Shown here piece by piece: positions 1-64,000 of a DNA stretch of 64,000 nucleotides (position 1 is the first letter of the stretch; the number at the start of each line of letters is the position of its first letter). The stretch lies in the NCBI GenBank assembly GCA_021772895.1, contig JAJFLC010000012.1, forward strand, positions 62,001 through 126,000, in the 5' to 3' direction. Source of the DNA: Mariprofundaceae bacterium (GTDB lineage: Bacteria > Pseudomonadota > Zetaproteobacteria > Mariprofundales > Mariprofundaceae). Under the pieces are notes generated by a model, which was not told where the DNA came from, searched no databases, and saw only the letters and a program-made list of their open reading frames with translations. The position numbers were made by a program, and so were the translations under genes.

Positions 1-88
1 AAATAAGATTAAGAAGCTTTAAATCAAACGTTCATCATCGTGTCATATTCAAACGATACAGTTACGCACAGGTGAAAGGAGACATTCA

Positions 89-211
89 ATGAATAAAGTG
101 AATTATGTTAAAAAATTTGGTGATTTCCTCTACAAAAATGGCCTGATGGTCATTGCATTGAGTCTCTATATTGGCATCTATGCTGCCAACCTGAACGAAT
201 TCAATATTTAA
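89..211 (+). CDS. 40-aa small single-TM protein (MNKVNYVKKFGDFLYKNGLMVIALSLYIGIYAANLNEFNI)
   Basis: Manual translation; SD-like aaggaga upstream; own terminator immediately downstream; below the 60-aa cutoff of the ORF track. Confidence 0.6.
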   Translation: MNKVNYVKKFGDFLYKNGLMVIALSLYIGIYAANLNEFNI

Positions 212-236
212 ACCCAACACCATCCTCTTAATGGTG

Positions 237-267
237 ACGGCGGCTGGAAACAGTCGCCGTTTTTTTT
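237..267 (+). terminator. Rho-independent terminator after the 40-aa ORF
   Basis: acggcggctg-GAAA-cagtcgccgt stem (one G-U) followed by a T-run. Confidence 0.8.
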
Positions 268-323
268 ATCTCACCCCAAAGCATCTATTGCATTCACACA
301 ACATCCCATACAACGTTCGATTT

Positions 324-2372
324 ATGAATGACATTGCCAACAACCCTCTGATTCAAAGCCTGACAACATCACTGCCTTTATTTAATGATATCAAGCCGGA
401 ACATGTGCTCCCTGCGCTGAACAAAGTGCTGGAATCCAATTACCAAACTATTGAGAAACTAACAAAGCTTGAGCACCCAACATGGGATAATTTCATGAGT
501 CCGCTTGAGATGCTGGATGAAAATATCCAGCGTGTCTGGGGCCCTGTCACCCATATTAATGCTGTATCAAATTCCGATGAACTTCGTCCGATCTATCAAG
601 AGGCGGTTCAAAAAGTGGCCTCCTACCATGCCGAAGTTGCCCAGAACGAGGCACTTTATACTGCCATCAAACATGTGCGTGCCAGCAGCGAATTTAATAC
701 GCTCAATCATGAAAAAAAACAGATGATTGAACATGCTCTGCGCGATTTCAAACTTTCCGGTGCTGAGTTAGAAGGCAAAGACAAAGAACGTTATAAAAGC
801 ATCCAAATGCGTCTTTCTGAACTTGCAACCCAGTTCGAGCAGCATGTACTTGATGCTACACGTGCCTTTGAACTTTATATCAGCAATGAATCAGACCTTG
901 CCGGGCTGCCCGCTTCCATCTGTGATGCTGCAGCACAGCGTGCAAAAGAGAGTGAGAAGACCCGGCAGAAAGGCGACTGGCTTTTCACACTGGATATCCC
1001 CTCCTATCTGCCGTTCATGCAATATGCTGAGAATCGAAATTTAAGGGAAAAAATATATACTTCCTATGTTAGTCGTGCTTCAGAGGGTGAACTCAATAAT
1101 ACGCCCGTGATTGATGAAACACTAAAACTTCGAACAGAAGCTGCACAATTGATTGGCTTTCAAAACTATGCTGCCTATTCATTGGCAACCAAGATGGCTG
1201 ATAGCACAGATGAAGTGATCGCTTTTCTGCGTGAGCTGGCCAACAAAAGTAGCAAGATGGCAAAAAACGAAGTAATCGAGCTCAAAACCTTTGCAAAGAA
1301 TGAGTTAGGCATCGATACGCTTGAAGCCTGGGATGTGCCATTTGTTTCTGAAAAGCTTCGTCTGCATACCTATGCCATCTCTGAAGAAGAACTAAAACCT
1401 TACTTCCCGGAAAAAAAGGTGATCTCCGGCATGTTTGCGCTGGTCGAACGTCTTTATGGCATAAAAATAAAAGACGGAAACGCACCAAAATGGCATAAAA
1501 ACGTCCAGTTTTTTGATATTTTTGATGAAAATGAAGAAAAAATAGCCAGTTTTTACCTTGACCCATACGCTCGCGCTCACAAACGTGGCGGTGCATGGAT
1601 GGATGAATGTACCGTTCGCTGGCACAAAGCAGACAACACCCTGCAACTGCCTGTCGCTTATCTGGTTTGTAACTTTGATGCTCCGGTGGGTGATAAGCCT
1701 GCCTTGTGGACGCACAATGAAGTGTTAACCCTCTTCCATGAATTTGGACATGGCCTGCACCATATGTTGACCACAATGAGTACCCGCAGTGTATCTGGTA
1801 TCAATGGTGTGCCATGGGATGCTGTGGAACTGCCGAGCCAGTTCATGGAAAATTTTTGTTGGGAGCGCGAGGTCACCAACCTTTTTGCACGTCATTATAA
1901 AACCGATGAAATACTACCCGATGTCCTGTTTGATAAGATGCTGGCAGCAAAAAATTTCCTCTCCGGCATGCAAATGTTAAGGCAGGTCGAATTTTCATTG
2001 TTTGATATGTTACTACACACAGAGTTTCTGCCTGAAGGTGACACATCCGTTCAACAGCTTCTTGATCAGGTACGCGATGAAGTTGCCGTATTAACACCAC
2101 CTGCATTTAACAAGTTTCAAAACAGTTTTTCTCACATCTTTGCCGGTGGTTATGGTGCGGGTTACTACAGCTACAAATGGGCTGAAGTGCTCTCAGCCGA
2201 TGCTTACGCAGCCTTTGAAGAAGAAGGTGTCACCAACCCTGAAACGGCCCGCCGCTTCCGTGAATCGATCCTCTCTGTGGGCGGTAGCCGTGATCTCATG
2301 GGAAGTTTCGAGGCCTTCCGAGGCCGTAAACCAACAGTCGATGCTCTGCTTCGCCATTCCGGGATTCAATAA
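324..2372 (+). CDS. prlC: Oligopeptidase A, M3 family metallopeptidase
   Basis: HEFGHGLHH zinc motif; M3 family sequence; start moved to MNDIANNP because the listed start lies in the upstream terminator. Confidence 0.93.
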   Translation: MNDIANNPLIQSLTTSLPLFNDIKPEHVLPALNKVLESNYQTIEKLTKLEHPTWDNFMSPLEMLDENIQRVWGPVTHINAVSNSDELRPIYQEAVQKVASYHAEVAQNEALYTAIKHVRASSEFNTLNHEKKQMIEHALRDFKLSGAELEGKDKERYKSIQMRLSELATQFEQHVLDATRAFELYISNESDLAGLPASICDAAAQRAKESEKTRQKGDWLFTLDIPSYLPFMQYAENRNLREKIYTSYVSRASEGELNNTPVIDETLKLRTEAAQLIGFQNYAAYSLATKMADSTDEVIAFLRELANKSSKMAKNEVIELKTFAKNELGIDTLEAWDVPFVSEKLRLHTYAISEEELKPYFPEKKVISGMFALVERLYGIKIKDGNAPKWHKNVQFFDIFDENEEKIASFYLDPYARAHKRGGAWMDECTVRWHKADNTLQLPVAYLVCNFDAPVGDKPALWTHNEVLTLFHEFGHGLHHMLTTMSTRSVSGINGVPWDAVELPSQFMENFCWEREVTNLFARHYKTDEILPDVLFDKMLAAKNFLSGMQMLRQVEFSLFDMLLHTEFLPEGDTSVQQLLDQVRDEVAVLTPPAFNKFQNSFSHIFAGGYGAGYYSYKWAEVLSADAYAAFEEEGVTNPETARRFRESILSVGGSRDLMGSFEAFRGRKPTVDALLRHSGIQ

Positions 2373-2374
2373 TC

Positions 2375-2770
2375 ATGTATCGTAGCTTTTGTTTTGCCGC
2401 TGCATTGCTTTTATCAACTTTGCTCATGACCGCCTGTTCGACATCAGATAGCAACGCACCGGTAATTTCACAGCAAACGCTGTTACAACAAATCGAAACA
2501 AAAGCGGATATATTGATCCTTGATGTTCGCACCACGGATGAGTTTAAAAACGGCCATATTCCTGGTGCTTATCACATTGATCACCGTGAAATTAAATCAC
2601 GCCTGAAAGAGATTGAGGCTTACAAAAATAAACCGGTCATTGTTTACTGCCACTCCGGCGTGCGCGCCGGCAGGGTCGAACCTTTTCTGATCGAGCAAGG
2701 TTTTACCCAAATCAGACACCTGCAAGGTGACTGGTCTGCCTGGGAATCCAACAAGCTGCATTTTGAATAA
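2375..2770 (+). CDS. Rhodanese-domain lipoprotein
   Basis: Lipobox LLMTAC; rhodanese active-site loop VYCHSGVRAG. Confidence 0.88.
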   Translation: MYRSFCFAAALLLSTLLMTACSTSDSNAPVISQQTLLQQIETKADILILDVRTTDEFKNGHIPGAYHIDHREIKSRLKEIEAYKNKPVIVYCHSGVRAGRVEPFLIEQGFTQIRHLQGDWSAWESNKLHFE

Positions 2771-2880
2771 TTAAATCCCTTTTCAATTCAATGCGCATTC
2801 ACAACAAAAAAAATTGAACTACAATTCTTATCTAATAGTGACCATAGCAGACCTCAGTTCTTTTATAGTGTAGGTAAATC

Positions 2881-4056
2881 ATGAAAACCATTCAAAATTT
2901 CATAAAAGAAGAGTCCTTAGGCGGTATTTTACTTGTCTTTGCCACACTTGTGGCATTGATATTAAGCAACTCCCCCCTATCCAATTGGTACACATCGATC
3001 CTGCATATCCCTATTGAAATAAAAGTTGGCGCATTGCACATCGATAAACATCTATACCACTGGGTAAATGATGGTTTGATGGCTGTATTTTTTCTGCTCA
3101 TTGGCCTGGAAGTTAAAAGAGAGGTACTTGAAGGCGAGCTCTCTTCCTGGTCACAAATCGCACTTCCGGGCATTGCTGCGATTGGAGGCATGGTTATCCC
3201 TGCTGCAATATATATTGCCTTTAATTATAATGATTCCTTTGCACTGCAAGGCTGGGCCATCCCAACCGCAACGGATATCGCATTTGCTTTAGGTATTTTA
3301 TCCCTGCTTGGAAACAGGGTACCTGTATCACTAAAAATATTCCTTATGGCATTGGCCATCCTCGATGATTTGGGTGCGATTATCGTTATCGCGATCTTTT
3401 ACACTTCTGAGCTTTCAACACTCTCCATTTCAGTCGCGACTGCCTGTTTAGCAATTCTGATCACCCTCAACCGGTTGGGTGTTACAAGAAAAGCTGCATA
3501 CATTCTGGTTGGCATTGTTTTATGGGTCAGTGTTTTAAAATCCGGTGTACACGCAACACTTGCAGGCGTTGCTTTAGCATTCACCATTCCGTTGGGTTTA
3601 AAAAATCGTGATGGTGTATCGATCAATTTATCAAAATCACTGGAACATGACCTGCACGATTGGGTCGCATTTTTTATCCTGCCACTTTTTGCATTTGTGA
3701 ATGCGGGCATCGATATAAGAGAGATCCCTATGCCGCTCATGGCCAGCTCTGTGCCTTTGGGTATTGCCATGGGTCTGTTTTTTGGCAAGCAGCTCGGTGT
3801 ATTCTGCTTTAGCTGGGCAGCCATCAAACTGGGAATCACCTCATTGCCAAAAGGTAGTAACTGGTTACAACTCTATGGTGTATCTGTACTGACCGGCATT
3901 GGTTTCACCATGAGCCTGTTTATAGGTTCACTCGCATTTACAGATGACAGGGTTTATCAATACACTGATAAACTCGCTATATTATTAGGTTCCTTTGCAT
4001 CCGCCATGATTGGTTACATCATCTTGTTACGATCAAAAAAGAATTCAGGTTTATAA
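2881..4056 (+). CDS. nhaA: Na+/H+ antiporter NhaA
   Basis: NhaA motifs GLEVKREVLEGEL, PTATDIAFALG, LAILDDLGAI. Confidence 0.96.
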   Translation: MKTIQNFIKEESLGGILLVFATLVALILSNSPLSNWYTSILHIPIEIKVGALHIDKHLYHWVNDGLMAVFFLLIGLEVKREVLEGELSSWSQIALPGIAAIGGMVIPAAIYIAFNYNDSFALQGWAIPTATDIAFALGILSLLGNRVPVSLKIFLMALAILDDLGAIIVIAIFYTSELSTLSISVATACLAILITLNRLGVTRKAAYILVGIVLWVSVLKSGVHATLAGVALAFTIPLGLKNRDGVSINLSKSLEHDLHDWVAFFILPLFAFVNAGIDIREIPMPLMASSVPLGIAMGLFFGKQLGVFCFSWAAIKLGITSLPKGSNWLQLYGVSVLTGIGFTMSLFIGSLAFTDDRVYQYTDKLAILLGSFASAMIGYIILLRSKKNSGL

Positions 4057-4090
4057 ATAGTCAGGGCACAAAAGTATTTAGGGAAATTCT

Positions 4091-4116
4091 GAAAAACTAC
4101 ACCCATGTAGTTTTTC
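4091..4116. terminator. Perfect hairpin downstream of nhaA
   Basis: gaaaaactaca-ccca-tgtagtttttc, 11-bp perfect stem. Confidence 0.6.
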
Positions 4117-4202
4117 AACACGCAAAAGCAAACACTTCGCGTGCATGATTTTGGCAGGCCATCTATGGCCTGTATGGATGCTCTAGCTTTTTCAGAGTAT
4201 CC

Positions 4203-4457
4203 TTAGTGCCTTTCTTCACCCTGATGTTTCTCATCTTCATGCTTCTTTTCAATGCGCTTTTGTTGTTTCTTCTGCTCCCAATTAAGAGTCGGCACAACAA
4301 TCCATGCAAGATATGCCATGATCAATAATGATGAAATTGCCAAAATCGCATGGCCCAAAGATGGATAAAAAGCTGCACCACCAAAATACAAAAGAATCAG
4401 AAAAAAAACCATGCCCGGCACATGTTGAAGACGTTTCTTTTTATTGCCTTCAGGCAT
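4203..4457 (-). CDS. Small two-TM membrane protein with charged C-terminus
   Basis: Intact 84-aa ORF, two hydrophobic segments, K/E/H-rich tail. Confidence 0.6.
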   Translation of the reverse strand: MPEGNKKKRLQHVPGMVFFLILLYFGGAAFYPSLGHAILAISSLLIMAYLAWIVVPTLNWEQKKQQKRIEKKHEDEKHQGEERH

Positions 4458-4484
4458 TAAAAGTTACTACCAAACTCATCAGAA

Positions 4485-5879
4485 CTATTTAAAATAAGTG
4501 GCATCAATCTGGTACTGCTTTAACAGTTTACGCACTGTATTCCGATTCAAACCCAGCATTTCGGATGCCTTCAATTGATTACCACGACACTTCTCCATCA
4601 CCAGCACCAATAGTGCTGGCTCAACCTGCTCCAACAAATGTTTGTGCAGGCCTGTTGCTTCGGCATAACCCAGTTGATCCATGTAACCTTTGAGTGTTCT
4701 TCGCACCACATCACCAAGACCTTCCTGACCCTCATTTTGATCTTGATGCCCAATCGCTAACGCCACATCCGAAAGCGTGATGCTCGCACCGGGAGTCAAA
4801 ACAGCCAGTCTGCGCATCACATTTTTAAGTTCGCGTACGTTACCATACCAATCATAACGTTTGAGCAGTTCAAGTGAATCATCAAGCAGAATCGGAACGT
4901 TCATATCCAGCTCTTCGGCAGCCTGTTTCAAAAGAAACTCGGCCAATTCAGGAACATCATCCCGACGCTCTCTAAGCGGTGGGATATGAACAGGAATCAC
5001 ATTCAGACGGTAATAAAGATCTTCTCGAAACTCTCCCTTTCTGATCTTCACCTGCAAATCCTGATGTGTCGCAGCCAAAAGCCGAACATTCACCGAAATA
5101 TCCTTGTTTGAACCCACCCTTTGTACTGTGCCTGTTTCCAGCACACGCAACAGCTTGGCCTGAAGTGCTGCGGGCATATCACCAATTTCATCCAAAAACA
5201 GCGTGCCGCCACTGGCCTGTTCAAAACGACCTGATCGGGCTTTGTCTGCACCAGTGAACGCGCCCTTCTCATGACCAAACAACTCTGCTTCCAGAAGATC
5301 AGATGGAATCGCAGCGGTATTGATCGGTACAAATGCTTCGTTTTTTCGTGGGCTGCGTTGATGCAACTCCTGCGCGACCAGCTCTTTACCTGTGCCTGAT
5401 TCACCCGTGATCATCACAGTCAGGTCTGAAGCTGCAACCCGGCCAAGGATTCTGAATAAATTTTGCATCGCCTGACTGCGCCCAATGATAACGGTATCCA
5501 TATTGATGACCTGATCTTTCGCAACAGTCTCCTTTTTTATCGGCGCTACACGATGCGCAAGCTGACGCACTTCGTTCAGGTCAAATGGTTTGGGGAGATA
5601 TTCCATCGCACCGGAGCGATAAGCTTCAGCTGCATGACCAAACGTAGTTTCAGCTGTCAACATCACCGTTGGCACATCAAATGTCCCTGATTCAAGCAAT
5701 TTCATGCCATTACCATCCGGTAAATAGACATCCAGAAACAAAATATCGAAATGCTCGCCTGCCAGGGCCTCTGCTTCTGCAATCGACTCGGCTTGCTCGA
5801 CGTCAAACCCTTCCTCTTTTAATACACGCTCAAGAATCCAGCGAATACCCTGATCATCATCAATGATGAGTGCCTTCAT
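4485..5879 (-). CDS. ntrC: Sigma-54-dependent response regulator NtrC
   Basis: REC domain; AAA+ motifs GESGTGKE and GAFTGA; Fis-type HTH; adjacent NtrB-like kinase. Confidence 0.9.
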
Positions 5880-6904
5880 GTTTTCCCCTCTATCGTTTCA
5901 ACTTTTAATGGCAAATGCAGCACAAACGATGTGCGTCCGTGTCCACTGCTTAATTTTACACGCCCACCGTGTTCCTGAACCACACGCTGTACAATCGCCA
6001 GCCCCAAGCCACTTCCACGCTCTTTACCTGTTACAAAGGGCTGAAAAAGATGTTCCTTCAATGAATCAGGAATAGGTGTGCCATTACTTGTAATCTTAAG
6101 CTCCACCACCAAACCCTGATGCCCGGGCAACGCCACCATCGAAGCAATGCGGGTGTGCCATTCAATCAGCGTTGAGCCTGCTTCCACTGCGTTGCTCCAA
6201 AGATTTTCAATGGCCTGTCTCAGGCGTGCCTCATGCACCGTTAACGGCGGAATGCTTGGATCATAAACCCGATGTAAGTGAACCCCTTCCGAAGCACGGC
6301 AAACATTATCAAGCAGTGCATGAATATTGACCGGTGCCATTGCAATATCCGCACGCGGACCAAGCTGTAAAAATGCATCAATGCGTTCTTTGATCCGATC
6401 CACTTCGGAGAGCATGTGTGTGCTGATTTCAATCACATCGGTATCGTTAGCCTTCTCAGAAAGCCACTGGCTTGCACCCCGAAGTGAAGCCAGTGGGTTT
6501 TTTACCTCGTGTGCCATCTCCAATGCGATACGAGCCACAGCCTCGGCCATCTCCTGCCGTTTTGCCTGCTTCTCAACCTCAACCCTGTTGCCCTCGGGAA
6601 CCATCAATACAACCACACCTTTTTCATTTGCCCCCAGATGCAGGGAATAAGGCAAATGTGTTAAACGATTACTAAATGCATCATCAGTCACAGTCTCACC
6701 AAGAGAGACACGTTCCAGCATGGCATTCACTTCTGATGATGGTTCAAAAAAATCAGAAAGATGTCGTCCGGTTAATTTTCTGGCCGAAGTTCCAAGCTGT
6801 TCTTCAGCCAGCATATTGGCATGAATCACATTTCCCCAACCGTCAAGAAACAGCATAGGCAGTGGAATATGTGAGGTGTCAACCTGCCTGGTACTAAGCG
6901 GCAA
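5876..6904 (-). CDS. ntrB: NtrB-like nitrogen regulation histidine kinase
   Basis: PAS plus H-box MAHEVKNPLASLRGA and HATPase motifs GSGLGLAIV; TTG start at 6904 overlapping the end of dusB avoids an implausible N-terminal extension. Confidence 0.85.
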   Translation of the reverse strand: MPLSTRQVDTSHIPLPMLFLDGWGNVIHANMLAEEQLGTSARKLTGRHLSDFFEPSSEVNAMLERVSLGETVTDDAFSNRLTHLPYSLHLGANEKGVVVLMVPEGNRVEVEKQAKRQEMAEAVARIALEMAHEVKNPLASLRGASQWLSEKANDTDVIEISTHMLSEVDRIKERIDAFLQLGPRADIAMAPVNIHALLDNVCRASEGVHLHRVYDPSIPPLTVHEARLRQAIENLWSNAVEAGSTLIEWHTRIASMVALPGHQGLVVELKITSNGTPIPDSLKEHLFQPFVTGKERGSGLGLAIVQRVVQEHGGRVKLSSGHGRTSFVLHLPLKVETIEGKT

Positions 6905-7895
6905 GTGGCACCGGATTTTGTAGACCAAGGAAATAATTTTGAGCTGTCTCCAGCTGTGCCTGCCAGTCTTCAATGCGTTGAAAATGCCCGCGAAATTCCG
7001 CGGAACCACGTAAACCCTTACTATACCAAACCACATGTTTGCGAGCCAAACGGCTGGCAGAATATTCCCCATGATGTTCAACAAGCAGTTGCATGTGTTC
7101 TTCAACCACAGCCCAACGCTCCTCGGCAGTCGGTTTAGATGGGATGGGTTTGCCCGTTAGCGCAGCACTTACTTCTCCAAGCAGCCATGGGTTTCCTTGC
7201 ACCGCACGGCCAATCATCACGCCGTCACAACCGGAAATACGCACCATCTCCAATGCTGTTTCAGCATCCACAATATCGCCATTGCCAATCACTGGAATAG
7301 ATACCACGCTCTTTGCCCTGCCAATATCTTCCCAGTTGGCATGCCCGTTAAACATCTGGGCGCGTGTACGTCCATGCACAGTTAACATTTGCACACCACA
7401 CCCTTCTGCAATGCGTGCAATATTTTCAACATTTTTACTATTCTCATCCCAACCCGTACGGATTTTCAATGTAATCGGAACATCGATAGCTTTCACAAGT
7501 GCATCCAGAATAGTCGCAACCAGTTTCTCATCCCGTAGCATGGCAGAGCCTGCCACCTGCTTCACAATTTTCTTCACCGGACAGCCCATATTAATATCAA
7601 CAAAATCTGCGCCATGTTCAACCGCCCAATTGGCTGCTGCTATCATATATTTTGGATCAGACCCTGCGATCTGGATGGATACAGGGTGTTCACCCGCATC
7701 AACAATTGCCATCTTCTGAGTGCGTTCACGTTTTTGTTCAATGGCACGGCTGGCAATCATTTCTGTCACCATCAAACCCACGCCAAAACGTTTACAAATT
7801 TTACGAAATGGCAAATCAGTAATGCCAGCCATCGGAGCCAATGCCAAAGGCTGATCAATATAATGATTCCCTAATGTGAAGCCTGTTGAACGCAT
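6894..7895 (-). CDS. dusB: tRNA-dihydrouridine synthase DusB
   Basis: APMAGITDLPFR, DINMGCPVKK, GCDGVMIGRA motifs. Confidence 0.95.
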   Translation of the reverse strand: MRSTGFTLGNHYIDQPLALAPMAGITDLPFRKICKRFGVGLMVTEMIASRAIEQKRERTQKMAIVDAGEHPVSIQIAGSDPKYMIAAANWAVEHGADFVDINMGCPVKKIVKQVAGSAMLRDEKLVATILDALVKAIDVPITLKIRTGWDENSKNVENIARIAEGCGVQMLTVHGRTRAQMFNGHANWEDIGRAKSVVSIPVIGNGDIVDAETALEMVRISGCDGVMIGRAVQGNPWLLGEVSAALTGKPIPSKPTAEERWAVVEEHMQLLVEHHGEYSASRLARKHVVWYSKGLRGSAEFRGHFQRIEDWQAQLETAQNYFLGLQNPVPLAA

Positions 7896-7943
7896 ATTAC
7901 CTTCTGACCTTGCCTAAAAAATGGGCAACTATAGTGATTCATA

Positions 7944-8687
7944 TTGAATATGTCAGCTATGACTGACAGCTTTGCCAACATGACCACCCCGATCACAGAG
8001 CCCATTACAAAACAAAACACAGAAAAAGCCTTACCCACCATCATCTGGCCACGAACAAATTTTATTCAATCTGTAGCTGATACAAGGGTCTTTCCGGAAA
8101 TTTCACTGCCACAGCTTGCCGTAGCCGGGCACTCTAACGTTGGTAAGTCCACTCTTTTGAACGCCCTGTTTGATCGCAAAGGGCTGGTCAAAACATCCAA
8201 ACGCCCCGGCTGCACCCGGCTTTTGAACCTGTTTGAAGTCGATGAAAAATTATTGGTCGTCGATTTGCCGGGTTATGGATATGCCAGAGCTCCAAAAGGC
8301 GAAAAACGCCAATGGGCAAAACTTATTGAACTCTATCTGAGAAGCCCTTCCGTTGCCCAACTCGTATTGGTGTTACTCGATATCCGCCATGGCCCAAAAG
8401 ATAGTGATTTGCAAATGATTGAGTGGCTCAATGAATATGGTATCCGCTGGGTTCCTATTGCAACCAAAGCAGATAAACTCACCGGCAACAAACGCGCCAT
8501 GCGTCTGAAAGAGATGTGTGAAGCGATGGGTGGCATGCTCAAACCGCTACCCACATCATCACTTGATAATCGCGGTATAAAAGAACTGCGTGAACTCATT
8601 ATCAAAGAGGTTTTTGATCGTGAATCAGAAAACTTTTGGGGCGAATTAGATGGTGAAGAAAGCGACAACGAAAAAATCTCTGACTAA
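7944..8687 (+). CDS. engB: Ribosome biogenesis GTP-binding protein EngB/YsxC
   Basis: GHSNVGKSTLLN, DLPGYG, TKADK G motifs. Confidence 0.95.
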   Translation: MNMSAMTDSFANMTTPITEPITKQNTEKALPTIIWPRTNFIQSVADTRVFPEISLPQLAVAGHSNVGKSTLLNALFDRKGLVKTSKRPGCTRLLNLFEVDEKLLVVDLPGYGYARAPKGEKRQWAKLIELYLRSPSVAQLVLVLLDIRHGPKDSDLQMIEWLNEYGIRWVPIATKADKLTGNKRAMRLKEMCEAMGGMLKPLPTSSLDNRGIKELRELIIKEVFDRESENFWGELDGEESDNEKISD

Positions 8688-8743
8688 TTCAGTCAATTAT
8701 TTTACTGCACCAACTTATACCTATCGCTCATCCAAACACAGAA

Positions 8744-8764
8744 TACCCCGCCAAAGCGGGGCAT
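8744..8764. terminator. GC-rich hairpin between convergent engB and DUF1761 gene
   Basis: ataccccgc-caaa-gcggggcat stem. Confidence 0.5.
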
Positions 8765-8800
8765 TCATTGTTTTAAGGTGTGTGGGTGTTTAAGAAATGT

Positions 8801-9184
8801 TTAAAAAATTCCCTGACAAACGATCATGACAACACCAACAACAATGATATAAAAGAAATCAATCACAATGGCATAACAACTTTTATTAACAAAGCCACCC
8901 GCTGATGCTATCAATGTTGCCGCAGCCAAAATCGCCAGCAGCGCCGTAATCAAAGCATCGCTTGTTGCGGTAATTCCAATCACAAGCGCAAGCAGCAGCA
9001 AGCCTGCCAATTGTGTTAGCATCGCAAACACGGGCATTTCATTTGCACTGTCCAGAGCTACACCCGAGCCTTCTGCCCACTTCCTGCCAAAGAGCTTGGG
9101 GCTATACCAAAGCCAACCAACCAAAAATGAAAGCACCGTGCCTACACTGACTGCCAGCCAGTTTACATTTGAAAAATTTTCCAT
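8801..9184 (-). CDS. DUF1761-like four-TM protein
   Basis: VNWLAVSVGTVLSFLVGWLWYSPKLFGRKWAEG N-terminus and TM pattern. Confidence 0.75.
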   Translation of the reverse strand: MENFSNVNWLAVSVGTVLSFLVGWLWYSPKLFGRKWAEGSGVALDSANEMPVFAMLTQLAGLLLLALVIGITATSDALITALLAILAAATLIASAGGFVNKSCYAIVIDFFYIIVVGVVMIVCQGIF

Positions 9185-9219
9185 TATTCGATCCTCCGTA
9201 TTCCCTTATTTTTAAAAAC

Positions 9220-9966
9220 TTACGCCAAAATACCATCAAGACAAATCAAAATTGCCGTCCATCCACCTTCGTGGTTCGCACGAGATTCTTCGTCTGGAAA
9301 TTTAACATGAATAAGCTCAACATTTGTACCTTCTTCAACTTGACTGAAATTAAGTGTAACCACTGACCCTTCAATCGAAAAAGGGGATTCCCAAGTGAAT
9401 GCAATTTGGGAGTAAGGAGAAATTTTCTTATATTCGCCACCATGCGGCATCTCTTTTTCTCCAGCGACCATGATGATATCAAATCGCCCCCCTTCACGCG
9501 CATCGGTCTCAGCCTTGGGCACAATCACTCCCTTGGCTGGGATCATAAATTTGGCAATCATTTCCGGGTCAAGCCAGGCATTAAAAACAGACTCAATAGG
9601 AGCCTTGATCGTACGTGATACATTGAGTGATAATTCAGACATGTTTTCCTCCTTAACTAACAAGCTTTCCAGTTTGTCCAGCCGTAATTCCCAGATGGAT
9701 CGCAGGTTTTGAAACCAGTTATCAATTTCTGACACCGGAGCCAAATTCGCCTCGATCAGGTGAACACGGCCCAACGTTTTTCGCGTAACCAGACCGGCTG
9801 ATTCAAGCACTTTGATATGTTTCGACACCGCATTTAGGCTCATGTCGTAATGCTCAGCCAAATCTGTCACACGGGTTGCACCTTCCTGAACCAGCGTTGT
9901 CAAAATCGATCGCCGAGTAGTATCACTGGCAGCCTTTAAAATATCTGTAAGCTGCTGTTCACTCAT
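9220..9966 (-). CDS. ArsR-family HTH fused to AHSA1/SRPBCC domain
   Basis: N-terminal winged-helix (DTTRRSILTTL...VSKHIKVLE) followed in frame by AHSA1 domain (SRTIKAPIESVFNAWLDPEMIAKF). Confidence 0.85.
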   Translation of the reverse strand: MSEQQLTDILKAASDTTRRSILTTLVQEGATRVTDLAEHYDMSLNAVSKHIKVLESAGLVTRKTLGRVHLIEANLAPVSEIDNWFQNLRSIWELRLDKLESLLVKEENMSELSLNVSRTIKAPIESVFNAWLDPEMIAKFMIPAKGVIVPKAETDAREGGRFDIIMVAGEKEMPHGGEYKKISPYSQIAFTWESPFSIEGSVVTLNFSQVEEGTNVELIHVKFPDEESRANHEGGWTAILICLDGILA

Positions 9967-10172
9967 ATGATCAACCATACGGATGAATATAATCAAAAGC
10001 TTTATTTTATCAACTATTAGGTTGAATATATTTGTAGTGACTTGCCAATGCTCTAGGCCATCTCTACTCTTTACATAAGGGAATGACTTGAATCAATGCA
10101 ATTGTAAAAAATCCCTGTTTTATGCTTAATATGAAATGTGCTAAAAAATATGTTCATCTATAGGAGCGTAAT

Positions 10173-10349
10173 ATGTGGAAAATCAGTGGCTCGTATTGTG
10201 TTCGTTGTGTGCTTCATTCGGATATTCCAGATGAACATCGATATTTATTCAGTGCAAAGCACGAAGCTCTCTGGCTAAGACACTTAAACTCCTTTTGGCC
10301 AAATTTAGCAGTATATAATCAGCATTATATTAAAGGGAGATTGGCATGA
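10173..10349 (+). CDS. 58-aa small protein overlapping the next start by 4 nt
   Basis: Manual translation MWKISGSYCVRCVLHSDIPDEHRY...KGRLA*; taggag SD; ATGA overlap with ORF at 10346. Confidence 0.5.
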   Translation: MWKISGSYCVRCVLHSDIPDEHRYLFSAKHEALWLRHLNSFWPNLAVYNQHYIKGRLA

Positions 10350-10954
10350 AATCATTCCTCCGCGAGAACCCCACCATCGCTTTTGGCTTGGGTTTGCCGC
10401 TGTTACTCGTTGTGGTATTCCTGCTGATTTCGGGAATACCCTCTCTTCTGGTAGCGCCTCCTAAATACGACGTGCTTTACGCATCTGAATACTATAATTA
10501 CCAGAATGGCGTGCAGATTTCCGTCGTAAACCAGAAAGTTCAGGTCATTTATCAAGGCAATGTACAAGGCAACCGGAAGCCGCGTCTCTGGCGTTACAAC
10601 TCAAAAACAGGGGGAGTGAAGGAGATCGCCATCGTACTGCCACCTGATCTTATTCCGGCGAAAAAAAGATCCGCTACTCCTGCTCCCGAGAAAGTTTCAA
10701 AAACAGTCCTAATTGATGTTCCTGATCTTGAAGGACTGACTATTGATTCGTCCAGCATCGCGCCGGATGGTTATGAATTTAGCGTGGGAAACAATCGCTA
10801 TTCAGGTAATGTATTCAATGGTCTGTTTTCTTCGTCACGCTATCGCCAGGAAGCGGTAATAACGAAAAAAGGGCGTAGCATTCGCCTGCCGAATGCCATT
10901 GGTCAATATTATAGCTATAACACTCACTTCATTGGCTGGGTCGTATCACCATGA
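10346..10954 (+). CDS. Hypothetical protein with N-terminal TM segment
   Basis: Intact 202-aa ORF; start and stop overlap neighbouring ORFs. Confidence 0.7.
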   Translation: MKSFLRENPTIAFGLGLPLLLVVVFLLISGIPSLLVAPPKYDVLYASEYYNYQNGVQISVVNQKVQVIYQGNVQGNRKPRLWRYNSKTGGVKEIAIVLPPDLIPAKKRSATPAPEKVSKTVLIDVPDLEGLTIDSSSIAPDGYEFSVGNNRYSGNVFNGLFSSSRYRQEAVITKKGRSIRLPNAIGQYYSYNTHFIGWVVSP

Positions 10955-12144
10955 TTTCGCTGTTGATCCTCATCATCATATTATTATTGATTGGTGGCGG
11001 CATATGGGGCTGGCCACTGGTAGCAGGCATCCTTGGTATATCAAGCGTAACCGATAAGCCCGGTGCGCTGAAAAACATAACGCAACTCATGAACACTTAC
11101 GACATCACCCCCGCCGAAGTTGAAACCGCCTTTCTTACACCTGTCTCTAATGATTCTGCGCCCGACCAGCGCAGCAAAGGCGATATTGCCAAGACTCTTT
11201 TTACCTATCTTGGTGCGATTTTTATTCTCGCAGGCATCAGCACTTATATCGGTATGTTCTGGAATAGCATGGGTAGTACGATGCGAATTTTCGTGACGCT
11301 GGGCATTGGCTACGTTCTTCTCATTGTTTTGGTTTCCGCTTTGCATGAGAAAAAATATCCCAAACTCATCCTGCCACTTACGCTCGCCTGCGTGTTCATG
11401 ATGACTGGTGGCTGGTTCGTCCTCATCCACGAACTGTTCCCGCGCGGCGACGACTGGCGTACTGCAGTGCTGTTCGTATTCGGTATGATGGCCCTGCACC
11501 TGGGCGTACTGTTTGGCAAATACCGTCGCACGGTGCTGGCATTCACGTCTCTCTTTTTTGTTTATGGATTTATACATGTCGGCCTCGATCTGATTGGCAT
11601 CCCGATCGCCTATATCGCCATTGTTCTCGGTAGCTCGTTGTTCCTGGTCGGTACTGCATTTGAAAAAACATCTCTCCATGTGCTTGTCGAGCCTGCTTTG
11701 TTGATTGGGATCTGCTGGCTAAACAGTGGCCTGTTCGACCTCGTAGCAAATTTCACCTCCGCCAACTGGGCGGCTTTGATCATTGGCGTGTGCGTGATAT
11801 TAACTGCTTACGGTTTGCAGAAGGCGGAGCGGTATCCGCGTCTGATCGGCCTCGGTTACTTTGTTGGTTCGATCATGGTCTATAGTGGCTTGTTCGACCT
11901 CGTGCAGAACACATCCGTTGAACTTCTCTATCTTGCAGTAACGGCGTCTATTCTCTATGTCTGTGTGGTATTACAAAGCCGTGCATTGTTGTTGACCACT
12001 GTCATTGCGATGCTCGCCTTCATCGGGTACTACTCCGCAGAGCATTTCGCAAATTCATTGGGCTGGCCGCTCACACTTGTCCTCATGGGCGTTGCTTTCT
12101 TGAGCGTCGGCACAATTGCCATCAAGGTAAAACAGCGTATCTAA
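10951..12144 (+). CDS. DUF2157-like polytopic membrane protein
   Basis: 397 aa, about 10 TM; DUF2157-type N-terminal pattern by recognition. Confidence 0.7.
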   Translation: MISLLILIIILLLIGGGIWGWPLVAGILGISSVTDKPGALKNITQLMNTYDITPAEVETAFLTPVSNDSAPDQRSKGDIAKTLFTYLGAIFILAGISTYIGMFWNSMGSTMRIFVTLGIGYVLLIVLVSALHEKKYPKLILPLTLACVFMMTGGWFVLIHELFPRGDDWRTAVLFVFGMMALHLGVLFGKYRRTVLAFTSLFFVYGFIHVGLDLIGIPIAYIAIVLGSSLFLVGTAFEKTSLHVLVEPALLIGICWLNSGLFDLVANFTSANWAALIIGVCVILTAYGLQKAERYPRLIGLGYFVGSIMVYSGLFDLVQNTSVELLYLAVTASILYVCVVLQSRALLLTTVIAMLAFIGYYSAEHFANSLGWPLTLVLMGVAFLSVGTIAIKVKQRI

Positions 12145-12228
12145 CCCGGTTCGAACAACTAAAAGAGCCAGCATCGCTTTGTTATTAATGAAGTCACGTT
12201 GGAACGAGAATATCCGGGGGGCAGGTCT

Positions 12229-12345
12229 TGTTTGGCGCATTTTCATGCGCCCAGAACTTTAAGAACATCACGTCATGGGCCAGGTTTCTGATTTAACCTG
12301 TTCCGGTCTCACATCCGGGTTTAGAAGCACGGTGATCCAGCGGAC
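12229..12345 (-). pseudogene. Decayed 3' fragment of an AI-2E-family permease plus downstream flank
   Basis: Reverse-strand translation RWITVLLNPDVRPEQVKSETWPMT* vs intact gene C-terminus RWIAVLLGPDIEPEEVKSES*; 20-bp exact flank match tgtttggcgcattttcatgc. Confidence 0.75.
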
Positions 12346-12486
12346 ATATTTTTCAATGGCGTAAAGCTGAACTTCGAATCACACTTAAAAAAGTGCGAAT
12401 GGCGATGGAAAAAAGACGCAAGCACGCTCAACAAAGAGCTGTGGAAATACCAAGGGAAGACAGTGCTTGCCAGTCTAGAGCTTTAA
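12343..12486 (+). mobile_element. Transposase C-terminal remnant, possibly IS1595 superfamily
   Basis: Frame DIFFNGVKLNFESHLKKCEWRWKKDASTLNKELWKYQGKTVLASLEL*; HLK(E/K)CE(W/F)R pattern typical of IS1595-like C-termini; no start or N-terminal part. Confidence 0.5.
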
Positions 12487-13377
12487 TAATGTTTCAGCTT
12501 GCTCTAAGACAAAATTTTTGAACGCTTCAGGAATTGCAGCAAAACGTTTTCCTTCTCGATGTACAATATGCCACTGGCGTTTGATAGGAAAACCTTCCAC
12601 TTCTAAAACAACCAATCGCTTGAGCGACAATTCCATTTCAATCGTATGCAGCGATACAATACCCAAACCAAGCTCTGCCATCACAGCCTGTTTAATCGCT
12701 TCAGAGCGATTCATTTCCATACCTGCAATTAGTTCAAGTCCATGTTGATTAAAAAAATGTTCTGTTGCCATCCGTGTGCCTGATGCAGGTTCACGTACAA
12801 TGAAAGGTTCATCCGCCAGGTCATGCAATAAAATCGGCTGCTGACACACCAAAGAATGCGTTGGTGCAGCAATCACCACCAAAGGGTTATCTATAAAAGG
12901 TATACCTTTAAGGTGATGTCCTGATGGGGGTTTTCCCATGATGGCCATGTCTGTTTGGTTGTTTTCCACAGCTTGTACTAAACCTAAACGATTGGTTACA
13001 TCTAAGGTGATTTCCACTTTAGGAAATTGTCGTTTAAAAGCCGCTATCAATTGTGGTGCAAAATAGTTAGCAGTTGATGCCATTGTCAGATGCAACTTAC
13101 CACGTTTCAAACCTCTAAGCTCTTCCATAACTTCAGACGCTTCTTCTAATTGTTGGCGAATATTTTGCGCGTAAAAGAGAAGTTCTTTTCCAGGCTCGGT
13201 TGGCACAATTTCTTTACCATCCCGTTCAAACAAAGGCAAACCCACTTGCTCCTCCAGCTTTTTTACCTGCATAGAAACAGCAGGCTGCGTCATAAACAAT
13301 GCCTTACTTGCCGCTGTATAACTTCGGTTTTCTATAATGGCTTCCAATATACTTAATTGTTTAAGCGAGATGTTCAT
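12475..13377 (-). CDS. cbbR: LysR-type transcriptional regulator CbbR
   Basis: LysR HTH; divergent from cbb operon. Confidence 0.88.
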   Translation of the reverse strand: MNISLKQLSILEAIIENRSYTAASKALFMTQPAVSMQVKKLEEQVGLPLFERDGKEIVPTEPGKELLFYAQNIRQQLEEASEVMEELRGLKRGKLHLTMASTANYFAPQLIAAFKRQFPKVEITLDVTNRLGLVQAVENNQTDMAIMGKPPSGHHLKGIPFIDNPLVVIAAPTHSLVCQQPILLHDLADEPFIVREPASGTRMATEHFFNQHGLELIAGMEMNRSEAIKQAVMAELGLGIVSLHTIEMELSLKRLVVLEVEGFPIKRQWHIVHREGKRFAAIPEAFKNFVLEQAETLLKL

Positions 13378-13469
13378 GCTTGCTATCTACATTTGAGGTA
13401 CTGTTTTGGCAAGCATAAAACTAAACCTTGAAAGGCAGAGACCTGATGGGTAACAGTTGGTCGTTTAAA

Positions 13470-13494
13470 AGCACCTATCATCTGTAGCACCTAT
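13470..13494. promoter_or_regulatory. Direct repeat agcacctat, 16-bp period, in the divergent cbbR/ORF148 promoter
   Basis: agcacctatcatctgtagcacctat read directly. Confidence 0.35.
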
Positions 13495-13542
13495 TGTGTT
13501 GGTATATTGGACAGTGCATCGATTCATTTCTAAGCTCTCCCT

Positions 13543-13989
13543 ATGCCAGAAGAAGTTTTTTTTCGTCCAAACGAAATAACCAGTACGCAAGGGGTATTAA
13601 CTGCCGATGTATACAATATTTGCCATACATTGTTATCACGCAGTCCCTTAGGTTCTGTTTTTGTGCCCATGCGGGATATGCAATACATGGCAGTATTGGA
13701 TCAGGAAGAAATTATTTTTGTGGATAGTTTGGTATACCAAATAGTTAACGGCAAAGGTGGACGGGTAATCATGACCTCCTGGCGGTTTCCCTCAAATAGA
13801 AGCCGCACCTCTCTTTTTGATCCGTTACCCTGCACATACATATATTACCACCCACAAGCCCAAACATCCCAATTGCGCCTGCAAAGTTCTTTTCGCCAAG
13901 CCATAAAACAACTTGACCAGCGTTACAGGGAAAATATTCTTCCATCACACCAAGCGACAATTTTACCATGGCCAACGCATGAAGATTAA
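13543..13989 (+). CDS. Conserved-looking hypothetical protein between cbbR and cbbL
   Basis: Intact 148-aa ORF in the divergent position to cbbR; GSVFVPMRDMQYMAVLDQEEIIFVDS core. Confidence 0.7.
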   Translation: MPEEVFFRPNEITSTQGVLTADVYNICHTLLSRSPLGSVFVPMRDMQYMAVLDQEEIIFVDSLVYQIVNGKGGRVIMTSWRFPSNRSRTSLFDPLPCTYIYYHPQAQTSQLRLQSSFRQAIKQLDQRYRENILPSHQATILPWPTHED

Positions 13990-14146
13990 AACACAATCCA
14001 ACATATCCATAAGTAAAAGTGATGGATGTTATAATATAATCTAATTTCACATTATCCCCAAAGCGTCTACACTTCCTACTCGCTGATATGGTGCTGCTTG
14101 GATAATTTATGCGCTTAAGTATGGGTTTGAAACAGGTATCAACATT

Positions 14147-14209
14147 AAATCGAACCAGAGTTTCAACGTTTTGCCGCAAGGCATTAGCAACAATACTCTG
14201 GTTTGATTT
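14147..14209. repeat. Imperfect 15-bp inverted repeat in the cbbL leader
   Basis: aaatcgaaccagagt ... actctggtttgattt, 33-nt loop, T-rich end. Confidence 0.5.
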
Positions 14210-14349
14210 TTCAGTTGAGTGGTTTAACATTTTCATTCTTCCATCGTAAGAAGAAAGGCATGTTTAGCAGAGGCAAGGGTGTGACAGCATGGTGCGCACA
14301 ACAAACTTCTGTCTCACCCATTTAAATATAGCAACAGGAGAAAAGACGT

Positions 14350-15771
14350 ATGTCAGAAAAAGCTTATAACGCGGGCGTAAAAGAATACCGCGAAACGTAT
14401 TGGATGCCCAACTACACGCCAAAAGAAACTGATCTTTTAGCATGTTTTAAAATCACACCACAAGACGGTGTGCCTCGTGAAGAAGTCGCCGCTGCCGTAG
14501 CTGCTGAATCTTCAACGGGTACCTGGACAACTGTGTGGACAGATCTACTTACTGACCTTGATTACTATAAAGGCCGTGCTTATGCTATTGAAGATGTGCC
14601 TGGTGATGACACTTGTTTTTATGCTTTCATCGCATATCCAATTGACCTTTTTGAAGAAGGTTCCGTTGTAAACGTACTTACCTCTTTGGTTGGTAACGTA
14701 TTCGGCTTTAAAGCACTACGCGCTCTTCGTTTGGAAGACATTCGCTTCCCACTTGCATACGTCATGACTTGTAATGGTCCACCACAAGGTATCACACAAG
14801 AACGTGACATCCTTAATAAATATGGCCGTCCTCTATTGGGCTGTACCATTAAACCTAAATTAGGTCTATCTGCGAAAAACTACGGTCGTGCTTGCTATGA
14901 AGGTCTTCGCGGCGGTCTTGATTTCACAAAAGATGATGAAAACGTAAACTCACAACCATTCATGCGTTGGAGAGCTCGTTTTGACTTCGTACAAGAAGCT
15001 ATCGAAAAAGCAGAAGCTGAAACTGGTGAGCGTAAAGGTCACTACTTAAACGTAACTGCGCCAACTTTCGATGAAATGATGAAACGTGCAGAATATGCAA
15101 AAGAAATCGGCACACCAATCATCATGCATGACTACCTGACTGGTGGTTTGACTGCAAACACTGGCCTGGCGCAATGGTGTCAGGATAACGGCATGTTGCT
15201 ACACATTCACCGTGCTATGCATGCGGTTCTTGACCGTAACCCACACCACGGTATTCACTTCCGCGTATTGACTAAAGTACTTCGTTTGTCTGGTGGCGAT
15301 CACCTTCACTCAGGTACTGTGGTTGGTAAACTTGAAGGCGACCGTGACGCAACTTTGGGTTGGATTGATATTATGCGCGATTCTTTCATTAAAGAAGATC
15401 GCTCACGTGGTATTTTCTTCGATCAGGATTGGGGCGCTATGCCTGGCGTGATTCCTGTTGCCTCCGGTGGTATCCATGTATGGCACATGCCAGCATTGGT
15501 TAACATCTTCGGTGATGACTCTTGCTTACAATTCGGTGGCGGCACTTTGGGTCACCCATGGGGTAATGCAGCAGGTGCTGCAGCAAACCGTGTTGCTGTT
15601 GAGGCTTGTGTTGAAGCTCGTAATATGGGTCGTGAGCTTGAAAAAGAAGGTAAAGACATTCTTACTAAAGCTGCGGCACAGAGCCCTGAACTTAAAATCG
15701 CCATGGAAACCTGGAAAGAAATTAAGTTTGAATTTGACACTGTTGATAAAATCGACGTTGCTCATAAATAA
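14350..15771 (+). CDS. cbbL: RuBisCO large subunit, form IA
   Basis: [40 protein letters not shown] motifs. Confidence 0.99.
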
Positions 15772-15848
15772 CAACGGCCCAATGATGATAATGGCAGGTT
15801 GTTCTCACAACCTGCCACAATATAAAAATATATTTGGAGAAAAATAAT

Positions 15849-16208
15849 ATGAGTGATATGCAAGATTACAACTCAAGCTTGGGCGATGCAGCCACAAGTC
15901 GTAAATTCGAAACTTTTTCATACCTTCCTGCATTGAGCATAGAATCAACTCGTGCTCAAATTCAATACATTGTAGATAAAGGCTGGAACCCAAGTATCGA
16001 ACATACTGAACCTAGCCATGCAACAGGTAACTATTGGTATATGTGGAAACTGCCAATGTTTGGTGAAACAAACGTTGATGCCATTTTGGCAGAACTTGAA
16101 GCATGCCACAAAGCACACCCTGAAAATCACGTGCGTCTATTGGGCTTAGATAACTTTGCTCAATGTGCAGGTGCTTCAATGGTTGTGTTCCGCGGCACTT
16201 CAGTATAA
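15849..16208 (+). CDS. cbbS: RuBisCO small subunit
   Basis: RuBisCO SSU sequence ([23 protein letters not shown]); start after ggagaaaaataat SD. Confidence 0.98.
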
Positions 16209-16223
16209 TAATAATCTGTAATT

Positions 16224-16262
16224 AAAACCCTTGCTTGCAGGTGTGGGGCAAGGGTTTTTTTT
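16224..16262 (+). terminator. Terminator/attenuator after cbbS
   Basis: aaaacccttgc ... gcaagggtttttttt stem and T-run. Confidence 0.75.
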
Positions 16263-16283
16263 ACTCCAGGGTAAACAAATATA

Positions 16284-16595
16284 ATGACGCGTCCAAACAA
16301 ATACGTAGGACTTAATAACGAAGTACATGGTGGCATGACCCCACTGGGAAAAGTCATCCGTGACGCCTGGGTCTTTTCAATCATTGAAGAAACAGAAACG
16401 TGTGAAGGCTGGAATTACGCAGGCATTGATAATTTACTAAGCAAGGTTAACCAAGAATGGGACAAATACGGCTGCCTGGTTAGTCATTTGCCCCCAGATT
16501 TATTAAAACGCCACCAGCGTATCCACGGCCATGCGCTTGAAAAAGCAAAAGCATCAGGCTGGTCTGGAGAAACAGAAACTGATGATGAAAATTAA
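16284..16595 (+). CDS. Uncharacterised 103-aa protein between cbbS and cbbQ
   Basis: Intact ORF in the cbb operon; no recognised fold. Confidence 0.8.
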   Translation: MTRPNKYVGLNNEVHGGMTPLGKVIRDAWVFSIIEETETCEGWNYAGIDNLLSKVNQEWDKYGCLVSHLPPDLLKRHQRIHGHALEKAKASGWSGETETDDEN

Positions 16596-16709
16596 GTAGG
16601 CACATTTTTTTTGCAACAGCCCATTTTGCATCGCAACGTCAGTATTGAATAATTACAATGAACTGCATCTTAAGCATGCACCCAAGATGACATACGAAGG
16701 GAGACGCAT

Positions 16710-17531
16710 ATGTCCATGATTGAAAATGTTGTAGATATTGAACAATATAAAGTTACTAAAGAACCATATTATGAAGCCGTTGGTGGCGAAATTGAATTGT
16801 ATACATCAGCATATGACGTACGTATGCCTATGATGATTAAAGGCCCAACAGGTTGCGGTAAGTCACGCTTTGTTGAACATATGGCCTGGAAGCTTGGTAA
16901 GCCCTTGATTACTGTGGCTTGTAATGAAGATATGACTGCATCAGATTTGGTTGGCCGCTTTCTTCTCGATAAAGATGGCACCAAATGGCAAGATGGACCG
17001 TTAACGACTGCAGCACGCATCGGTGCTATATGCTATCTGGATGAAATTGTAGAAGCCAGACAAGATACAACCGTGGTTATTCACCCATTAACGGATCATA
17101 GGCGCACGCTACCTTTGGATAAAAAAGGCGAACTGATTGCTGCCCACCCTGATTTCCAGCTGGTTATTTCATATAACCCTGGCTATCAAAGTTTGATGAA
17201 AGATCTAAAACAATCGACCAAACAACGCTTTGGTGGTTTGGATTTTGACTATCCCGAAGAAAAAATTGAAATCAATATTGTTGCAAAAGAATCTGGCGTG
17301 GATGAGAAAATTGCTGAAAAGCTTGTTCATATTGCCCAACGTGCCAGAAACTTAAAAGGCCATGGCCTGGATGAAGGTATTTCTACTCGTCTTTTGGTTT
17401 ATTCTGGGCAACTGATTGCACAAGGTGTATCTCCTTTAGCAGCATGTTCGATGACTATGGTTACACCCTTAACTGATGACCCAGACATGCGTGATACTTT
17501 GCACGCCGCTGTGGAAACATTTTTTGGCTAA
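16710..17531 (+). CDS. cbbQ: MoxR-type AAA+ ATPase CbbQ
   Basis: Walker A GPTGCGKSRF; Walker B CYLDEIVEAR; downstream of cbbLS. Confidence 0.96.
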   Translation: MSMIENVVDIEQYKVTKEPYYEAVGGEIELYTSAYDVRMPMMIKGPTGCGKSRFVEHMAWKLGKPLITVACNEDMTASDLVGRFLLDKDGTKWQDGPLTTAARIGAICYLDEIVEARQDTTVVIHPLTDHRRTLPLDKKGELIAAHPDFQLVISYNPGYQSLMKDLKQSTKQRFGGLDFDYPEEKIEINIVAKESGVDEKIAEKLVHIAQRARNLKGHGLDEGISTRLLVYSGQLIAQGVSPLAACSMTMVTPLTDDPDMRDTLHAAVETFFG

Positions 17532-17607
17532 ATAGCCACTCCTTCACAACGGAGGTATCTCCTTTTTTCAGAAAGAGATACTTTAGCAATCATCAACGAG
17601 GTCTAAT

Positions 17608-19950
17608 ATGTCAATAAAACTCGAAGATTATGAGGTGTTCTTAGAAAGCTCTGCCCCAGAGGTCAAAGATGTACTGACCAGCAGTTATCAGGAAGCCTCT
17701 AGGGTCATGTCTCCCGCTGGATTACAAACCTACCTTGATGGGGCCAAGACATTGTCCAATTTAGGCCGTGGTTCTGGCATCGTTATTTCGTATATTCAGG
17801 AAGTTCCCATGGTTGCCAAAGAGTGTGGGGAAGATGTGGTGTCTGACTGTCTGACAGCGGCGATGAAACTATCATCAATGACATCGGGCGAAGTTGTCGC
17901 CTTACTTTTTAGCAGCATGCCAAGTGCAGCACGCAACCTCGGCGATGCAGAACTTTTCCGTGGTTATCTCACCATGGTACATCAACTGGCATCAACCGCA
18001 TCCCGTGGTGTGCGACCCATGCTCAATCATATCGATGAGTTGCTTTCCAAACTCACCTTGAGTGGCTTGCGCCGTTGGGCGAATTTTGGTGCGCAAGCAT
18101 ATAGACGCGATTATAAAAACCTGACTGCCTATTTCAATTTAGAGTCGGCTGATAGCCGCGCCATGTTACAAAAAGAGCGCAGAGGTATTTTATTTGTTAA
18201 ATCCCAACGCAAATTAAATTTCTATTTACGCGCCCTGTGGGGAAGAGATTTCTTTTTGCGCCCTACTGGTGCAGACTACTCAGACTTTCGCCCATATATA
18301 GAGCATCGGATTTTACACCTTCCCGATGCATTGGACGATTATGGAGAAGTGCCCGGCTTAGAAGTTTACCGAGCTACAGCAGCACATATGGCAGCACATA
18401 TGGCCTATTCTTCATCACCGATTTCAGCGGAACAATTGAGTCCTGCCCAGATGTTTTTCATCGGTTTGATTGAAGATGCCCGCATAGAATACAAAGCAAC
18501 CCAATCGTTCCCTGGCTTAAAAACACTATGGCAAAATATCATGGGCGTACCAAGTGAAGAAACCGCCGAGCACCCCACGATGCCCGTGCTGGAACACTTT
18601 GCTTTGATGCTGTTGAATCAAAATGTTCTCTCTGATGATGAACAGCTCAACCAATTAGCTGTAGCGTTTCATGACAATATTGCAGAGCGTCAGGATGATA
18701 ATCAGTTTTCCTGGCACTTGGGTCTGGACTTATTCAATCTGTTTGCTTCACGCAAAGCTGTACCGAGCTTACGTATTCTGGAGCGTATCAATATTCCTTA
18801 CCGTGATGACAATCGCTATGCATGGGAGTTTGAAGAATTCTCCTGGGATACTGAATTTGAATATATGGCAGCAAGCCAACAGCAAATACGTCGCCAAGTA
18901 AGTGCGATTGAAATGGCCAATGAGGTTGATTGCGAACTTGCAGGCGATGATGCGCAAGAAATTTGGACTTGTTCAACCAATATGCGCCCTTATGAAGATG
19001 ATTTAACCGATGGGCAGGCCAGCTTCAATGATATGTGGGGCAAAGAGCCTATTTCCGAGCCTTACCACTATCAGGAATGGGACTACCAAATCCAACTGCA
19101 TCGCCCTGATTGGGTCACCGTTTATGAACGAATGCAACCCAAAGGCATGCTTGAAGATATACAAGCCATTATCGATGAGTACCGCCCCGTAGCACACCGC
19201 ATCAAACAAATCATCGATTTGCTTACTCCTGAGGGCGTGCAACGTGTACGTAATATGGAAGATGGTGATGAAGTCGATATCAATGCCGCCATTGATGCCA
19301 TGATTGCTATTCGTATGGGTGAGCAACCCAATACACGCATTACCATGCGTAATGTCTTAAAAAACCGGGATTTATCTGTGGTAATTTTACTGGACTTGTC
19401 CGAATCTACAAACGAACCTATGAATGGCTCCGATAAAACGGTGTTACAACTCACCCGTGAGGCAGCCACATTGGTTTCTACGGCAATTGAAGGCATTGGT
19501 GACCCATTTGCGATTCACGGTTTTGCTTCAGATGGTCGGCATGATGTACAATATTATCGCTTCAAGGATTTCAACCAACACTTTGATGATGAAGTAAAAT
19601 CTCGTCTCGCTGGCATGAAGGGAGGCCTATCAACACGTATGGGTGCTGCTTTACGTCATGCAGGCCAGCACCTTCTAAAACAACAGGAAAAACGCAAGCT
19701 TATCCTGCTTGTAACCGATGGCGAACCCGCTGACATTGATGAACGTGATCCACAACATTTGCGTCATGATGCCAAAAAAGCTGTTGAAGAACTCTATAGC
19801 ACAGGTGTATCGACCTACTGTCTGACATTAGACCCTCTTGCCGATGCTTATGTGAAACGCATCTTTGGTGAGAATAACTTCACCATCATCGACAATGTTG
19901 ATCGCCTTCCAGAAAAGCTACCAACACTGTTTGCAAGCTTAACTTCATAA
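17608..19950 (+). CDS. cbbO: RuBisCO activase component CbbO with VWA domain
   Basis: C-terminal MIDAS VVILLDLSESTNE; partner of cbbQ. Confidence 0.95.
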   Translation: MSIKLEDYEVFLESSAPEVKDVLTSSYQEASRVMSPAGLQTYLDGAKTLSNLGRGSGIVISYIQEVPMVAKECGEDVVSDCLTAAMKLSSMTSGEVVALLFSSMPSAARNLGDAELFRGYLTMVHQLASTASRGVRPMLNHIDELLSKLTLSGLRRWANFGAQAYRRDYKNLTAYFNLESADSRAMLQKERRGILFVKSQRKLNFYLRALWGRDFFLRPTGADYSDFRPYIEHRILHLPDALDDYGEVPGLEVYRATAAHMAAHMAYSSSPISAEQLSPAQMFFIGLIEDARIEYKATQSFPGLKTLWQNIMGVPSEETAEHPTMPVLEHFALMLLNQNVLSDDEQLNQLAVAFHDNIAERQDDNQFSWHLGLDLFNLFASRKAVPSLRILERINIPYRDDNRYAWEFEEFSWDTEFEYMAASQQQIRRQVSAIEMANEVDCELAGDDAQEIWTCSTNMRPYEDDLTDGQASFNDMWGKEPISEPYHYQEWDYQIQLHRPDWVTVYERMQPKGMLEDIQAIIDEYRPVAHRIKQIIDLLTPEGVQRVRNMEDGDEVDINAAIDAMIAIRMGEQPNTRITMRNVLKNRDLSVVILLDLSESTNEPMNGSDKTVLQLTREAATLVSTAIEGIGDPFAIHGFASDGRHDVQYYRFKDFNQHFDDEVKSRLAGMKGGLSTRMGAALRHAGQHLLKQQEKRKLILLVTDGEPADIDERDPQHLRHDAKKAVEELYSTGVSTYCLTLDPLADAYVKRIFGENNFTIIDNVDRLPEKLPTLFASLTS

Positions 19951-20017
19951 CCCAATCAGTACCTGCAAGCGTTGATAATCATGATTGAAAATACGGAGCG
20001 TCGGGGTCAGAGGATCG

Positions 20018-20186
20018 TGTTTGGCGCATTTTCATGCTGCCGAATTTAGTCAGCATATACGCAGCCAAAACTTTAAAAACATCATACTTCATTCAGTATC
20101 ATCAGAATTTTACATCATTATCAGCTTTCTGATTTAACCTCTTCCGGTTCGATGTCCGGGCCCAGAAGCACAGCGATCCAACGGGT
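20018..20186. repeat. Intact counterpart of the 12229-12345 relic
   Basis: 20-bp exact block and permease 3' end in the same orientation as the relic. Confidence 0.7.
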
Positions 20187-21164
20187 TTCGTCTTTGGACT
20201 CTAAAGCAATCTTCACAATCATCGTAAGCGGTACAGACAACAACATCCCAACCACACCAAGCACCCAGCCCCAGAAGACCAGAGACACAAAAACGATGAG
20301 TGTAGAGAGGCCAACACCGCGACCCATAAAACGTGGTTCCACGACATTTCCCATCACCAGATTCACAACAATATAACCCGCTCCGACATAAAGAACCGAT
20401 TCAGGACCGAGCTGTACCAATGCCAATAACAATGCTGGAACCGCCGCAATGATCGAACCAATATTGGGTACAAAGTTAAACAGCATCGCAATCAAACCCC
20501 AGAGGATTGGATAATCAACGCCAAGAATCGTCAGCCAGACAGTGACCGCTGCACCTGTTGCCAAGCTCACGCCTGTCTTGATTACGAGATACTTATTCAC
20601 ACTCTCCATGAACTGCTTAACGGCATCAGTGGATGGCGCATGTTCACCAAGCAATGCCCACTTATGTGGAAGTGCGATTGCCTCAAACATAATAAAAATA
20701 ACAGTCAGCACGATGAAAAAAGTATTGGCCAACACATTGCCAACACCGGACAGAAACGCACCTGCCATACCCATGGCAGCAGATAAATTAAACAGATCAT
20801 GAACCGCACCATCTGGAACGGTGATACCATAACCGAGTAACCAGAGAATAAACTGGGCCATCTGCTCTTCCAGACGCGTCTGATAAAATGGTAAGTCCTG
20901 TGAAAAACTCGATACCGAAGCACCTGCAAACACGGTGATTAATGCTCCAACCAACAACAGCCCTGAAATAACAATAAACACTGCTGCGGTTGCTGGCATC
21001 TTTCGCGCCATCAACCACTGCATGGGAGGCAAGCAAATACACGCAACAAATGCAGCCATCAAGAATGGCACCATCAGCGATGCCGCCGCCTGAATCCCAG
21101 CAATCAAAATAACCAGGCATGCGCCCGATATCAAAAACTTTTCACTGCCTGATGTCACAACCAT
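20121..21164 (-). CDS. AI-2E family transporter (TqsA/PerM-like)
   Basis: Polytopic; FNFVPNIGSIIAAVPALLLALVQLG motif. Confidence 0.9.
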   Translation of the reverse strand: MVVTSGSEKFLISGACLVILIAGIQAAASLMVPFLMAAFVACICLPPMQWLMARKMPATAAVFIVISGLLLVGALITVFAGASVSSFSQDLPFYQTRLEEQMAQFILWLLGYGITVPDGAVHDLFNLSAAMGMAGAFLSGVGNVLANTFFIVLTVIFIMFEAIALPHKWALLGEHAPSTDAVKQFMESVNKYLVIKTGVSLATGAAVTVWLTILGVDYPILWGLIAMLFNFVPNIGSIIAAVPALLLALVQLGPESVLYVGAGYIVVNLVMGNVVEPRFMGRGVGLSTLIVFVSLVFWGWVLGVVGMLLSVPLTMIVKIALESKDETRWIAVLLGPDIEPEEVKSES

Positions 21165-21373
21165 TATTCAAACGCTTTCATACGAACATCTTCAATCTCG
21201 AAAGCTGTTTCACCCGTTGCAAATGCCAGTTTCAGATAGGGTATACACCCTTCACACTCCACACCTGCACCCGCTTTTTTCTGAGCATCTTCAAAATTAT
21301 CATATCTCAAAAGCTGTTCAAAAGTTTTGTTGATACATGCGCAACGATTCACCAACGCTTCTTCTTCACACAT
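21164..21373 (-). CDS. BFD-like [2Fe-2S] small protein
   Basis: C-x-C (RCACINKTFEQL) and C-x2-C (VECEGCIPYL) pattern. Confidence 0.7.
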   Translation of the reverse strand: MCEEEALVNRCACINKTFEQLLRYDNFEDAQKKAGAGVECEGCIPYLKLAFATGETAFEIEDVRMKAFE

Positions 21374-22223
21374 CAGACTCTCCCTTTTTCACAATCTTAG
21401 CGGATTTCATCATCGGATACTGGCCCACCGAACCATAAAACGGCAAGCGCAACATCCAAAACAAACGATGCGTGGGTTGTTGCTGAAACTGCTCAAGACC
21501 AATAGTCATATCATCATGCCCCTGTTCCGGCTGGGCACGGTAGGTGCCAAACAGGCGATCCCATACCGACAGGTTAAACCCGTAATTACTGTTGGTCTCA
21601 TGCCTAAGAACAGAGTGATGCACCCGGTGCATATCGGGCGTAACAAAAAATAACCTCAACAGAGCATCCAGCTTGAGTGGTAGCTGTGCATTGGCGTGGT
21701 TAAACATCGCCATTGCGTTGAGAATCACCTCAAACAGCACCACGGCAATCACAGGCACACCAAGCAGTATGACCGCGCTGATCTTGATGCCGATTGAAAT
21801 CAGAATTTCAATGGGGTGAAAACGCAGACCCGTTGTCACATCAATATCCCGGTCTGCATGATGCACCATATGCAGGCGCCACAGCAGCGGCACAGCATGA
21901 AAAAGAACATGCTGCCCATAAATCAGCAGATCAAGTAAAATGACACCGAACACCACCGCTGCCATACCCGTCAGACCCAACATGGGAAACAAGCCAACAT
22001 GCTGCGTTTCAGCCCATAATGCCGCGCCGACAGCACCGGCAGGCAGCACAAGACGTAACACCACCCATGCCACCGCAGAGTCCAGCACCACAATGCACAG
22101 GTTGGCAGGCCAGCGCTTACGCCCCTGCACAAGCAAGCGCTTGGGAGCCAGCCACTCCCACAGAGCCATCACAGCCAGCATGCCTGCAAATACACTCAGA
22201 CGAATCCAGGTTTCATCACTCAT
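21366..22223 (-). CDS. Sterol desaturase / fatty acid hydroxylase family protein
   Basis: His-box motifs HVLFH, HMVHHAD, HRVHHS. Confidence 0.9.
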   Translation of the reverse strand: MSDETWIRLSVFAGMLAVMALWEWLAPKRLLVQGRKRWPANLCIVVLDSAVAWVVLRLVLPAGAVGAALWAETQHVGLFPMLGLTGMAAVVFGVILLDLLIYGQHVLFHAVPLLWRLHMVHHADRDIDVTTGLRFHPIEILISIGIKISAVILLGVPVIAVVLFEVILNAMAMFNHANAQLPLKLDALLRLFFVTPDMHRVHHSVLRHETNSNYGFNLSVWDRLFGTYRAQPEQGHDDMTIGLEQFQQQPTHRLFWMLRLPFYGSVGQYPMMKSAKIVKKGESDV

Positions 22224-22780
22224 AGCTTAATCTTAAACGAAACATTCCGTATCCGGGATAAGCTGCGATAAAATTTTGCCCAGTCCCACTGCTTCCCCGG
22301 GTCCCATTTTCTCCCCGGTGCGATATCCTGATGCCCTACAATTCGCTGCGTTGTTATGCCGTGATATTCCGCCATTAATGTCCGGCACAAGCGTGCCGTT
22401 TCCCGGTACTGCGCCTGTGTAAAAGGGTTCGATTCATCGCCTATCATTTCAATACCAACTGAATAATCATTGCAATTTTCCCGTGCTTCACCTTCAACAT
22501 CTGGCCAGCTTGATTGACCGGCATGCCATGCGCGACGGGATGTTGGTACAAACTGGGTCACCTTACCTTTGCGATCGACCACAAAATGCGCAGAAACGCG
22601 TGTGTCTGACAGGTCAGCAAAATCTGGATTCGACATTACATCCAGATTTCCCATAAAAAATGCCTCGATATACTCCGATTCAAACCGGCCGACCGGCAAA
22701 CTGATTGCATGCAAAACAATCAGATCAATGATCGAACCGGCAGGTCGCGCATTATGATGTGAGGACAACAAAAATCGCAT
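22220..22780 (-). CDS. ampD: 1,6-anhydro-N-acetylmuramyl-L-alanine amidase AmpD
   Basis: VSAHFVVDRKG, SVGIEMIGD, GHQDIAPGRKWDPG motifs; start at MRFLLSSHHN. Confidence 0.92.
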   Translation of the reverse strand: MRFLLSSHHNARPAGSIIDLIVLHAISLPVGRFESEYIEAFFMGNLDVMSNPDFADLSDTRVSAHFVVDRKGKVTQFVPTSRRAWHAGQSSWPDVEGEARENCNDYSVGIEMIGDESNPFTQAQYRETARLCRTLMAEYHGITTQRIVGHQDIAPGRKWDPGKQWDWAKFYRSLSRIRNVSFKIKL

Positions 22781-22834
22781 CCCGTGATCATGCTTCAAAC
22801 AGACAACACAAAGCAAGTAATCTATGATCATCCC

Positions 22835-23425
22835 ATGATCTCTCTGCCCATCTGGATTTCTGGACTGCTATTTGCTCTGATTCATTCAGTATTTGCCACT
22901 GAAGTATGTAAAAAATGGTTTTATCGGCGAGGCATGACAACCCGGCGCTATCGCCTTCTCTACTCAATCTTTGCATTGCTACTGACCGTAATATGGCTTT
23001 TTTACATCTATCAACTGCCGGACAAGCCACTGTATCACATCCATGGCTGGCTAAACTGGCTACTGATCTTCATTCAGCTTTGTGGTTTATGGATTGTGAT
23101 TCTTAGCCTGAAATCATTTGATAGCAAAATATTTTTAGGCATCAGCCATCCACCCGAACAAGGAGAAGGTTTCCACGAACACGGTATTTATCGCCATATG
23201 CGTCATCCGATGTATTCCGGTGTGATGCTTGCACTGCTGGCCAGTCCTATACAAAGCCTGAACAGCTTGAATTTAAGCCTCGCCATTTGTTTCTATTTTG
23301 TGATGGGTTCTTACTTTGAAGAGAGGCGTATGTTGCAAATACATCCTGCATATGGTGATTACAGAAAACGCATTCCTGCCTTTATACCATGGCGCACTTT
23401 ATTCCGAGGCCATAGCAGTTCATGA
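22835..23425 (+). CDS. Isoprenylcysteine carboxyl methyltransferase-like membrane protein
   Basis: GIYRHMRHPMYSG motif with TM segments; start at MISLPIW. Confidence 0.75.
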   Translation: MISLPIWISGLLFALIHSVFATEVCKKWFYRRGMTTRRYRLLYSIFALLLTVIWLFYIYQLPDKPLYHIHGWLNWLLIFIQLCGLWIVILSLKSFDSKIFLGISHPPEQGEGFHEHGIYRHMRHPMYSGVMLALLASPIQSLNSLNLSLAICFYFVMGSYFEERRMLQIHPAYGDYRKRIPAFIPWRTLFRGHSSS

Positions 23426-23432
23426 TATCGCC

Positions 23433-24383
23433 ATGACTAAAACAACCGATACGCCACACGTTTTACCACCTGAAGAAGCAGGCCACTTAATGCGCCTGGC
23501 AACCTATGCATCCGTATCAGTTGCCGTTTCACTGATTGTTGCCAAGCTTATTGCCTGGTTCTGGACGGATTCAGTCAGCCTTCTGGCAACGTTGATTGAC
23601 TCCACACTTGATGCTGCCGCTGCTATTATCAATATGATTGCTGTCCGGCATGCACTTGCGCCTGCAGATAAAGAACACCGCTTTGGTCATGGCAAGGCTG
23701 AAGCACTGGCAGGCCTTGCCCAAGCGATGTTCATCGCTGGCTCAGCAGGGTTCTTAGTGCTGGAAGCCTTTGCTCGCTTTTTCCGTCCACAGCAGCCTCA
23801 AAACATTGAGGTCGGCATTGGCATAATGATCTTTTCCATTGTTGCTACCCTTGGTCTGCTGACTATTCAAAAACACGTGATCAACAAAACCAATTCCACA
23901 GCGATCAAAGCCGACTCGCTGCACTACAAAACTGATCTTTACGTGAATGCCAGCGTCATTTTAGCATTAATTCTGGCAGCTTATGGCTGGGCAGGATTTG
24001 ATGCAGTGTTTGCAATCGGTATCGGCATTTTCATCCTCTACAGTGCATGGGAGATTGTGCAGCATGCCATTCATGACCTGATGGATCATGAGCTCTCAGA
24101 TGAAGAACGTGAACAGATTAAAAATATCATTCTTGCCCATCCCAAAGTGCGTGGCATGCATGATCTGCGAACCCGGCAATCAGGCGTGACTTATTTCATT
24201 CAATTTCATCTCGAACTTGACGACAGCCTTTTATTAAAAGCAGCACATTGTATTGCGGATGAAGTCGAAGCATCACTGCTCACTACCTATCCCAATGCCG
24301 AAATCATTATCCATGAGGATCCAGCCAGTCTGACAGAACCAACACCTGACTTTGATAATGATAACAAAGAGAAAAACATTTGA
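23433..24383 (+). CDS. fieF: Cation diffusion facilitator, FieF-like
   Basis: CDF TM pattern, HRFGHGKAEALAGL, DSLHYKTDL; start at MTKTTDTPH. Confidence 0.88.
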   Translation: MTKTTDTPHVLPPEEAGHLMRLATYASVSVAVSLIVAKLIAWFWTDSVSLLATLIDSTLDAAAAIINMIAVRHALAPADKEHRFGHGKAEALAGLAQAMFIAGSAGFLVLEAFARFFRPQQPQNIEVGIGIMIFSIVATLGLLTIQKHVINKTNSTAIKADSLHYKTDLYVNASVILALILAAYGWAGFDAVFAIGIGIFILYSAWEIVQHAIHDLMDHELSDEEREQIKNIILAHPKVRGMHDLRTRQSGVTYFIQFHLELDDSLLLKAAHCIADEVEASLLTTYPNAEIIIHEDPASLTEPTPDFDNDNKEKNI

Positions 24384-25300
24384 ATCGGCGATCTCTTTTG
24401 TGGATATGGAAATTATCTTTACTGGCATGCCTCGTATGTCCACAGCCGTTGATTGCCGAAACAGCGATGCTGGAAGTTTATCACCTGCCATTGAATGAAG
24501 CCGAAGCAGCTGTAAAAACCCAACTTTCAAAAAACGGCAGTGTCACTATACTTTCCTCCCGCCGAACGCTCATTATCAATGATGAAAGCAGAAATATTCA
24601 GGAAGCACGCAAACTCCTAAAACAACTGGATGTAGCCGCTCCACAATATTCTGTGTATCTGAAGATGCTCCATTTTCAAAACTCACAACTTAAAGCCACA
24701 CATACAGAAGCGGTGCTTCCGGGTGGCTGGATTCGGTTGAATCTTGAAGATAAAAACCTGCGCAGTTCAAACAAACAATCATTTAACCTGCACCTGTCAG
24801 CCAATCACAACGGCAGTATTGAAGTGGGCACACTCCAACCCTATCGAAAACATATCCGCCAATGGCTTGCCAATTATGGCTTGATCTCAAGCAACAGCGT
24901 GGATCTTGTATCCGTAACTTCCGGGTTTATCGCTCGTGTTCGCCCTGCTGATTCAGGGCATGTCCATATCCGTATCACGCCATGGATGCGCAACCAAAGA
25001 GGCCGCACTAACATCGAAGGAAAAACAGAAATCCTGATAGATTTAGGCACAACCACTGCCCCCCTCAAAGCACCATCCCGCAACGCACCGATTCGCTTAA
25101 ATGCAAATCCATCTTCAAATCAAAACAAACCTATTGAGATTGCTGGTGCTGTTACAGAATTGACCATTCCCTTAGGCAAAACAATTGCCATCATGGCCAA
25201 TGACAAAGAATCTGAAATGTTTGGCGAAGCTCTGCTCTCAAGCAGTTCTAATATCGGGTCAAACAGGTTTGCAATCAAATTACGTATTGAACAACACTAA
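24380..25300 (+). CDS. Exported protein with secretin-N-like domain
   Basis: Signal peptide; EARKLLKQLDVAAPQYSV secretin-like motif; 4-nt overlap with fieF. Confidence 0.6.
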   Translation: MNRRSLLWIWKLSLLACLVCPQPLIAETAMLEVYHLPLNEAEAAVKTQLSKNGSVTILSSRRTLIINDESRNIQEARKLLKQLDVAAPQYSVYLKMLHFQNSQLKATHTEAVLPGGWIRLNLEDKNLRSSNKQSFNLHLSANHNGSIEVGTLQPYRKHIRQWLANYGLISSNSVDLVSVTSGFIARVRPADSGHVHIRITPWMRNQRGRTNIEGKTEILIDLGTTTAPLKAPSRNAPIRLNANPSSNQNKPIEIAGAVTELTIPLGKTIAIMANDKESEMFGEALLSSSSNIGSNRFAIKLRIEQH

Positions 25301-25423
25301 CAGCTAAGCCTCTTAATCAAGATTTCCAGACCTCATGGTTTGGTCTAGTGTATTCCCTGAAAAAAGAAGACAAAGAAACAGTTATAAACCAAACTGCTTA
25401 GGGACTTTCGAAAAGGGGAAAGG

Positions 25424-27619
25424 ATGATGGCATTTCATAACGTTGAAGCGGAAGCAACTTTGTCACCGGATAAACAGGAATTTCTACAGATTCGAATGGA
25501 ACAGGTTCGTCTTCTTTCTGAGCCTACGATCAGTGTTGCCATTGGTTATACATTAGCAGCAACCATCCTTGCTTTTATACAATGGACAGTCATAGATCAT
25601 GTAACCATTCTCATATGGATAACTTGTATGAGTCTGGTGATTGTTTATCGCATACTGGCTTACGTTCTTTTTCTACGGAAACGTTCCAAGGCAGATAATG
25701 CAAAATTTTGGGAGCAACTGTTTTTAACCGGGGCAATTGCCAGTGGAGCCATTTGGGGTTCTGCAGGAATTTGGCTGTTTTCTCCAGGCTATTTTGAATC
25801 TCAAGTTGCCACACTTATCATTCTTATCGGCATCGCCTCTGGTGCAGTTACAACACTTTCATCTTTACGAAAACCTATTTTTCTTTTTCTGCCATTGATA
25901 ATTATACCTATTACAATAAATTTTTTCCTTGAGTCTAACGATATAGCTACAATGTTTGCCGTCACAATGCTTATATACATTGCTTTCTTGGCAAGTAGCG
26001 CTGTGAGGAACTACAATAATCATTTGCAAAACATCACTTTGCGAATCAAAAGTATCAATCGGGAAAAACACATCCGAGCTGCTGAAAAACAATTACGCAT
26101 CAACGAATCAAGACTGGCGCAAACACAGCGTATTGCTCACCTGGGGGGCTGGGAATGGGAATTTGAAAATAATCATCTGTACTGGTCTGATGAAATTTAC
26201 CGAATCTTCGGCCTAAAACCTGGAGAGATAGAACCCAGTTATGAAAAATATATTGAATATATTCATCCCGAAGATTGTAGCCTCGTTCAGGAAACCATCG
26301 AAAAAACAGTGAACGAACATACGTCGTTCCAAATTGATCACCGTATTGTTCTCGCTGATGGAAGCAATCGCTTTGTGCATGAAGAGGGAAAAGTACAATT
26401 CAATGATGAAGGCGCCCCTATTCGTATGTCCGGAACCATTCAGGATATCACCGAACATGCAAAGCTGGAGCAGCAGCTTCTTCAAGCACAAAAGATGGAA
26501 GCTGTTGGTACGCTGGTGGGTGGTATTGCCCACGATTTTAATAACACCCTGTCGGCGATTCAAGGCAACCTTTATCTGGCAAAACATAAAATCGATGAAA
26601 AAGTGGTGTTAGCTAGCAAATTGCGCAACATCGAAGCTCTAAGCTTCCGTGCAGCCGAAATGGTTCAACAACTGCTTACCTTTGCACGCAAAGATATCGT
26701 CAGTATGTACTCCTTTTCACTCACCTCTTTTATGAAAAAGGAATTCAAACTCTCAAAAAGCATTATTCCTGAAAACATCGAATATATCTCAAACCTATGC
26801 CATGAAGAGCTCATTATTCAGGGCAATGCCACACAGCTGCAACAGGTATTGCTCAATTTATTAAATAATGCGCATCACGCTGTTCAAGAGGTCAAACAGC
26901 CAAAAATCACTTGCACCCTTGAATATTTCAATGCCAACACTTCCTTCCAGAAAAAACACCCGGATATTCAGGAAGAGCATTTTGCCCACCTGATCGTTGA
27001 GGATAATGGTCATGGTATCCCTGAGAAGACACTGACACATATTTTTGAACCCTTTTTCACAACAAAAAAGGTCGGAGAAGGAACGGGACTTGGTCTCGCC
27101 ATGGTATATGGCTCTGTACAGACTCATGGCGGCATTATTGAAGTGAATAGTAAGGAAAATGAAGGTTCCAGTTTCCATATCTACCTGCCTCTAAGTCAGA
27201 ATAATGATCCACTTTCAAATGAGCCCGAAGCGATCACCACAGCCTCAGGAGAAGGTGAAACGATTCTTCTGGTAGATGATGAGACAGACATGCGTGAGGC
27301 AACGGGCGAAGTCCTGAGTAGTCTAGGGTATAAAGTTTTGTCGGCAGAGGATGGTGAAAAGGCAGTCGAACTCTTCAAAGCGAATGTCCATGAGATCAAC
27401 CTGGTCATCTCCGACCTTGTCATGCCAAAAATGGGTGGAATTGTTGCAGTGGAACAAATGCGATTGTTAAATGGCGAATTGCCTGTGATTTTTGCAACAG
27501 GCTATGACAAAGAACGTTCACTCACTTCCAGTAAGGATATAGAGAAAAGCATCACCATCTCCAAGCCATTCTCTTTTGAAAAACTGAGTCAACTACTGCG
27601 CAAACAGCTAAACGCCTAA
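25424..27619 (+). CDS. Hybrid sensor histidine kinase (TM sensor, PAS, HisKA, HATPase, REC)
   Basis: GGIAHDFNNTLSAIQGN H-box; GEGTGLGLAMVYG; C-terminal REC LVDDETDMREATG. Confidence 0.92.
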   Translation: MMAFHNVEAEATLSPDKQEFLQIRMEQVRLLSEPTISVAIGYTLAATILAFIQWTVIDHVTILIWITCMSLVIVYRILAYVLFLRKRSKADNAKFWEQLFLTGAIASGAIWGSAGIWLFSPGYFESQVATLIILIGIASGAVTTLSSLRKPIFLFLPLIIIPITINFFLESNDIATMFAVTMLIYIAFLASSAVRNYNNHLQNITLRIKSINREKHIRAAEKQLRINESRLAQTQRIAHLGGWEWEFENNHLYWSDEIYRIFGLKPGEIEPSYEKYIEYIHPEDCSLVQETIEKTVNEHTSFQIDHRIVLADGSNRFVHEEGKVQFNDEGAPIRMSGTIQDITEHAKLEQQLLQAQKMEAVGTLVGGIAHDFNNTLSAIQGNLYLAKHKIDEKVVLASKLRNIEALSFRAAEMVQQLLTFARKDIVSMYSFSLTSFMKKEFKLSKSIIPENIEYISNLCHEELIIQGNATQLQQVLLNLLNNAHHAVQEVKQPKITCTLEYFNANTSFQKKHPDIQEEHFAHLIVEDNGHGIPEKTLTHIFEPFFTTKKVGEGTGLGLAMVYGSVQTHGGIIEVNSKENEGSSFHIYLPLSQNNDPLSNEPEAITTASGEGETILLVDDETDMREATGEVLSSLGYKVLSAEDGEKAVELFKANVHEINLVISDLVMPKMGGIVAVEQMRLLNGELPVIFATGYDKERSLTSSKDIEKSITISKPFSFEKLSQLLRKQLNA

Positions 27620-27638
27620 CAGGCAAAGGAGTGCATCT

Positions 27639-28298
27639 ATCTCACATTTAACATTAATTATTGGAAATAAAAATTATTCTTCATGGTCTCTTAGGCCTTG
27701 GGTGTTTATGAAGCAGCAACACATTAAATTCGAAGAAAAAAGAGTGCCACTTTTCACTGAAACAACCCATGAAGAACTGTCGAAGTATCATTCCGATTTT
27801 AAAGTTCCAGTATTGAAAGATGGCGACTTCGTTGTATGGGATTCTCTATCAATTCTTGAATACCTATCTGAAAAATATTTAGATTCTGCTGGCTGGCCTC
27901 GAGAAGTAAAAGCGCGTGCAGTGGCGAGATCAATAAGTGCCGAAATGCACGCCAGCTTTACAAATATGCGAAATGAACTCCCCATGAATTGCCGAAAGAA
28001 ATTTCAGAATATCCGACTCTCTCCTAAAGCTGAACAGGAGGTTGAAAGAATTAAAGAGCTCTGGCAAAGCTGTAGAACTCAATTCGGAAAAGATGGCGAA
28101 TGGCTATTTGGAGAATATTCAATCGCTGATGCCATGTTTGCGCCCATTGCACTGCGTTTTGAGGGTTATGGCATTCCTCTCAGCGGTGTCGAAGAAGCTT
28201 ATGTTCAGAGTGTTTTAAAGCAGCCCTGTATCATTGAATGGATTGAAGCGGGAAAAACAGAAAAAGAAACCATAGAAGCTGATGAACTGATAACCTGA
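27639..28298 (+). CDS. Glutathione S-transferase family protein (noncanonical AUC start proposed)
   Basis: In-frame GST N-terminus SHLTLIIGNKNYSSWSLRPWV upstream of the listed GTG start; GGAG SD 7 nt before ATC. Confidence 0.75.
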   Translation: MSHLTLIIGNKNYSSWSLRPWVFMKQQHIKFEEKRVPLFTETTHEELSKYHSDFKVPVLKDGDFVVWDSLSILEYLSEKYLDSAGWPREVKARAVARSISAEMHASFTNMRNELPMNCRKKFQNIRLSPKAEQEVERIKELWQSCRTQFGKDGEWLFGEYSIADAMFAPIALRFEGYGIPLSGVEEAYVQSVLKQPCIIEWIEAGKTEKETIEADELIT

Positions 28299-28338
28299 CA
28301 GCTAACGGGTGACAGAAAACGTCAACGTTTCATACCTG

Positions 28339-28740
28339 TTAGCGTTTTAAACGATAATATTGCGCTTTTTGTGCCTTCCAAAACTCACGATATTCTTCCT
28401 CAGTCACTTCTTCGTCCTGATTGGAATCCATGGCTTTAAAACGATCCAGTGCACGCTGTTGCACCATCGCAAAGTACTCTTCAAAATCGACGCCTGCCGA
28501 TTCTTCCAGATTGGTATTCAGTGCCATAAAGCGATCCACGATTTTGTCTGTCGCAGTGGCAGGTCCCGTCCGTTCAGGTTTCTCGAAACCCGGTAACAAA
28601 GGTGTTTTGGCTTCTGTGTTCTGCGGCGCTGTCATCGTTTCGAGTGCAGGCGAAGTAAGCTTTTCCGCCATGACTGGCATAGAAATAAAAAGCACCAAAA
28701 CAGCTAGCATTAGCTTGAAGATATACATGGAATCCTCCAA
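28339..28740 (-). CDS. Exported EF-hand-like protein
   Basis: Signal peptide; DSNQDEEVTEEEYREF Ca-binding loop-like sequence. Confidence 0.65.
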   Translation of the reverse strand: MEDSMYIFKLMLAVLVLFISMPVMAEKLTSPALETMTAPQNTEAKTPLLPGFEKPERTGPATATDKIVDRFMALNTNLEESAGVDFEEYFAMVQQRALDRFKAMDSNQDEEVTEEEYREFWKAQKAQYYRLKR

Positions 28741-28807
28741 TGGCTTTTAATCGTCTTCAACAGACGGCAGCATAACCGACCAACTTTACAGTGGCGAGGA
28801 GTGATTC

Positions 28808-29641
28808 ATGCGCGCTTACCTGAACCTGATGCAACACGTACTTAATAATGGCACTCAAAAAGGTGACCGGACGGGTACGGGGACCCAATCGGTTTTTGGT
28901 CACCAGCTACGCTTTGATCTCTCACAAGGTTTTCCATTGGTGACCACCAAAAAAGTCCACTTAAAGTCAATCATCCATGAACTGCTGTGGTTCCTCAAAG
29001 GAGAAACCAAAACAGCATACCTGACCGAAAACGGTGTTTCGATCTGGAATGAATGGGCGACAGAGGATGGTGATCTCGGTCCTGTTTATGGCTATCAGTG
29101 GCGCAACTGGCCTACGCCTGATGGACAACATATTGATCAAATTTCAGGCCTGATTGAACAGATCAAATCGAAGCCTGATTCCCGCCGTCTGATTGTATCT
29201 GCATGGAATGTATCCGATCTACCTGATGAATCGATCTCACCACAGGCCAATGTGGGGCATGGCAAGATGGCGCTGGCACCCTGTCATGCCTTTTTTCAGT
29301 TCTATGTGGCGGATGGAAAACTTTCCTGTCAGCTCTACCAAAGAAGTGCAGACATCTTTCTTGGCGTACCCTTTAATATCGCATCTTATGCACTGTTGAC
29401 TATGATGGTTGCACAGGTCTGCGGCCTGAAACCGGGAGATTTTGTACATACGTTTGGTGATGCTCATCTCTACTCTAATCACATGGAACAAGTCGCAACT
29501 CAGCTTGCACGTGAACCTTTTTCTCTACCTGTTATGAAGATCAATCCAAACGTGAAAAATATTTTTGATTTTACATGTGAAGATTTTGAACTTACCAATT
29601 ATGAATGCCATCCCGGCATTCGAGCACCCATTGCCATTTAA
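28808..29641 (+). CDS. thyA: Thymidylate synthase
   Basis: [12 protein letters not shown] active-site Cys; ThyA sequence throughout. Confidence 0.98.
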
Positions 29642-29768
29642 TCGGTCGGAGATTTCTGTAGAATAGAAACTATCATTGATTCACTAACTTAATACCCAGC
29701 TCTCCGAGCATCATATTTTGTGTTATACTATTTTTGTAAGTCGTTTAATCAAGAGGGTGCAAATAGCA

Positions 29769-29929
29769 TGTTCCACATTAATCATCTTAAGCTTTTTCAT
29801 TTAATCGACTGGAAGTGGCTACAAGGCACAACTCAAACCATAAAAAACAATGCGATCTACCCGTTCATATGTCGGCATGCACGTGAACCATTGCAAACCC
29901 AATATGCATTCGCGAGTCTCGCCTCATGA
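29769..29929 (+). CDS. Small ORF overlapping the folA start
   Basis: MFHINHLKLFHLIDWKW...FASLAS*; ATGA overlap with folA; weak SD. Confidence 0.3.
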
Positions 29930-30438
29930 CAACAAACTTACCGACACTCTCGCTCATCTGGGCCATGGATAAACAGCAACTCATTGGAAAAGATAATGCT
30001 CTGCCATGGCAACTCTCAGCAGATATGCAGTGGTTTCGCAAACAAACCATGGACAAGCCTATTCTAATGGGCCGGAAAACATTTGAATCGATTGGCAAGC
30101 CACTTCCGGGAAGAGAGAATATCGTTTTCACTCGGCAAACTGACCTGACCATTGATGGCTGCCATGTTGTAAACACACTTGCTGAGGCTAAAGCAGCTGT
30201 ACCTGATGCTGACGAGATCATGGTCATTGGTGGCTCTGAAATTTATGCATTGTTGTTACCTGATGCAGATCGCCTTTATTGCACCGTCATTCATGCTCTG
30301 TTTGAAGGTGATGCCTGGTTTCCTGAATTTGATAAATCCGATTGGCAGCAGGTTTTTTGTGAATACCATGATCCGGATGCAAACAATGATTATGCTTATA
30401 GCTTTATCATTTATGAGCGAGCCCACCCTGATACCTAA
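29926..30438 (+). CDS. folA: Dihydrofolate reductase
   Basis: DHFR motifs NALPWQLSADMQWFRKQT, MGRKTFESIGKPLPGR. Confidence 0.96.
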   Translation: MTTNLPTLSLIWAMDKQQLIGKDNALPWQLSADMQWFRKQTMDKPILMGRKTFESIGKPLPGRENIVFTRQTDLTIDGCHVVNTLAEAKAAVPDADEIMVIGGSEIYALLLPDADRLYCTVIHALFEGDAWFPEFDKSDWQQVFCEYHDPDANNDYAYSFIIYERAHPDT

Positions 30439-30493
30439 AAAATAACCAAACCTGTGTTAGCCATTTGAAATACAGGACGTTAGTTTAGCCGAC

Positions 30494-31420
30494 ATGAAGA
30501 TATTACGTTCATGGGATGATGCAAAAGCATATGTCGCCGCAAAAAACGGTGCTGTCACCATCGGTAATTTTGATGGTGTGCATTTAGGCCATCAGCAGGT
30601 ACTGGCTGAGTTAAGAGGCCATGCTCTGGCTGTAGATGGCCCATCTGTTGTTGTCACTTTTGAACCACATCCCCGTGCTGTACTTTTTCCTGATGAATCC
30701 CCGCGTAGGTTGTGCCATTTACACGAACGCCTTGAACTCCTGCGTGATGCCGGGGCAGATGTGGTTTTTCTGTTGGCCTTTAACAAGGAACTGGCTGGCT
30801 GGACTGCCGACAAGTTTATGCAAACATTGCACAACACATTCGGTTTCAAACACATCCATGTCGGTTATGATTTTGCATTTGGTCGCAACCGGGCAGGCCA
30901 CTCAGATGATCTGCGCAAAATGGGTGATGAAGAATCATTCACCGTGAGTGAGGCTGCGGCATTTGAGATGTATGATGCAGTGGTGTCATCGAGCCGGATT
31001 CGCTCCGCCATTGAAGCGGCAGACTTTGATCTTGCTAAAAGCTTGCTTGGTCGTCTTTATTCGATTTCAGGCCATGTAATGCACGGCGATAAACGGGGCC
31101 GGAAAATTGGATTTCCAACCGCCAATCTCGATGTGGCAGATCTTTCCCACCCGCCTGCAGGCATTTATGCCGCACGTGCACACCACAAAGGAAAAATTTG
31201 GAATAGCGCGGTATATTTAGGATATCGCCCCACCTTTGATGGCCGAACTCTGGTGCTCGAAGCGCATGTTCTGGATGAAAGTCCGGAACTTTATAATGAC
31301 CGTCTGGAAGTTGAATTTATCCAACGCGTTCGTGAAGACAGGACTTTTACAGGTGCGGATGACCTTGCCAGACAAATTGCAAAAGATTGTAACGCCGCCC
31401 GAAAAATCCTTAGTGTTTAA
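30494..31420 (+). CDS. ribF: Bifunctional riboflavin kinase/FAD synthetase
   Basis: TIGNFDGVHLGHQ; GRKIGFPTANLD. Confidence 0.96.
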   Translation: MKILRSWDDAKAYVAAKNGAVTIGNFDGVHLGHQQVLAELRGHALAVDGPSVVVTFEPHPRAVLFPDESPRRLCHLHERLELLRDAGADVVFLLAFNKELAGWTADKFMQTLHNTFGFKHIHVGYDFAFGRNRAGHSDDLRKMGDEESFTVSEAAAFEMYDAVVSSSRIRSAIEAADFDLAKSLLGRLYSISGHVMHGDKRGRKIGFPTANLDVADLSHPPAGIYAARAHHKGKIWNSAVYLGYRPTFDGRTLVLEAHVLDESPELYNDRLEVEFIQRVREDRTFTGADDLARQIAKDCNAARKILSV

Positions 31421-31586
31421 GGTGCTTTTTAAAAAGAAAACACGAGAATAAGACAAAAACCGAAAAGTTCCCTATGCTTCGTCCACTTTAAGAAGATTTT
31501 AAAAGAAACAGCTTGAAAAGCATCTCTGAAAAGTCCATTCATACCCTTTTCAAATACGCAAAAAAGTAGTTTCTTTCGATTGGAGC

Positions 31587-34397
31587 ATGATCTTGTCTGA
31601 CCAGGAAAAGTTTGATTACCGTCCCACCGTCTTTTTACCAAAGACCGACTTCCCCATGCGTGGCAACCTGCCAATAAACGAGCCAAAACGTCTGGAAAAA
31701 TGGGAGAGTGAGGATCTCTACGCCCAAATTCGTGAAGCCCGCAAAGATGCGCCGAAGTTCACCCTTCATGATGGCCCTCCCTATGCCAACGGCAACATCC
31801 ATATGGGTCACGCGGTGAACAAAGTGCTCAAAGATATCGTCGTTCGCTCCCGCACCATGATGGGTTTTGATGCGCCTTACGTGCCGGGCTGGGATTGTCA
31901 TGGTCTACCGATTGAATTAAAAGTTGAAGAGAAGTTCAAGAAAAAGAAACGCAAAAAAGAAGATATTTCCGATGCTGAATTTCGTGCTGAATGCCGCGAA
32001 TACGCCAAAGGCCAAATTGATATCCAACGCGAAGAGTTCAAACGCCTTGGCATCACTGGCGACTGGGAAAACCCTTATGTGACCATGGATTTTGCTTTTG
32101 AAGCCAACACCGTTCGCGAAATCGGTAAGTTCCTTGAAAATGGTGGTTTGTACAAAGGTGCCAAACCTGTGCACTGGTGTGTGTCCTGTGCCACGGCTTT
32201 GGCAGAAGCCGAAGTGGAACATGAAGATCATACGTCCCACTCGATCTTTGTGAAATTCAAAGCCGGTGAAGATTTAACCGATATCAATCCAGCCCTAACG
32301 GCCGAAACATCTGTGGTCATTTGGACAACCACACCCTGGACCATCCCTGCAAACCTGGCAGTTTCGGCAGGCCCAGATCTTGATTATATCGCCATGCGTA
32401 TCACCGATGCAAAAGAGAATGCCAACCTTAAAGCAGGTGAAATCATTTTGCTTGCAGAAACGCTTGCAGAAGCTGTGTTGCTAGATATCGGCGTTGAAGC
32501 TGAAACCATCGCAATGTTCAAAGGTTCCGTATTAGAAAACCGGAAATTCCGTCATCCCTATTTGGATCAGGATGCCCCTGTGTTGCTGGGTAATCATGTC
32601 ACTTTGGATGCGGGTACGGGTTTTGTTCACACCGCCCCTGGCCACGGCCAGGACGATTACGAAGTTTCATTAAAATATGGCATCCAGGCTTTTAATCCTG
32701 TGAATGATCACGGTATTTTTGAGCCCGCCACACCTGTTGTTGAAGGCCATCATGTATACAAAGCCAATGCCGTGATGGTTGAGCATTTGCAAAACTGCGG
32801 CGCATTGTTGGCAACAGCGCAGATTCGTCATGCTTACCCTCATTGCTGGCGCTGCCACAAACCACTCATCTTCCGTGCGACACCCCAGTGGTTTATTTCC
32901 ATGGCTAACAATAATTTGCGCAACAAGGCATTGGCCGCCATCAAAGCAACAGCGTGGACACCTGCCTGGGGTGAGAATCGTATTCGCAGCATGATTGAGC
33001 AACGCCCGGACTGGTGTGTTTCTCGCCAACGTAATTGGGGTGTGCCTATCACCGTCATTCGTTGTACCTGTGGCTCCCATGCCGTGACCACATCCGAAGT
33101 GGTGGAAGGCATTGCCAAACAGGTAGAACAAGCTGGCGCAGATGTCTGGTTTGCCAAAGATGCGGCTGACTTTCTGCCCAAAGCTGTGACCTGCCCTGAT
33201 TGTGGTGCCACAAATAGTGACGGAACAACATTTGAAAAAGAAACCGATATTCTGGATGTCTGGTTTGATTCAGGCTGTACCCACGCTTGTGTATTGGAGC
33301 AACGTGAAAACTTGCAATCACCTGCTGATTTATACTTGGAAGGAAGTGACCAACATCGCGGTTGGTTCCAGTCTTCATTGCTCGAATCCATTGGCACGCG
33401 TGATGTCGCACCATTCAAAGCTGTGTTAACCCATGGTTTCCTCATTGATAAAAGTGGCGACAAAATGTCTAAATCAAGAGGCAATGGCATCGAGCCTCAA
33501 AAAATCATCAACCAAATGGGTGCTGATATTCTTCGCTTGTGGGTGGCTTCAGCCGACTATTCAGCCGACATCACCATCGCAGACGAAGTCTTAAAACAAA
33601 CAGCAGAATCGTACCGCCGCATTCGTAATACGATTCGTTTCTTGTTGAGCAATCTTGAAAACTTTGATGTCAGAAAATCTATACCGCTTGCAGAGCGTAA
33701 CCCCTTGGATTTATGGGCGATGCATCGATTGGCAGACGTTTCAAACAATGTGCGCACCGCATTTGATCATTATCATTTCCACCAAATTCACCAGGAAATA
33801 TACCATTTCTGCTCGGTTGATTTGGGTGGTTTTTACCTTGATGCCATCAAAGACCGTTTGTATTGTGATGCCTCAAACTCAACACGTCGTTTGTCTGCAC
33901 AATCAAGTTTGTATGATATTGCGCATAGTTTGGTGCGTTTGATTGCACCGATTGTGCCCATGACGGCTGAAGAAATGTGGACATTTTTGCCCGGCACAAC
34001 AGAAAAAAGCATTCATTTGCAAACATTCATTAACGTTGCCGATGTCAATATTGATGAAGCTGCCTGGAAAGCATTTTTTAATATGCGTGAGCAAGTCAAC
34101 ACAGCCATGGATATCGCTAAAAAAGACAAAGTGATTGGTTCGTCGGTTGCAGCAACAGTCACCATTCCAAACCTGGATATGACTTTTGCTGAAAGTTTAG
34201 GTGAAAACTACGAGCAACTGTTGATTGTGGCTCAGGCAAAAGCAGGTGATTCACTTGTCATTGAAGCAACGGATGGTATCAAATGCCCGCGTTGTTATGT
34301 CGTGAGTTCACCAGCGCACCCAGCGCATGAAGTTCACCATGAGCTTTGCCCACGTTGTTTTGACGTGGTTGCAAACGAAACAGTGCTCAGCACATGA
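31587..34397 (+). CDS. ileS: Isoleucyl-tRNA synthetase
   Basis: HMGH and KMSKSRGN signatures; C-terminal zinc-binding CPRC..CPRC. Confidence 0.98.
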   Translation: MILSDQEKFDYRPTVFLPKTDFPMRGNLPINEPKRLEKWESEDLYAQIREARKDAPKFTLHDGPPYANGNIHMGHAVNKVLKDIVVRSRTMMGFDAPYVPGWDCHGLPIELKVEEKFKKKKRKKEDISDAEFRAECREYAKGQIDIQREEFKRLGITGDWENPYVTMDFAFEANTVREIGKFLENGGLYKGAKPVHWCVSCATALAEAEVEHEDHTSHSIFVKFKAGEDLTDINPALTAETSVVIWTTTPWTIPANLAVSAGPDLDYIAMRITDAKENANLKAGEIILLAETLAEAVLLDIGVEAETIAMFKGSVLENRKFRHPYLDQDAPVLLGNHVTLDAGTGFVHTAPGHGQDDYEVSLKYGIQAFNPVNDHGIFEPATPVVEGHHVYKANAVMVEHLQNCGALLATAQIRHAYPHCWRCHKPLIFRATPQWFISMANNNLRNKALAAIKATAWTPAWGENRIRSMIEQRPDWCVSRQRNWGVPITVIRCTCGSHAVTTSEVVEGIAKQVEQAGADVWFAKDAADFLPKAVTCPDCGATNSDGTTFEKETDILDVWFDSGCTHACVLEQRENLQSPADLYLEGSDQHRGWFQSSLLESIGTRDVAPFKAVLTHGFLIDKSGDKMSKSRGNGIEPQKIINQMGADILRLWVASADYSADITIADEVLKQTAESYRRIRNTIRFLLSNLENFDVRKSIPLAERNPLDLWAMHRLADVSNNVRTAFDHYHFHQIHQEIYHFCSVDLGGFYLDAIKDRLYCDASNSTRRLSAQSSLYDIAHSLVRLIAPIVPMTAEEMWTFLPGTTEKSIHLQTFINVADVNIDEAAWKAFFNMREQVNTAMDIAKKDKVIGSSVAATVTIPNLDMTFAESLGENYEQLLIVAQAKAGDSLVIEATDGIKCPRCYVVSSPAHPAHEVHHELCPRCFDVVANETVLST

Positions 34398-34882
34398 TAA
34401 ATCGCACATGGCAACAACTTGCCCTATTGATAATTTTGCTTGCCGCCGATCAGCTGAGTAAATGGTGGATCGAACAACAATCACCATTTTTTCATTACGC
34501 AGTGATTGATGGCTATTTTAATATCATCAAAACACATAATTTTGGTGTTGCCTTTGCCATGTTTGCTGATTGGGATTCGGCATGGCGAACCCATACACTG
34601 CTTGCAGTAACAATCAGTATTGCGCTTGTGGTGAGCCTCTGGTGGTGGCGAGAACGCAACAAAAAAGGACTGGAACCATGGTTATTGATACTGATTCTAA
34701 CCGGTGCCATCGGAAATATTTGGGATCGCATGCAATTGGGTTACGTAGTCGATTTTATTGACTGGTATGTGCGTATCGATGGCACAGAATATCACTGGCC
34801 TGCTTTCAATATTGCAGATGCCTGCATCAGTGTTTCTGTTGTTTTACTGTTAATCACCAGTTTCAAAAAAACTAGTGCTTGA
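34394..34882 (+). CDS. lspA: Lipoprotein signal peptidase
   Basis: AADQLSKWW, HNFGVAFAMF, VVDFIDWYV, FNIADACIS motifs. Confidence 0.95.
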   Translation: MINRTWQQLALLIILLAADQLSKWWIEQQSPFFHYAVIDGYFNIIKTHNFGVAFAMFADWDSAWRTHTLLAVTISIALVVSLWWWRERNKKGLEPWLLILILTGAIGNIWDRMQLGYVVDFIDWYVRIDGTEYHWPAFNIADACISVSVVLLLITSFKKTSA

Positions 34883-34900
34883 TTTGAAACGCTAACAACC

Positions 34901-35818
34901 GTGCCCTTCTACCGTAGCTGGGCTGCATTTGCGCTATTCTCTGCTGCCAGTTTTGCGATCATGGCTGCCTTTGTTCGATTAGCAAGCGAATCTCTGCCAC
35001 AAAGTGAAGTGGTGTTTTTTCGTAATTTCATGGCATTACTGATACTTCTGCCCCTGCTATATCATAAAAAAATATCACTAAAAACATCACACTTTGGGCT
35101 TCATCTACTGCGCACCCTGATTGGACTCAGCGCCATGTATCTCTATTTCTACGCACTTTTTCATCTACCATTGGCCGATGCACTTCTGCTGAATTACACC
35201 TCTCCTCTATTTATAACCCTGTTTGCCGTATTGTGGCTCAAAGAACGCTGGACAAAAAACAGACAAATCGCCGCTGTGATCGGGCTGATTGGTGTTGCGC
35301 TTCTGTTCCACCCATCCTCAAACATTGCATCACTTGCTGGGGTGTTAGGACTTGTATCCGGAGCCTTTGCAGGCTTGGCGCTGACCATGGTGAAAAAACT
35401 CTCAAAAACAGAGCCGGGATTGCGTATCGTGGTGATGTTTGCGCTGGGTGGCAGCATCATTTCATTCATACCCATGCTCTGGACATTCCAATGGCCTTCG
35501 CAAGAGGCTTGGGGCTGGCTTATTGCCATGGGTTTATTTGGGAGCCTTGCCCAACTAGGCCTGACCCGGGCGTACCAACTGGCACCAGCCTCACAGGTTT
35601 CATCCATGAGCTACACCAGCCTTCTATTTGCTGGCGTGATTGGTTTTTTATTCTGGAATGAAAGTCCTGATCTATTGGGGCTTCTTGGGGGCTGTATTAT
35701 TATTGCTGCCGGCATCACCGTTGCACGTGAGCATCCTGAACCTGCGCCAGAACCTCCCGGTTCTGTCCCGATCGTTGAATCTGAAGCTGACTTTAAATCA
35801 GATAAGACACGCCTGTGA
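34901..35818 (+). CDS. DMT-family (EamA) transporter
   Basis: 10 TM, two EamA repeats; GTG start. Confidence 0.85.
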   Translation: MPFYRSWAAFALFSAASFAIMAAFVRLASESLPQSEVVFFRNFMALLILLPLLYHKKISLKTSHFGLHLLRTLIGLSAMYLYFYALFHLPLADALLLNYTSPLFITLFAVLWLKERWTKNRQIAAVIGLIGVALLFHPSSNIASLAGVLGLVSGAFAGLALTMVKKLSKTEPGLRIVVMFALGGSIISFIPMLWTFQWPSQEAWGWLIAMGLFGSLAQLGLTRAYQLAPASQVSSMSYTSLLFAGVIGFLFWNESPDLLGLLGGCIIIAAGITVAREHPEPAPEPPGSVPIVESEADFKSDKTRL

Positions 35819-35989
35819 TGTGAGACAATAACCGCATAACCTCTTTCACATCGACCACACAGGCAGGTTACAATCCGAACAGCGCGAATGGCAAAAACTT
35901 TCGCACCGATCGCGAATGTTTGGGTATTAAGATTGAGTTTTAATGGCGTTTATCAACGTCGCCATGTTAACATGATATTTTCAGAACTC

Positions 35990-37384
35990 TTATGCTACAG
36001 AACGAAGTGACGCCATACCTCTGCGAATGCGCTCAAGCGATTCATCTTTGCCCAGCAGCTCGAGTGTTAAGTCAATCGGAGGTGAAACCGGGCCTCCGGA
36101 AACCAGAATACGGACGGGTTGAGCAAGTTTTCCCATATTCATTTCTGCTGCTTCACAAATAGATGCGATCAGCCCATGTGCCAATTCGCCCCGCCATTCG
36201 GAGAGTCCTTCTGCCTGTACCACAAAAGCCTCAAGCAACGGCCATGTTCCATCTTTGAAATTTTTCTTCACCGCTTTTTCATCATATTCCATCGGAGCCT
36301 GATAGAAAAAGCGAGCACCCTCTGCCAAATCAAGCAGGTTCTTTGATCGCTCCTGCAGGCTTGCAATTACAGGCACCAGATCAGGGCCGTTTGACACATC
36401 CCCTTCCAATAAACGTGTAATTTCAACAACCAGATCCGCCGGAGCAGATTCCCGCAGATAGTGACCATTCAGCCAATCCAATTTTTGCTGATCAAAACGT
36501 GCAGCCGCTTTGCCTACCTGCGCCAAATCAAATAACTCAATCAAACGTGCTTCGGAGAAAACTTCTTCATCACCATACGACCAGCCAAGACGAGCCAGAT
36601 AGTTGTTAACCGCATGTGGCAAATAACCCTTCTCCCGATATTCCGTAATTGCCACCGCCCCATGACGTTTGGACATCTTGGCCCCATCAGGGCCATGAAT
36701 GAGAGGAATATGGGCAAATTCTGGTATCGGCAAACTCAACGCTTCATAAAGCTGAATTTGACGCGGTGTGTTATTCAAATGATCTGAACCCCGCACCACA
36801 TGAGAAATACCCATATCCGCATCATCAACAACTACAGCCAGATTATACGTTGGCGTCCCGTCTGAACGCATAATAATAAGGTCATCCAGCTCCTTATTCG
36901 GAAAACAAACATCGCCCAGCACTAAATCTTTTACCCATGTCTCGCCCTCATCGGGGGAGCGAAAACGAACCACATAAGGTGCATTTTCAGCATGTTCTGC
37001 ACGATTTCGACAACGACCATCATACATCGCCTTCTGACCAGCAACACGCTGCGCTTCACGCATCACATCCAGTTCATCTCTCGTGCAATAACACTTATAT
37101 GCCTTACCCTCTGCCAACAGCTTCTCTACAGCGGCCACATGCTGTGTCTCCCGGGCACTCTGGAAAACAGGTTCACCGTCCCAATCCAGACCCAGCCATT
37201 TCAGACCATCAAGGATCACCGCAGTTGCCTCATCAGTAGAACGCTCACGATCAGTATCCTCGATGCGCAATACAAATTCACCGCCGAAATGACGCGCATA
37301 AAGCCATGAAAAAAGCGCCGTACGGGCGCCCCCAATATGCAACATACCAGTAGGTGATGGGGCAAAACGAGTGCGGACTGTCAT
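35990..37384 (-). CDS. gltX: Glutamyl-tRNA synthetase
   Basis: RFAPSPTGMLHIGGARTALF; KMSKRHG. Confidence 0.97.
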   Translation of the reverse strand: MTVRTRFAPSPTGMLHIGGARTALFSWLYARHFGGEFVLRIEDTDRERSTDEATAVILDGLKWLGLDWDGEPVFQSARETQHVAAVEKLLAEGKAYKCYCTRDELDVMREAQRVAGQKAMYDGRCRNRAEHAENAPYVVRFRSPDEGETWVKDLVLGDVCFPNKELDDLIIMRSDGTPTYNLAVVVDDADMGISHVVRGSDHLNNTPRQIQLYEALSLPIPEFAHIPLIHGPDGAKMSKRHGAVAITEYREKGYLPHAVNNYLARLGWSYGDEEVFSEARLIELFDLAQVGKAAARFDQQKLDWLNGHYLRESAPADLVVEITRLLEGDVSNGPDLVPVIASLQERSKNLLDLAEGARFFYQAPMEYDEKAVKKNFKDGTWPLLEAFVVQAEGLSEWRGELAHGLIASICEAAEMNMGKLAQPVRILVSGGPVSPPIDLTLELLGKDESLERIRRGMASLRSVA

Positions 37385-37452
37385 GTTTAATATCTCCGAA
37401 GGCCAGAATTTAAGGACTGCAAATCTAACGTGCCTTCTACAAAGCGAAAGGA

Positions 37453-40212
37453 CTAGGGTATCGTAACAATGCCAATGCCACTCGTGCTGCTTGAACTTCG
37501 ATGCTGCTTACCTGGCCACACCGGAAAAATGCGTGTACGTGATATACCACGACCCACTAAAAACTTCTCAATTAACTGCTGAGTATAACGGGCACGCTCA
37601 ATCTGTTTTGCAGCCTGTAATGACGCGTTCAATTGCGGTTTAAGCTCCACTGCCTGTTTGGGATTTTTTTTCATCTCCCGAATAACATTTCTAAGCCGAA
37701 CACGTTCATTTTGTGAGAGTGAGCCACGTCCGTGCAGCCGAATAGACGATAGCAAGCGACCTCTAGTAACATCTACGGATTTGGTAAAATGTCCCTGATT
37801 AGCCATCTCCAATTTCATCGCCTGTATCAACGCGTCACCCAGCACATTGCCAACCGCGCCCTCTGCCTGCAAAGGAACACGCAAACGAACCGCTCCAGCC
37901 TTTTGTAACGAAAGAAAGATGTCATGCACATTAAAACCGACACGCGAAAGAAGCGGATCATTTGAAGTAAGAACAGGCCCCAAAAGACCATGTTGAAGAC
38001 GCAGATAACCCAACCCCTTGTACGGTCCGGTTTCCGACTTTTGTAAAGCGATGTCGGCATAAAGCCGACCACGCACAAATTCAGGCATGCCGGAAACTTT
38101 CAACCAATCATTCATGAAAAATGGCAACACATCACGAATCCATATTTTTGCCTTATTTAATTCTGGCATGGCTGAGACCCACATCAACTGACCTTTCATA
38201 ACAAAGGAGCCACCGCCCAACACTGCATTCATCTCGACAGGAGCAGCCAAACCCGGACGGAAGTTTTTAACGGAAATTTCAGCATTTTGCGCCCAAATAG
38301 CATCCGCATGCCCCACACTAATGCGCCCTTTACGCAACAATAATTCCTGAATGTGCCAAGCCTCTGCACTCACATCTTTGCTCGCAGCATCCGCTACGTC
38401 TATCGCACCCACCCCTTCGTTCATCTCAGATTGATGCAGAGGGTGAAGTGCTGTCTGATACTTCCACCCTTGTACATCCACCTGCCGAATGTTCTGCTCC
38501 TGCAATCCTGAACCGATTTTATCGAGCCCAATCTTCACCGCTTTTGCATACCACTGCTCACCGTCATATTGTAAATGCGCATCCGTAACAGATGCTTCGC
38601 CGCTGGCTTCCCAAACGGCAGAATCCACTGCAAGGTGTAACTGTAAATCCACATCACCTGAAATTCCGCTGGCATCTCTTCGGATCATTTCCGGTAACAA
38701 GGATCTGAAACGTACCAGCCCGGCTTTTTTTGCTTTTATTTCGAACTTAAGCCCCCGCTCACCTGTGCTTCCCAATATGCCAGCCCCGGACACACTCCAA
38801 TTCTCAGCCAGTGCCTCACCATCCGAAGCCAATGTCTGTAACTTCAGTTGCAGCTTTCCATTTCTTTTCAAGCTGCCGCCACCTTCCAGCATCGGTAAAT
38901 TAAGAAACCCTTTAGATAAGCGAATATTGGGCGTGATCTGATTTAAATTTATTTTATCGACATCCACGGCCCATGCCTGATGTGTCGATTTAAGCGTAGA
39001 TTTAAAAGAACCTGCATCAATCACAGGATTCCCGCTCATTAATTTTACCTCTTTTGCATAAAAATGACGCCCCGGCCACCGCACGCGTGCATTTGCAATT
39101 TGAATCGATTCCATACGCCATTCTGAAAATGCCTCTCTTACCGAGGCCTCTCTACGATAGCTGATATGACTCACTTTCGCTTCAGTGGTCGCCATCTTCC
39201 ATTGCTTCAGATTTCCGGATAATTGCAAAGGCCCGGCAAGCCTGCCAGCAACCAGTTTATGCCCCTGAAACTCTGGAAGCTGACTTGAAAACATCGCCAG
39301 AGGCCAATCAACAGAAACAACATCTCCGTGCCACTTCCCACCGACTAACGTTCCACCCCAAACAAGACTTCCGCTCTTATTCTGATTTGTTAGATCCTGA
39401 ATCTCCGTTTCACCGTTGATAATATATGAAGCCTGATCATCTCTTTTTTGTTTCCAATTCACCTGTCCATTTAATTCTCCCGGCAAAGCGGTCAAACCAA
39501 GGATTTTGTCCAAAAAGTCTGACGCATCCAAATCTTTCCAAATAAGGCTACCACCAACAACATAACTCGCTTCGCCTTTTAGAACTTCATCAGTCTCCAG
39601 CTTTATCTCGCTACCCAGCCAATGTGCCAAACCTTCCACATGTCTCATCCCGGAAGTACGACTGCTTTCCAAATGCGCAAGGTTTATAGTGCTGGATTGA
39701 TGCGGAAAAAAATTTCCGGCTTCTGGCAACAACTCAAAGTCAAGATCATAAAGGCCAATACGTTGCGCTGAATTCCATAATTGGTGGAACAAAACCGGCA
39801 TCCATGCAGTTTCATGTGCCTGTATTCCTTTCAAAGCAGTGGCTGTCAAACTGATATGCGCGCCTCTTATCTCAACGTACGCCACCGCTGGCTCTTTGCC
39901 AGACAGTGAAGAAAGGTTGCCATGGAGTGAGACAACTGGCACAGAAAGCTTTGCATGTTCACTATTTAGGCGAACATCAATCAATGTCAGCACTCCCTTT
40001 AACATACGATAACGAACATCACCGATAGAAAGTTCTGATTCCTTTGCCCAGGAAGCAACAACTTTTTTCGCCTCCTGCTGAGCACTGACCTGCATGGCAA
40101 AATGTGTCGCAACCAGCATCAAAGAAAGCATCGCAATGCCCGCCAGATACCAGCGCGCAGCAGCAGACATTTTGCCTACTGGATGACTGATGAGAGGATG
40201 CCTTCGGATCAC
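37453..40212 (-). CDS. AsmA-like / DUF748-like envelope protein
   Basis: N-terminal TM, long beta-rich repeats; C-terminal RYTQQLIEKFLVGRGISRTRIF. Confidence 0.65.
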   Translation of the reverse strand: MIRRHPLISHPVGKMSAAARWYLAGIAMLSLMLVATHFAMQVSAQQEAKKVVASWAKESELSIGDVRYRMLKGVLTLIDVRLNSEHAKLSVPVVSLHGNLSSLSGKEPAVAYVEIRGAHISLTATALKGIQAHETAWMPVLFHQLWNSAQRIGLYDLDFELLPEAGNFFPHQSSTINLAHLESSRTSGMRHVEGLAHWLGSEIKLETDEVLKGEASYVVGGSLIWKDLDASDFLDKILGLTALPGELNGQVNWKQKRDDQASYIINGETEIQDLTNQNKSGSLVWGGTLVGGKWHGDVVSVDWPLAMFSSQLPEFQGHKLVAGRLAGPLQLSGNLKQWKMATTEAKVSHISYRREASVREAFSEWRMESIQIANARVRWPGRHFYAKEVKLMSGNPVIDAGSFKSTLKSTHQAWAVDVDKINLNQITPNIRLSKGFLNLPMLEGGGSLKRNGKLQLKLQTLASDGEALAENWSVSGAGILGSTGERGLKFEIKAKKAGLVRFRSLLPEMIRRDASGISGDVDLQLHLAVDSAVWEASGEASVTDAHLQYDGEQWYAKAVKIGLDKIGSGLQEQNIRQVDVQGWKYQTALHPLHQSEMNEGVGAIDVADAASKDVSAEAWHIQELLLRKGRISVGHADAIWAQNAEISVKNFRPGLAAPVEMNAVLGGGSFVMKGQLMWVSAMPELNKAKIWIRDVLPFFMNDWLKVSGMPEFVRGRLYADIALQKSETGPYKGLGYLRLQHGLLGPVLTSNDPLLSRVGFNVHDIFLSLQKAGAVRLRVPLQAEGAVGNVLGDALIQAMKLEMANQGHFTKSVDVTRGRLLSSIRLHGRGSLSQNERVRLRNVIREMKKNPKQAVELKPQLNASLQAAKQIERARYTQQLIEKFLVGRGISRTRIFPVWPGKQHRSSSSTSGIGIVTIP

Positions 40213-40217
40213 AGAGC

Positions 40218-42173
40218 TTATAAACTTTCCGGCTGCTGTGTCTGTAACTGCTGGACGACGCTCTGATCTTCCAGCGTGGAAATATCAGATGTGATTTCAC
40301 GTCCCGCTGCAATATCACGCAAAAGCCTGCGCATAATTTTTCCTGATCGTGTTTTTGGCAGGCTATCGGCAAAACGAATGTCATCCGGCTTGGCAATCGG
40401 CCCGATTTCTGCGGCAACATGTTTGCAAAGCTCTGCCTGCAATGAACTCGACACCTCACGTTTGAGCACAACAAAGGCACAAATAGCCTCACCTTTTATG
40501 TCATCCGGCCGACCAACCACGGCAGCCTCAGCAACTGCATCATGAGAAACCAGCGCCGATTCAATTTCCATCGTTCCCAACCTGTGCCCCGAAACATTCA
40601 GCACATCATCGATACGTCCCATGATCCAGAAATACCCATCCTCATCACGTCTGGCACCATCTCCGGCAAAATACATGTGATTGCCAAATTTCTGCCAGTA
40701 AGTTTCAACATACCGTGCATCATCACCCCATATACCACGCAACATGGAGGGCCATGGTTTTGTCATCACCAAAAGTCCGCCGCCATTGGGAACTTCCTGA
40801 CCTTCTCCGTCCACCACAGATGCAAAGACCCCTGGCAAAGGCAAGGTTGCTGAACCTGGCTTGGTGGGTGTTGCAAAGGGAAGTGGTGCAAGCATGTGCC
40901 CACCCGTTTCCGTCTGCCACCATGTATCCGTAATCGGGCAACGTTCACCGCCAATGGTTTTGTGATACCACATCCATGCTTCAGGATTAATCGGTTCACC
41001 GACGGTCCCAAGCACGCGCAGTTTTGTGAGGTCATATTTCGCAGGCCACTGATCTCCTGCCTTGATCAGAGCTCGAATCGCTGTCGGTGCGGTATAAAAA
41101 ATCGTTACGCCATGTTCTTCACATATCTTCCAAAGCCGCCCTGCATCCGGGTAAGTGGGTACACCCTCATACATCAATGTTGTGCCACCATTCGATAATG
41201 GCCCATAAACAGAGTAAGTATGTCCAGTAATCCAGCCCACATCTGCTGTACACCAAAAAACATCCTTTTTCGGGTTGAAATCAAAGCTCCACTGCATGGT
41301 CAAATGTGCCCATAGCAAATAGCCACCGGTTGAATGAACAATGCCTTTTGGTTTTCCTGTTGAACCGGAAGTATAAAGAATAAATAATGGGTGCTCTGCC
41401 GAAACAGCTAATGGTTCGCACACTGTACTCTGTGTCGCAAGCAACGCATGCCAATGCACATCGCGTTCTTTTGTCCATAAAATTTCATTTTTACCATGTT
41501 TCACCACAAGCACATGCTCGACAGACTCACACCCTTCGCTCAACGCCTCATCCACAGCAGGCTTAAGTGCATGCACAGTTCCGCGCCGATAACCCCCATC
41601 TGCCGTGATCACCAATTTCGCCCCTGCATCCATAATGCGATCACGAAGAGCCCGTGAAGAAAACGCGCCAAAAACAACCGAATGTGTTGCACCAATACGA
41701 CTGCAAGCCAACATCGCAATGGCTGCTTCAGGAATCATGGGCATATAGATCACAACACGATCTCCGGGCTCAACACCCAAAGATTTCATGCCATTGGCAG
41801 CTCTGCTCACATCATCAAGCAACGCCTGATAACTTATCTTACGCACATCCCCCGGCTCACCTTCCCAGATGATCGCAGTGCGCTCACCATGCCCTGCATT
41901 CACATGCCGATCCAGACAGTTCTCGGAAAGATTCAATTCACCCTCTTCGAACCATTTAAAAAACGGTGCGTTAGAATCATTCAACACCGTTGAAAAAGGC
42001 TTTCTCCATATCAAATGTTCATTGGCCAACCCACGCCATGTACCTTCATAATCACTGTTAAAATGGGCGACAAGGTTTTTATACGCTTCCATAGAAGCAA
42101 TGTTTGACCCTTCCGAAACAGGCGGTTGAAACATACGATGTTCGCCCAACATCGACTCAATCGTGTCACTCAT
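40218..42173 (-). CDS. acs: Acetyl-CoA synthetase
   Basis: [38 protein letters not shown]. Confidence 0.97.
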
Positions 42174-42314
42174 TGAAGCCTCCTTTCAAAATTTAAATCT
42201 GACCGGAGCAATGCATACGTCAACAAACATCGTACAATACATACAAAACGTGCGTCAGTTCACAGAACAAAACCTTCAACTTTTGTAAGCTATGAAATGT
42301 TAGGAGGCTCACCC

Positions 42315-42416
42315 GTGAAAATTTACTGGAAAAATATTCAACGCTTTTCACTGGTCTATAGTCTGGCTGTCGGTTATCTATTCATGCTACACAGCTTACT
42401 CAACCCTTACTATTAA
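42315..42416 (+). CDS. 33-aa small single-TM protein
   Basis: GTG start after strong taggagg SD; MKIYWKNIQRFSLVYSLAVGYLFMLHSLLNPYY*. Confidence 0.55.
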   Translation: MKIYWKNIQRFSLVYSLAVGYLFMLHSLLNPYY

Positions 42417-42445
42417 CACACACGCCAAACCGCTATCCTTCGCCG

Positions 42446-42772
42446 ATGGAAAATGAGGCATGCATCATCCTGACCAGCGTCGAATCCAAAAAAGACGCGA
42501 TGACCATTGCAGAACAACTTGTTGAAAAAAATCTTGCGGCATGCGTTCAGATTTCTGCCCAAGGTGAATCTGTCTATCGCTGGAAAGGCAAGACTCAAAA
42601 AAATCAGGAATATTTTCTGAACATTAAAAGCACGCGAGCCAACAAACTGTCGATCATCACATGGCTACACAAACATCACCCATACGACATCCCGGAAATA
42701 CTATGTTTAAATGCCGATGCCAGTAAAACATATGTGCAATGGATCTCTTCAAATACTTGCAGTGACACCTGA
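42446..42772 (+). CDS. cutA: Divalent cation tolerance protein CutA
   Basis: CutA1 sequence, LVEKNLAACVQI, HPYDIPEIL. Confidence 0.93.
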   Translation: MENEACIILTSVESKKDAMTIAEQLVEKNLAACVQISAQGESVYRWKGKTQKNQEYFLNIKSTRANKLSIITWLHKHHPYDIPEILCLNADASKTYVQWISSNTCSDT

Positions 42773-42840
42773 ATGCGTAAGAAATCAGAAGCAATCCAGA
42801 CACATGACACAACAAAACAACGATACAATAAGGAACTTAC

Positions 42841-43599
42841 ATGATTGAAGTTACATTGATTGGCGCATTTATGGCAGGATTACTCTCTTTTTTATCCCCA
42901 TGCGTGCTGCCACTCGTACCCGCGTATTTATCATTTATCAGTGGTGTTTCAATCAACGTATTGCGATCCAATACAGAACAGGGAAGCACATCTGTCCGCA
43001 AACATGCAGTTGCTCAATCCATGTGGTTCATTCTTGGTTTCAGTCTCGTTTTCATCGCACTCGGCGCATCCGCATCATGGTTTGGCCAGTGGCTACTCGG
43101 GCACATGACGATATTAGGAAAGTTTGCCGGCGCCATTATTTTTGTATTTGGACTTCACTATACCGGACTTATTCGCATACCATTTTTGATGATGGATGCC
43201 CATTTAGACACGGCCAATGTCAAGGCAAAAAATGGCCTGGGTGCCATCACTTTGGGTGCTGCATTTGCCTTTGGCTGGACCCCGTGTGTCGGACCTATTC
43301 TGGGCGCGATTCTGGCTGTCGCTGGTGGCCAGGGAGAGGTCGTCCAGGGCATCATTCTTCTTGCAACTTACTCAGCAGGGCTGGGCATTCCTTTTTTACT
43401 CGCGGCACTGGCAACCGATGCGTTCCTGAACTGGTCTCAACGATTTAAAAAACACCTGCATGCTGTAGAAATCACATCCGGTATACTTCTTATGCTTGTT
43501 GGCATCATGATTTTTCTCGGTAGCTTCAGCATCGTGGCAGCATGGCTCATTGAATATCTTCCATGGCTGGCTGATATTGAGTCCTCTATCACCCTGTAA
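42841..43599 (+). CDS. ccdA: Cytochrome c biogenesis protein CcdA
   Basis: LSPCVLPLVPAYLSFISG; FGWTPCVGPILGAIL. Confidence 0.93.
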   Translation: MIEVTLIGAFMAGLLSFLSPCVLPLVPAYLSFISGVSINVLRSNTEQGSTSVRKHAVAQSMWFILGFSLVFIALGASASWFGQWLLGHMTILGKFAGAIIFVFGLHYTGLIRIPFLMMDAHLDTANVKAKNGLGAITLGAAFAFGWTPCVGPILGAILAVAGGQGEVVQGIILLATYSAGLGIPFLLAALATDAFLNWSQRFKKHLHAVEITSGILLMLVGIMIFLGSFSIVAAWLIEYLPWLADIESSITL

Positions 43600-43637
43600 T
43601 AAAAGAAAATTTTCTCTATTCTGACTTCAATACAGGG

Positions 43638-43967
43638 TTGACCATCACGGCCACGAGTGATTCAATGCCATGCATGAGCGCAACAGACAACCAAGAGGCC
43701 ATACAGCAACGTGTTGAAAAACTGACACAACACATGGCAGCGATTCGACGCAACATGGAAAAATTAATGGCTGAGAATCAGCGTTTACGCGAGGTTGTTC
43801 GTTTGGCTGAGTCGGAGCTTCGAAAACGCCGTGACCAGGTCCAGCATCTGGAAACGGATCTTCAAGGGTTACAGAGTGATCGCTTTGATGCAAAAGCACG
43901 TGTTGAAAATGCCATCGAAAAGCTGGATCACCTGATCGCGGTGAACCCAAACAAGGACGAGCAATGA
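43638..43967 (+). CDS. Coiled-coil protein upstream of zapA (TIGR02449/ZapB-like)
   Basis: Heptad-rich sequence; 4-nt overlap with zapA. Confidence 0.7.
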   Translation: MTITATSDSMPCMSATDNQEAIQQRVEKLTQHMAAIRRNMEKLMAENQRLREVVRLAESELRKRRDQVQHLETDLQGLQSDRFDAKARVENAIEKLDHLIAVNPNKDEQ

Positions 43968-44257
43968 GTCAACCTATTGATATCACTCTAATGGGTCGCA
44001 GCTTCACCATTCGCACCGATGATGATCCAGCACAGGTCCTCGCTGCCGCAGATCTCGTTCAAACTCAAATCGATGAACTTCGTCAGCTGGGCTCAACTGT
44101 CGCGTCAGATCGACTCATGGCACTGGTGGCATTGAATCTGGCAGGTGAACTGCTTAAAAAAGATCAGGGTCAGGTTGCAGACTTAAATGATTTGCTTTCT
44201 GCTTTGGACGATGTGGTTTTACAAGCAGAAGGTTTAGTGAAAGTGCCCCTGCGCTGA
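43964..44257 (+). CDS. zapA: Cell division protein ZapA
   Basis: ZapA sequence; synteny with 6S RNA and fau. Confidence 0.85.
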   Translation: MSQPIDITLMGRSFTIRTDDDPAQVLAAADLVQTQIDELRQLGSTVASDRLMALVALNLAGELLKKDQGQVADLNDLLSALDDVVLQAEGLVKVPLR

Positions 44258-44261
44258 TTGA

Positions 44262-44451
44262 TTTGATTAATTGGCAGCCCAAGTTGCCTGAGCCGATATG
44301 TGTTAAACGGAAGCTTATCTACTTTGATTGTCCTGATTGTCCGCGTCCCCAATTAAGCCGGGATACCTGATGTTAAAGTATAACGCCCACCTCCGTTGGA
44401 GGGTTCGACAACGTTGTATCAAATCGCCAGTGTGTGGGCGTGCTCTTTTTT
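44262..44451 (+). ncRNA. ssrS: 6S RNA candidate
   Basis: Between zapA and fau; contains CCTGAGCCGATAT found in 6S RNAs; 3' stem acgcccac/gtgggcgt and T6 end. Boundaries approximate. Confidence 0.72.
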
Positions 44452-44490
44452 ACCCTATCAAAAACAACCCTATAAAGTTGAAATATAAAA

Positions 44491-45084
44491 TTGAAACAAG
44501 TTGTGACTACTTCTAAATCTCTACTCAGAACCAACGCACTATCACAGCGTAAAAATCTTTCAGAAGATTCTCGTCGCGCATATTCGCTTAAAATCGAAAA
44601 CCGTCTTTTTGAATATCTTAAAGACTTCCAATCCAGCAATGTTCACCTGCTTACCTACCGGGCAACACCCGAAGAAGTTGATACCAGTGCCCTGTTTAAA
44701 ACATTTACAGGTCATCTCTATGCCCCCTGTGTGCACGATAGTAAAGACATGCATTGGTTAAATATCGATAACGATACGCATTGGGTTCATGGTGCCTTTG
44801 GTATTTTAGAGCCAACAAATGGTCATCACTGGAACCCTGAACATCAACCCACCATTTTATTATGTCCACTGGTCGGCTTTGACCGTGCCGGAAACCGGCT
44901 CGGCATGGGCAAAGGTTGTTTTGATCGTTGGCTGGCAACATATCAATCTCATATGCATGCCATCATCGGACTCGCATTTTCATGTCAGGAAGTTCCAAAT
45001 ATCCCTTCCGAGCCTCATGACATCGCCATGCATAGCATTATCACTGAAAAGGAAATTATTTCATGTCAGACAATCCCGCGTTAA
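44491..45084 (+). CDS. fau: 5-formyltetrahydrofolate cyclo-ligase
   Basis: VGFDRAGNRLGMGKGCFDRWL motif. Confidence 0.92.
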   Translation: MKQVVTTSKSLLRTNALSQRKNLSEDSRRAYSLKIENRLFEYLKDFQSSNVHLLTYRATPEEVDTSALFKTFTGHLYAPCVHDSKDMHWLNIDNDTHWVHGAFGILEPTNGHHWNPEHQPTILLCPLVGFDRAGNRLGMGKGCFDRWLATYQSHMHAIIGLAFSCQEVPNIPSEPHDIAMHSIITEKEIISCQTIPR

Positions 45085-45875
45085 ATTCAATAAACACCCT
45101 CATCATTGGTGACATCATCGGCAGAGCAGGCCGTGTTGCCCTGAAAGACCATCTTCCCCGGCTTATTGACAGACACCAGATTGATTTTGTGATCGCCAAT
45201 GGAGAAAACATGGCCGCAGGTTTTGGCACCAATGCCAGGTTGGCTGATGAGATGTTTGAATTGGGTGTTAATGTGCTCACAAATGGTAACCATTGCTGGG
45301 ATCAGCGTGATTTCCTGGAGCAGATTGATGAAGATGATCGTTTGATACGCCCTATGAATTTTTCTGCCTATGCACCGGGGCGAGGCTGGACCATTCAGGA
45401 AACAGCAAGTGGTGATCGTATTGCCGTCATCAACCTGATTGGTCAGGTGTTTATGGGCATGGGATGGGATTGTCCGTTTGCAGCCGTAGAACGCGCCCTG
45501 GAAGAAATCCCTGATGATATCAAAATCATTATTGTAGATATGCATGCGGAAGCAAGCAGTGAAAAAATGGGCATAGGATGGTTTCTCGATGGCAAAGCAT
45601 CCTTTGTTTATGGCACACACACACATATCCCGACATGTGATGAAATCATTCACCCCAGTGGCACAGCCTACCAATCTGACATCGGCATGACCGGCTCTTA
45701 CCACTCGATTATTGGTATGAAAGTTGAAAGCGCACTCAAACGCATGGTACAGAAACTTCCTCAGCGCTTTGAAGCAGTTGAGCGTGGTGCTTCGATTTTT
45801 GCCACCATGGTCAAAATCAATACACAAACAGGCATGGCACTTGCCATTGAGCGCATTCACATTCCCCCAGCTTAA
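45063..45875 (+). CDS. YmdB-family metallophosphoesterase (TIGR00282)
   Basis: IIGDIIGRAGR; NGENMAAGFG; TNGNHCWDQ; GTHTHIPT. Confidence 0.92.
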   Translation: MSDNPALNSINTLIIGDIIGRAGRVALKDHLPRLIDRHQIDFVIANGENMAAGFGTNARLADEMFELGVNVLTNGNHCWDQRDFLEQIDEDDRLIRPMNFSAYAPGRGWTIQETASGDRIAVINLIGQVFMGMGWDCPFAAVERALEEIPDDIKIIIVDMHAEASSEKMGIGWFLDGKASFVYGTHTHIPTCDEIIHPSGTAYQSDIGMTGSYHSIIGMKVESALKRMVQKLPQRFEAVERGASIFATMVKINTQTGMALAIERIHIPPA

Positions 45876-46072
45876 AAAACACGTGAGCAACAGTCAGAGC
45901 ATTTGTGCAAATCCCATCTTTTTTTAAACTAAATGACCATATTTGAGAAAATTGTATGGGTGAAAACACTCAAAAATTGCTTAATATTGTTGGGGAAAAT
46001 CCATTTAATGTGAAAAATTTCACATCAATTCCACCATTCTATCCCTTAAAAAACGCTTCACTTGAAAGGCAA

Positions 46073-47059
46073 TCAGAACAGTTCCACCTCTCCTTTATCC
46101 ATGCTCTGCTGAGAAACAGGATTACTCTCCTCTAAACGAAGTCCCTTTCTATATGACATAATCTCTTCACGTAGCGTACCAATACCATCTGCATACGCCT
46201 GAAGGCCAAGTCCACTCTCCTCACGCAACTTGGAAAGCCCGCTGGAAAGCCTGGAAACAAAACCCTCCATACGATCCAAATGTAAATCAGTATGGCTCAA
46301 ACTTTGGCTAACGATATCTTCAAACTGAAGCGCCCGGATCGCATCACCCATGTGCTGTTTCATTTCAGCATTCACACTGTCTGCATCTGTCTTGCATTTG
46401 GAGATCGCATTGCTGGCCTGATTCAAATATTCGACCATCTCCTCAACCTTGGCCTTGGATGAAAAGACAGCCGCCATATCTTTTTTGGACACTTCATCCA
46501 CCACCAGTTTAGTCAGCCTGCACAAACCTTGAGCGATTTTTGTTTCGGCAAACATGGCATCATGCATTGCGATGGCGTTGCAGGAGAGATCTCGGATTTG
46601 ATCCATATCAGGATTCTCCTCCGAGGCCAGAATATGAATCCTGTTCAGCAATTCCGATGTCTTCTCTGCTTCAGAGAGAGAGCTTCGCATATGGGTAGCC
46701 ATTTCATTCATATTTGTTAATGCAGTCAGACTTTTTTTACTATCCTGTATGAGCGAATCCAAAAGCTCTGTCAGCGCCACCGCGGTCTGTTCAATATGCT
46801 GAAAAATATTTTTCTCAGAACCCGAAGAATCTGGATCGGTAACGACCTCTGCCATCATCGTCGAAAAAAGCTTCATCTGATCCGCCGATCTGTCATCAAT
46901 GCCATAAAAGCTTTCATGCAGAGAAACAATCGCATCTGACAATAGTGCTTTAACCTGATGAACCTGACCTTTTATTGTGACGATTTCACTTCCCATGCTC
47001 TCATCAACATCTTTGAGTAATGTCTCGATAGCCTCTTGCAATTTAGACTCATTTTTCAT
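46073..47059 (-). CDS. Chemotaxis-cluster helical protein, CheZ-like candidate
   Basis: Last gene of the che operon; helical; [10 protein letters not shown] (D-x3-Q) and C-terminal GEVELF. Confidence 0.6.
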
Positions 47060-48132
47060 ATTCGTCCTCCTTTTCCAAGCGAAGAGACCAATGTTTTGGC
47101 GACCTCGTTTAATGGTACAACACTTTCAACTGCATCAGCCTTAAATGCAGCACCGGGCATCCCCCAGACAACACTGCTGGCTTCGTCCTGTCCGATGGTT
47201 CTTGCGCCTGCCTCACGCATGCGCTTCAGGCCGTGGGCACCATCTGAGCCCATGCCTGTCAAAATCACACCCACAGCATTCTGTCCGACCCGTTTTGCAA
47301 CCGAATCAAACATGACGTCAACCGATGGTTTATGCCTGCTAACCGCTGGCCCATCATCAAGCTGACAGATATACCTTGCCCCGCTTTTTCTGATCATCAG
47401 GTGCTTGTCTCCCGGTGCAATAAACGCACAGCCGGGAAGAATCTGATCGCCATCTTTGGCCTCGCTCACCTTTAACGATGAATGATCATTCACACGCTCT
47501 GCAAATGATCCGCTAAAAGCAGCCGGAATATGCTGCGTGATCACCACGCCCGGAAAGTTAGCCGGTAGCTGAGAAAGCACATATTTAATGGCTTCCGTCC
47601 CACCCGTTGATGCACCAATTGCAACAATTTTATCCGTGGTATTAAAATGTTTCATCTGTGATTCTGTCACCATTTCCTTCTGTATATCAGAAGAATTTCG
47701 CAGCGAATCATGAACAGCAGAGATACGAACCGCCGCTGCTGCCTTAACTTTAGAGATGATCTCTTCTGAATACTCAGCCAGTCGATAGGTTGCTCCCAAC
47801 TTAGGTTTACTGATAAAATCAATCGCACCCAGCTCCATTGCCCTAAGGGTTACATCCGCTCCTTTTTCGGTAAGCGTAGAAACCATAACAACTGGCATAG
47901 GCCGTAATCGCATCAAATTTGAGAGAAAGGTCAACCCATCCATCTTTGGCATTTCCACATCCAGTGTCAGCACATCAGGATTGGTTGCTTTGATCTGTTC
48001 TCTGGCAATCAACGGGTCGGCAGCAGCCCCCACGACCTCAATATCAGGGTCCTCACTCAGGATTTCTGTCAGCAGCTTTCTTACCAGTGCCGAGTCATCA
48101 ATAATCAAAACTTTTGTTTTTTTATGGGTCAT
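47056..48132 (-). CDS. cheB: CheB protein-glutamate methylesterase
   Basis: REC domain plus [46 protein letters not shown]. Confidence 0.97.
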
Positions 48133-48139
48133 CACGCCT

Positions 48140-48820
48140 TCACTCAAAAAAACGCGCAATATCAATCGGTTCAATATCAATCAGTTCATCATCACTCGAT
48201 TTAACGTCCTTGGGTCTTGATCCGTTTTTCAAATCATATCTATAGTCCATTTCACGTTGTTGAATCGTATCGTTATGCAACGTGTCTATTCGTTTGATCA
48301 TCACTTTGCCGGTTTTAGGAAAAAAATAGACTTTTCTCGGCTGTGTACCGCCTAAATCCTCTGCTGCCACAGGCATACCCGCATTTTGTAAAAACTCTCT
48401 GGCAAATTTAATGTTTTGCGCGCCCACATCAGATTGTCCCGCATTGATCAACCCGCCACCAAAGATCTTCACCTCCAAACTATTTTTATCACCACCATGC
48501 TTAATCACATCATCTAGCAAGTGTTTCATGGCATAGTCACCATATCGACTCGCCATACCTGTTTTATCTGTATCCCATCGACCTGAGTTTTCGTGAGTAA
48601 CCGGAAGCATGAAATGATTCATTCCGCCAATGCCCGATGTTTTATCCCGCACACAAGCAGAAACACATGAACCGAGTACAGTGACAACACATTCATCCAA
48701 AGCCGTCACGTAATACTCGCCAGGTAATATCTTCGCCGAAGTACAATGATGCAGCTGATCATAATAGGTATTGATATGATCAAAACCGGGAAGCCCTTTA
48801 TGTTTTTTAAAGTTTTTCAT
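48140..48820 (-). CDS. cheD: CheD receptor deamidase
   Basis: [23 protein letters not shown]; start at MKNFKKHKG. Confidence 0.93.
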
Positions 48821-49679
48821 AAATAGACTGTCCCACAAGGTCTGCCCGTTCGGTGACACCAAACAGGGTTTCAGAATGGCCAACAAAAAGAGTGCCGTGA
48901 CTGGCTAAAAGATCAAAATAACGATCAATAAGTGTTTTTTTTGTTTCAGCATCAAAATAAATAATGACATTTCGGCAAAACAGGACATCCAGAGGGCCTT
49001 TAATCGGCCACTCATCCATCAGGTTTAAACATTTAAAAGTGATCATATCGCGCAGTTCAGGCTTCACGCGCACCATGCCCTGATTGCTACCGGTTCCATT
49101 CACAAACCAGCGATGCAATCTGTTGTTTTCAATGCCAGCGATTCTTTCTTCCTTGTAGACACCTTTGGAGCCCGTATCAATCATGTTGCTATCCATATCT
49201 GTCGCAAGGATTTTGACATCCCAACCCGGAGGCATCGTCTCAGCCACACACATCGCAATGGAATAAGGCTCTTCACCACTTGAGCAACCGGCAGACCAGA
49301 TGCGAATGCGCCGACTGGCAGCGTTGACTTTCATCAGATGAGGGAGGACTCTGTTTTTCAGATGCTCAAAATGATGTGGTTCACGAAAAAACGCCGTCAG
49401 ATTGGTTGTCATGGAGTTGACAAAGTTCCGCACCTCTTCACCTTCTATATCCGCATTGAGTAAAGTGGCATATTCCTTAAAAGATGAGAGGTTTAGCTCC
49501 CTTAAGCGGCGGGTCAACCGACCATAAACCATATCCGACTTGCCTTCATGCAAATCAATTCCTGTCAGCGCTTTCACCAAACCACGCAGCACATTAAAAT
49601 CACGGGATGAGAAAGAAAACTCACGACGCCCCTCTTCAACACCGCTATTTTTGCGCTTGGCTTCTACTGTCATATTCAT
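48807..49679 (-). CDS. cheR: CheR methyltransferase
   Basis: IWSAGCSSGEEPYSIAM; VLFCRNVIIYF. Confidence 0.96.
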   Translation of the reverse strand: MNMTVEAKRKNSGVEEGRREFSFSSRDFNVLRGLVKALTGIDLHEGKSDMVYGRLTRRLRELNLSSFKEYATLLNADIEGEEVRNFVNSMTTNLTAFFREPHHFEHLKNRVLPHLMKVNAASRRIRIWSAGCSSGEEPYSIAMCVAETMPPGWDVKILATDMDSNMIDTGSKGVYKEERIAGIENNRLHRWFVNGTGSNQGMVRVKPELRDMITFKCLNLMDEWPIKGPLDVLFCRNVIIYFDAETKKTLIDRYFDLLASHGTLFVGHSETLFGVTERADLVGQSIYEKL

Positions 49680-50173
49680 AACACCATCAAATCTGAAAGG
49701 CCGAGCTGTTCAGAAGATTTACGAAGTGCCTGAGATGCTGATTTCCATGAAACATCTAATTTTCGATTTTTTGCATCCTGAATCACTGCATAAATCAGCT
49801 GTGTACCCGCCGTATCCACTTGATTCAACCCTCCCGCATCCATCTTAATCTCAGAAGCTGATTCCAGCATAGCAAGCCATGTTTTATGAAGTGTCTCGAC
49901 CTGAGCAATGCCCAGATCACCTTCCAGAAGCAGCACCTTTGGCTCACGCTTTTTCTCCTCTTCATGCTGAATATCCTGCGCCTCTATCTCGCTTTTTTCG
50001 GATGCTTTAGCCGCCTTCTTCACTTCAGATGCCGGTGCTGCGATTGAAGTCGCAACATCGCTTACATCCGCCTGAGTTTCAGCCTCTGGCACATTTTTTT
50101 TCTTATCAACCAACGCCTGAGAGTCCTTTTCCACATCCTTTGCTGCACTCTTTTTAATGACTTTTTTCTTCAT
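49676..50173 (-). CDS. STAS-domain protein with charged N-terminal extension
   Basis: C-terminal STAS (MDAGGLNQVDTAGTQLIYAV); K/A/E-rich N-terminus. Confidence 0.8.
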   Translation of the reverse strand: MKKKVIKKSAAKDVEKDSQALVDKKKNVPEAETQADVSDVATSIAAPASEVKKAAKASEKSEIEAQDIQHEEEKKREPKVLLLEGDLGIAQVETLHKTWLAMLESASEIKMDAGGLNQVDTAGTQLIYAVIQDAKNRKLDVSWKSASQALRKSSEQLGLSDLMVL

Positions 50174-50430
50174 GAAAATGTCCTTTCCTTCAAAATTTCC
50201 TGAGCATGGATACAATCACCGTCAGCCCCGTTATGGCACGTATCAAACATCAAATTCGAAAATAATTTATCCATAACTGGGACAGGCAGCCAAAGCATTA
50301 GAAAAGTTTGTAGCTCTGATTATTTTTCCCACACCACCTTTCTGATTGATCAGCGATATCAACTACATACAATGCACTTAGGCGTTCACGAAGATGAAGG
50401 TGTAATTTAACATTGCTTATCTGGCACATC

Positions 50431-52806
50431 CTAAAACTCCTCCCAATCATCATTCTGAGAAGCATATTTACTGTTTGCTCTTACTTTTGTTTTTTTAGAA
50501 GCTGCTTTCTTAGGCACTGCGGCTTTAGCGGCCATCTTCTTCAATTTTTTCGCGACCAGTTCTTCCTCTTCGGTCACATCACCCAGCTCAAAAGCGCTCA
50601 CCAGTTTTTGCATGTCATTGGATTGTTGCTCCAGCGTCTGGCTTGCAGCAGTCGTCTCCTCCACCAGCGCAGCATTTTGTTGGGTGACACTATCCATCTG
50701 TGCGATAGCCTGATTGATCTGATCAATGCCCGATGCCTGCTCCTGACCCGCGGCGGCAATCTCAGCAATAATATCACTAACCTTCTGTACCGATTGTACA
50801 ATAACATCCAATGCCTCACCTGACTTATCAACAAGCTCTGAACCCTCATTGACACTCTCAACGCTGGCATTGATCAAGCCTTTGATCTCTTTTGCTGCTT
50901 CTGCACTGCGTTGCGCCAAAGCACGAACCTCGCCGGCTACCACAGCAAAACCGCGCCCCTGCTCACCGGCACGGGCTGCTTCAACCGCTGCATTCAGAGC
51001 CAGCAGATTGGTCTGAAATGCAATCTCATCAATCACACTGATAATATCAGAAATTTTATTGCTTGATTCGGTGATGCCAGACATCGCCACAACTGCCTGA
51101 CTGACAATTTTTCCACCCTGCTCTGCCTGCTCACGCGCATCCACTGCCAACTGATCGGCCTGACGCGCATTATCAGCATTTTGCTGCACGGTGCTGGCCA
51201 TCTCTTCGATACTGGATGCGGTCTCTTCAAGTGATGCAGCCTGTGTCTGTGTACGATCATTCAATGTCGCATTGCCACCTGCAATTTCCACAACACCGTT
51301 GGACACATCTGTGGCTGTCATCCGCACCTTGCCAATCAAATCTCTGAGCACATGCACGGTTGTATTGCTGTTCTCTTTGAGTGTTCCAAACTGACCTTCA
51401 TAGTCACCATCGATGCTTTCAGTGAGATTCCCTTGAGACATCGCTCCCAATACACGCAATGTATCATCAATCACACGTTCGCTCACATCCACCAACGCAT
51501 TGATACCGCCGCTCAATGCTGCAAAGAAGCCATTTTTGTCTTCAGTGGCAATGCGCTCGCTTAAGTTGCCAGCCATCGCCGCCTCGACAATGCCTTGCAC
51601 CTCCTTCTCAACCGCAACCTCTTCTGTGCGATCAATCCACTCCACCACCGTAGCGACACGATCTCCCGATTCACTGCACACAGGATTGGCTACCACGCGC
51701 ATCACACGCCCACCAATATTCATATCTTTTGATGCGTACGAACTGGTTAATGCACCAAGCAAACGCCTCTGGTGTGATGGATCTTTATGAAACACATCGA
51801 TACAGGTTCCTACCAATTGATTGGCATGGAAATTGGGCAGATCCTTACGAAAATCTTTTTCAGCATTTTCCATCAGAGCCTGCGCTGCATTGTTCATATA
51901 AAAAATATTAAAATCGCCATCCGCGATCATCACATTGCTGCTCACTTCATCCAGCGCCGTCTTGATACGCAGCATGCGAGTCGCCTGCTGCTGTGTATCA
52001 TTGACCATGAAACCTTGTCTGATTTGTAAAACCTTCAGACTACGCAACGCATCTCCGCATCGGTCTTGACGATGAACATTGATAGCTGCCTGGAAATTCC
52101 CTTCCGCCAACTCCGTCAGATTTTCTTCAATAATCTGAATGGCCGGCAAGACTTTCTTTTCAACCATCACGCGTGTACCAAAAAACAGTAACGCATACAT
52201 GCCAATAAAACTGCCAAATACTTCAAGGGTCACATCCGTGCCTTCGCCCGCATGTGTGAGTAAATTATTAATAAAAATACTCACAGCAGCAAACATGACA
52301 AACAGGATAGCCATCAGGCTATGGAACAACCGTCTGATGCCTACATTATCCATTCTCTCCTGCATCGAAGGCTTGCCCGTACCTTGCAGGGTTGCCTTGC
52401 CCGCGTTGATCTGAGCATAAAGCGCTTCAGCAGCCGAAACCTCTGCCCGGCTGGGTTTATAACGTACCGACATATAACCTGTGACATGCCCATTCTCAGT
52501 TAATGGTGTCACATTGGCAGTAACCCAGTAATAATCACCATTTTTACAGCGGTTTTTCACCTGTCCTACCCATGGATTGCCTTCCTGTACGGTTTCCCAC
52601 AGATCTTTAAATGCCGCAGCCGGCATATCTGGATGTCGGACAACATTATGAGGTTGCCCAATAAGTTCCTGTTCCGTATAGCCGCTGATTTCAATAAATT
52701 CAGAGTTACATGATGTAATAACCCCTTTCAAATCAGTGGTCGACATCAGCATATGTCCATCCAACATTTCCACTTCATTATTGGTAACCGATAGTTTCTT
52801 TCTCAT
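50431..52806 (-). CDS. PAS-containing methyl-accepting chemotaxis protein (Aer-like)
   Basis: Aer-type PAS; MCP hairpin [44 protein letters not shown]. Confidence 0.95.
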
Positions 52807-52896
52807 ACCCTTCTCCTGTATGCAGTCGAACCCATCAGCTGTTGATGTTTAAACATTTTTGCCAGCCTCTATTTCGATTGCCGTTTTCTATCTTTC

Positions 52897-53430
52897 TTAT
52901 TCTTCTACCGAAATCTCATGAACATCTAAGTCCGCCGTTTCTTTTTTCGAAAAAATTCCTTCATTAATCAGACGATTTATATCAAGCAAAATAATCATTT
53001 TGTTATCAATGGTGGCCAGATGTTTAACAAACTCGATGGATATCGCACCGTCCATGTCAGGAGGCGGTTTAAGATCAGAACCGGAAATGCTGTAAACCTC
53101 CGATACCGCATCCACAACAATGCCCAGCACACGCTCACGATCATTTCCCGCCAATTTGACGATGATCACCACAGTGGTTGCATCAAAGGCACGGTTTTCC
53201 AGCCCAAAACGGTCACGCAAATTAATGATAGGCACAACAACCCCGCGCAGATTGATAATACCACTGACAAACGATGGAGAATTTGGAATTGGTGTTGCAT
53301 CTTCCCAACCGCGCAGCTCCTGTACTGTCAATATATCAACCCCATACTCTTCACCTGAGAGCATAAAGGTGAGATACTGATTTTCATTCACATCGGCAAT
53401 GCCTGTCTCTCTCTCTTTCACTGCTTCCAT
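52897..53430 (-). CDS. cheW: CheW adaptor
   Basis: CheW sequence; IINLRGVVVPIINLRDRFG. Confidence 0.95.
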   Translation of the reverse strand: MEAVKERETGIADVNENQYLTFMLSGEEYGVDILTVQELRGWEDATPIPNSPSFVSGIINLRGVVVPIINLRDRFGLENRAFDATTVVIIVKLAGNDRERVLGIVVDAVSEVYSISGSDLKPPPDMDGAISIEFVKHLATIDNKMIILLDINRLINEGIFSKKETADLDVHEISVEE

Positions 53431-55521
53431 TTATTGCTCCTGCAACACCAGATTGTTATTGGCCATCTTCTGTTGTTTTCCACCGTTATTCTGGTCAAGG
53501 TGAGACATCTCAATAAGGCCTGCGACATCCAGAATCAAAGAGACCGTGCCATCACCAAGAATGGTGGCACCAGAGATGCCTGTAACACGTTGATAGTTGG
53601 TCTCCAGGCTTTTAATCACCACCTGCTGCTGCCCCAACAACTCATCGATAAGCAGGCCGACATGCCGCTCACCAAGTTCAACAACCACGAGCAGGGCGTT
53701 CTCCATATTTTTAGGGTTTTCATTGATAGAAAAAGTTTTAGACAGATCGATAATTGGGATATATTCATCGCGCAAGCGATAAAGTTCGATATCACTGGCA
53801 ACACCACTGATACATTTCTGATCCATCTGTAAAGATTCAACAATGGAAGAGAGAGGTAAAATAAAGGTGTCATTGCCAACCTTGAACAGTTGGCCATCCA
53901 GCACAGCCAGTGTCAGTGGCAGTCGAATGGCAAATGTGGTGCCCACACCAAGCTCAGAACGAATATCAATGCTCCCGCCCAGTCCTTCGATATTTTTCCG
54001 AACCACATCAAGACCCACACCTCGCCCTGAAAGATCACTCACCTGCTCGGCGGTTGAGAAACCTGCTTCAAGCAGCAGACGAAAAACCTGATCATCGCTT
54101 AACTCGTCTGACTCTTTGACCAAACCACGCTCAATCGCCTTGGTAAAAATCCGTTCCCGATCCAGTCCACTGCCATCGTCGGAAACTTCAATGATGACAA
54201 AACTACCTTGATGATAAGCATTAAGACGTACAATGCCTTCTTCCTCTTTGCCTGCTTCCAGACGCTCGTCAGGAGTTTCAAGACCATGATCAATTGAGTT
54301 GCGGACAAGGTGAACCAACGGATCATTGATCTTTTCCATCACGGTTTTATCCATTTCAGTGTCTTCACCACTGGTTTCCAGACGAATCTGTTTACTCAGC
54401 TTTTGGCTGACATCGTGTACCATGCGTGGAAAGCGATTAAACGCGAAACTGATGGGTTGCATACGGATGCTCATGACACCCTCTTGCAGTTCGCGCGAAT
54501 TTCTTTCCAATTGTTCAAGCCCTTCGCGTAATTTCTCAAGCTTAGCCAAATCGAGATCTTCTCCCAGCTGACTAAGCATGGATTGAGTGATGACCAGCTC
54601 ACCCACCATATCAATAATTTCATCAATGCGTTCCGTGCTGACACGAATCGTCGCAGATGGTGCAGGTGCAGCATCTTTGCCTACAGCTCTCCGATCCTCT
54701 TTTCTCCGCTCTAAGCCAGCCCCTTCACCCGTACGCCGCTCTTCATCCCGACGTTCCATTTTCCGGCGTTCCACCGGTTGAACAACAGGCTGGATATCAA
54801 GATCACAATCATCTTCAACCCATTCAAAAATTTCCGTAATTGCATCACGTTCAACCGGAGCCTTTAGTTCAATATCCCAACTCAAATAACATTTTTCAGG
54901 CTCCATCTCAGCCAGAGGAGGTATGCGTTGCGTATGTACTTGCAACGTCATTTCACCAAGCCCTGCCAGTTCTCTTAACATCAGAGAGGGGTCATTACCT
55001 GTCTGTAACAGATTTTCATACGGTAAAAAATGGATTGTCCAGCCAATAATCTCTTCATCCCGAGTATCGCCAGCTTCGACCTCTATTTGAGAATCAGTGG
55101 CTATTTCTGACACCCCAGATGCGCCATCCCGGATCTCTTCCAGCTTCAATTTTAGCGCCAGAGCCCTCTGATCATCCGGTTCAAGTCCATCCTGAAAGGC
55201 TTTAAGTAACTCCCGCAAGACATCAACAGATTCCAATAAAATATTAACCGACGCAAAATCAGCTTCCATTTCGCCATTGCGCATCTTATCGAGCAGCTCT
55301 TCCATGACATGGGTAAATGATGAAACAACGTCAAATCCAAAGGCAGCACCGCCACCCTTTATCGAATGAGCACCTCTGAAAATGGTATTCACTGTTTCAA
55401 GATCAGTTTCCCCTTCCGATAACGCAAGAAGACCCGTCTCCATGGCATCAAGGTTTTCGAAACTCTCTTCGAAGAAAATGCCCTTAAACTGATCTAAATC
55501 AACTGACACCAGGCTAACCAA
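53431..55521 (-). CDS. cheA: CheA histidine kinase
   Basis: FRGAHSIKGGGAAFGF; LVRNSIDHG; GRGVGLDVV. Confidence 0.97.
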   Translation of the reverse strand: MVSLVSVDLDQFKGIFFEESFENLDAMETGLLALSEGETDLETVNTIFRGAHSIKGGGAAFGFDVVSSFTHVMEELLDKMRNGEMEADFASVNILLESVDVLRELLKAFQDGLEPDDQRALALKLKLEEIRDGASGVSEIATDSQIEVEAGDTRDEEIIGWTIHFLPYENLLQTGNDPSLMLRELAGLGEMTLQVHTQRIPPLAEMEPEKCYLSWDIELKAPVERDAITEIFEWVEDDCDLDIQPVVQPVERRKMERRDEERRTGEGAGLERRKEDRRAVGKDAAPAPSATIRVSTERIDEIIDMVGELVITQSMLSQLGEDLDLAKLEKLREGLEQLERNSRELQEGVMSIRMQPISFAFNRFPRMVHDVSQKLSKQIRLETSGEDTEMDKTVMEKINDPLVHLVRNSIDHGLETPDERLEAGKEEEGIVRLNAYHQGSFVIIEVSDDGSGLDRERIFTKAIERGLVKESDELSDDQVFRLLLEAGFSTAEQVSDLSGRGVGLDVVRKNIEGLGGSIDIRSELGVGTTFAIRLPLTLAVLDGQLFKVGNDTFILPLSSIVESLQMDQKCISGVASDIELYRLRDEYIPIIDLSKTFSINENPKNMENALLVVVELGERHVGLLIDELLGQQQVVIKSLETNYQRVTGISGATILGDGTVSLILDVAGLIEMSHLDQNNGGKQQKMANNNLVLQEQ

Positions 55522-55900
55522 GCACTCTTTTTGTAGTTGCCAGAAGTTTGTCGGGGTTAAATGGCTTCACCAGCCAGCCGGTTGCACCCGCTGCCTTGCC
55601 TGCCATTTTTTTCTCTGTACCTGCTTCTGTAGTTAATAAAAGAATCGGTGTAAACTTGAAATTTGCGAGACCTCTGAGTTTTTTTACCAAAGTAAGTCCA
55701 TCCATGTTAGGCATGTTGACGTCGGTCACCACCAGATCGAATGTATTGTTATTGGCAATCCCTAAAGCTTCATCCCCATCGCTTGCCTGAGTTACTTCGT
55801 GACCCACACTCTCCAGAGTGAAGCTCACCATTTTTCTCATGCTCGCCATATCATCCACAATTAAAACTTTTGACATATCCCTTCCACACAAAGTTCCCAT
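55514..55900 (-). CDS. cheY: CheY response regulator
   Basis: Single REC domain VLIVDDMASMRKMV; first gene of che operon. Confidence 0.93.
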   Translation of the reverse strand: MGTLCGRDMSKVLIVDDMASMRKMVSFTLESVGHEVTQASDGDEALGIANNNTFDLVVTDVNMPNMDGLTLVKKLRGLANFKFTPILLLTTEAGTEKKMAGKAAGATGWLVKPFNPDKLLATTKRVLG

Positions 55901-56231
55901 GCTTTGTTGTTTTACTTATTTAAAATCTCCGAATTCAAAAACTGTTAACAAACAGTCATTGGGATGGGATTGCTAAATTAGCAAAACATATGCCATCTAT
56001 GCCTATATTTTATATTTTCAACAATTAACTTATTTTTTCAGGTGGCTATATATGAAATTAGCACTTTAAATTCATAGGCTTGAATGATCAAAAAAGGCTA
56101 CGAATGCAATGTAATATATGCCACATTTGACAAGGCTTTCACCTGGATTAACCAGGAATGTTTTCTGTTTTTTTGTTATAGAAGTATAAAAAGAGGCATA
56201 ATTTTGACTCATATGTCAGGAATCACAGCAA

Positions 56232-57146
56232 TTAGTCATCATCTCCAAAGAGCTGGATGTCATCCTCTCCCATCTCCCCGCAAAATGGGCAATAGACATA
56301 CTCAGGTGAAATGGATTTATTACAGTGGCCACACACATCATTCATATGCACCATACGACCCACACGAACAGAAATAACCGCCGTAACCATCGCAAACATC
56401 AAAATGCCAGTCAGGATCAACAGGCCTCCCAATACTTTACCCATCACTGTTTGAGGAACAAAGTCGCCATACCCGACCGTACTCATGGTTACCAGACTCC
56501 ACCAAAGCCCTTCAAAGGCATTTGAAAAGGTTTCAGGTTCGGCTACAAAGATCAAATTCCCCACGAGAAGAGAGATGAGTGTAATTGTTCCAAGCACAGC
56601 AGCAATAAGCCCCAATGCACCGGATACAGAAACAAAAAGAGATTTGAGCACAGGAAAAAATGTTGTGATTTTCACCAGTCGTAACAATCTTAGCAACCGT
56701 ACCGCAGCCATGCCCTGATTGCCCAGGACAAGTGGGATCACCGTCAAAAAATCAACCACACCATTAAAACTGGTAAGATACTTCCAGGTATTTTTAGATG
56801 CGTAAATTCTTAATGCATACTCCACTACAAAAACATACAGCACAAACTGTTCAAACATGTGAATTCGATCTATCCATTCATTGGCAACAGAAGGGACTGT
56901 CGCCATCATTGAAGCCAACACAACCGCAACGATCAAGATCAGAATCGAATAGTTTACGGCTTTACCAACCGGCGTGCGGACTTCGAATAAAATCAGGTTC
57001 ATCTTCTCTTGAAAAGAAGTTGCAAGCTCTTCAACCGCAGGCTCCTCATGAGCCAGAGCTTGAGCCCTAATCATATCAAGGGTTAGCTCCTCTTCGCTCT
57101 CAAGTGCTATAGCAGGTTCTGAAGTCCCTTCCTGTTCATTCGACAT
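56232..57146 (-). CDS. Voltage-gated-type K+ channel with C-terminal zinc ribbon
   Basis: S4-like VRLLRLLRLVKI; filter TMSTVGYGDF; CGHCNKSISPEYVYCPFCGE. Confidence 0.9.
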   Translation of the reverse strand: MSNEQEGTSEPAIALESEEELTLDMIRAQALAHEEPAVEELATSFQEKMNLILFEVRTPVGKAVNYSILILIVAVVLASMMATVPSVANEWIDRIHMFEQFVLYVFVVEYALRIYASKNTWKYLTSFNGVVDFLTVIPLVLGNQGMAAVRLLRLLRLVKITTFFPVLKSLFVSVSGALGLIAAVLGTITLISLLVGNLIFVAEPETFSNAFEGLWWSLVTMSTVGYGDFVPQTVMGKVLGGLLILTGILMFAMVTAVISVRVGRMVHMNDVCGHCNKSISPEYVYCPFCGEMGEDDIQLFGDDD

Positions 57147-57405
57147 ATTCTTAAATCCTTATCAAAATTCTAAATTTCACATTAGAAATTCATTATTTTT
57201 TGATAAGCAACAAATATGCCATAATCCTGTTACCGTCATACAAGAAAACACAATCGATATGGTAAAGACATTGGCGCGCAGTACAGATGTCAGACCTTTT
57301 ACTCCAGAGACTAATGAAAAAATTTAACGCGATACCTCTTCTGTATAGCAATCTGTTTCATTTCTAACTCATGCCAGTAGACTACGCCTTTACCAGTTTC
57401 TAAGG

Positions 57406-57481
57406 CGCCCTTAGCTCAGCTGGATAGAGCGTCGGCCTCCGAAGCCGAAGGCCAGTGGTTCGAATCCACTAGGGCGCACCA
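57406..57481 (+). tRNA. tRNA-Arg (CCG), CCA encoded
   Basis: GCGCCCT/AGGGCGC acceptor, anticodon loop CTCCGAA, GGTTCGAATCC T-arm, CCA end. Confidence 0.97.
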
Positions 57482-57831
57482 CCTTTTGTAAAAGAATCAT
57501 CATACAGAAGATCACAAACAATCCATTTTTCATTAAAATGCAGCAGCTTCTTTTTTCGGCTCTTCGCAATGCTCTCGATTTCCATATTATTCAAACGCCG
57601 TAACAAAAAATGTCGATTTCTCCTGTTGTCCCGATGAAAATCCGCTTCAAGGCTCAAGCCTTCTCAGAATGAAACATTAATTTCGCCAAATGCTTTCCCC
57701 GAGCCTCTATCGAAGCCCCTTGAAGCATGAGCTCAACCATTCAAGCAAACATCCCTAACGCCGATAAATAGATGATAGGACAAATAACATATTCATGTGC
57801 TTAAAAAAAATCAGGTGATTCTTACTACAAT

Positions 57832-59805
57832 ATGGTGATAAAAGAGCAAAACATTTACATTCCAAGGTTCGTGAAACAGATGGCTTTTCTCTTTTTCCCG
57901 GTTCTGTTTGCCCTGCTATCTGTATCCTATTATGTCTATCAGGGTGAAGTTAAAAAAGAGCAATACACACTCTCTGAACGTGAGACACATAATCTATCCC
58001 TCCAAAAAAACGCAATCAAAGACACACTCAGCAACATTATCTCTGATTTGCTTATTCTTAGCTCTTATAATTCCATCAATCATTTGTTCAATAAGACAAA
58101 TGATCACCCGGCCGCTCATCAACACAAACTTACTCGGGAGCTTGTTACATTTATTAATTCCAAAAAGATTTTTGACCAACTCAGACTCATTGATCAATCC
58201 GGTCAAGAGCTCATCCGAATCGAATATAATGATGGTAAAACCTCTTCCATTCCCCAAGCGAAGCTGCAAAACAAAGCAGATCGTTATTATTTTAAAAACA
58301 GCATGGCACTGGATGCCGGACAAGTATATGTATCTCCCTTTGACCTCAATATGAAACATGGGGAAATTGAAACGCCTCTCAAACCAGTGATACGTTTTGG
58401 TATTCCTGTCATGGATGAAAAAGGAAACAAAAATGGTGTCGTCATGCTTAATTATCTAGGCATGAATCTTTTGCATTCGATTGAAACCATCTCTTCCTCT
58501 ACGACAAGAAAAGTAATGTTGGTTAATTTTGAGGGTTATTGGCTAAAAGGATTAAAACGGGAAGATGAATGGGGATTTCACTATCAAGATAAAAAGGAAC
58601 GCGTCTTTTCCAGTCAATACCCAGATGCCTGGGGAAAAATTCACACAACGGAATCAGCACAGTTCATAGAATCATACGGTATGTTTACATCCACGACCAT
58701 TCGTCCACTGGGCAGTTCAAGAAAAGTCAAGATGCTGGCCTCGGGCAACTATGATTGGAAATTAATCTCGTTTATTCCTTCTGAAACACTTTTGCAATAC
58801 GCCCATAGCCTGAAAAAAACATTGATGACCCTGACACTTTTTTTGGCTATCGGCTGGTTTATCGTCTGCATCATTATCGCCTATGAAAAAGAGAACGACT
58901 ATCTAAACAAACTCTCGATTAAAGAAAAGGATGAAAGAATCCGGGGCATCCTAGATGCCGCTTTTGATGCTATCATCACCATTGATGAACATGGAACAAT
59001 CTCATCATTCAATCCAGCCGCTCAACAGATGTTTGATTATGAGGAATCTGAGGCTATTGGCAACAGCATCAATCTCATCGTTCCATCACCGCACAAAAAG
59101 ATGCACGATGATTATCTCACCCGGTATATTACAACACGGGAAGCTCATTTCATCAATATACCTCGTGAAATGGAAGCACAAAAAAAAGATGGTTCGATCT
59201 TTCCCATTGAGATATGTGTTGGCGCTAAAGAACTAAATGGGAAATGGCTTTTTACCGGTATTCTCCGTGACATCACCGAGCGCAAACAATTAAAAGCTAA
59301 GCTTGAAAAAATGGCTTCCACCGATGCGCTGACCGACTCCTATAATCGCGGCTATTTCGATCAGATTTTTGACAACGAATTCAGTCGTAGTGCACGTTAT
59401 CAACTACCGCTCTCTCTGATCATCATGGATGCGGATGACTTCAAGGACGTCAATGACAATTATGGCCATCTTGCCGGCGATGCCTTCCTGATCGCACTTG
59501 CAAAAGAGCTTTGTGGAATCGTTCGCGAGCTTGATACTGTTGCCCGCTATGGCGGTGAGGAATTTGTTGTCATCCTGCCACAAACCGGTGGAAATGATGC
59601 CATGATACTTGCTGAAAGAATCCGGGAAACCGTTGAAAGAATGGAACTTATATACGAAGGGCACAGAATAAATCGCACTGCATCCATTGGCGTTGCCACG
59701 TTTAAAGAAAGCGGTACCAAATCAGCTGATCAGCTGTTCTCTCTCGCAGATAAAGCCCTTTACACAGCTAAAAAGGCCGGAAAAAACAGAGTATGTAAGG
59801 CTTAG
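57832..59805 (+). CDS. Membrane sensor with PAS and GGDEF domain (diguanylate cyclase)
   Basis: Two TM flanking periplasmic region; PAS; YGGEEFVVILP. Confidence 0.93.
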   Translation: MVIKEQNIYIPRFVKQMAFLFFPVLFALLSVSYYVYQGEVKKEQYTLSERETHNLSLQKNAIKDTLSNIISDLLILSSYNSINHLFNKTNDHPAAHQHKLTRELVTFINSKKIFDQLRLIDQSGQELIRIEYNDGKTSSIPQAKLQNKADRYYFKNSMALDAGQVYVSPFDLNMKHGEIETPLKPVIRFGIPVMDEKGNKNGVVMLNYLGMNLLHSIETISSSTTRKVMLVNFEGYWLKGLKREDEWGFHYQDKKERVFSSQYPDAWGKIHTTESAQFIESYGMFTSTTIRPLGSSRKVKMLASGNYDWKLISFIPSETLLQYAHSLKKTLMTLTLFLAIGWFIVCIIIAYEKENDYLNKLSIKEKDERIRGILDAAFDAIITIDEHGTISSFNPAAQQMFDYEESEAIGNSINLIVPSPHKKMHDDYLTRYITTREAHFINIPREMEAQKKDGSIFPIEICVGAKELNGKWLFTGILRDITERKQLKAKLEKMASTDALTDSYNRGYFDQIFDNEFSRSARYQLPLSLIIMDADDFKDVNDNYGHLAGDAFLIALAKELCGIVRELDTVARYGGEEFVVILPQTGGNDAMILAERIRETVERMELIYEGHRINRTASIGVATFKESGTKSADQLFSLADKALYTAKKAGKNRVCKA

Positions 59806-59808
59806 TCT

Positions 59809-62241
59809 CTACTTCGCTCTCTTTTGTGCACGCATACGTATGCCAAACATCAGCCTCGCCACATCCTCAAAATGTTTGGCATAATGAATGATTAATCCCT
59901 CAGGAACTGACTCCGGCAACTCTTTCACATCCACCTCATTGGCTTTCGGAAGGATTATTTCGTGAACACCCAGACGTTTCGCCGCTAAAACTTTTTCACG
60001 CACACCACCAATAGCCAACACTGCACCCGTCAAAGTCATTTCACCCGTCATCGCAATCGCCGCAGGGACTTTCCCAAGTGCCAGCGAAAGCAACGCTGTG
60101 GCCATCGTAATGCCTGCCGATGGCCCATCCTTAGGGACTGCCCCTTCCGGTACATGCATATGGATAAATGCTTTCTCATAAAAATCTTCAGGTGCACCGA
60201 AGCGGGTCAGGTTTGCGATAAGATAGGAATATGCGATCTCGGCAGACTCCTGCATTACCTTGCCAAGTTGTCCGGTTAACTTCATACCTCTGCGATCACG
60301 GTGAGCCATGGCAGCTTCCAATGTTAATGTGACACCACCCAAACGGGTCCAGGCCAGACCCGTTGCAAGCCCGATGCCCAGCCGCAAAGGCTCACTGGCA
60401 AACCTTGGTTTACCAATATAATCACTTAAATCACGTGCCCCGATATTAAGGCCCGGTTCAACTTCTTTACTCACCAGTTTATAAGCAGCCTTGCGTAAAA
60501 TTTTCTTCAATAACTTTTCTACACCGCGTACACCTGGCTCTCTGGCATAATCCTCAACAATACGACCAATCACACTTTTACTGATCTTCACCTCTTTACT
60601 GCTGAGGCCATGTGCTTCCAATTGCCTTGGCAGCAGATGTTTTGTGGCAATTTCAATTTTTTCTGAGGCGATATAACCCGGTAAGCGAATGATTTCAGCG
60701 CGATCCAGAAGTGGTGCCGGGACTGTATCCAACTGGTTGGCTGTCAAAAGAAAAAGTACCCGTGAAAGATCAAAGCGAACATCCAGATAATGATCCATAA
60801 AGTCACTGTTCTGTTCCGGGTCGAGCACTTCAAGCAATGCTGATGACGGGTCTCCCCGAAAATCGTTGCCGATTTTATCCACTTCATCAATCATAATCAC
60901 CGGATTGGCCGCCTTGACCTGTTTCAATGCCTGTACAATTTTACCGGGCATTGCGCCAATATAAGTGCGTCGATGGCCTTTAATTTCAGCTTCATCACGC
61001 ATTCCACCCACAGAGAACCTGAAAAAAGGTCGATTCACGGCTTCTGCAATGGCTTTTCCCAATGATGTTTTGCCGACTCCCGGCGGGCCAACAAAAAGAA
61101 TAATGGAGCCACCAACCTCTTTTTTACGCGCCCCAACCGCAATAAACTCAAGAATTCTATCTTTGATATCATCAAGCCCTGAATGATGTTTATTCAGAGC
61201 TTTGCTTGCACTTTTCAGGTTAAAGCGATCCCGAGCAAATTTGCCCCATGGCAAATTCACAATCCAATCCAGATAATTACGCGTTACAGCATATTCAGGA
61301 GAAGATGTCTCAAGCATCTCGAGTTTACCAAGCTCTTCCTCAAAAACCTTCCCCGCTTCTTCGCTGAACTTAAGTTTTGCAGCTTTTTCCCTGAGTCTCT
61401 CCGTCTCCTGCTCTTGAGGATCAACATCCAGACCCAACTCCCTTTTAATTTCATGCAATTGTTCATGCAGGAAAAATTTGCGCTGCTGTTCAGACACACG
61501 CTCATTTACATTGTCACGAATCCTGCTCTGAATCTTGCTGACATTAAGTTCGCGGTTTAAAAGGGTGATGGCCTTTTTTATGCGATCAAAAACCGGATAT
61601 GTTTCCAGTACATCCTGCAACTCTTCCCGGTCTGCTGTTGTTAATCCTGCGGCAAAATCAGCCAGACGTGCGGGCTCATCCGTACTAAAACGGGATGCAA
61701 AAAAACGTAACTCCTCTTCATAAAGTGGATTGTGTTTCAATAAATCTTTAATCGTATTGATAATCGCCACGGTATAGGCGCGCATCTCAACGTTATCTTC
61801 ATAAGAGGTAGCCTGATGATACTCAACCACGGCCCGCAGCATTTTTGAGCCTTCCAGCCACTCCCGCACCTTAAATCGCTCCAGACATTCAACAACCAAA
61901 TGAAGACCATGGCCTTCAATTTCAATGGCTTTGACTACTTTCGCAATCACACCCACATGGTAAAGGTTTTTAGGCTCAAATGGTTCCTCTTCATTACGCA
62001 CCAGAATCAGACCAATATGCGTTTGCCCCATGCTGGCCAACTTATTGATCGACTCTTTCACATCATTACCATCATAAACCAGCGGTACAATCAGGCCCGG
62101 AAACAATGGCCTGTTCGATAGTGGAAAAACAGGCAACTGTGTCGGCCAGACTGCACTGGTTTTAACCAACGATGCCGAGTCAGCCTCTCCCTCTGCAACA
62201 TCTACATCAACAATTTCAGGTTCGTGTGTCGTATCATTCAT
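59809..62241 (-). CDS. lon: Lon protease
   Basis: GPPGVGKTSLGKAIA; PKDGPSAGITMATAL catalytic Ser. Confidence 0.98.
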   Translation of the reverse strand: MNDTTHEPEIVDVDVAEGEADSASLVKTSAVWPTQLPVFPLSNRPLFPGLIVPLVYDGNDVKESINKLASMGQTHIGLILVRNEEEPFEPKNLYHVGVIAKVVKAIEIEGHGLHLVVECLERFKVREWLEGSKMLRAVVEYHQATSYEDNVEMRAYTVAIINTIKDLLKHNPLYEEELRFFASRFSTDEPARLADFAAGLTTADREELQDVLETYPVFDRIKKAITLLNRELNVSKIQSRIRDNVNERVSEQQRKFFLHEQLHEIKRELGLDVDPQEQETERLREKAAKLKFSEEAGKVFEEELGKLEMLETSSPEYAVTRNYLDWIVNLPWGKFARDRFNLKSASKALNKHHSGLDDIKDRILEFIAVGARKKEVGGSIILFVGPPGVGKTSLGKAIAEAVNRPFFRFSVGGMRDEAEIKGHRRTYIGAMPGKIVQALKQVKAANPVIMIDEVDKIGNDFRGDPSSALLEVLDPEQNSDFMDHYLDVRFDLSRVLFLLTANQLDTVPAPLLDRAEIIRLPGYIASEKIEIATKHLLPRQLEAHGLSSKEVKISKSVIGRIVEDYAREPGVRGVEKLLKKILRKAAYKLVSKEVEPGLNIGARDLSDYIGKPRFASEPLRLGIGLATGLAWTRLGGVTLTLEAAMAHRDRRGMKLTGQLGKVMQESAEIAYSYLIANLTRFGAPEDFYEKAFIHMHVPEGAVPKDGPSAGITMATALLSLALGKVPAAIAMTGEMTLTGAVLAIGGVREKVLAAKRLGVHEIILPKANEVDVKELPESVPEGLIIHYAKHFEDVARLMFGIRMRAQKRAK

Positions 62242-62375
62242 AACTGTTTATATATGGAAGCATAGCATCAGTTTCAACCCGCTGAGTGATTATTTCATCA
62301 TTTTTTAACCTGCATACCCTTGAATTACACATTCAAAAACCTCATATTCCAGTCAAAGTGAGAAGGAGTCTCTAC

Positions 62376-63266
62376 ATGCGTTCATTTAAAGGTATTGGCC
62401 TGCTGATTATTACAAACATCATGATCATGTTCACACTGATCATCAGCGGCACAATTATTATCAATTTTATATTGCCTCAGTTTGGTATTGATGTACGTGG
62501 TTCCATTGCTACCAACGATTTTGTCTGGTCGCTGGTCTTAGGGTTTGGCGGGGCTTTCATCTCATTGTTTATGTCTAAATGGTTAGCCAAACGTGGTATG
62601 CGTATGCAACAGGTGATTGAGCCATCGACGCCTAAGGAAAAACTGGTGTATGAAACGGTTCAGCAACTGGCCGAGCGCGAAGGCATTAAAATGCCGGAAG
62701 TTTGGGTCTATTGGGATGATACCCCCAATGCTTTTGCCACCGGCCCTACCCGCAACAACGCCATGGTTGCTGTCTCATCAGGCTTGGCCACAAACATGAG
62801 TGACCATGAGCTTAAAGCCGTACTGGCTCACGAAGTCGGGCATATTACCAATGGTGACATGCTCGCAACCACCCTGTTGCAAGGCCTGATGAACACCTTT
62901 GTATATTTTGTAGCCCGCATGATTGCCCGCCCGGTCATGGAGCGAAACTACTGGATGGGTTTCGCTCTTTACATGGTGCTTCAGTTTGTTCTTTCTATTC
63001 TGGCAATGATTCCGATCTGCTGGTTCTCAAGGCGGCGCGAATTCCGTGCCGATGCTTATGCTGCCGATGCTCTGGGTGCACAGCACATGATCAGTGCACT
63101 GCAAAAACTGGAAACACTTTCACAGCAGAATGCCGTTGCCCATCAGGGTGAACACCATGAAGAAGATGCACTGGCAACCATGAAAATTTATGGTGGTTTC
63201 TCAGGCCTGTTTGCCACACATCCACCGATTGCAGAACGTGTTGCCGCACTAAGAAATCGTCAATAA
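62376..63266 (+). CDS. htpX: Protease HtpX
   Basis: AHEVGHITNGDM; FATHPPIAERVAAL; start at MRSFKGIG after agaaggag SD. Confidence 0.96.
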   Translation: MRSFKGIGLLIITNIMIMFTLIISGTIIINFILPQFGIDVRGSIATNDFVWSLVLGFGGAFISLFMSKWLAKRGMRMQQVIEPSTPKEKLVYETVQQLAEREGIKMPEVWVYWDDTPNAFATGPTRNNAMVAVSSGLATNMSDHELKAVLAHEVGHITNGDMLATTLLQGLMNTFVYFVARMIARPVMERNYWMGFALYMVLQFVLSILAMIPICWFSRRREFRADAYAADALGAQHMISALQKLETLSQQNAVAHQGEHHEEDALATMKIYGGFSGLFATHPPIAERVAALRNRQ

Positions 63267-63283
63267 TCATAGTCTGATGAATC

Positions 63284-63313
63284 AAAAGGCACGGCATCTC
63301 TGCCGTGCCTTTT
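63284..63313. terminator. Perfect terminator after htpX
   Basis: aaaaggcacggca-tctc-tgccgtgcctttt. Confidence 0.9.
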
Positions 63314-63340
63314 ATATTTTGAGCTGACGATAACGCATTC

Positions 63341-64000
63341 ATGCGTTACGCTCTCTTCATGGGGACATACCATAAGAGCGCTGCCATCCTTGTTATCGGT
63401 AATGAAATTCTCTCCGGGCGAACCCGGGAAGCCAATGCATACCTTGCCGCACAAAAACTTTTTGATCGCGGCTGTAAGCTTGGGGAAATCGCAGTTGTTC
63501 CCGACGTTCAGGATGCCATTGTTTCAGCACTTAAACGTTTAAGAAAAAAGTCTGATGCTGTGATTACCAGTGGTGGCATCGGCCCTACGCACGATGATAT
63601 TACGATGGATGCGATCGCAAAAAGCTTTCATGTATCTGTACTCGAACATGCCGAAACCCTTGAGCTTATGGCCAAACATTATGGCGACAAAAAAATCAAT
63701 GAGGGCCGCAGGCGTATGGCTCGCCTTCCTAACGGCGCAGAGCCGATTCTTTGTGAACAATCCATTTGCCCCGGTGCACACATTAAAAATGTCTACGTAT
63801 TGGCAGGTGTTCCTTACATTTTTGAATCACAGCTAGAATCAATCCTTCCCGACTTTGGTGATGATAATCATCCCTTTATCCGTCATGAAATTGATGTGGA
63901 ACTACCCGAAAGTACATTTTCCAAAGAATTAGAAAGCATCCAAAATCGCTTTCAGGAGGTTGAAATCGGTTCTTACCCCAGAATGTGTGGCCATAAACCA
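63341..64000 (+). CDS. CinA-like molybdopterin-binding domain protein (partial)
   Basis: LVIGNEILSGRTREANA; VITSGGIGPTHDDIT; no stop before window end. Confidence 0.88.
   Translation, partial: MRYALFMGTYHKSAAILVIGNEILSGRTREANAYLAAQKLFDRGCKLGEIAVVPDVQDAIVSALKRLRKKSDAVITSGGIGPTHDDITMDAIAKSFHVSVLEHAETLELMAKHYGDKKINEGRRRMARLPNGAEPILCEQSICPGAHIKNVYVLAGVPYIFESQLESILPDFGDDNHPFIRHEIDVELPESTFSKELESIQNRFQEVEIGSYPRMCGHKP

Follow-up and report, generated by a model that had tools for sequence, protein, structure and literature searches.

A small protein family encoded beside green-type form I RuBisCO genes, proposed as an accessory factor

The window, by which we mean the whole 64,000-nucleotide stretch of Mariprofundaceae bacterium contig JAJFLC010000012.1 analysed here, carries the gene order cbbL-cbbS-HYP-cbbQ-cbbO, where HYP (alias N) is an ORF of 103 aa plus stop that begins with ATG, starts 75 bp past the cbbS stop and ends 114 bp ahead of cbbQ (Table 1). 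The preliminary description of this DNA had called it an intact ORF inside a RuBisCO/activase operon and could name no family for it; the first statement is confirmed by our reading of the ORF and by the Pfam assignments of its neighbours, and the second agrees with searches of Pfam and NCBIfam, neither of which gives a match for HYP. The cbbL gene of the window, which is of form I, is the sole RuBisCO large-chain gene found by a search of the host genome assembly (2.45 Mb, 98.5% complete).

Table 1. Features of the cbb locus in the window, with the evidence for each.
Feature	Coordinates	Strand	Basis
LysR-type regulator, cbbR-like, divergent from cbbL	12475..13377	-	Pfam PF00126, PF03466
P2, 148 aa, from a second unnamed family linked to cbb genes, lying between cbbL and the LysR gene	13543..13989	+	Homologue neighbourhoods, model
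cbbL, form I RuBisCO large subunit	14350..15771	+	Pfam PF00016, PF02788 (RuBisCO_large); genome search
cbbS, RuBisCO small subunit	15849..16208	+	Pfam PF00101 (RuBisCO_small)
Terminator-like hairpin with T-run, possible attenuator, between cbbS and HYP	16223..16262	+	Fold -22.9 kcal/mol, z -2.8
HYP (N), 103-aa accessory protein gene	16284..16595	+	ORF reading, homologues, dN/dS, model
cbbQ, MoxR-type AAA+ RuBisCO activase subunit	16710..17531	+	Pfam PF07728 (AAA_5), PF08406 (CbbQ_C)
cbbO, VWA-domain partner of CbbQ	17608..19950	+	Pfam PF00092 (VWA); tblastn matches to relatives' cbbO genes

One scan of GTDB genomes returned seven homologous loci with 68-75% identity to HYP, and the ORF is therefore more than a chance reading frame. 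The titles of these seven entries place them in the Chromatiales, the Thiotrichaceae, other Gammaproteobacteria or Proteobacteria, and one Zetaproteobacteria MAG. Six of the seven homologues adjoin cbb genes of the same operon and the remaining one lies in a decayed locus (L007:6001-6574), where the homologue is followed by only the C-terminal (3') end of cbbO and then by a fructose-bisphosphate aldolase-like gene, with cbbQ and most of cbbO missing. In locus L008 the start of the homologous gene falls within a run of N. Among pairs from the window's clade, the median dN/dS of HYP is 0.12 (NG86; 16 usable pairs, many with high dS), and by this estimate the gene is under purifying selection.

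Alignments built from the first homologues were used to search for further relatives, which are present in 11 of 399 genomes of the phylum, in 34 of 200 genomes in the order of genome G222 and in 88 of 125 genomes in the family of genome G114; 369 genomes sampled across one proteobacterial class, that of G222, hold 112 (about 30%). A search of plasmids gave a single match, a 47% identical copy on a plasmid of Nitrobacter hamburgensis, and a search of a phage collection gave none. The 67 relatives that we compared with Pfam and NCBIfam have no credible match there; scattered matches of the ORF and these relatives, at E-values of about 0.001-1, were judged to be due to chance. Sequence matches in the PDB, mainly to designed helical proteins and GpsB, had weak E-values and were set aside as reflecting composition. 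By these searches the HYP family is widespread and unnamed, and is covered by neither a Pfam nor an NCBIfam model.

The AlphaFold2 model of HYP, computed from 66 sequences (mean pLDDT 81, pTM 0.68), consists of three main helices spanning residues 20-30, 45-61 and 71-90, followed by a disordered acidic C-terminal tail (96-103). Across 67 members Y7, G9, G17, T19, D27, F31, W43, L51, W59, G92 and W93 are invariant, and C40, G42, Y62, S67 and L69 nearly so. A Foldseek comparison of the model with the PDB, of moderate power given this pLDDT and pTM, found no match (best E 4.0), and none was found among viral models.

We considered where the relatives of HYP lie. Placement of 135 copies by tblastn put 34 between cbbS and cbbQ (S-N-Q), 32 directly downstream of cbbO (O-N), 2 between cbbQ and cbbO (Q-N-O), 12 otherwise near cbb genes, 3 near dab genes and 2 near cso genes, and left 50, about a third, unlinked; these counts are approximate, a few loci being the same contig entered twice, to judge by its length (L002/L210 and L007/L208). 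The S-N-Q arrangement is that of the window's lineage, the other main order being L-S-Q-O-N. In L224 and on the Nitrobacter hamburgensis plasmid HYP has dabB-dabA-PII close by, and in L114 it lies downstream of dabA. In L270 it diverges from cbbL-cbbS-csoS2, and in L280 it follows a carboxysome cluster. The DabA, PII, CsoS2, CsoSCA and BMC shell-protein neighbours were confirmed by Pfam. The preliminary description had held that homologues lying mostly outside cbb loci would speak against a RuBisCO factor; the homologue and neighbourhood search, run as a check, found the opposite, with most homologues in cbb, carboxysome or DAB loci. On a protein tree the S-N-Q copies fall near one group (3 label changes, as against 30 in shuffles), and a single S-N-Q clade is not rejected (p-AU 0.87) with a 100-column alignment that resolves few forks. 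Two copies occur in one operon (L207, in genome G729): that between cbbS and cbbQ is 72% identical and that after cbbO 48%.

Clustering of the genes around the unlinked copies yielded no dominant partner, and the most telling neighbour was P2, the second unnamed family of the locus. In dozens of loci a P2 relative lies near cbbO or near a HYP homologue, with which it is often convergent. P2 likewise has no Pfam or NCBIfam model; its AlphaFold model is a confident alpha/beta structure (pLDDT 92) with weak similarities to PDB entries and no significant match among them.

The hairpin that precedes HYP in the window is a conserved feature of most of these operons. By a scan with a rule of our own, 28 of the 34 S-N-Q loci and 21 of the 28 O-N loci have this kind of element after cbbS (rate 0.12-0.16 in shuffles). 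Such an element was seen between HYP and cbbQ in 1 of 34 S-N-Q loci, between cbbL and cbbS in 1 of 34 (S-N-Q) and 0 of 28 (O-N), and between cbbO and HYP in 2 of 30. A general scan did not list the window's hairpin, probably because of its loop limit of 8. Since the element follows cbbS and rarely separates HYP from cbbQ or cbbO, operon-borne HYP belongs to the cbbQO, or activase, side of the operon. The natural reading would be that reduced read-through yields less HYP and CbbQO than RuBisCO.

The distribution of HYP across genomes follows that of form I RuBisCO, which we traced by its small subunit, CbbS. Carriers of HYP have CbbS in 8 of 9 cases among the 78 genomes of the window's order, in 33 of 34 among the 200 genomes in the order of G222, and in 26 of 28 among 80 genomes of the class of G222. 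All 8 of the CbbS genomes in the window's order carry HYP, and the contig of the ninth carrier (G270) stops just upstream of the homologue. The lone CbbS-less carrier in the order of G222 (G576) has a copy directly adjoining cbbO, and the two in the class set (G728 and G743) are 86-88% complete. The Fisher p-values for the window's order (4e-10) and the class set (2e-12) serve as a guide only, since the sampled genomes share ancestry and the values overstate independence. At the level of gene content, these counts show that the HYP family is all but restricted to form I RuBisCO genomes. Distances between HYP proteins also correlate with those between the CbbL proteins (rho 0.60, Mantel p 0.001), a correlation that could arise from shared descent alone. 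The form I operon is patchy in the window's order, where 70 of 78 genomes lack the form I small subunit, and it may have been acquired horizontally there.

Twenty-six genomes in the order of G222 have CbbS without HYP, and we suspect that many of these carry a red-type form I enzyme with another activase. When form-I-type CbbO, defined as a match of at least 900 bits by a cut-off that we chose, is compared with HYP in that order, 33 genomes have both, 1 has HYP only (G517, where the copy is near a contig end), 3 have CbbO only and 163 have neither; in the class set, for strong CbbO, 20 have both, 8 HYP only and 3 CbbO only. Seven CbbS genomes of the class set are without HYP, and three of these have strong CbbO. 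These genomes, with the three CbbO-only genomes in the order of G222, indicate that HYP is not universally needed. Nor is HYP always accompanied by CbbQO: six of the eight HYP-only genomes of the class set (G738, G740, G765, G768, G770 and G772) have form I CbbS with no CbbO at E<=1e-80, and completeness is 97% or more in five of the six. Thus HYP tracks form I RuBisCO even where CbbO goes undetected, and at this threshold does not behave as a strict subunit of CbbQO.

We regard it as established that HYP is an accessory gene linked to form I RuBisCO, and from this we infer a biochemical role. With moderate confidence, we favour the reading that HYP is a small, soluble protein devoted to green-type form I RuBisCO, an accessory factor in its assembly or maintenance. 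The protein would be scarce relative to RuBisCO, would act on the holoenzyme or its subunits, and would work beside CbbQO where CbbQO exists. Its contact surface might be the nearly invariant N-terminal half (Y7, G9, G17, T19, D27, F31, C40, W43), presented by a helical hairpin (45-61 and 71-90), with the disordered acidic tail beyond it. The six genomes in which CbbO was not detected favour RuBisCO itself as the client. Assembly or maintenance is favoured because HYP lies on the presumed low-abundance side of the operon, persists in form I genomes where CbbO was not detected, and occurs in carboxysomal and non-carboxysomal operons alike, although assembly, activation and repair would look the same in sequence comparisons. 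Against this reading stand the copies, about a third, that lie away from cbb genes, the genomes with CbbS or strong CbbO that lack HYP, and the absence of any sequence or fold resemblance to known RuBisCO factors in the searches above. The preliminary description had proposed a RuBisCO factor working with CbbQO. Its RuBisCO part gains from the co-occurrence with form I and from the cbb, carboxysome and DAB loci, whereas the tie to CbbQO in particular is weakened by the six genomes in which CbbO was not detected and by the copies at carboxysome and DAB genes.

The main rival to a factor that acts on RuBisCO would make HYP part of the CbbQO activase, as an adaptor or regulatory subunit that binds CbbO (or CbbQ) and tunes its targeting or ATPase. 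This rival is backed by the junctions between the genes, HYP overlapping cbbO by an ATGA in eight O-N loci and lying between cbbQ and cbbO in two others, and by the order of G222, where form-I-type CbbO matches HYP better (33 both, 1 and 3) than CbbS alone does (33 both, 1 and 26). We nevertheless consider it unlikely, in view of the six genomes that retain HYP and CbbS without detectable CbbO and of the copies that adjoin carboxysome or DAB genes; in addition, the accessible part of the work on CbbQO of A. ferrooxidans mentions no third protein (PMC4660213). The unlinked copies, which share no single dominant neighbour, would also fit a housekeeping role in autotrophs that is unrelated to RuBisCO and merely co-regulated with cbb genes, an explanation rendered improbable by the several distinct positions that HYP occupies within cbb operons and by the fact that genomes lacking form I RuBisCO hardly ever carry it. 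A part in, or regulation of, wider CO2 acquisition through the carboxysome or the DAB inorganic carbon pump, and not through RuBisCO itself, is suggested by the three DAB-linked and two carboxysome-linked copies and is very doubtful, because only these 5 of 135 sampled copies are so labelled and cbbLS-cbbQO operons hold most of the linked ones.

Few factors are known to serve the biogenesis and repair of RuBisCO in chemoautotrophs. HYP, which occurs in about 30% of the 369 class genomes and lacks a family model, is a candidate for a missing RuBisCO factor, and could be relevant when these enzymes are produced in other hosts. More tentatively, it may be an unrecognised and widespread assembly or maintenance factor for the green form I enzymes of chemoautotrophic proteobacteria, carboxysomal and free alike, with P2 as a possible partner.

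Small assembly factors encoded with RuBisCO genes, namely RbcX, Raf1 and acRAF, are thought to act sub-stoichiometrically. HYP resembles them in being a small protein encoded with RuBisCO genes; neither HYP nor the 67 relatives compared match the Pfam families of these factors, and the PDB search with the HYP model returned no fold match to their solved structures. The operon of Nitrosomonas europaea described by Wei et al. in 2004 reportedly has the order cbbLSQON. Its last gene, cbbN, may belong to the HYP family; it follows cbbO, as in the O-N arrangement of many HYP loci. A search of open literature for cbbN and cbbLSQON gave no relevant text, and one paper using 'cbbQON' concerns cytochrome oxidase and is unrelated.

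The activases encoded beside HYP offer a second comparison. CbbQ-CbbO hetero-oligomers of A. ferrooxidans are described as activases (PMC4660213). HYP shares with CbbQ and CbbO its half of the operon, 3' of the hairpin after cbbS; unlike them it has no AAA+ or VWA domain by Pfam, and it also occurs in genomes without detected CbbO. In the literature covered, the only description of a gene at the window's HYP position is that of a 'conserved hypothetical protein' encoded between rbcS and cbbQ. It comes from a report on Ca. Thiobarba, Ca. Thioglobus autotrophicus and mussel symbionts that gives gene order only and in which the form I operon clusters with those of sulphur-oxidising Gammaproteobacteria (PMC6908604). 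That gene occupies the same position as HYP in the same kind of form I operon, and the two are likely to be members of one family.
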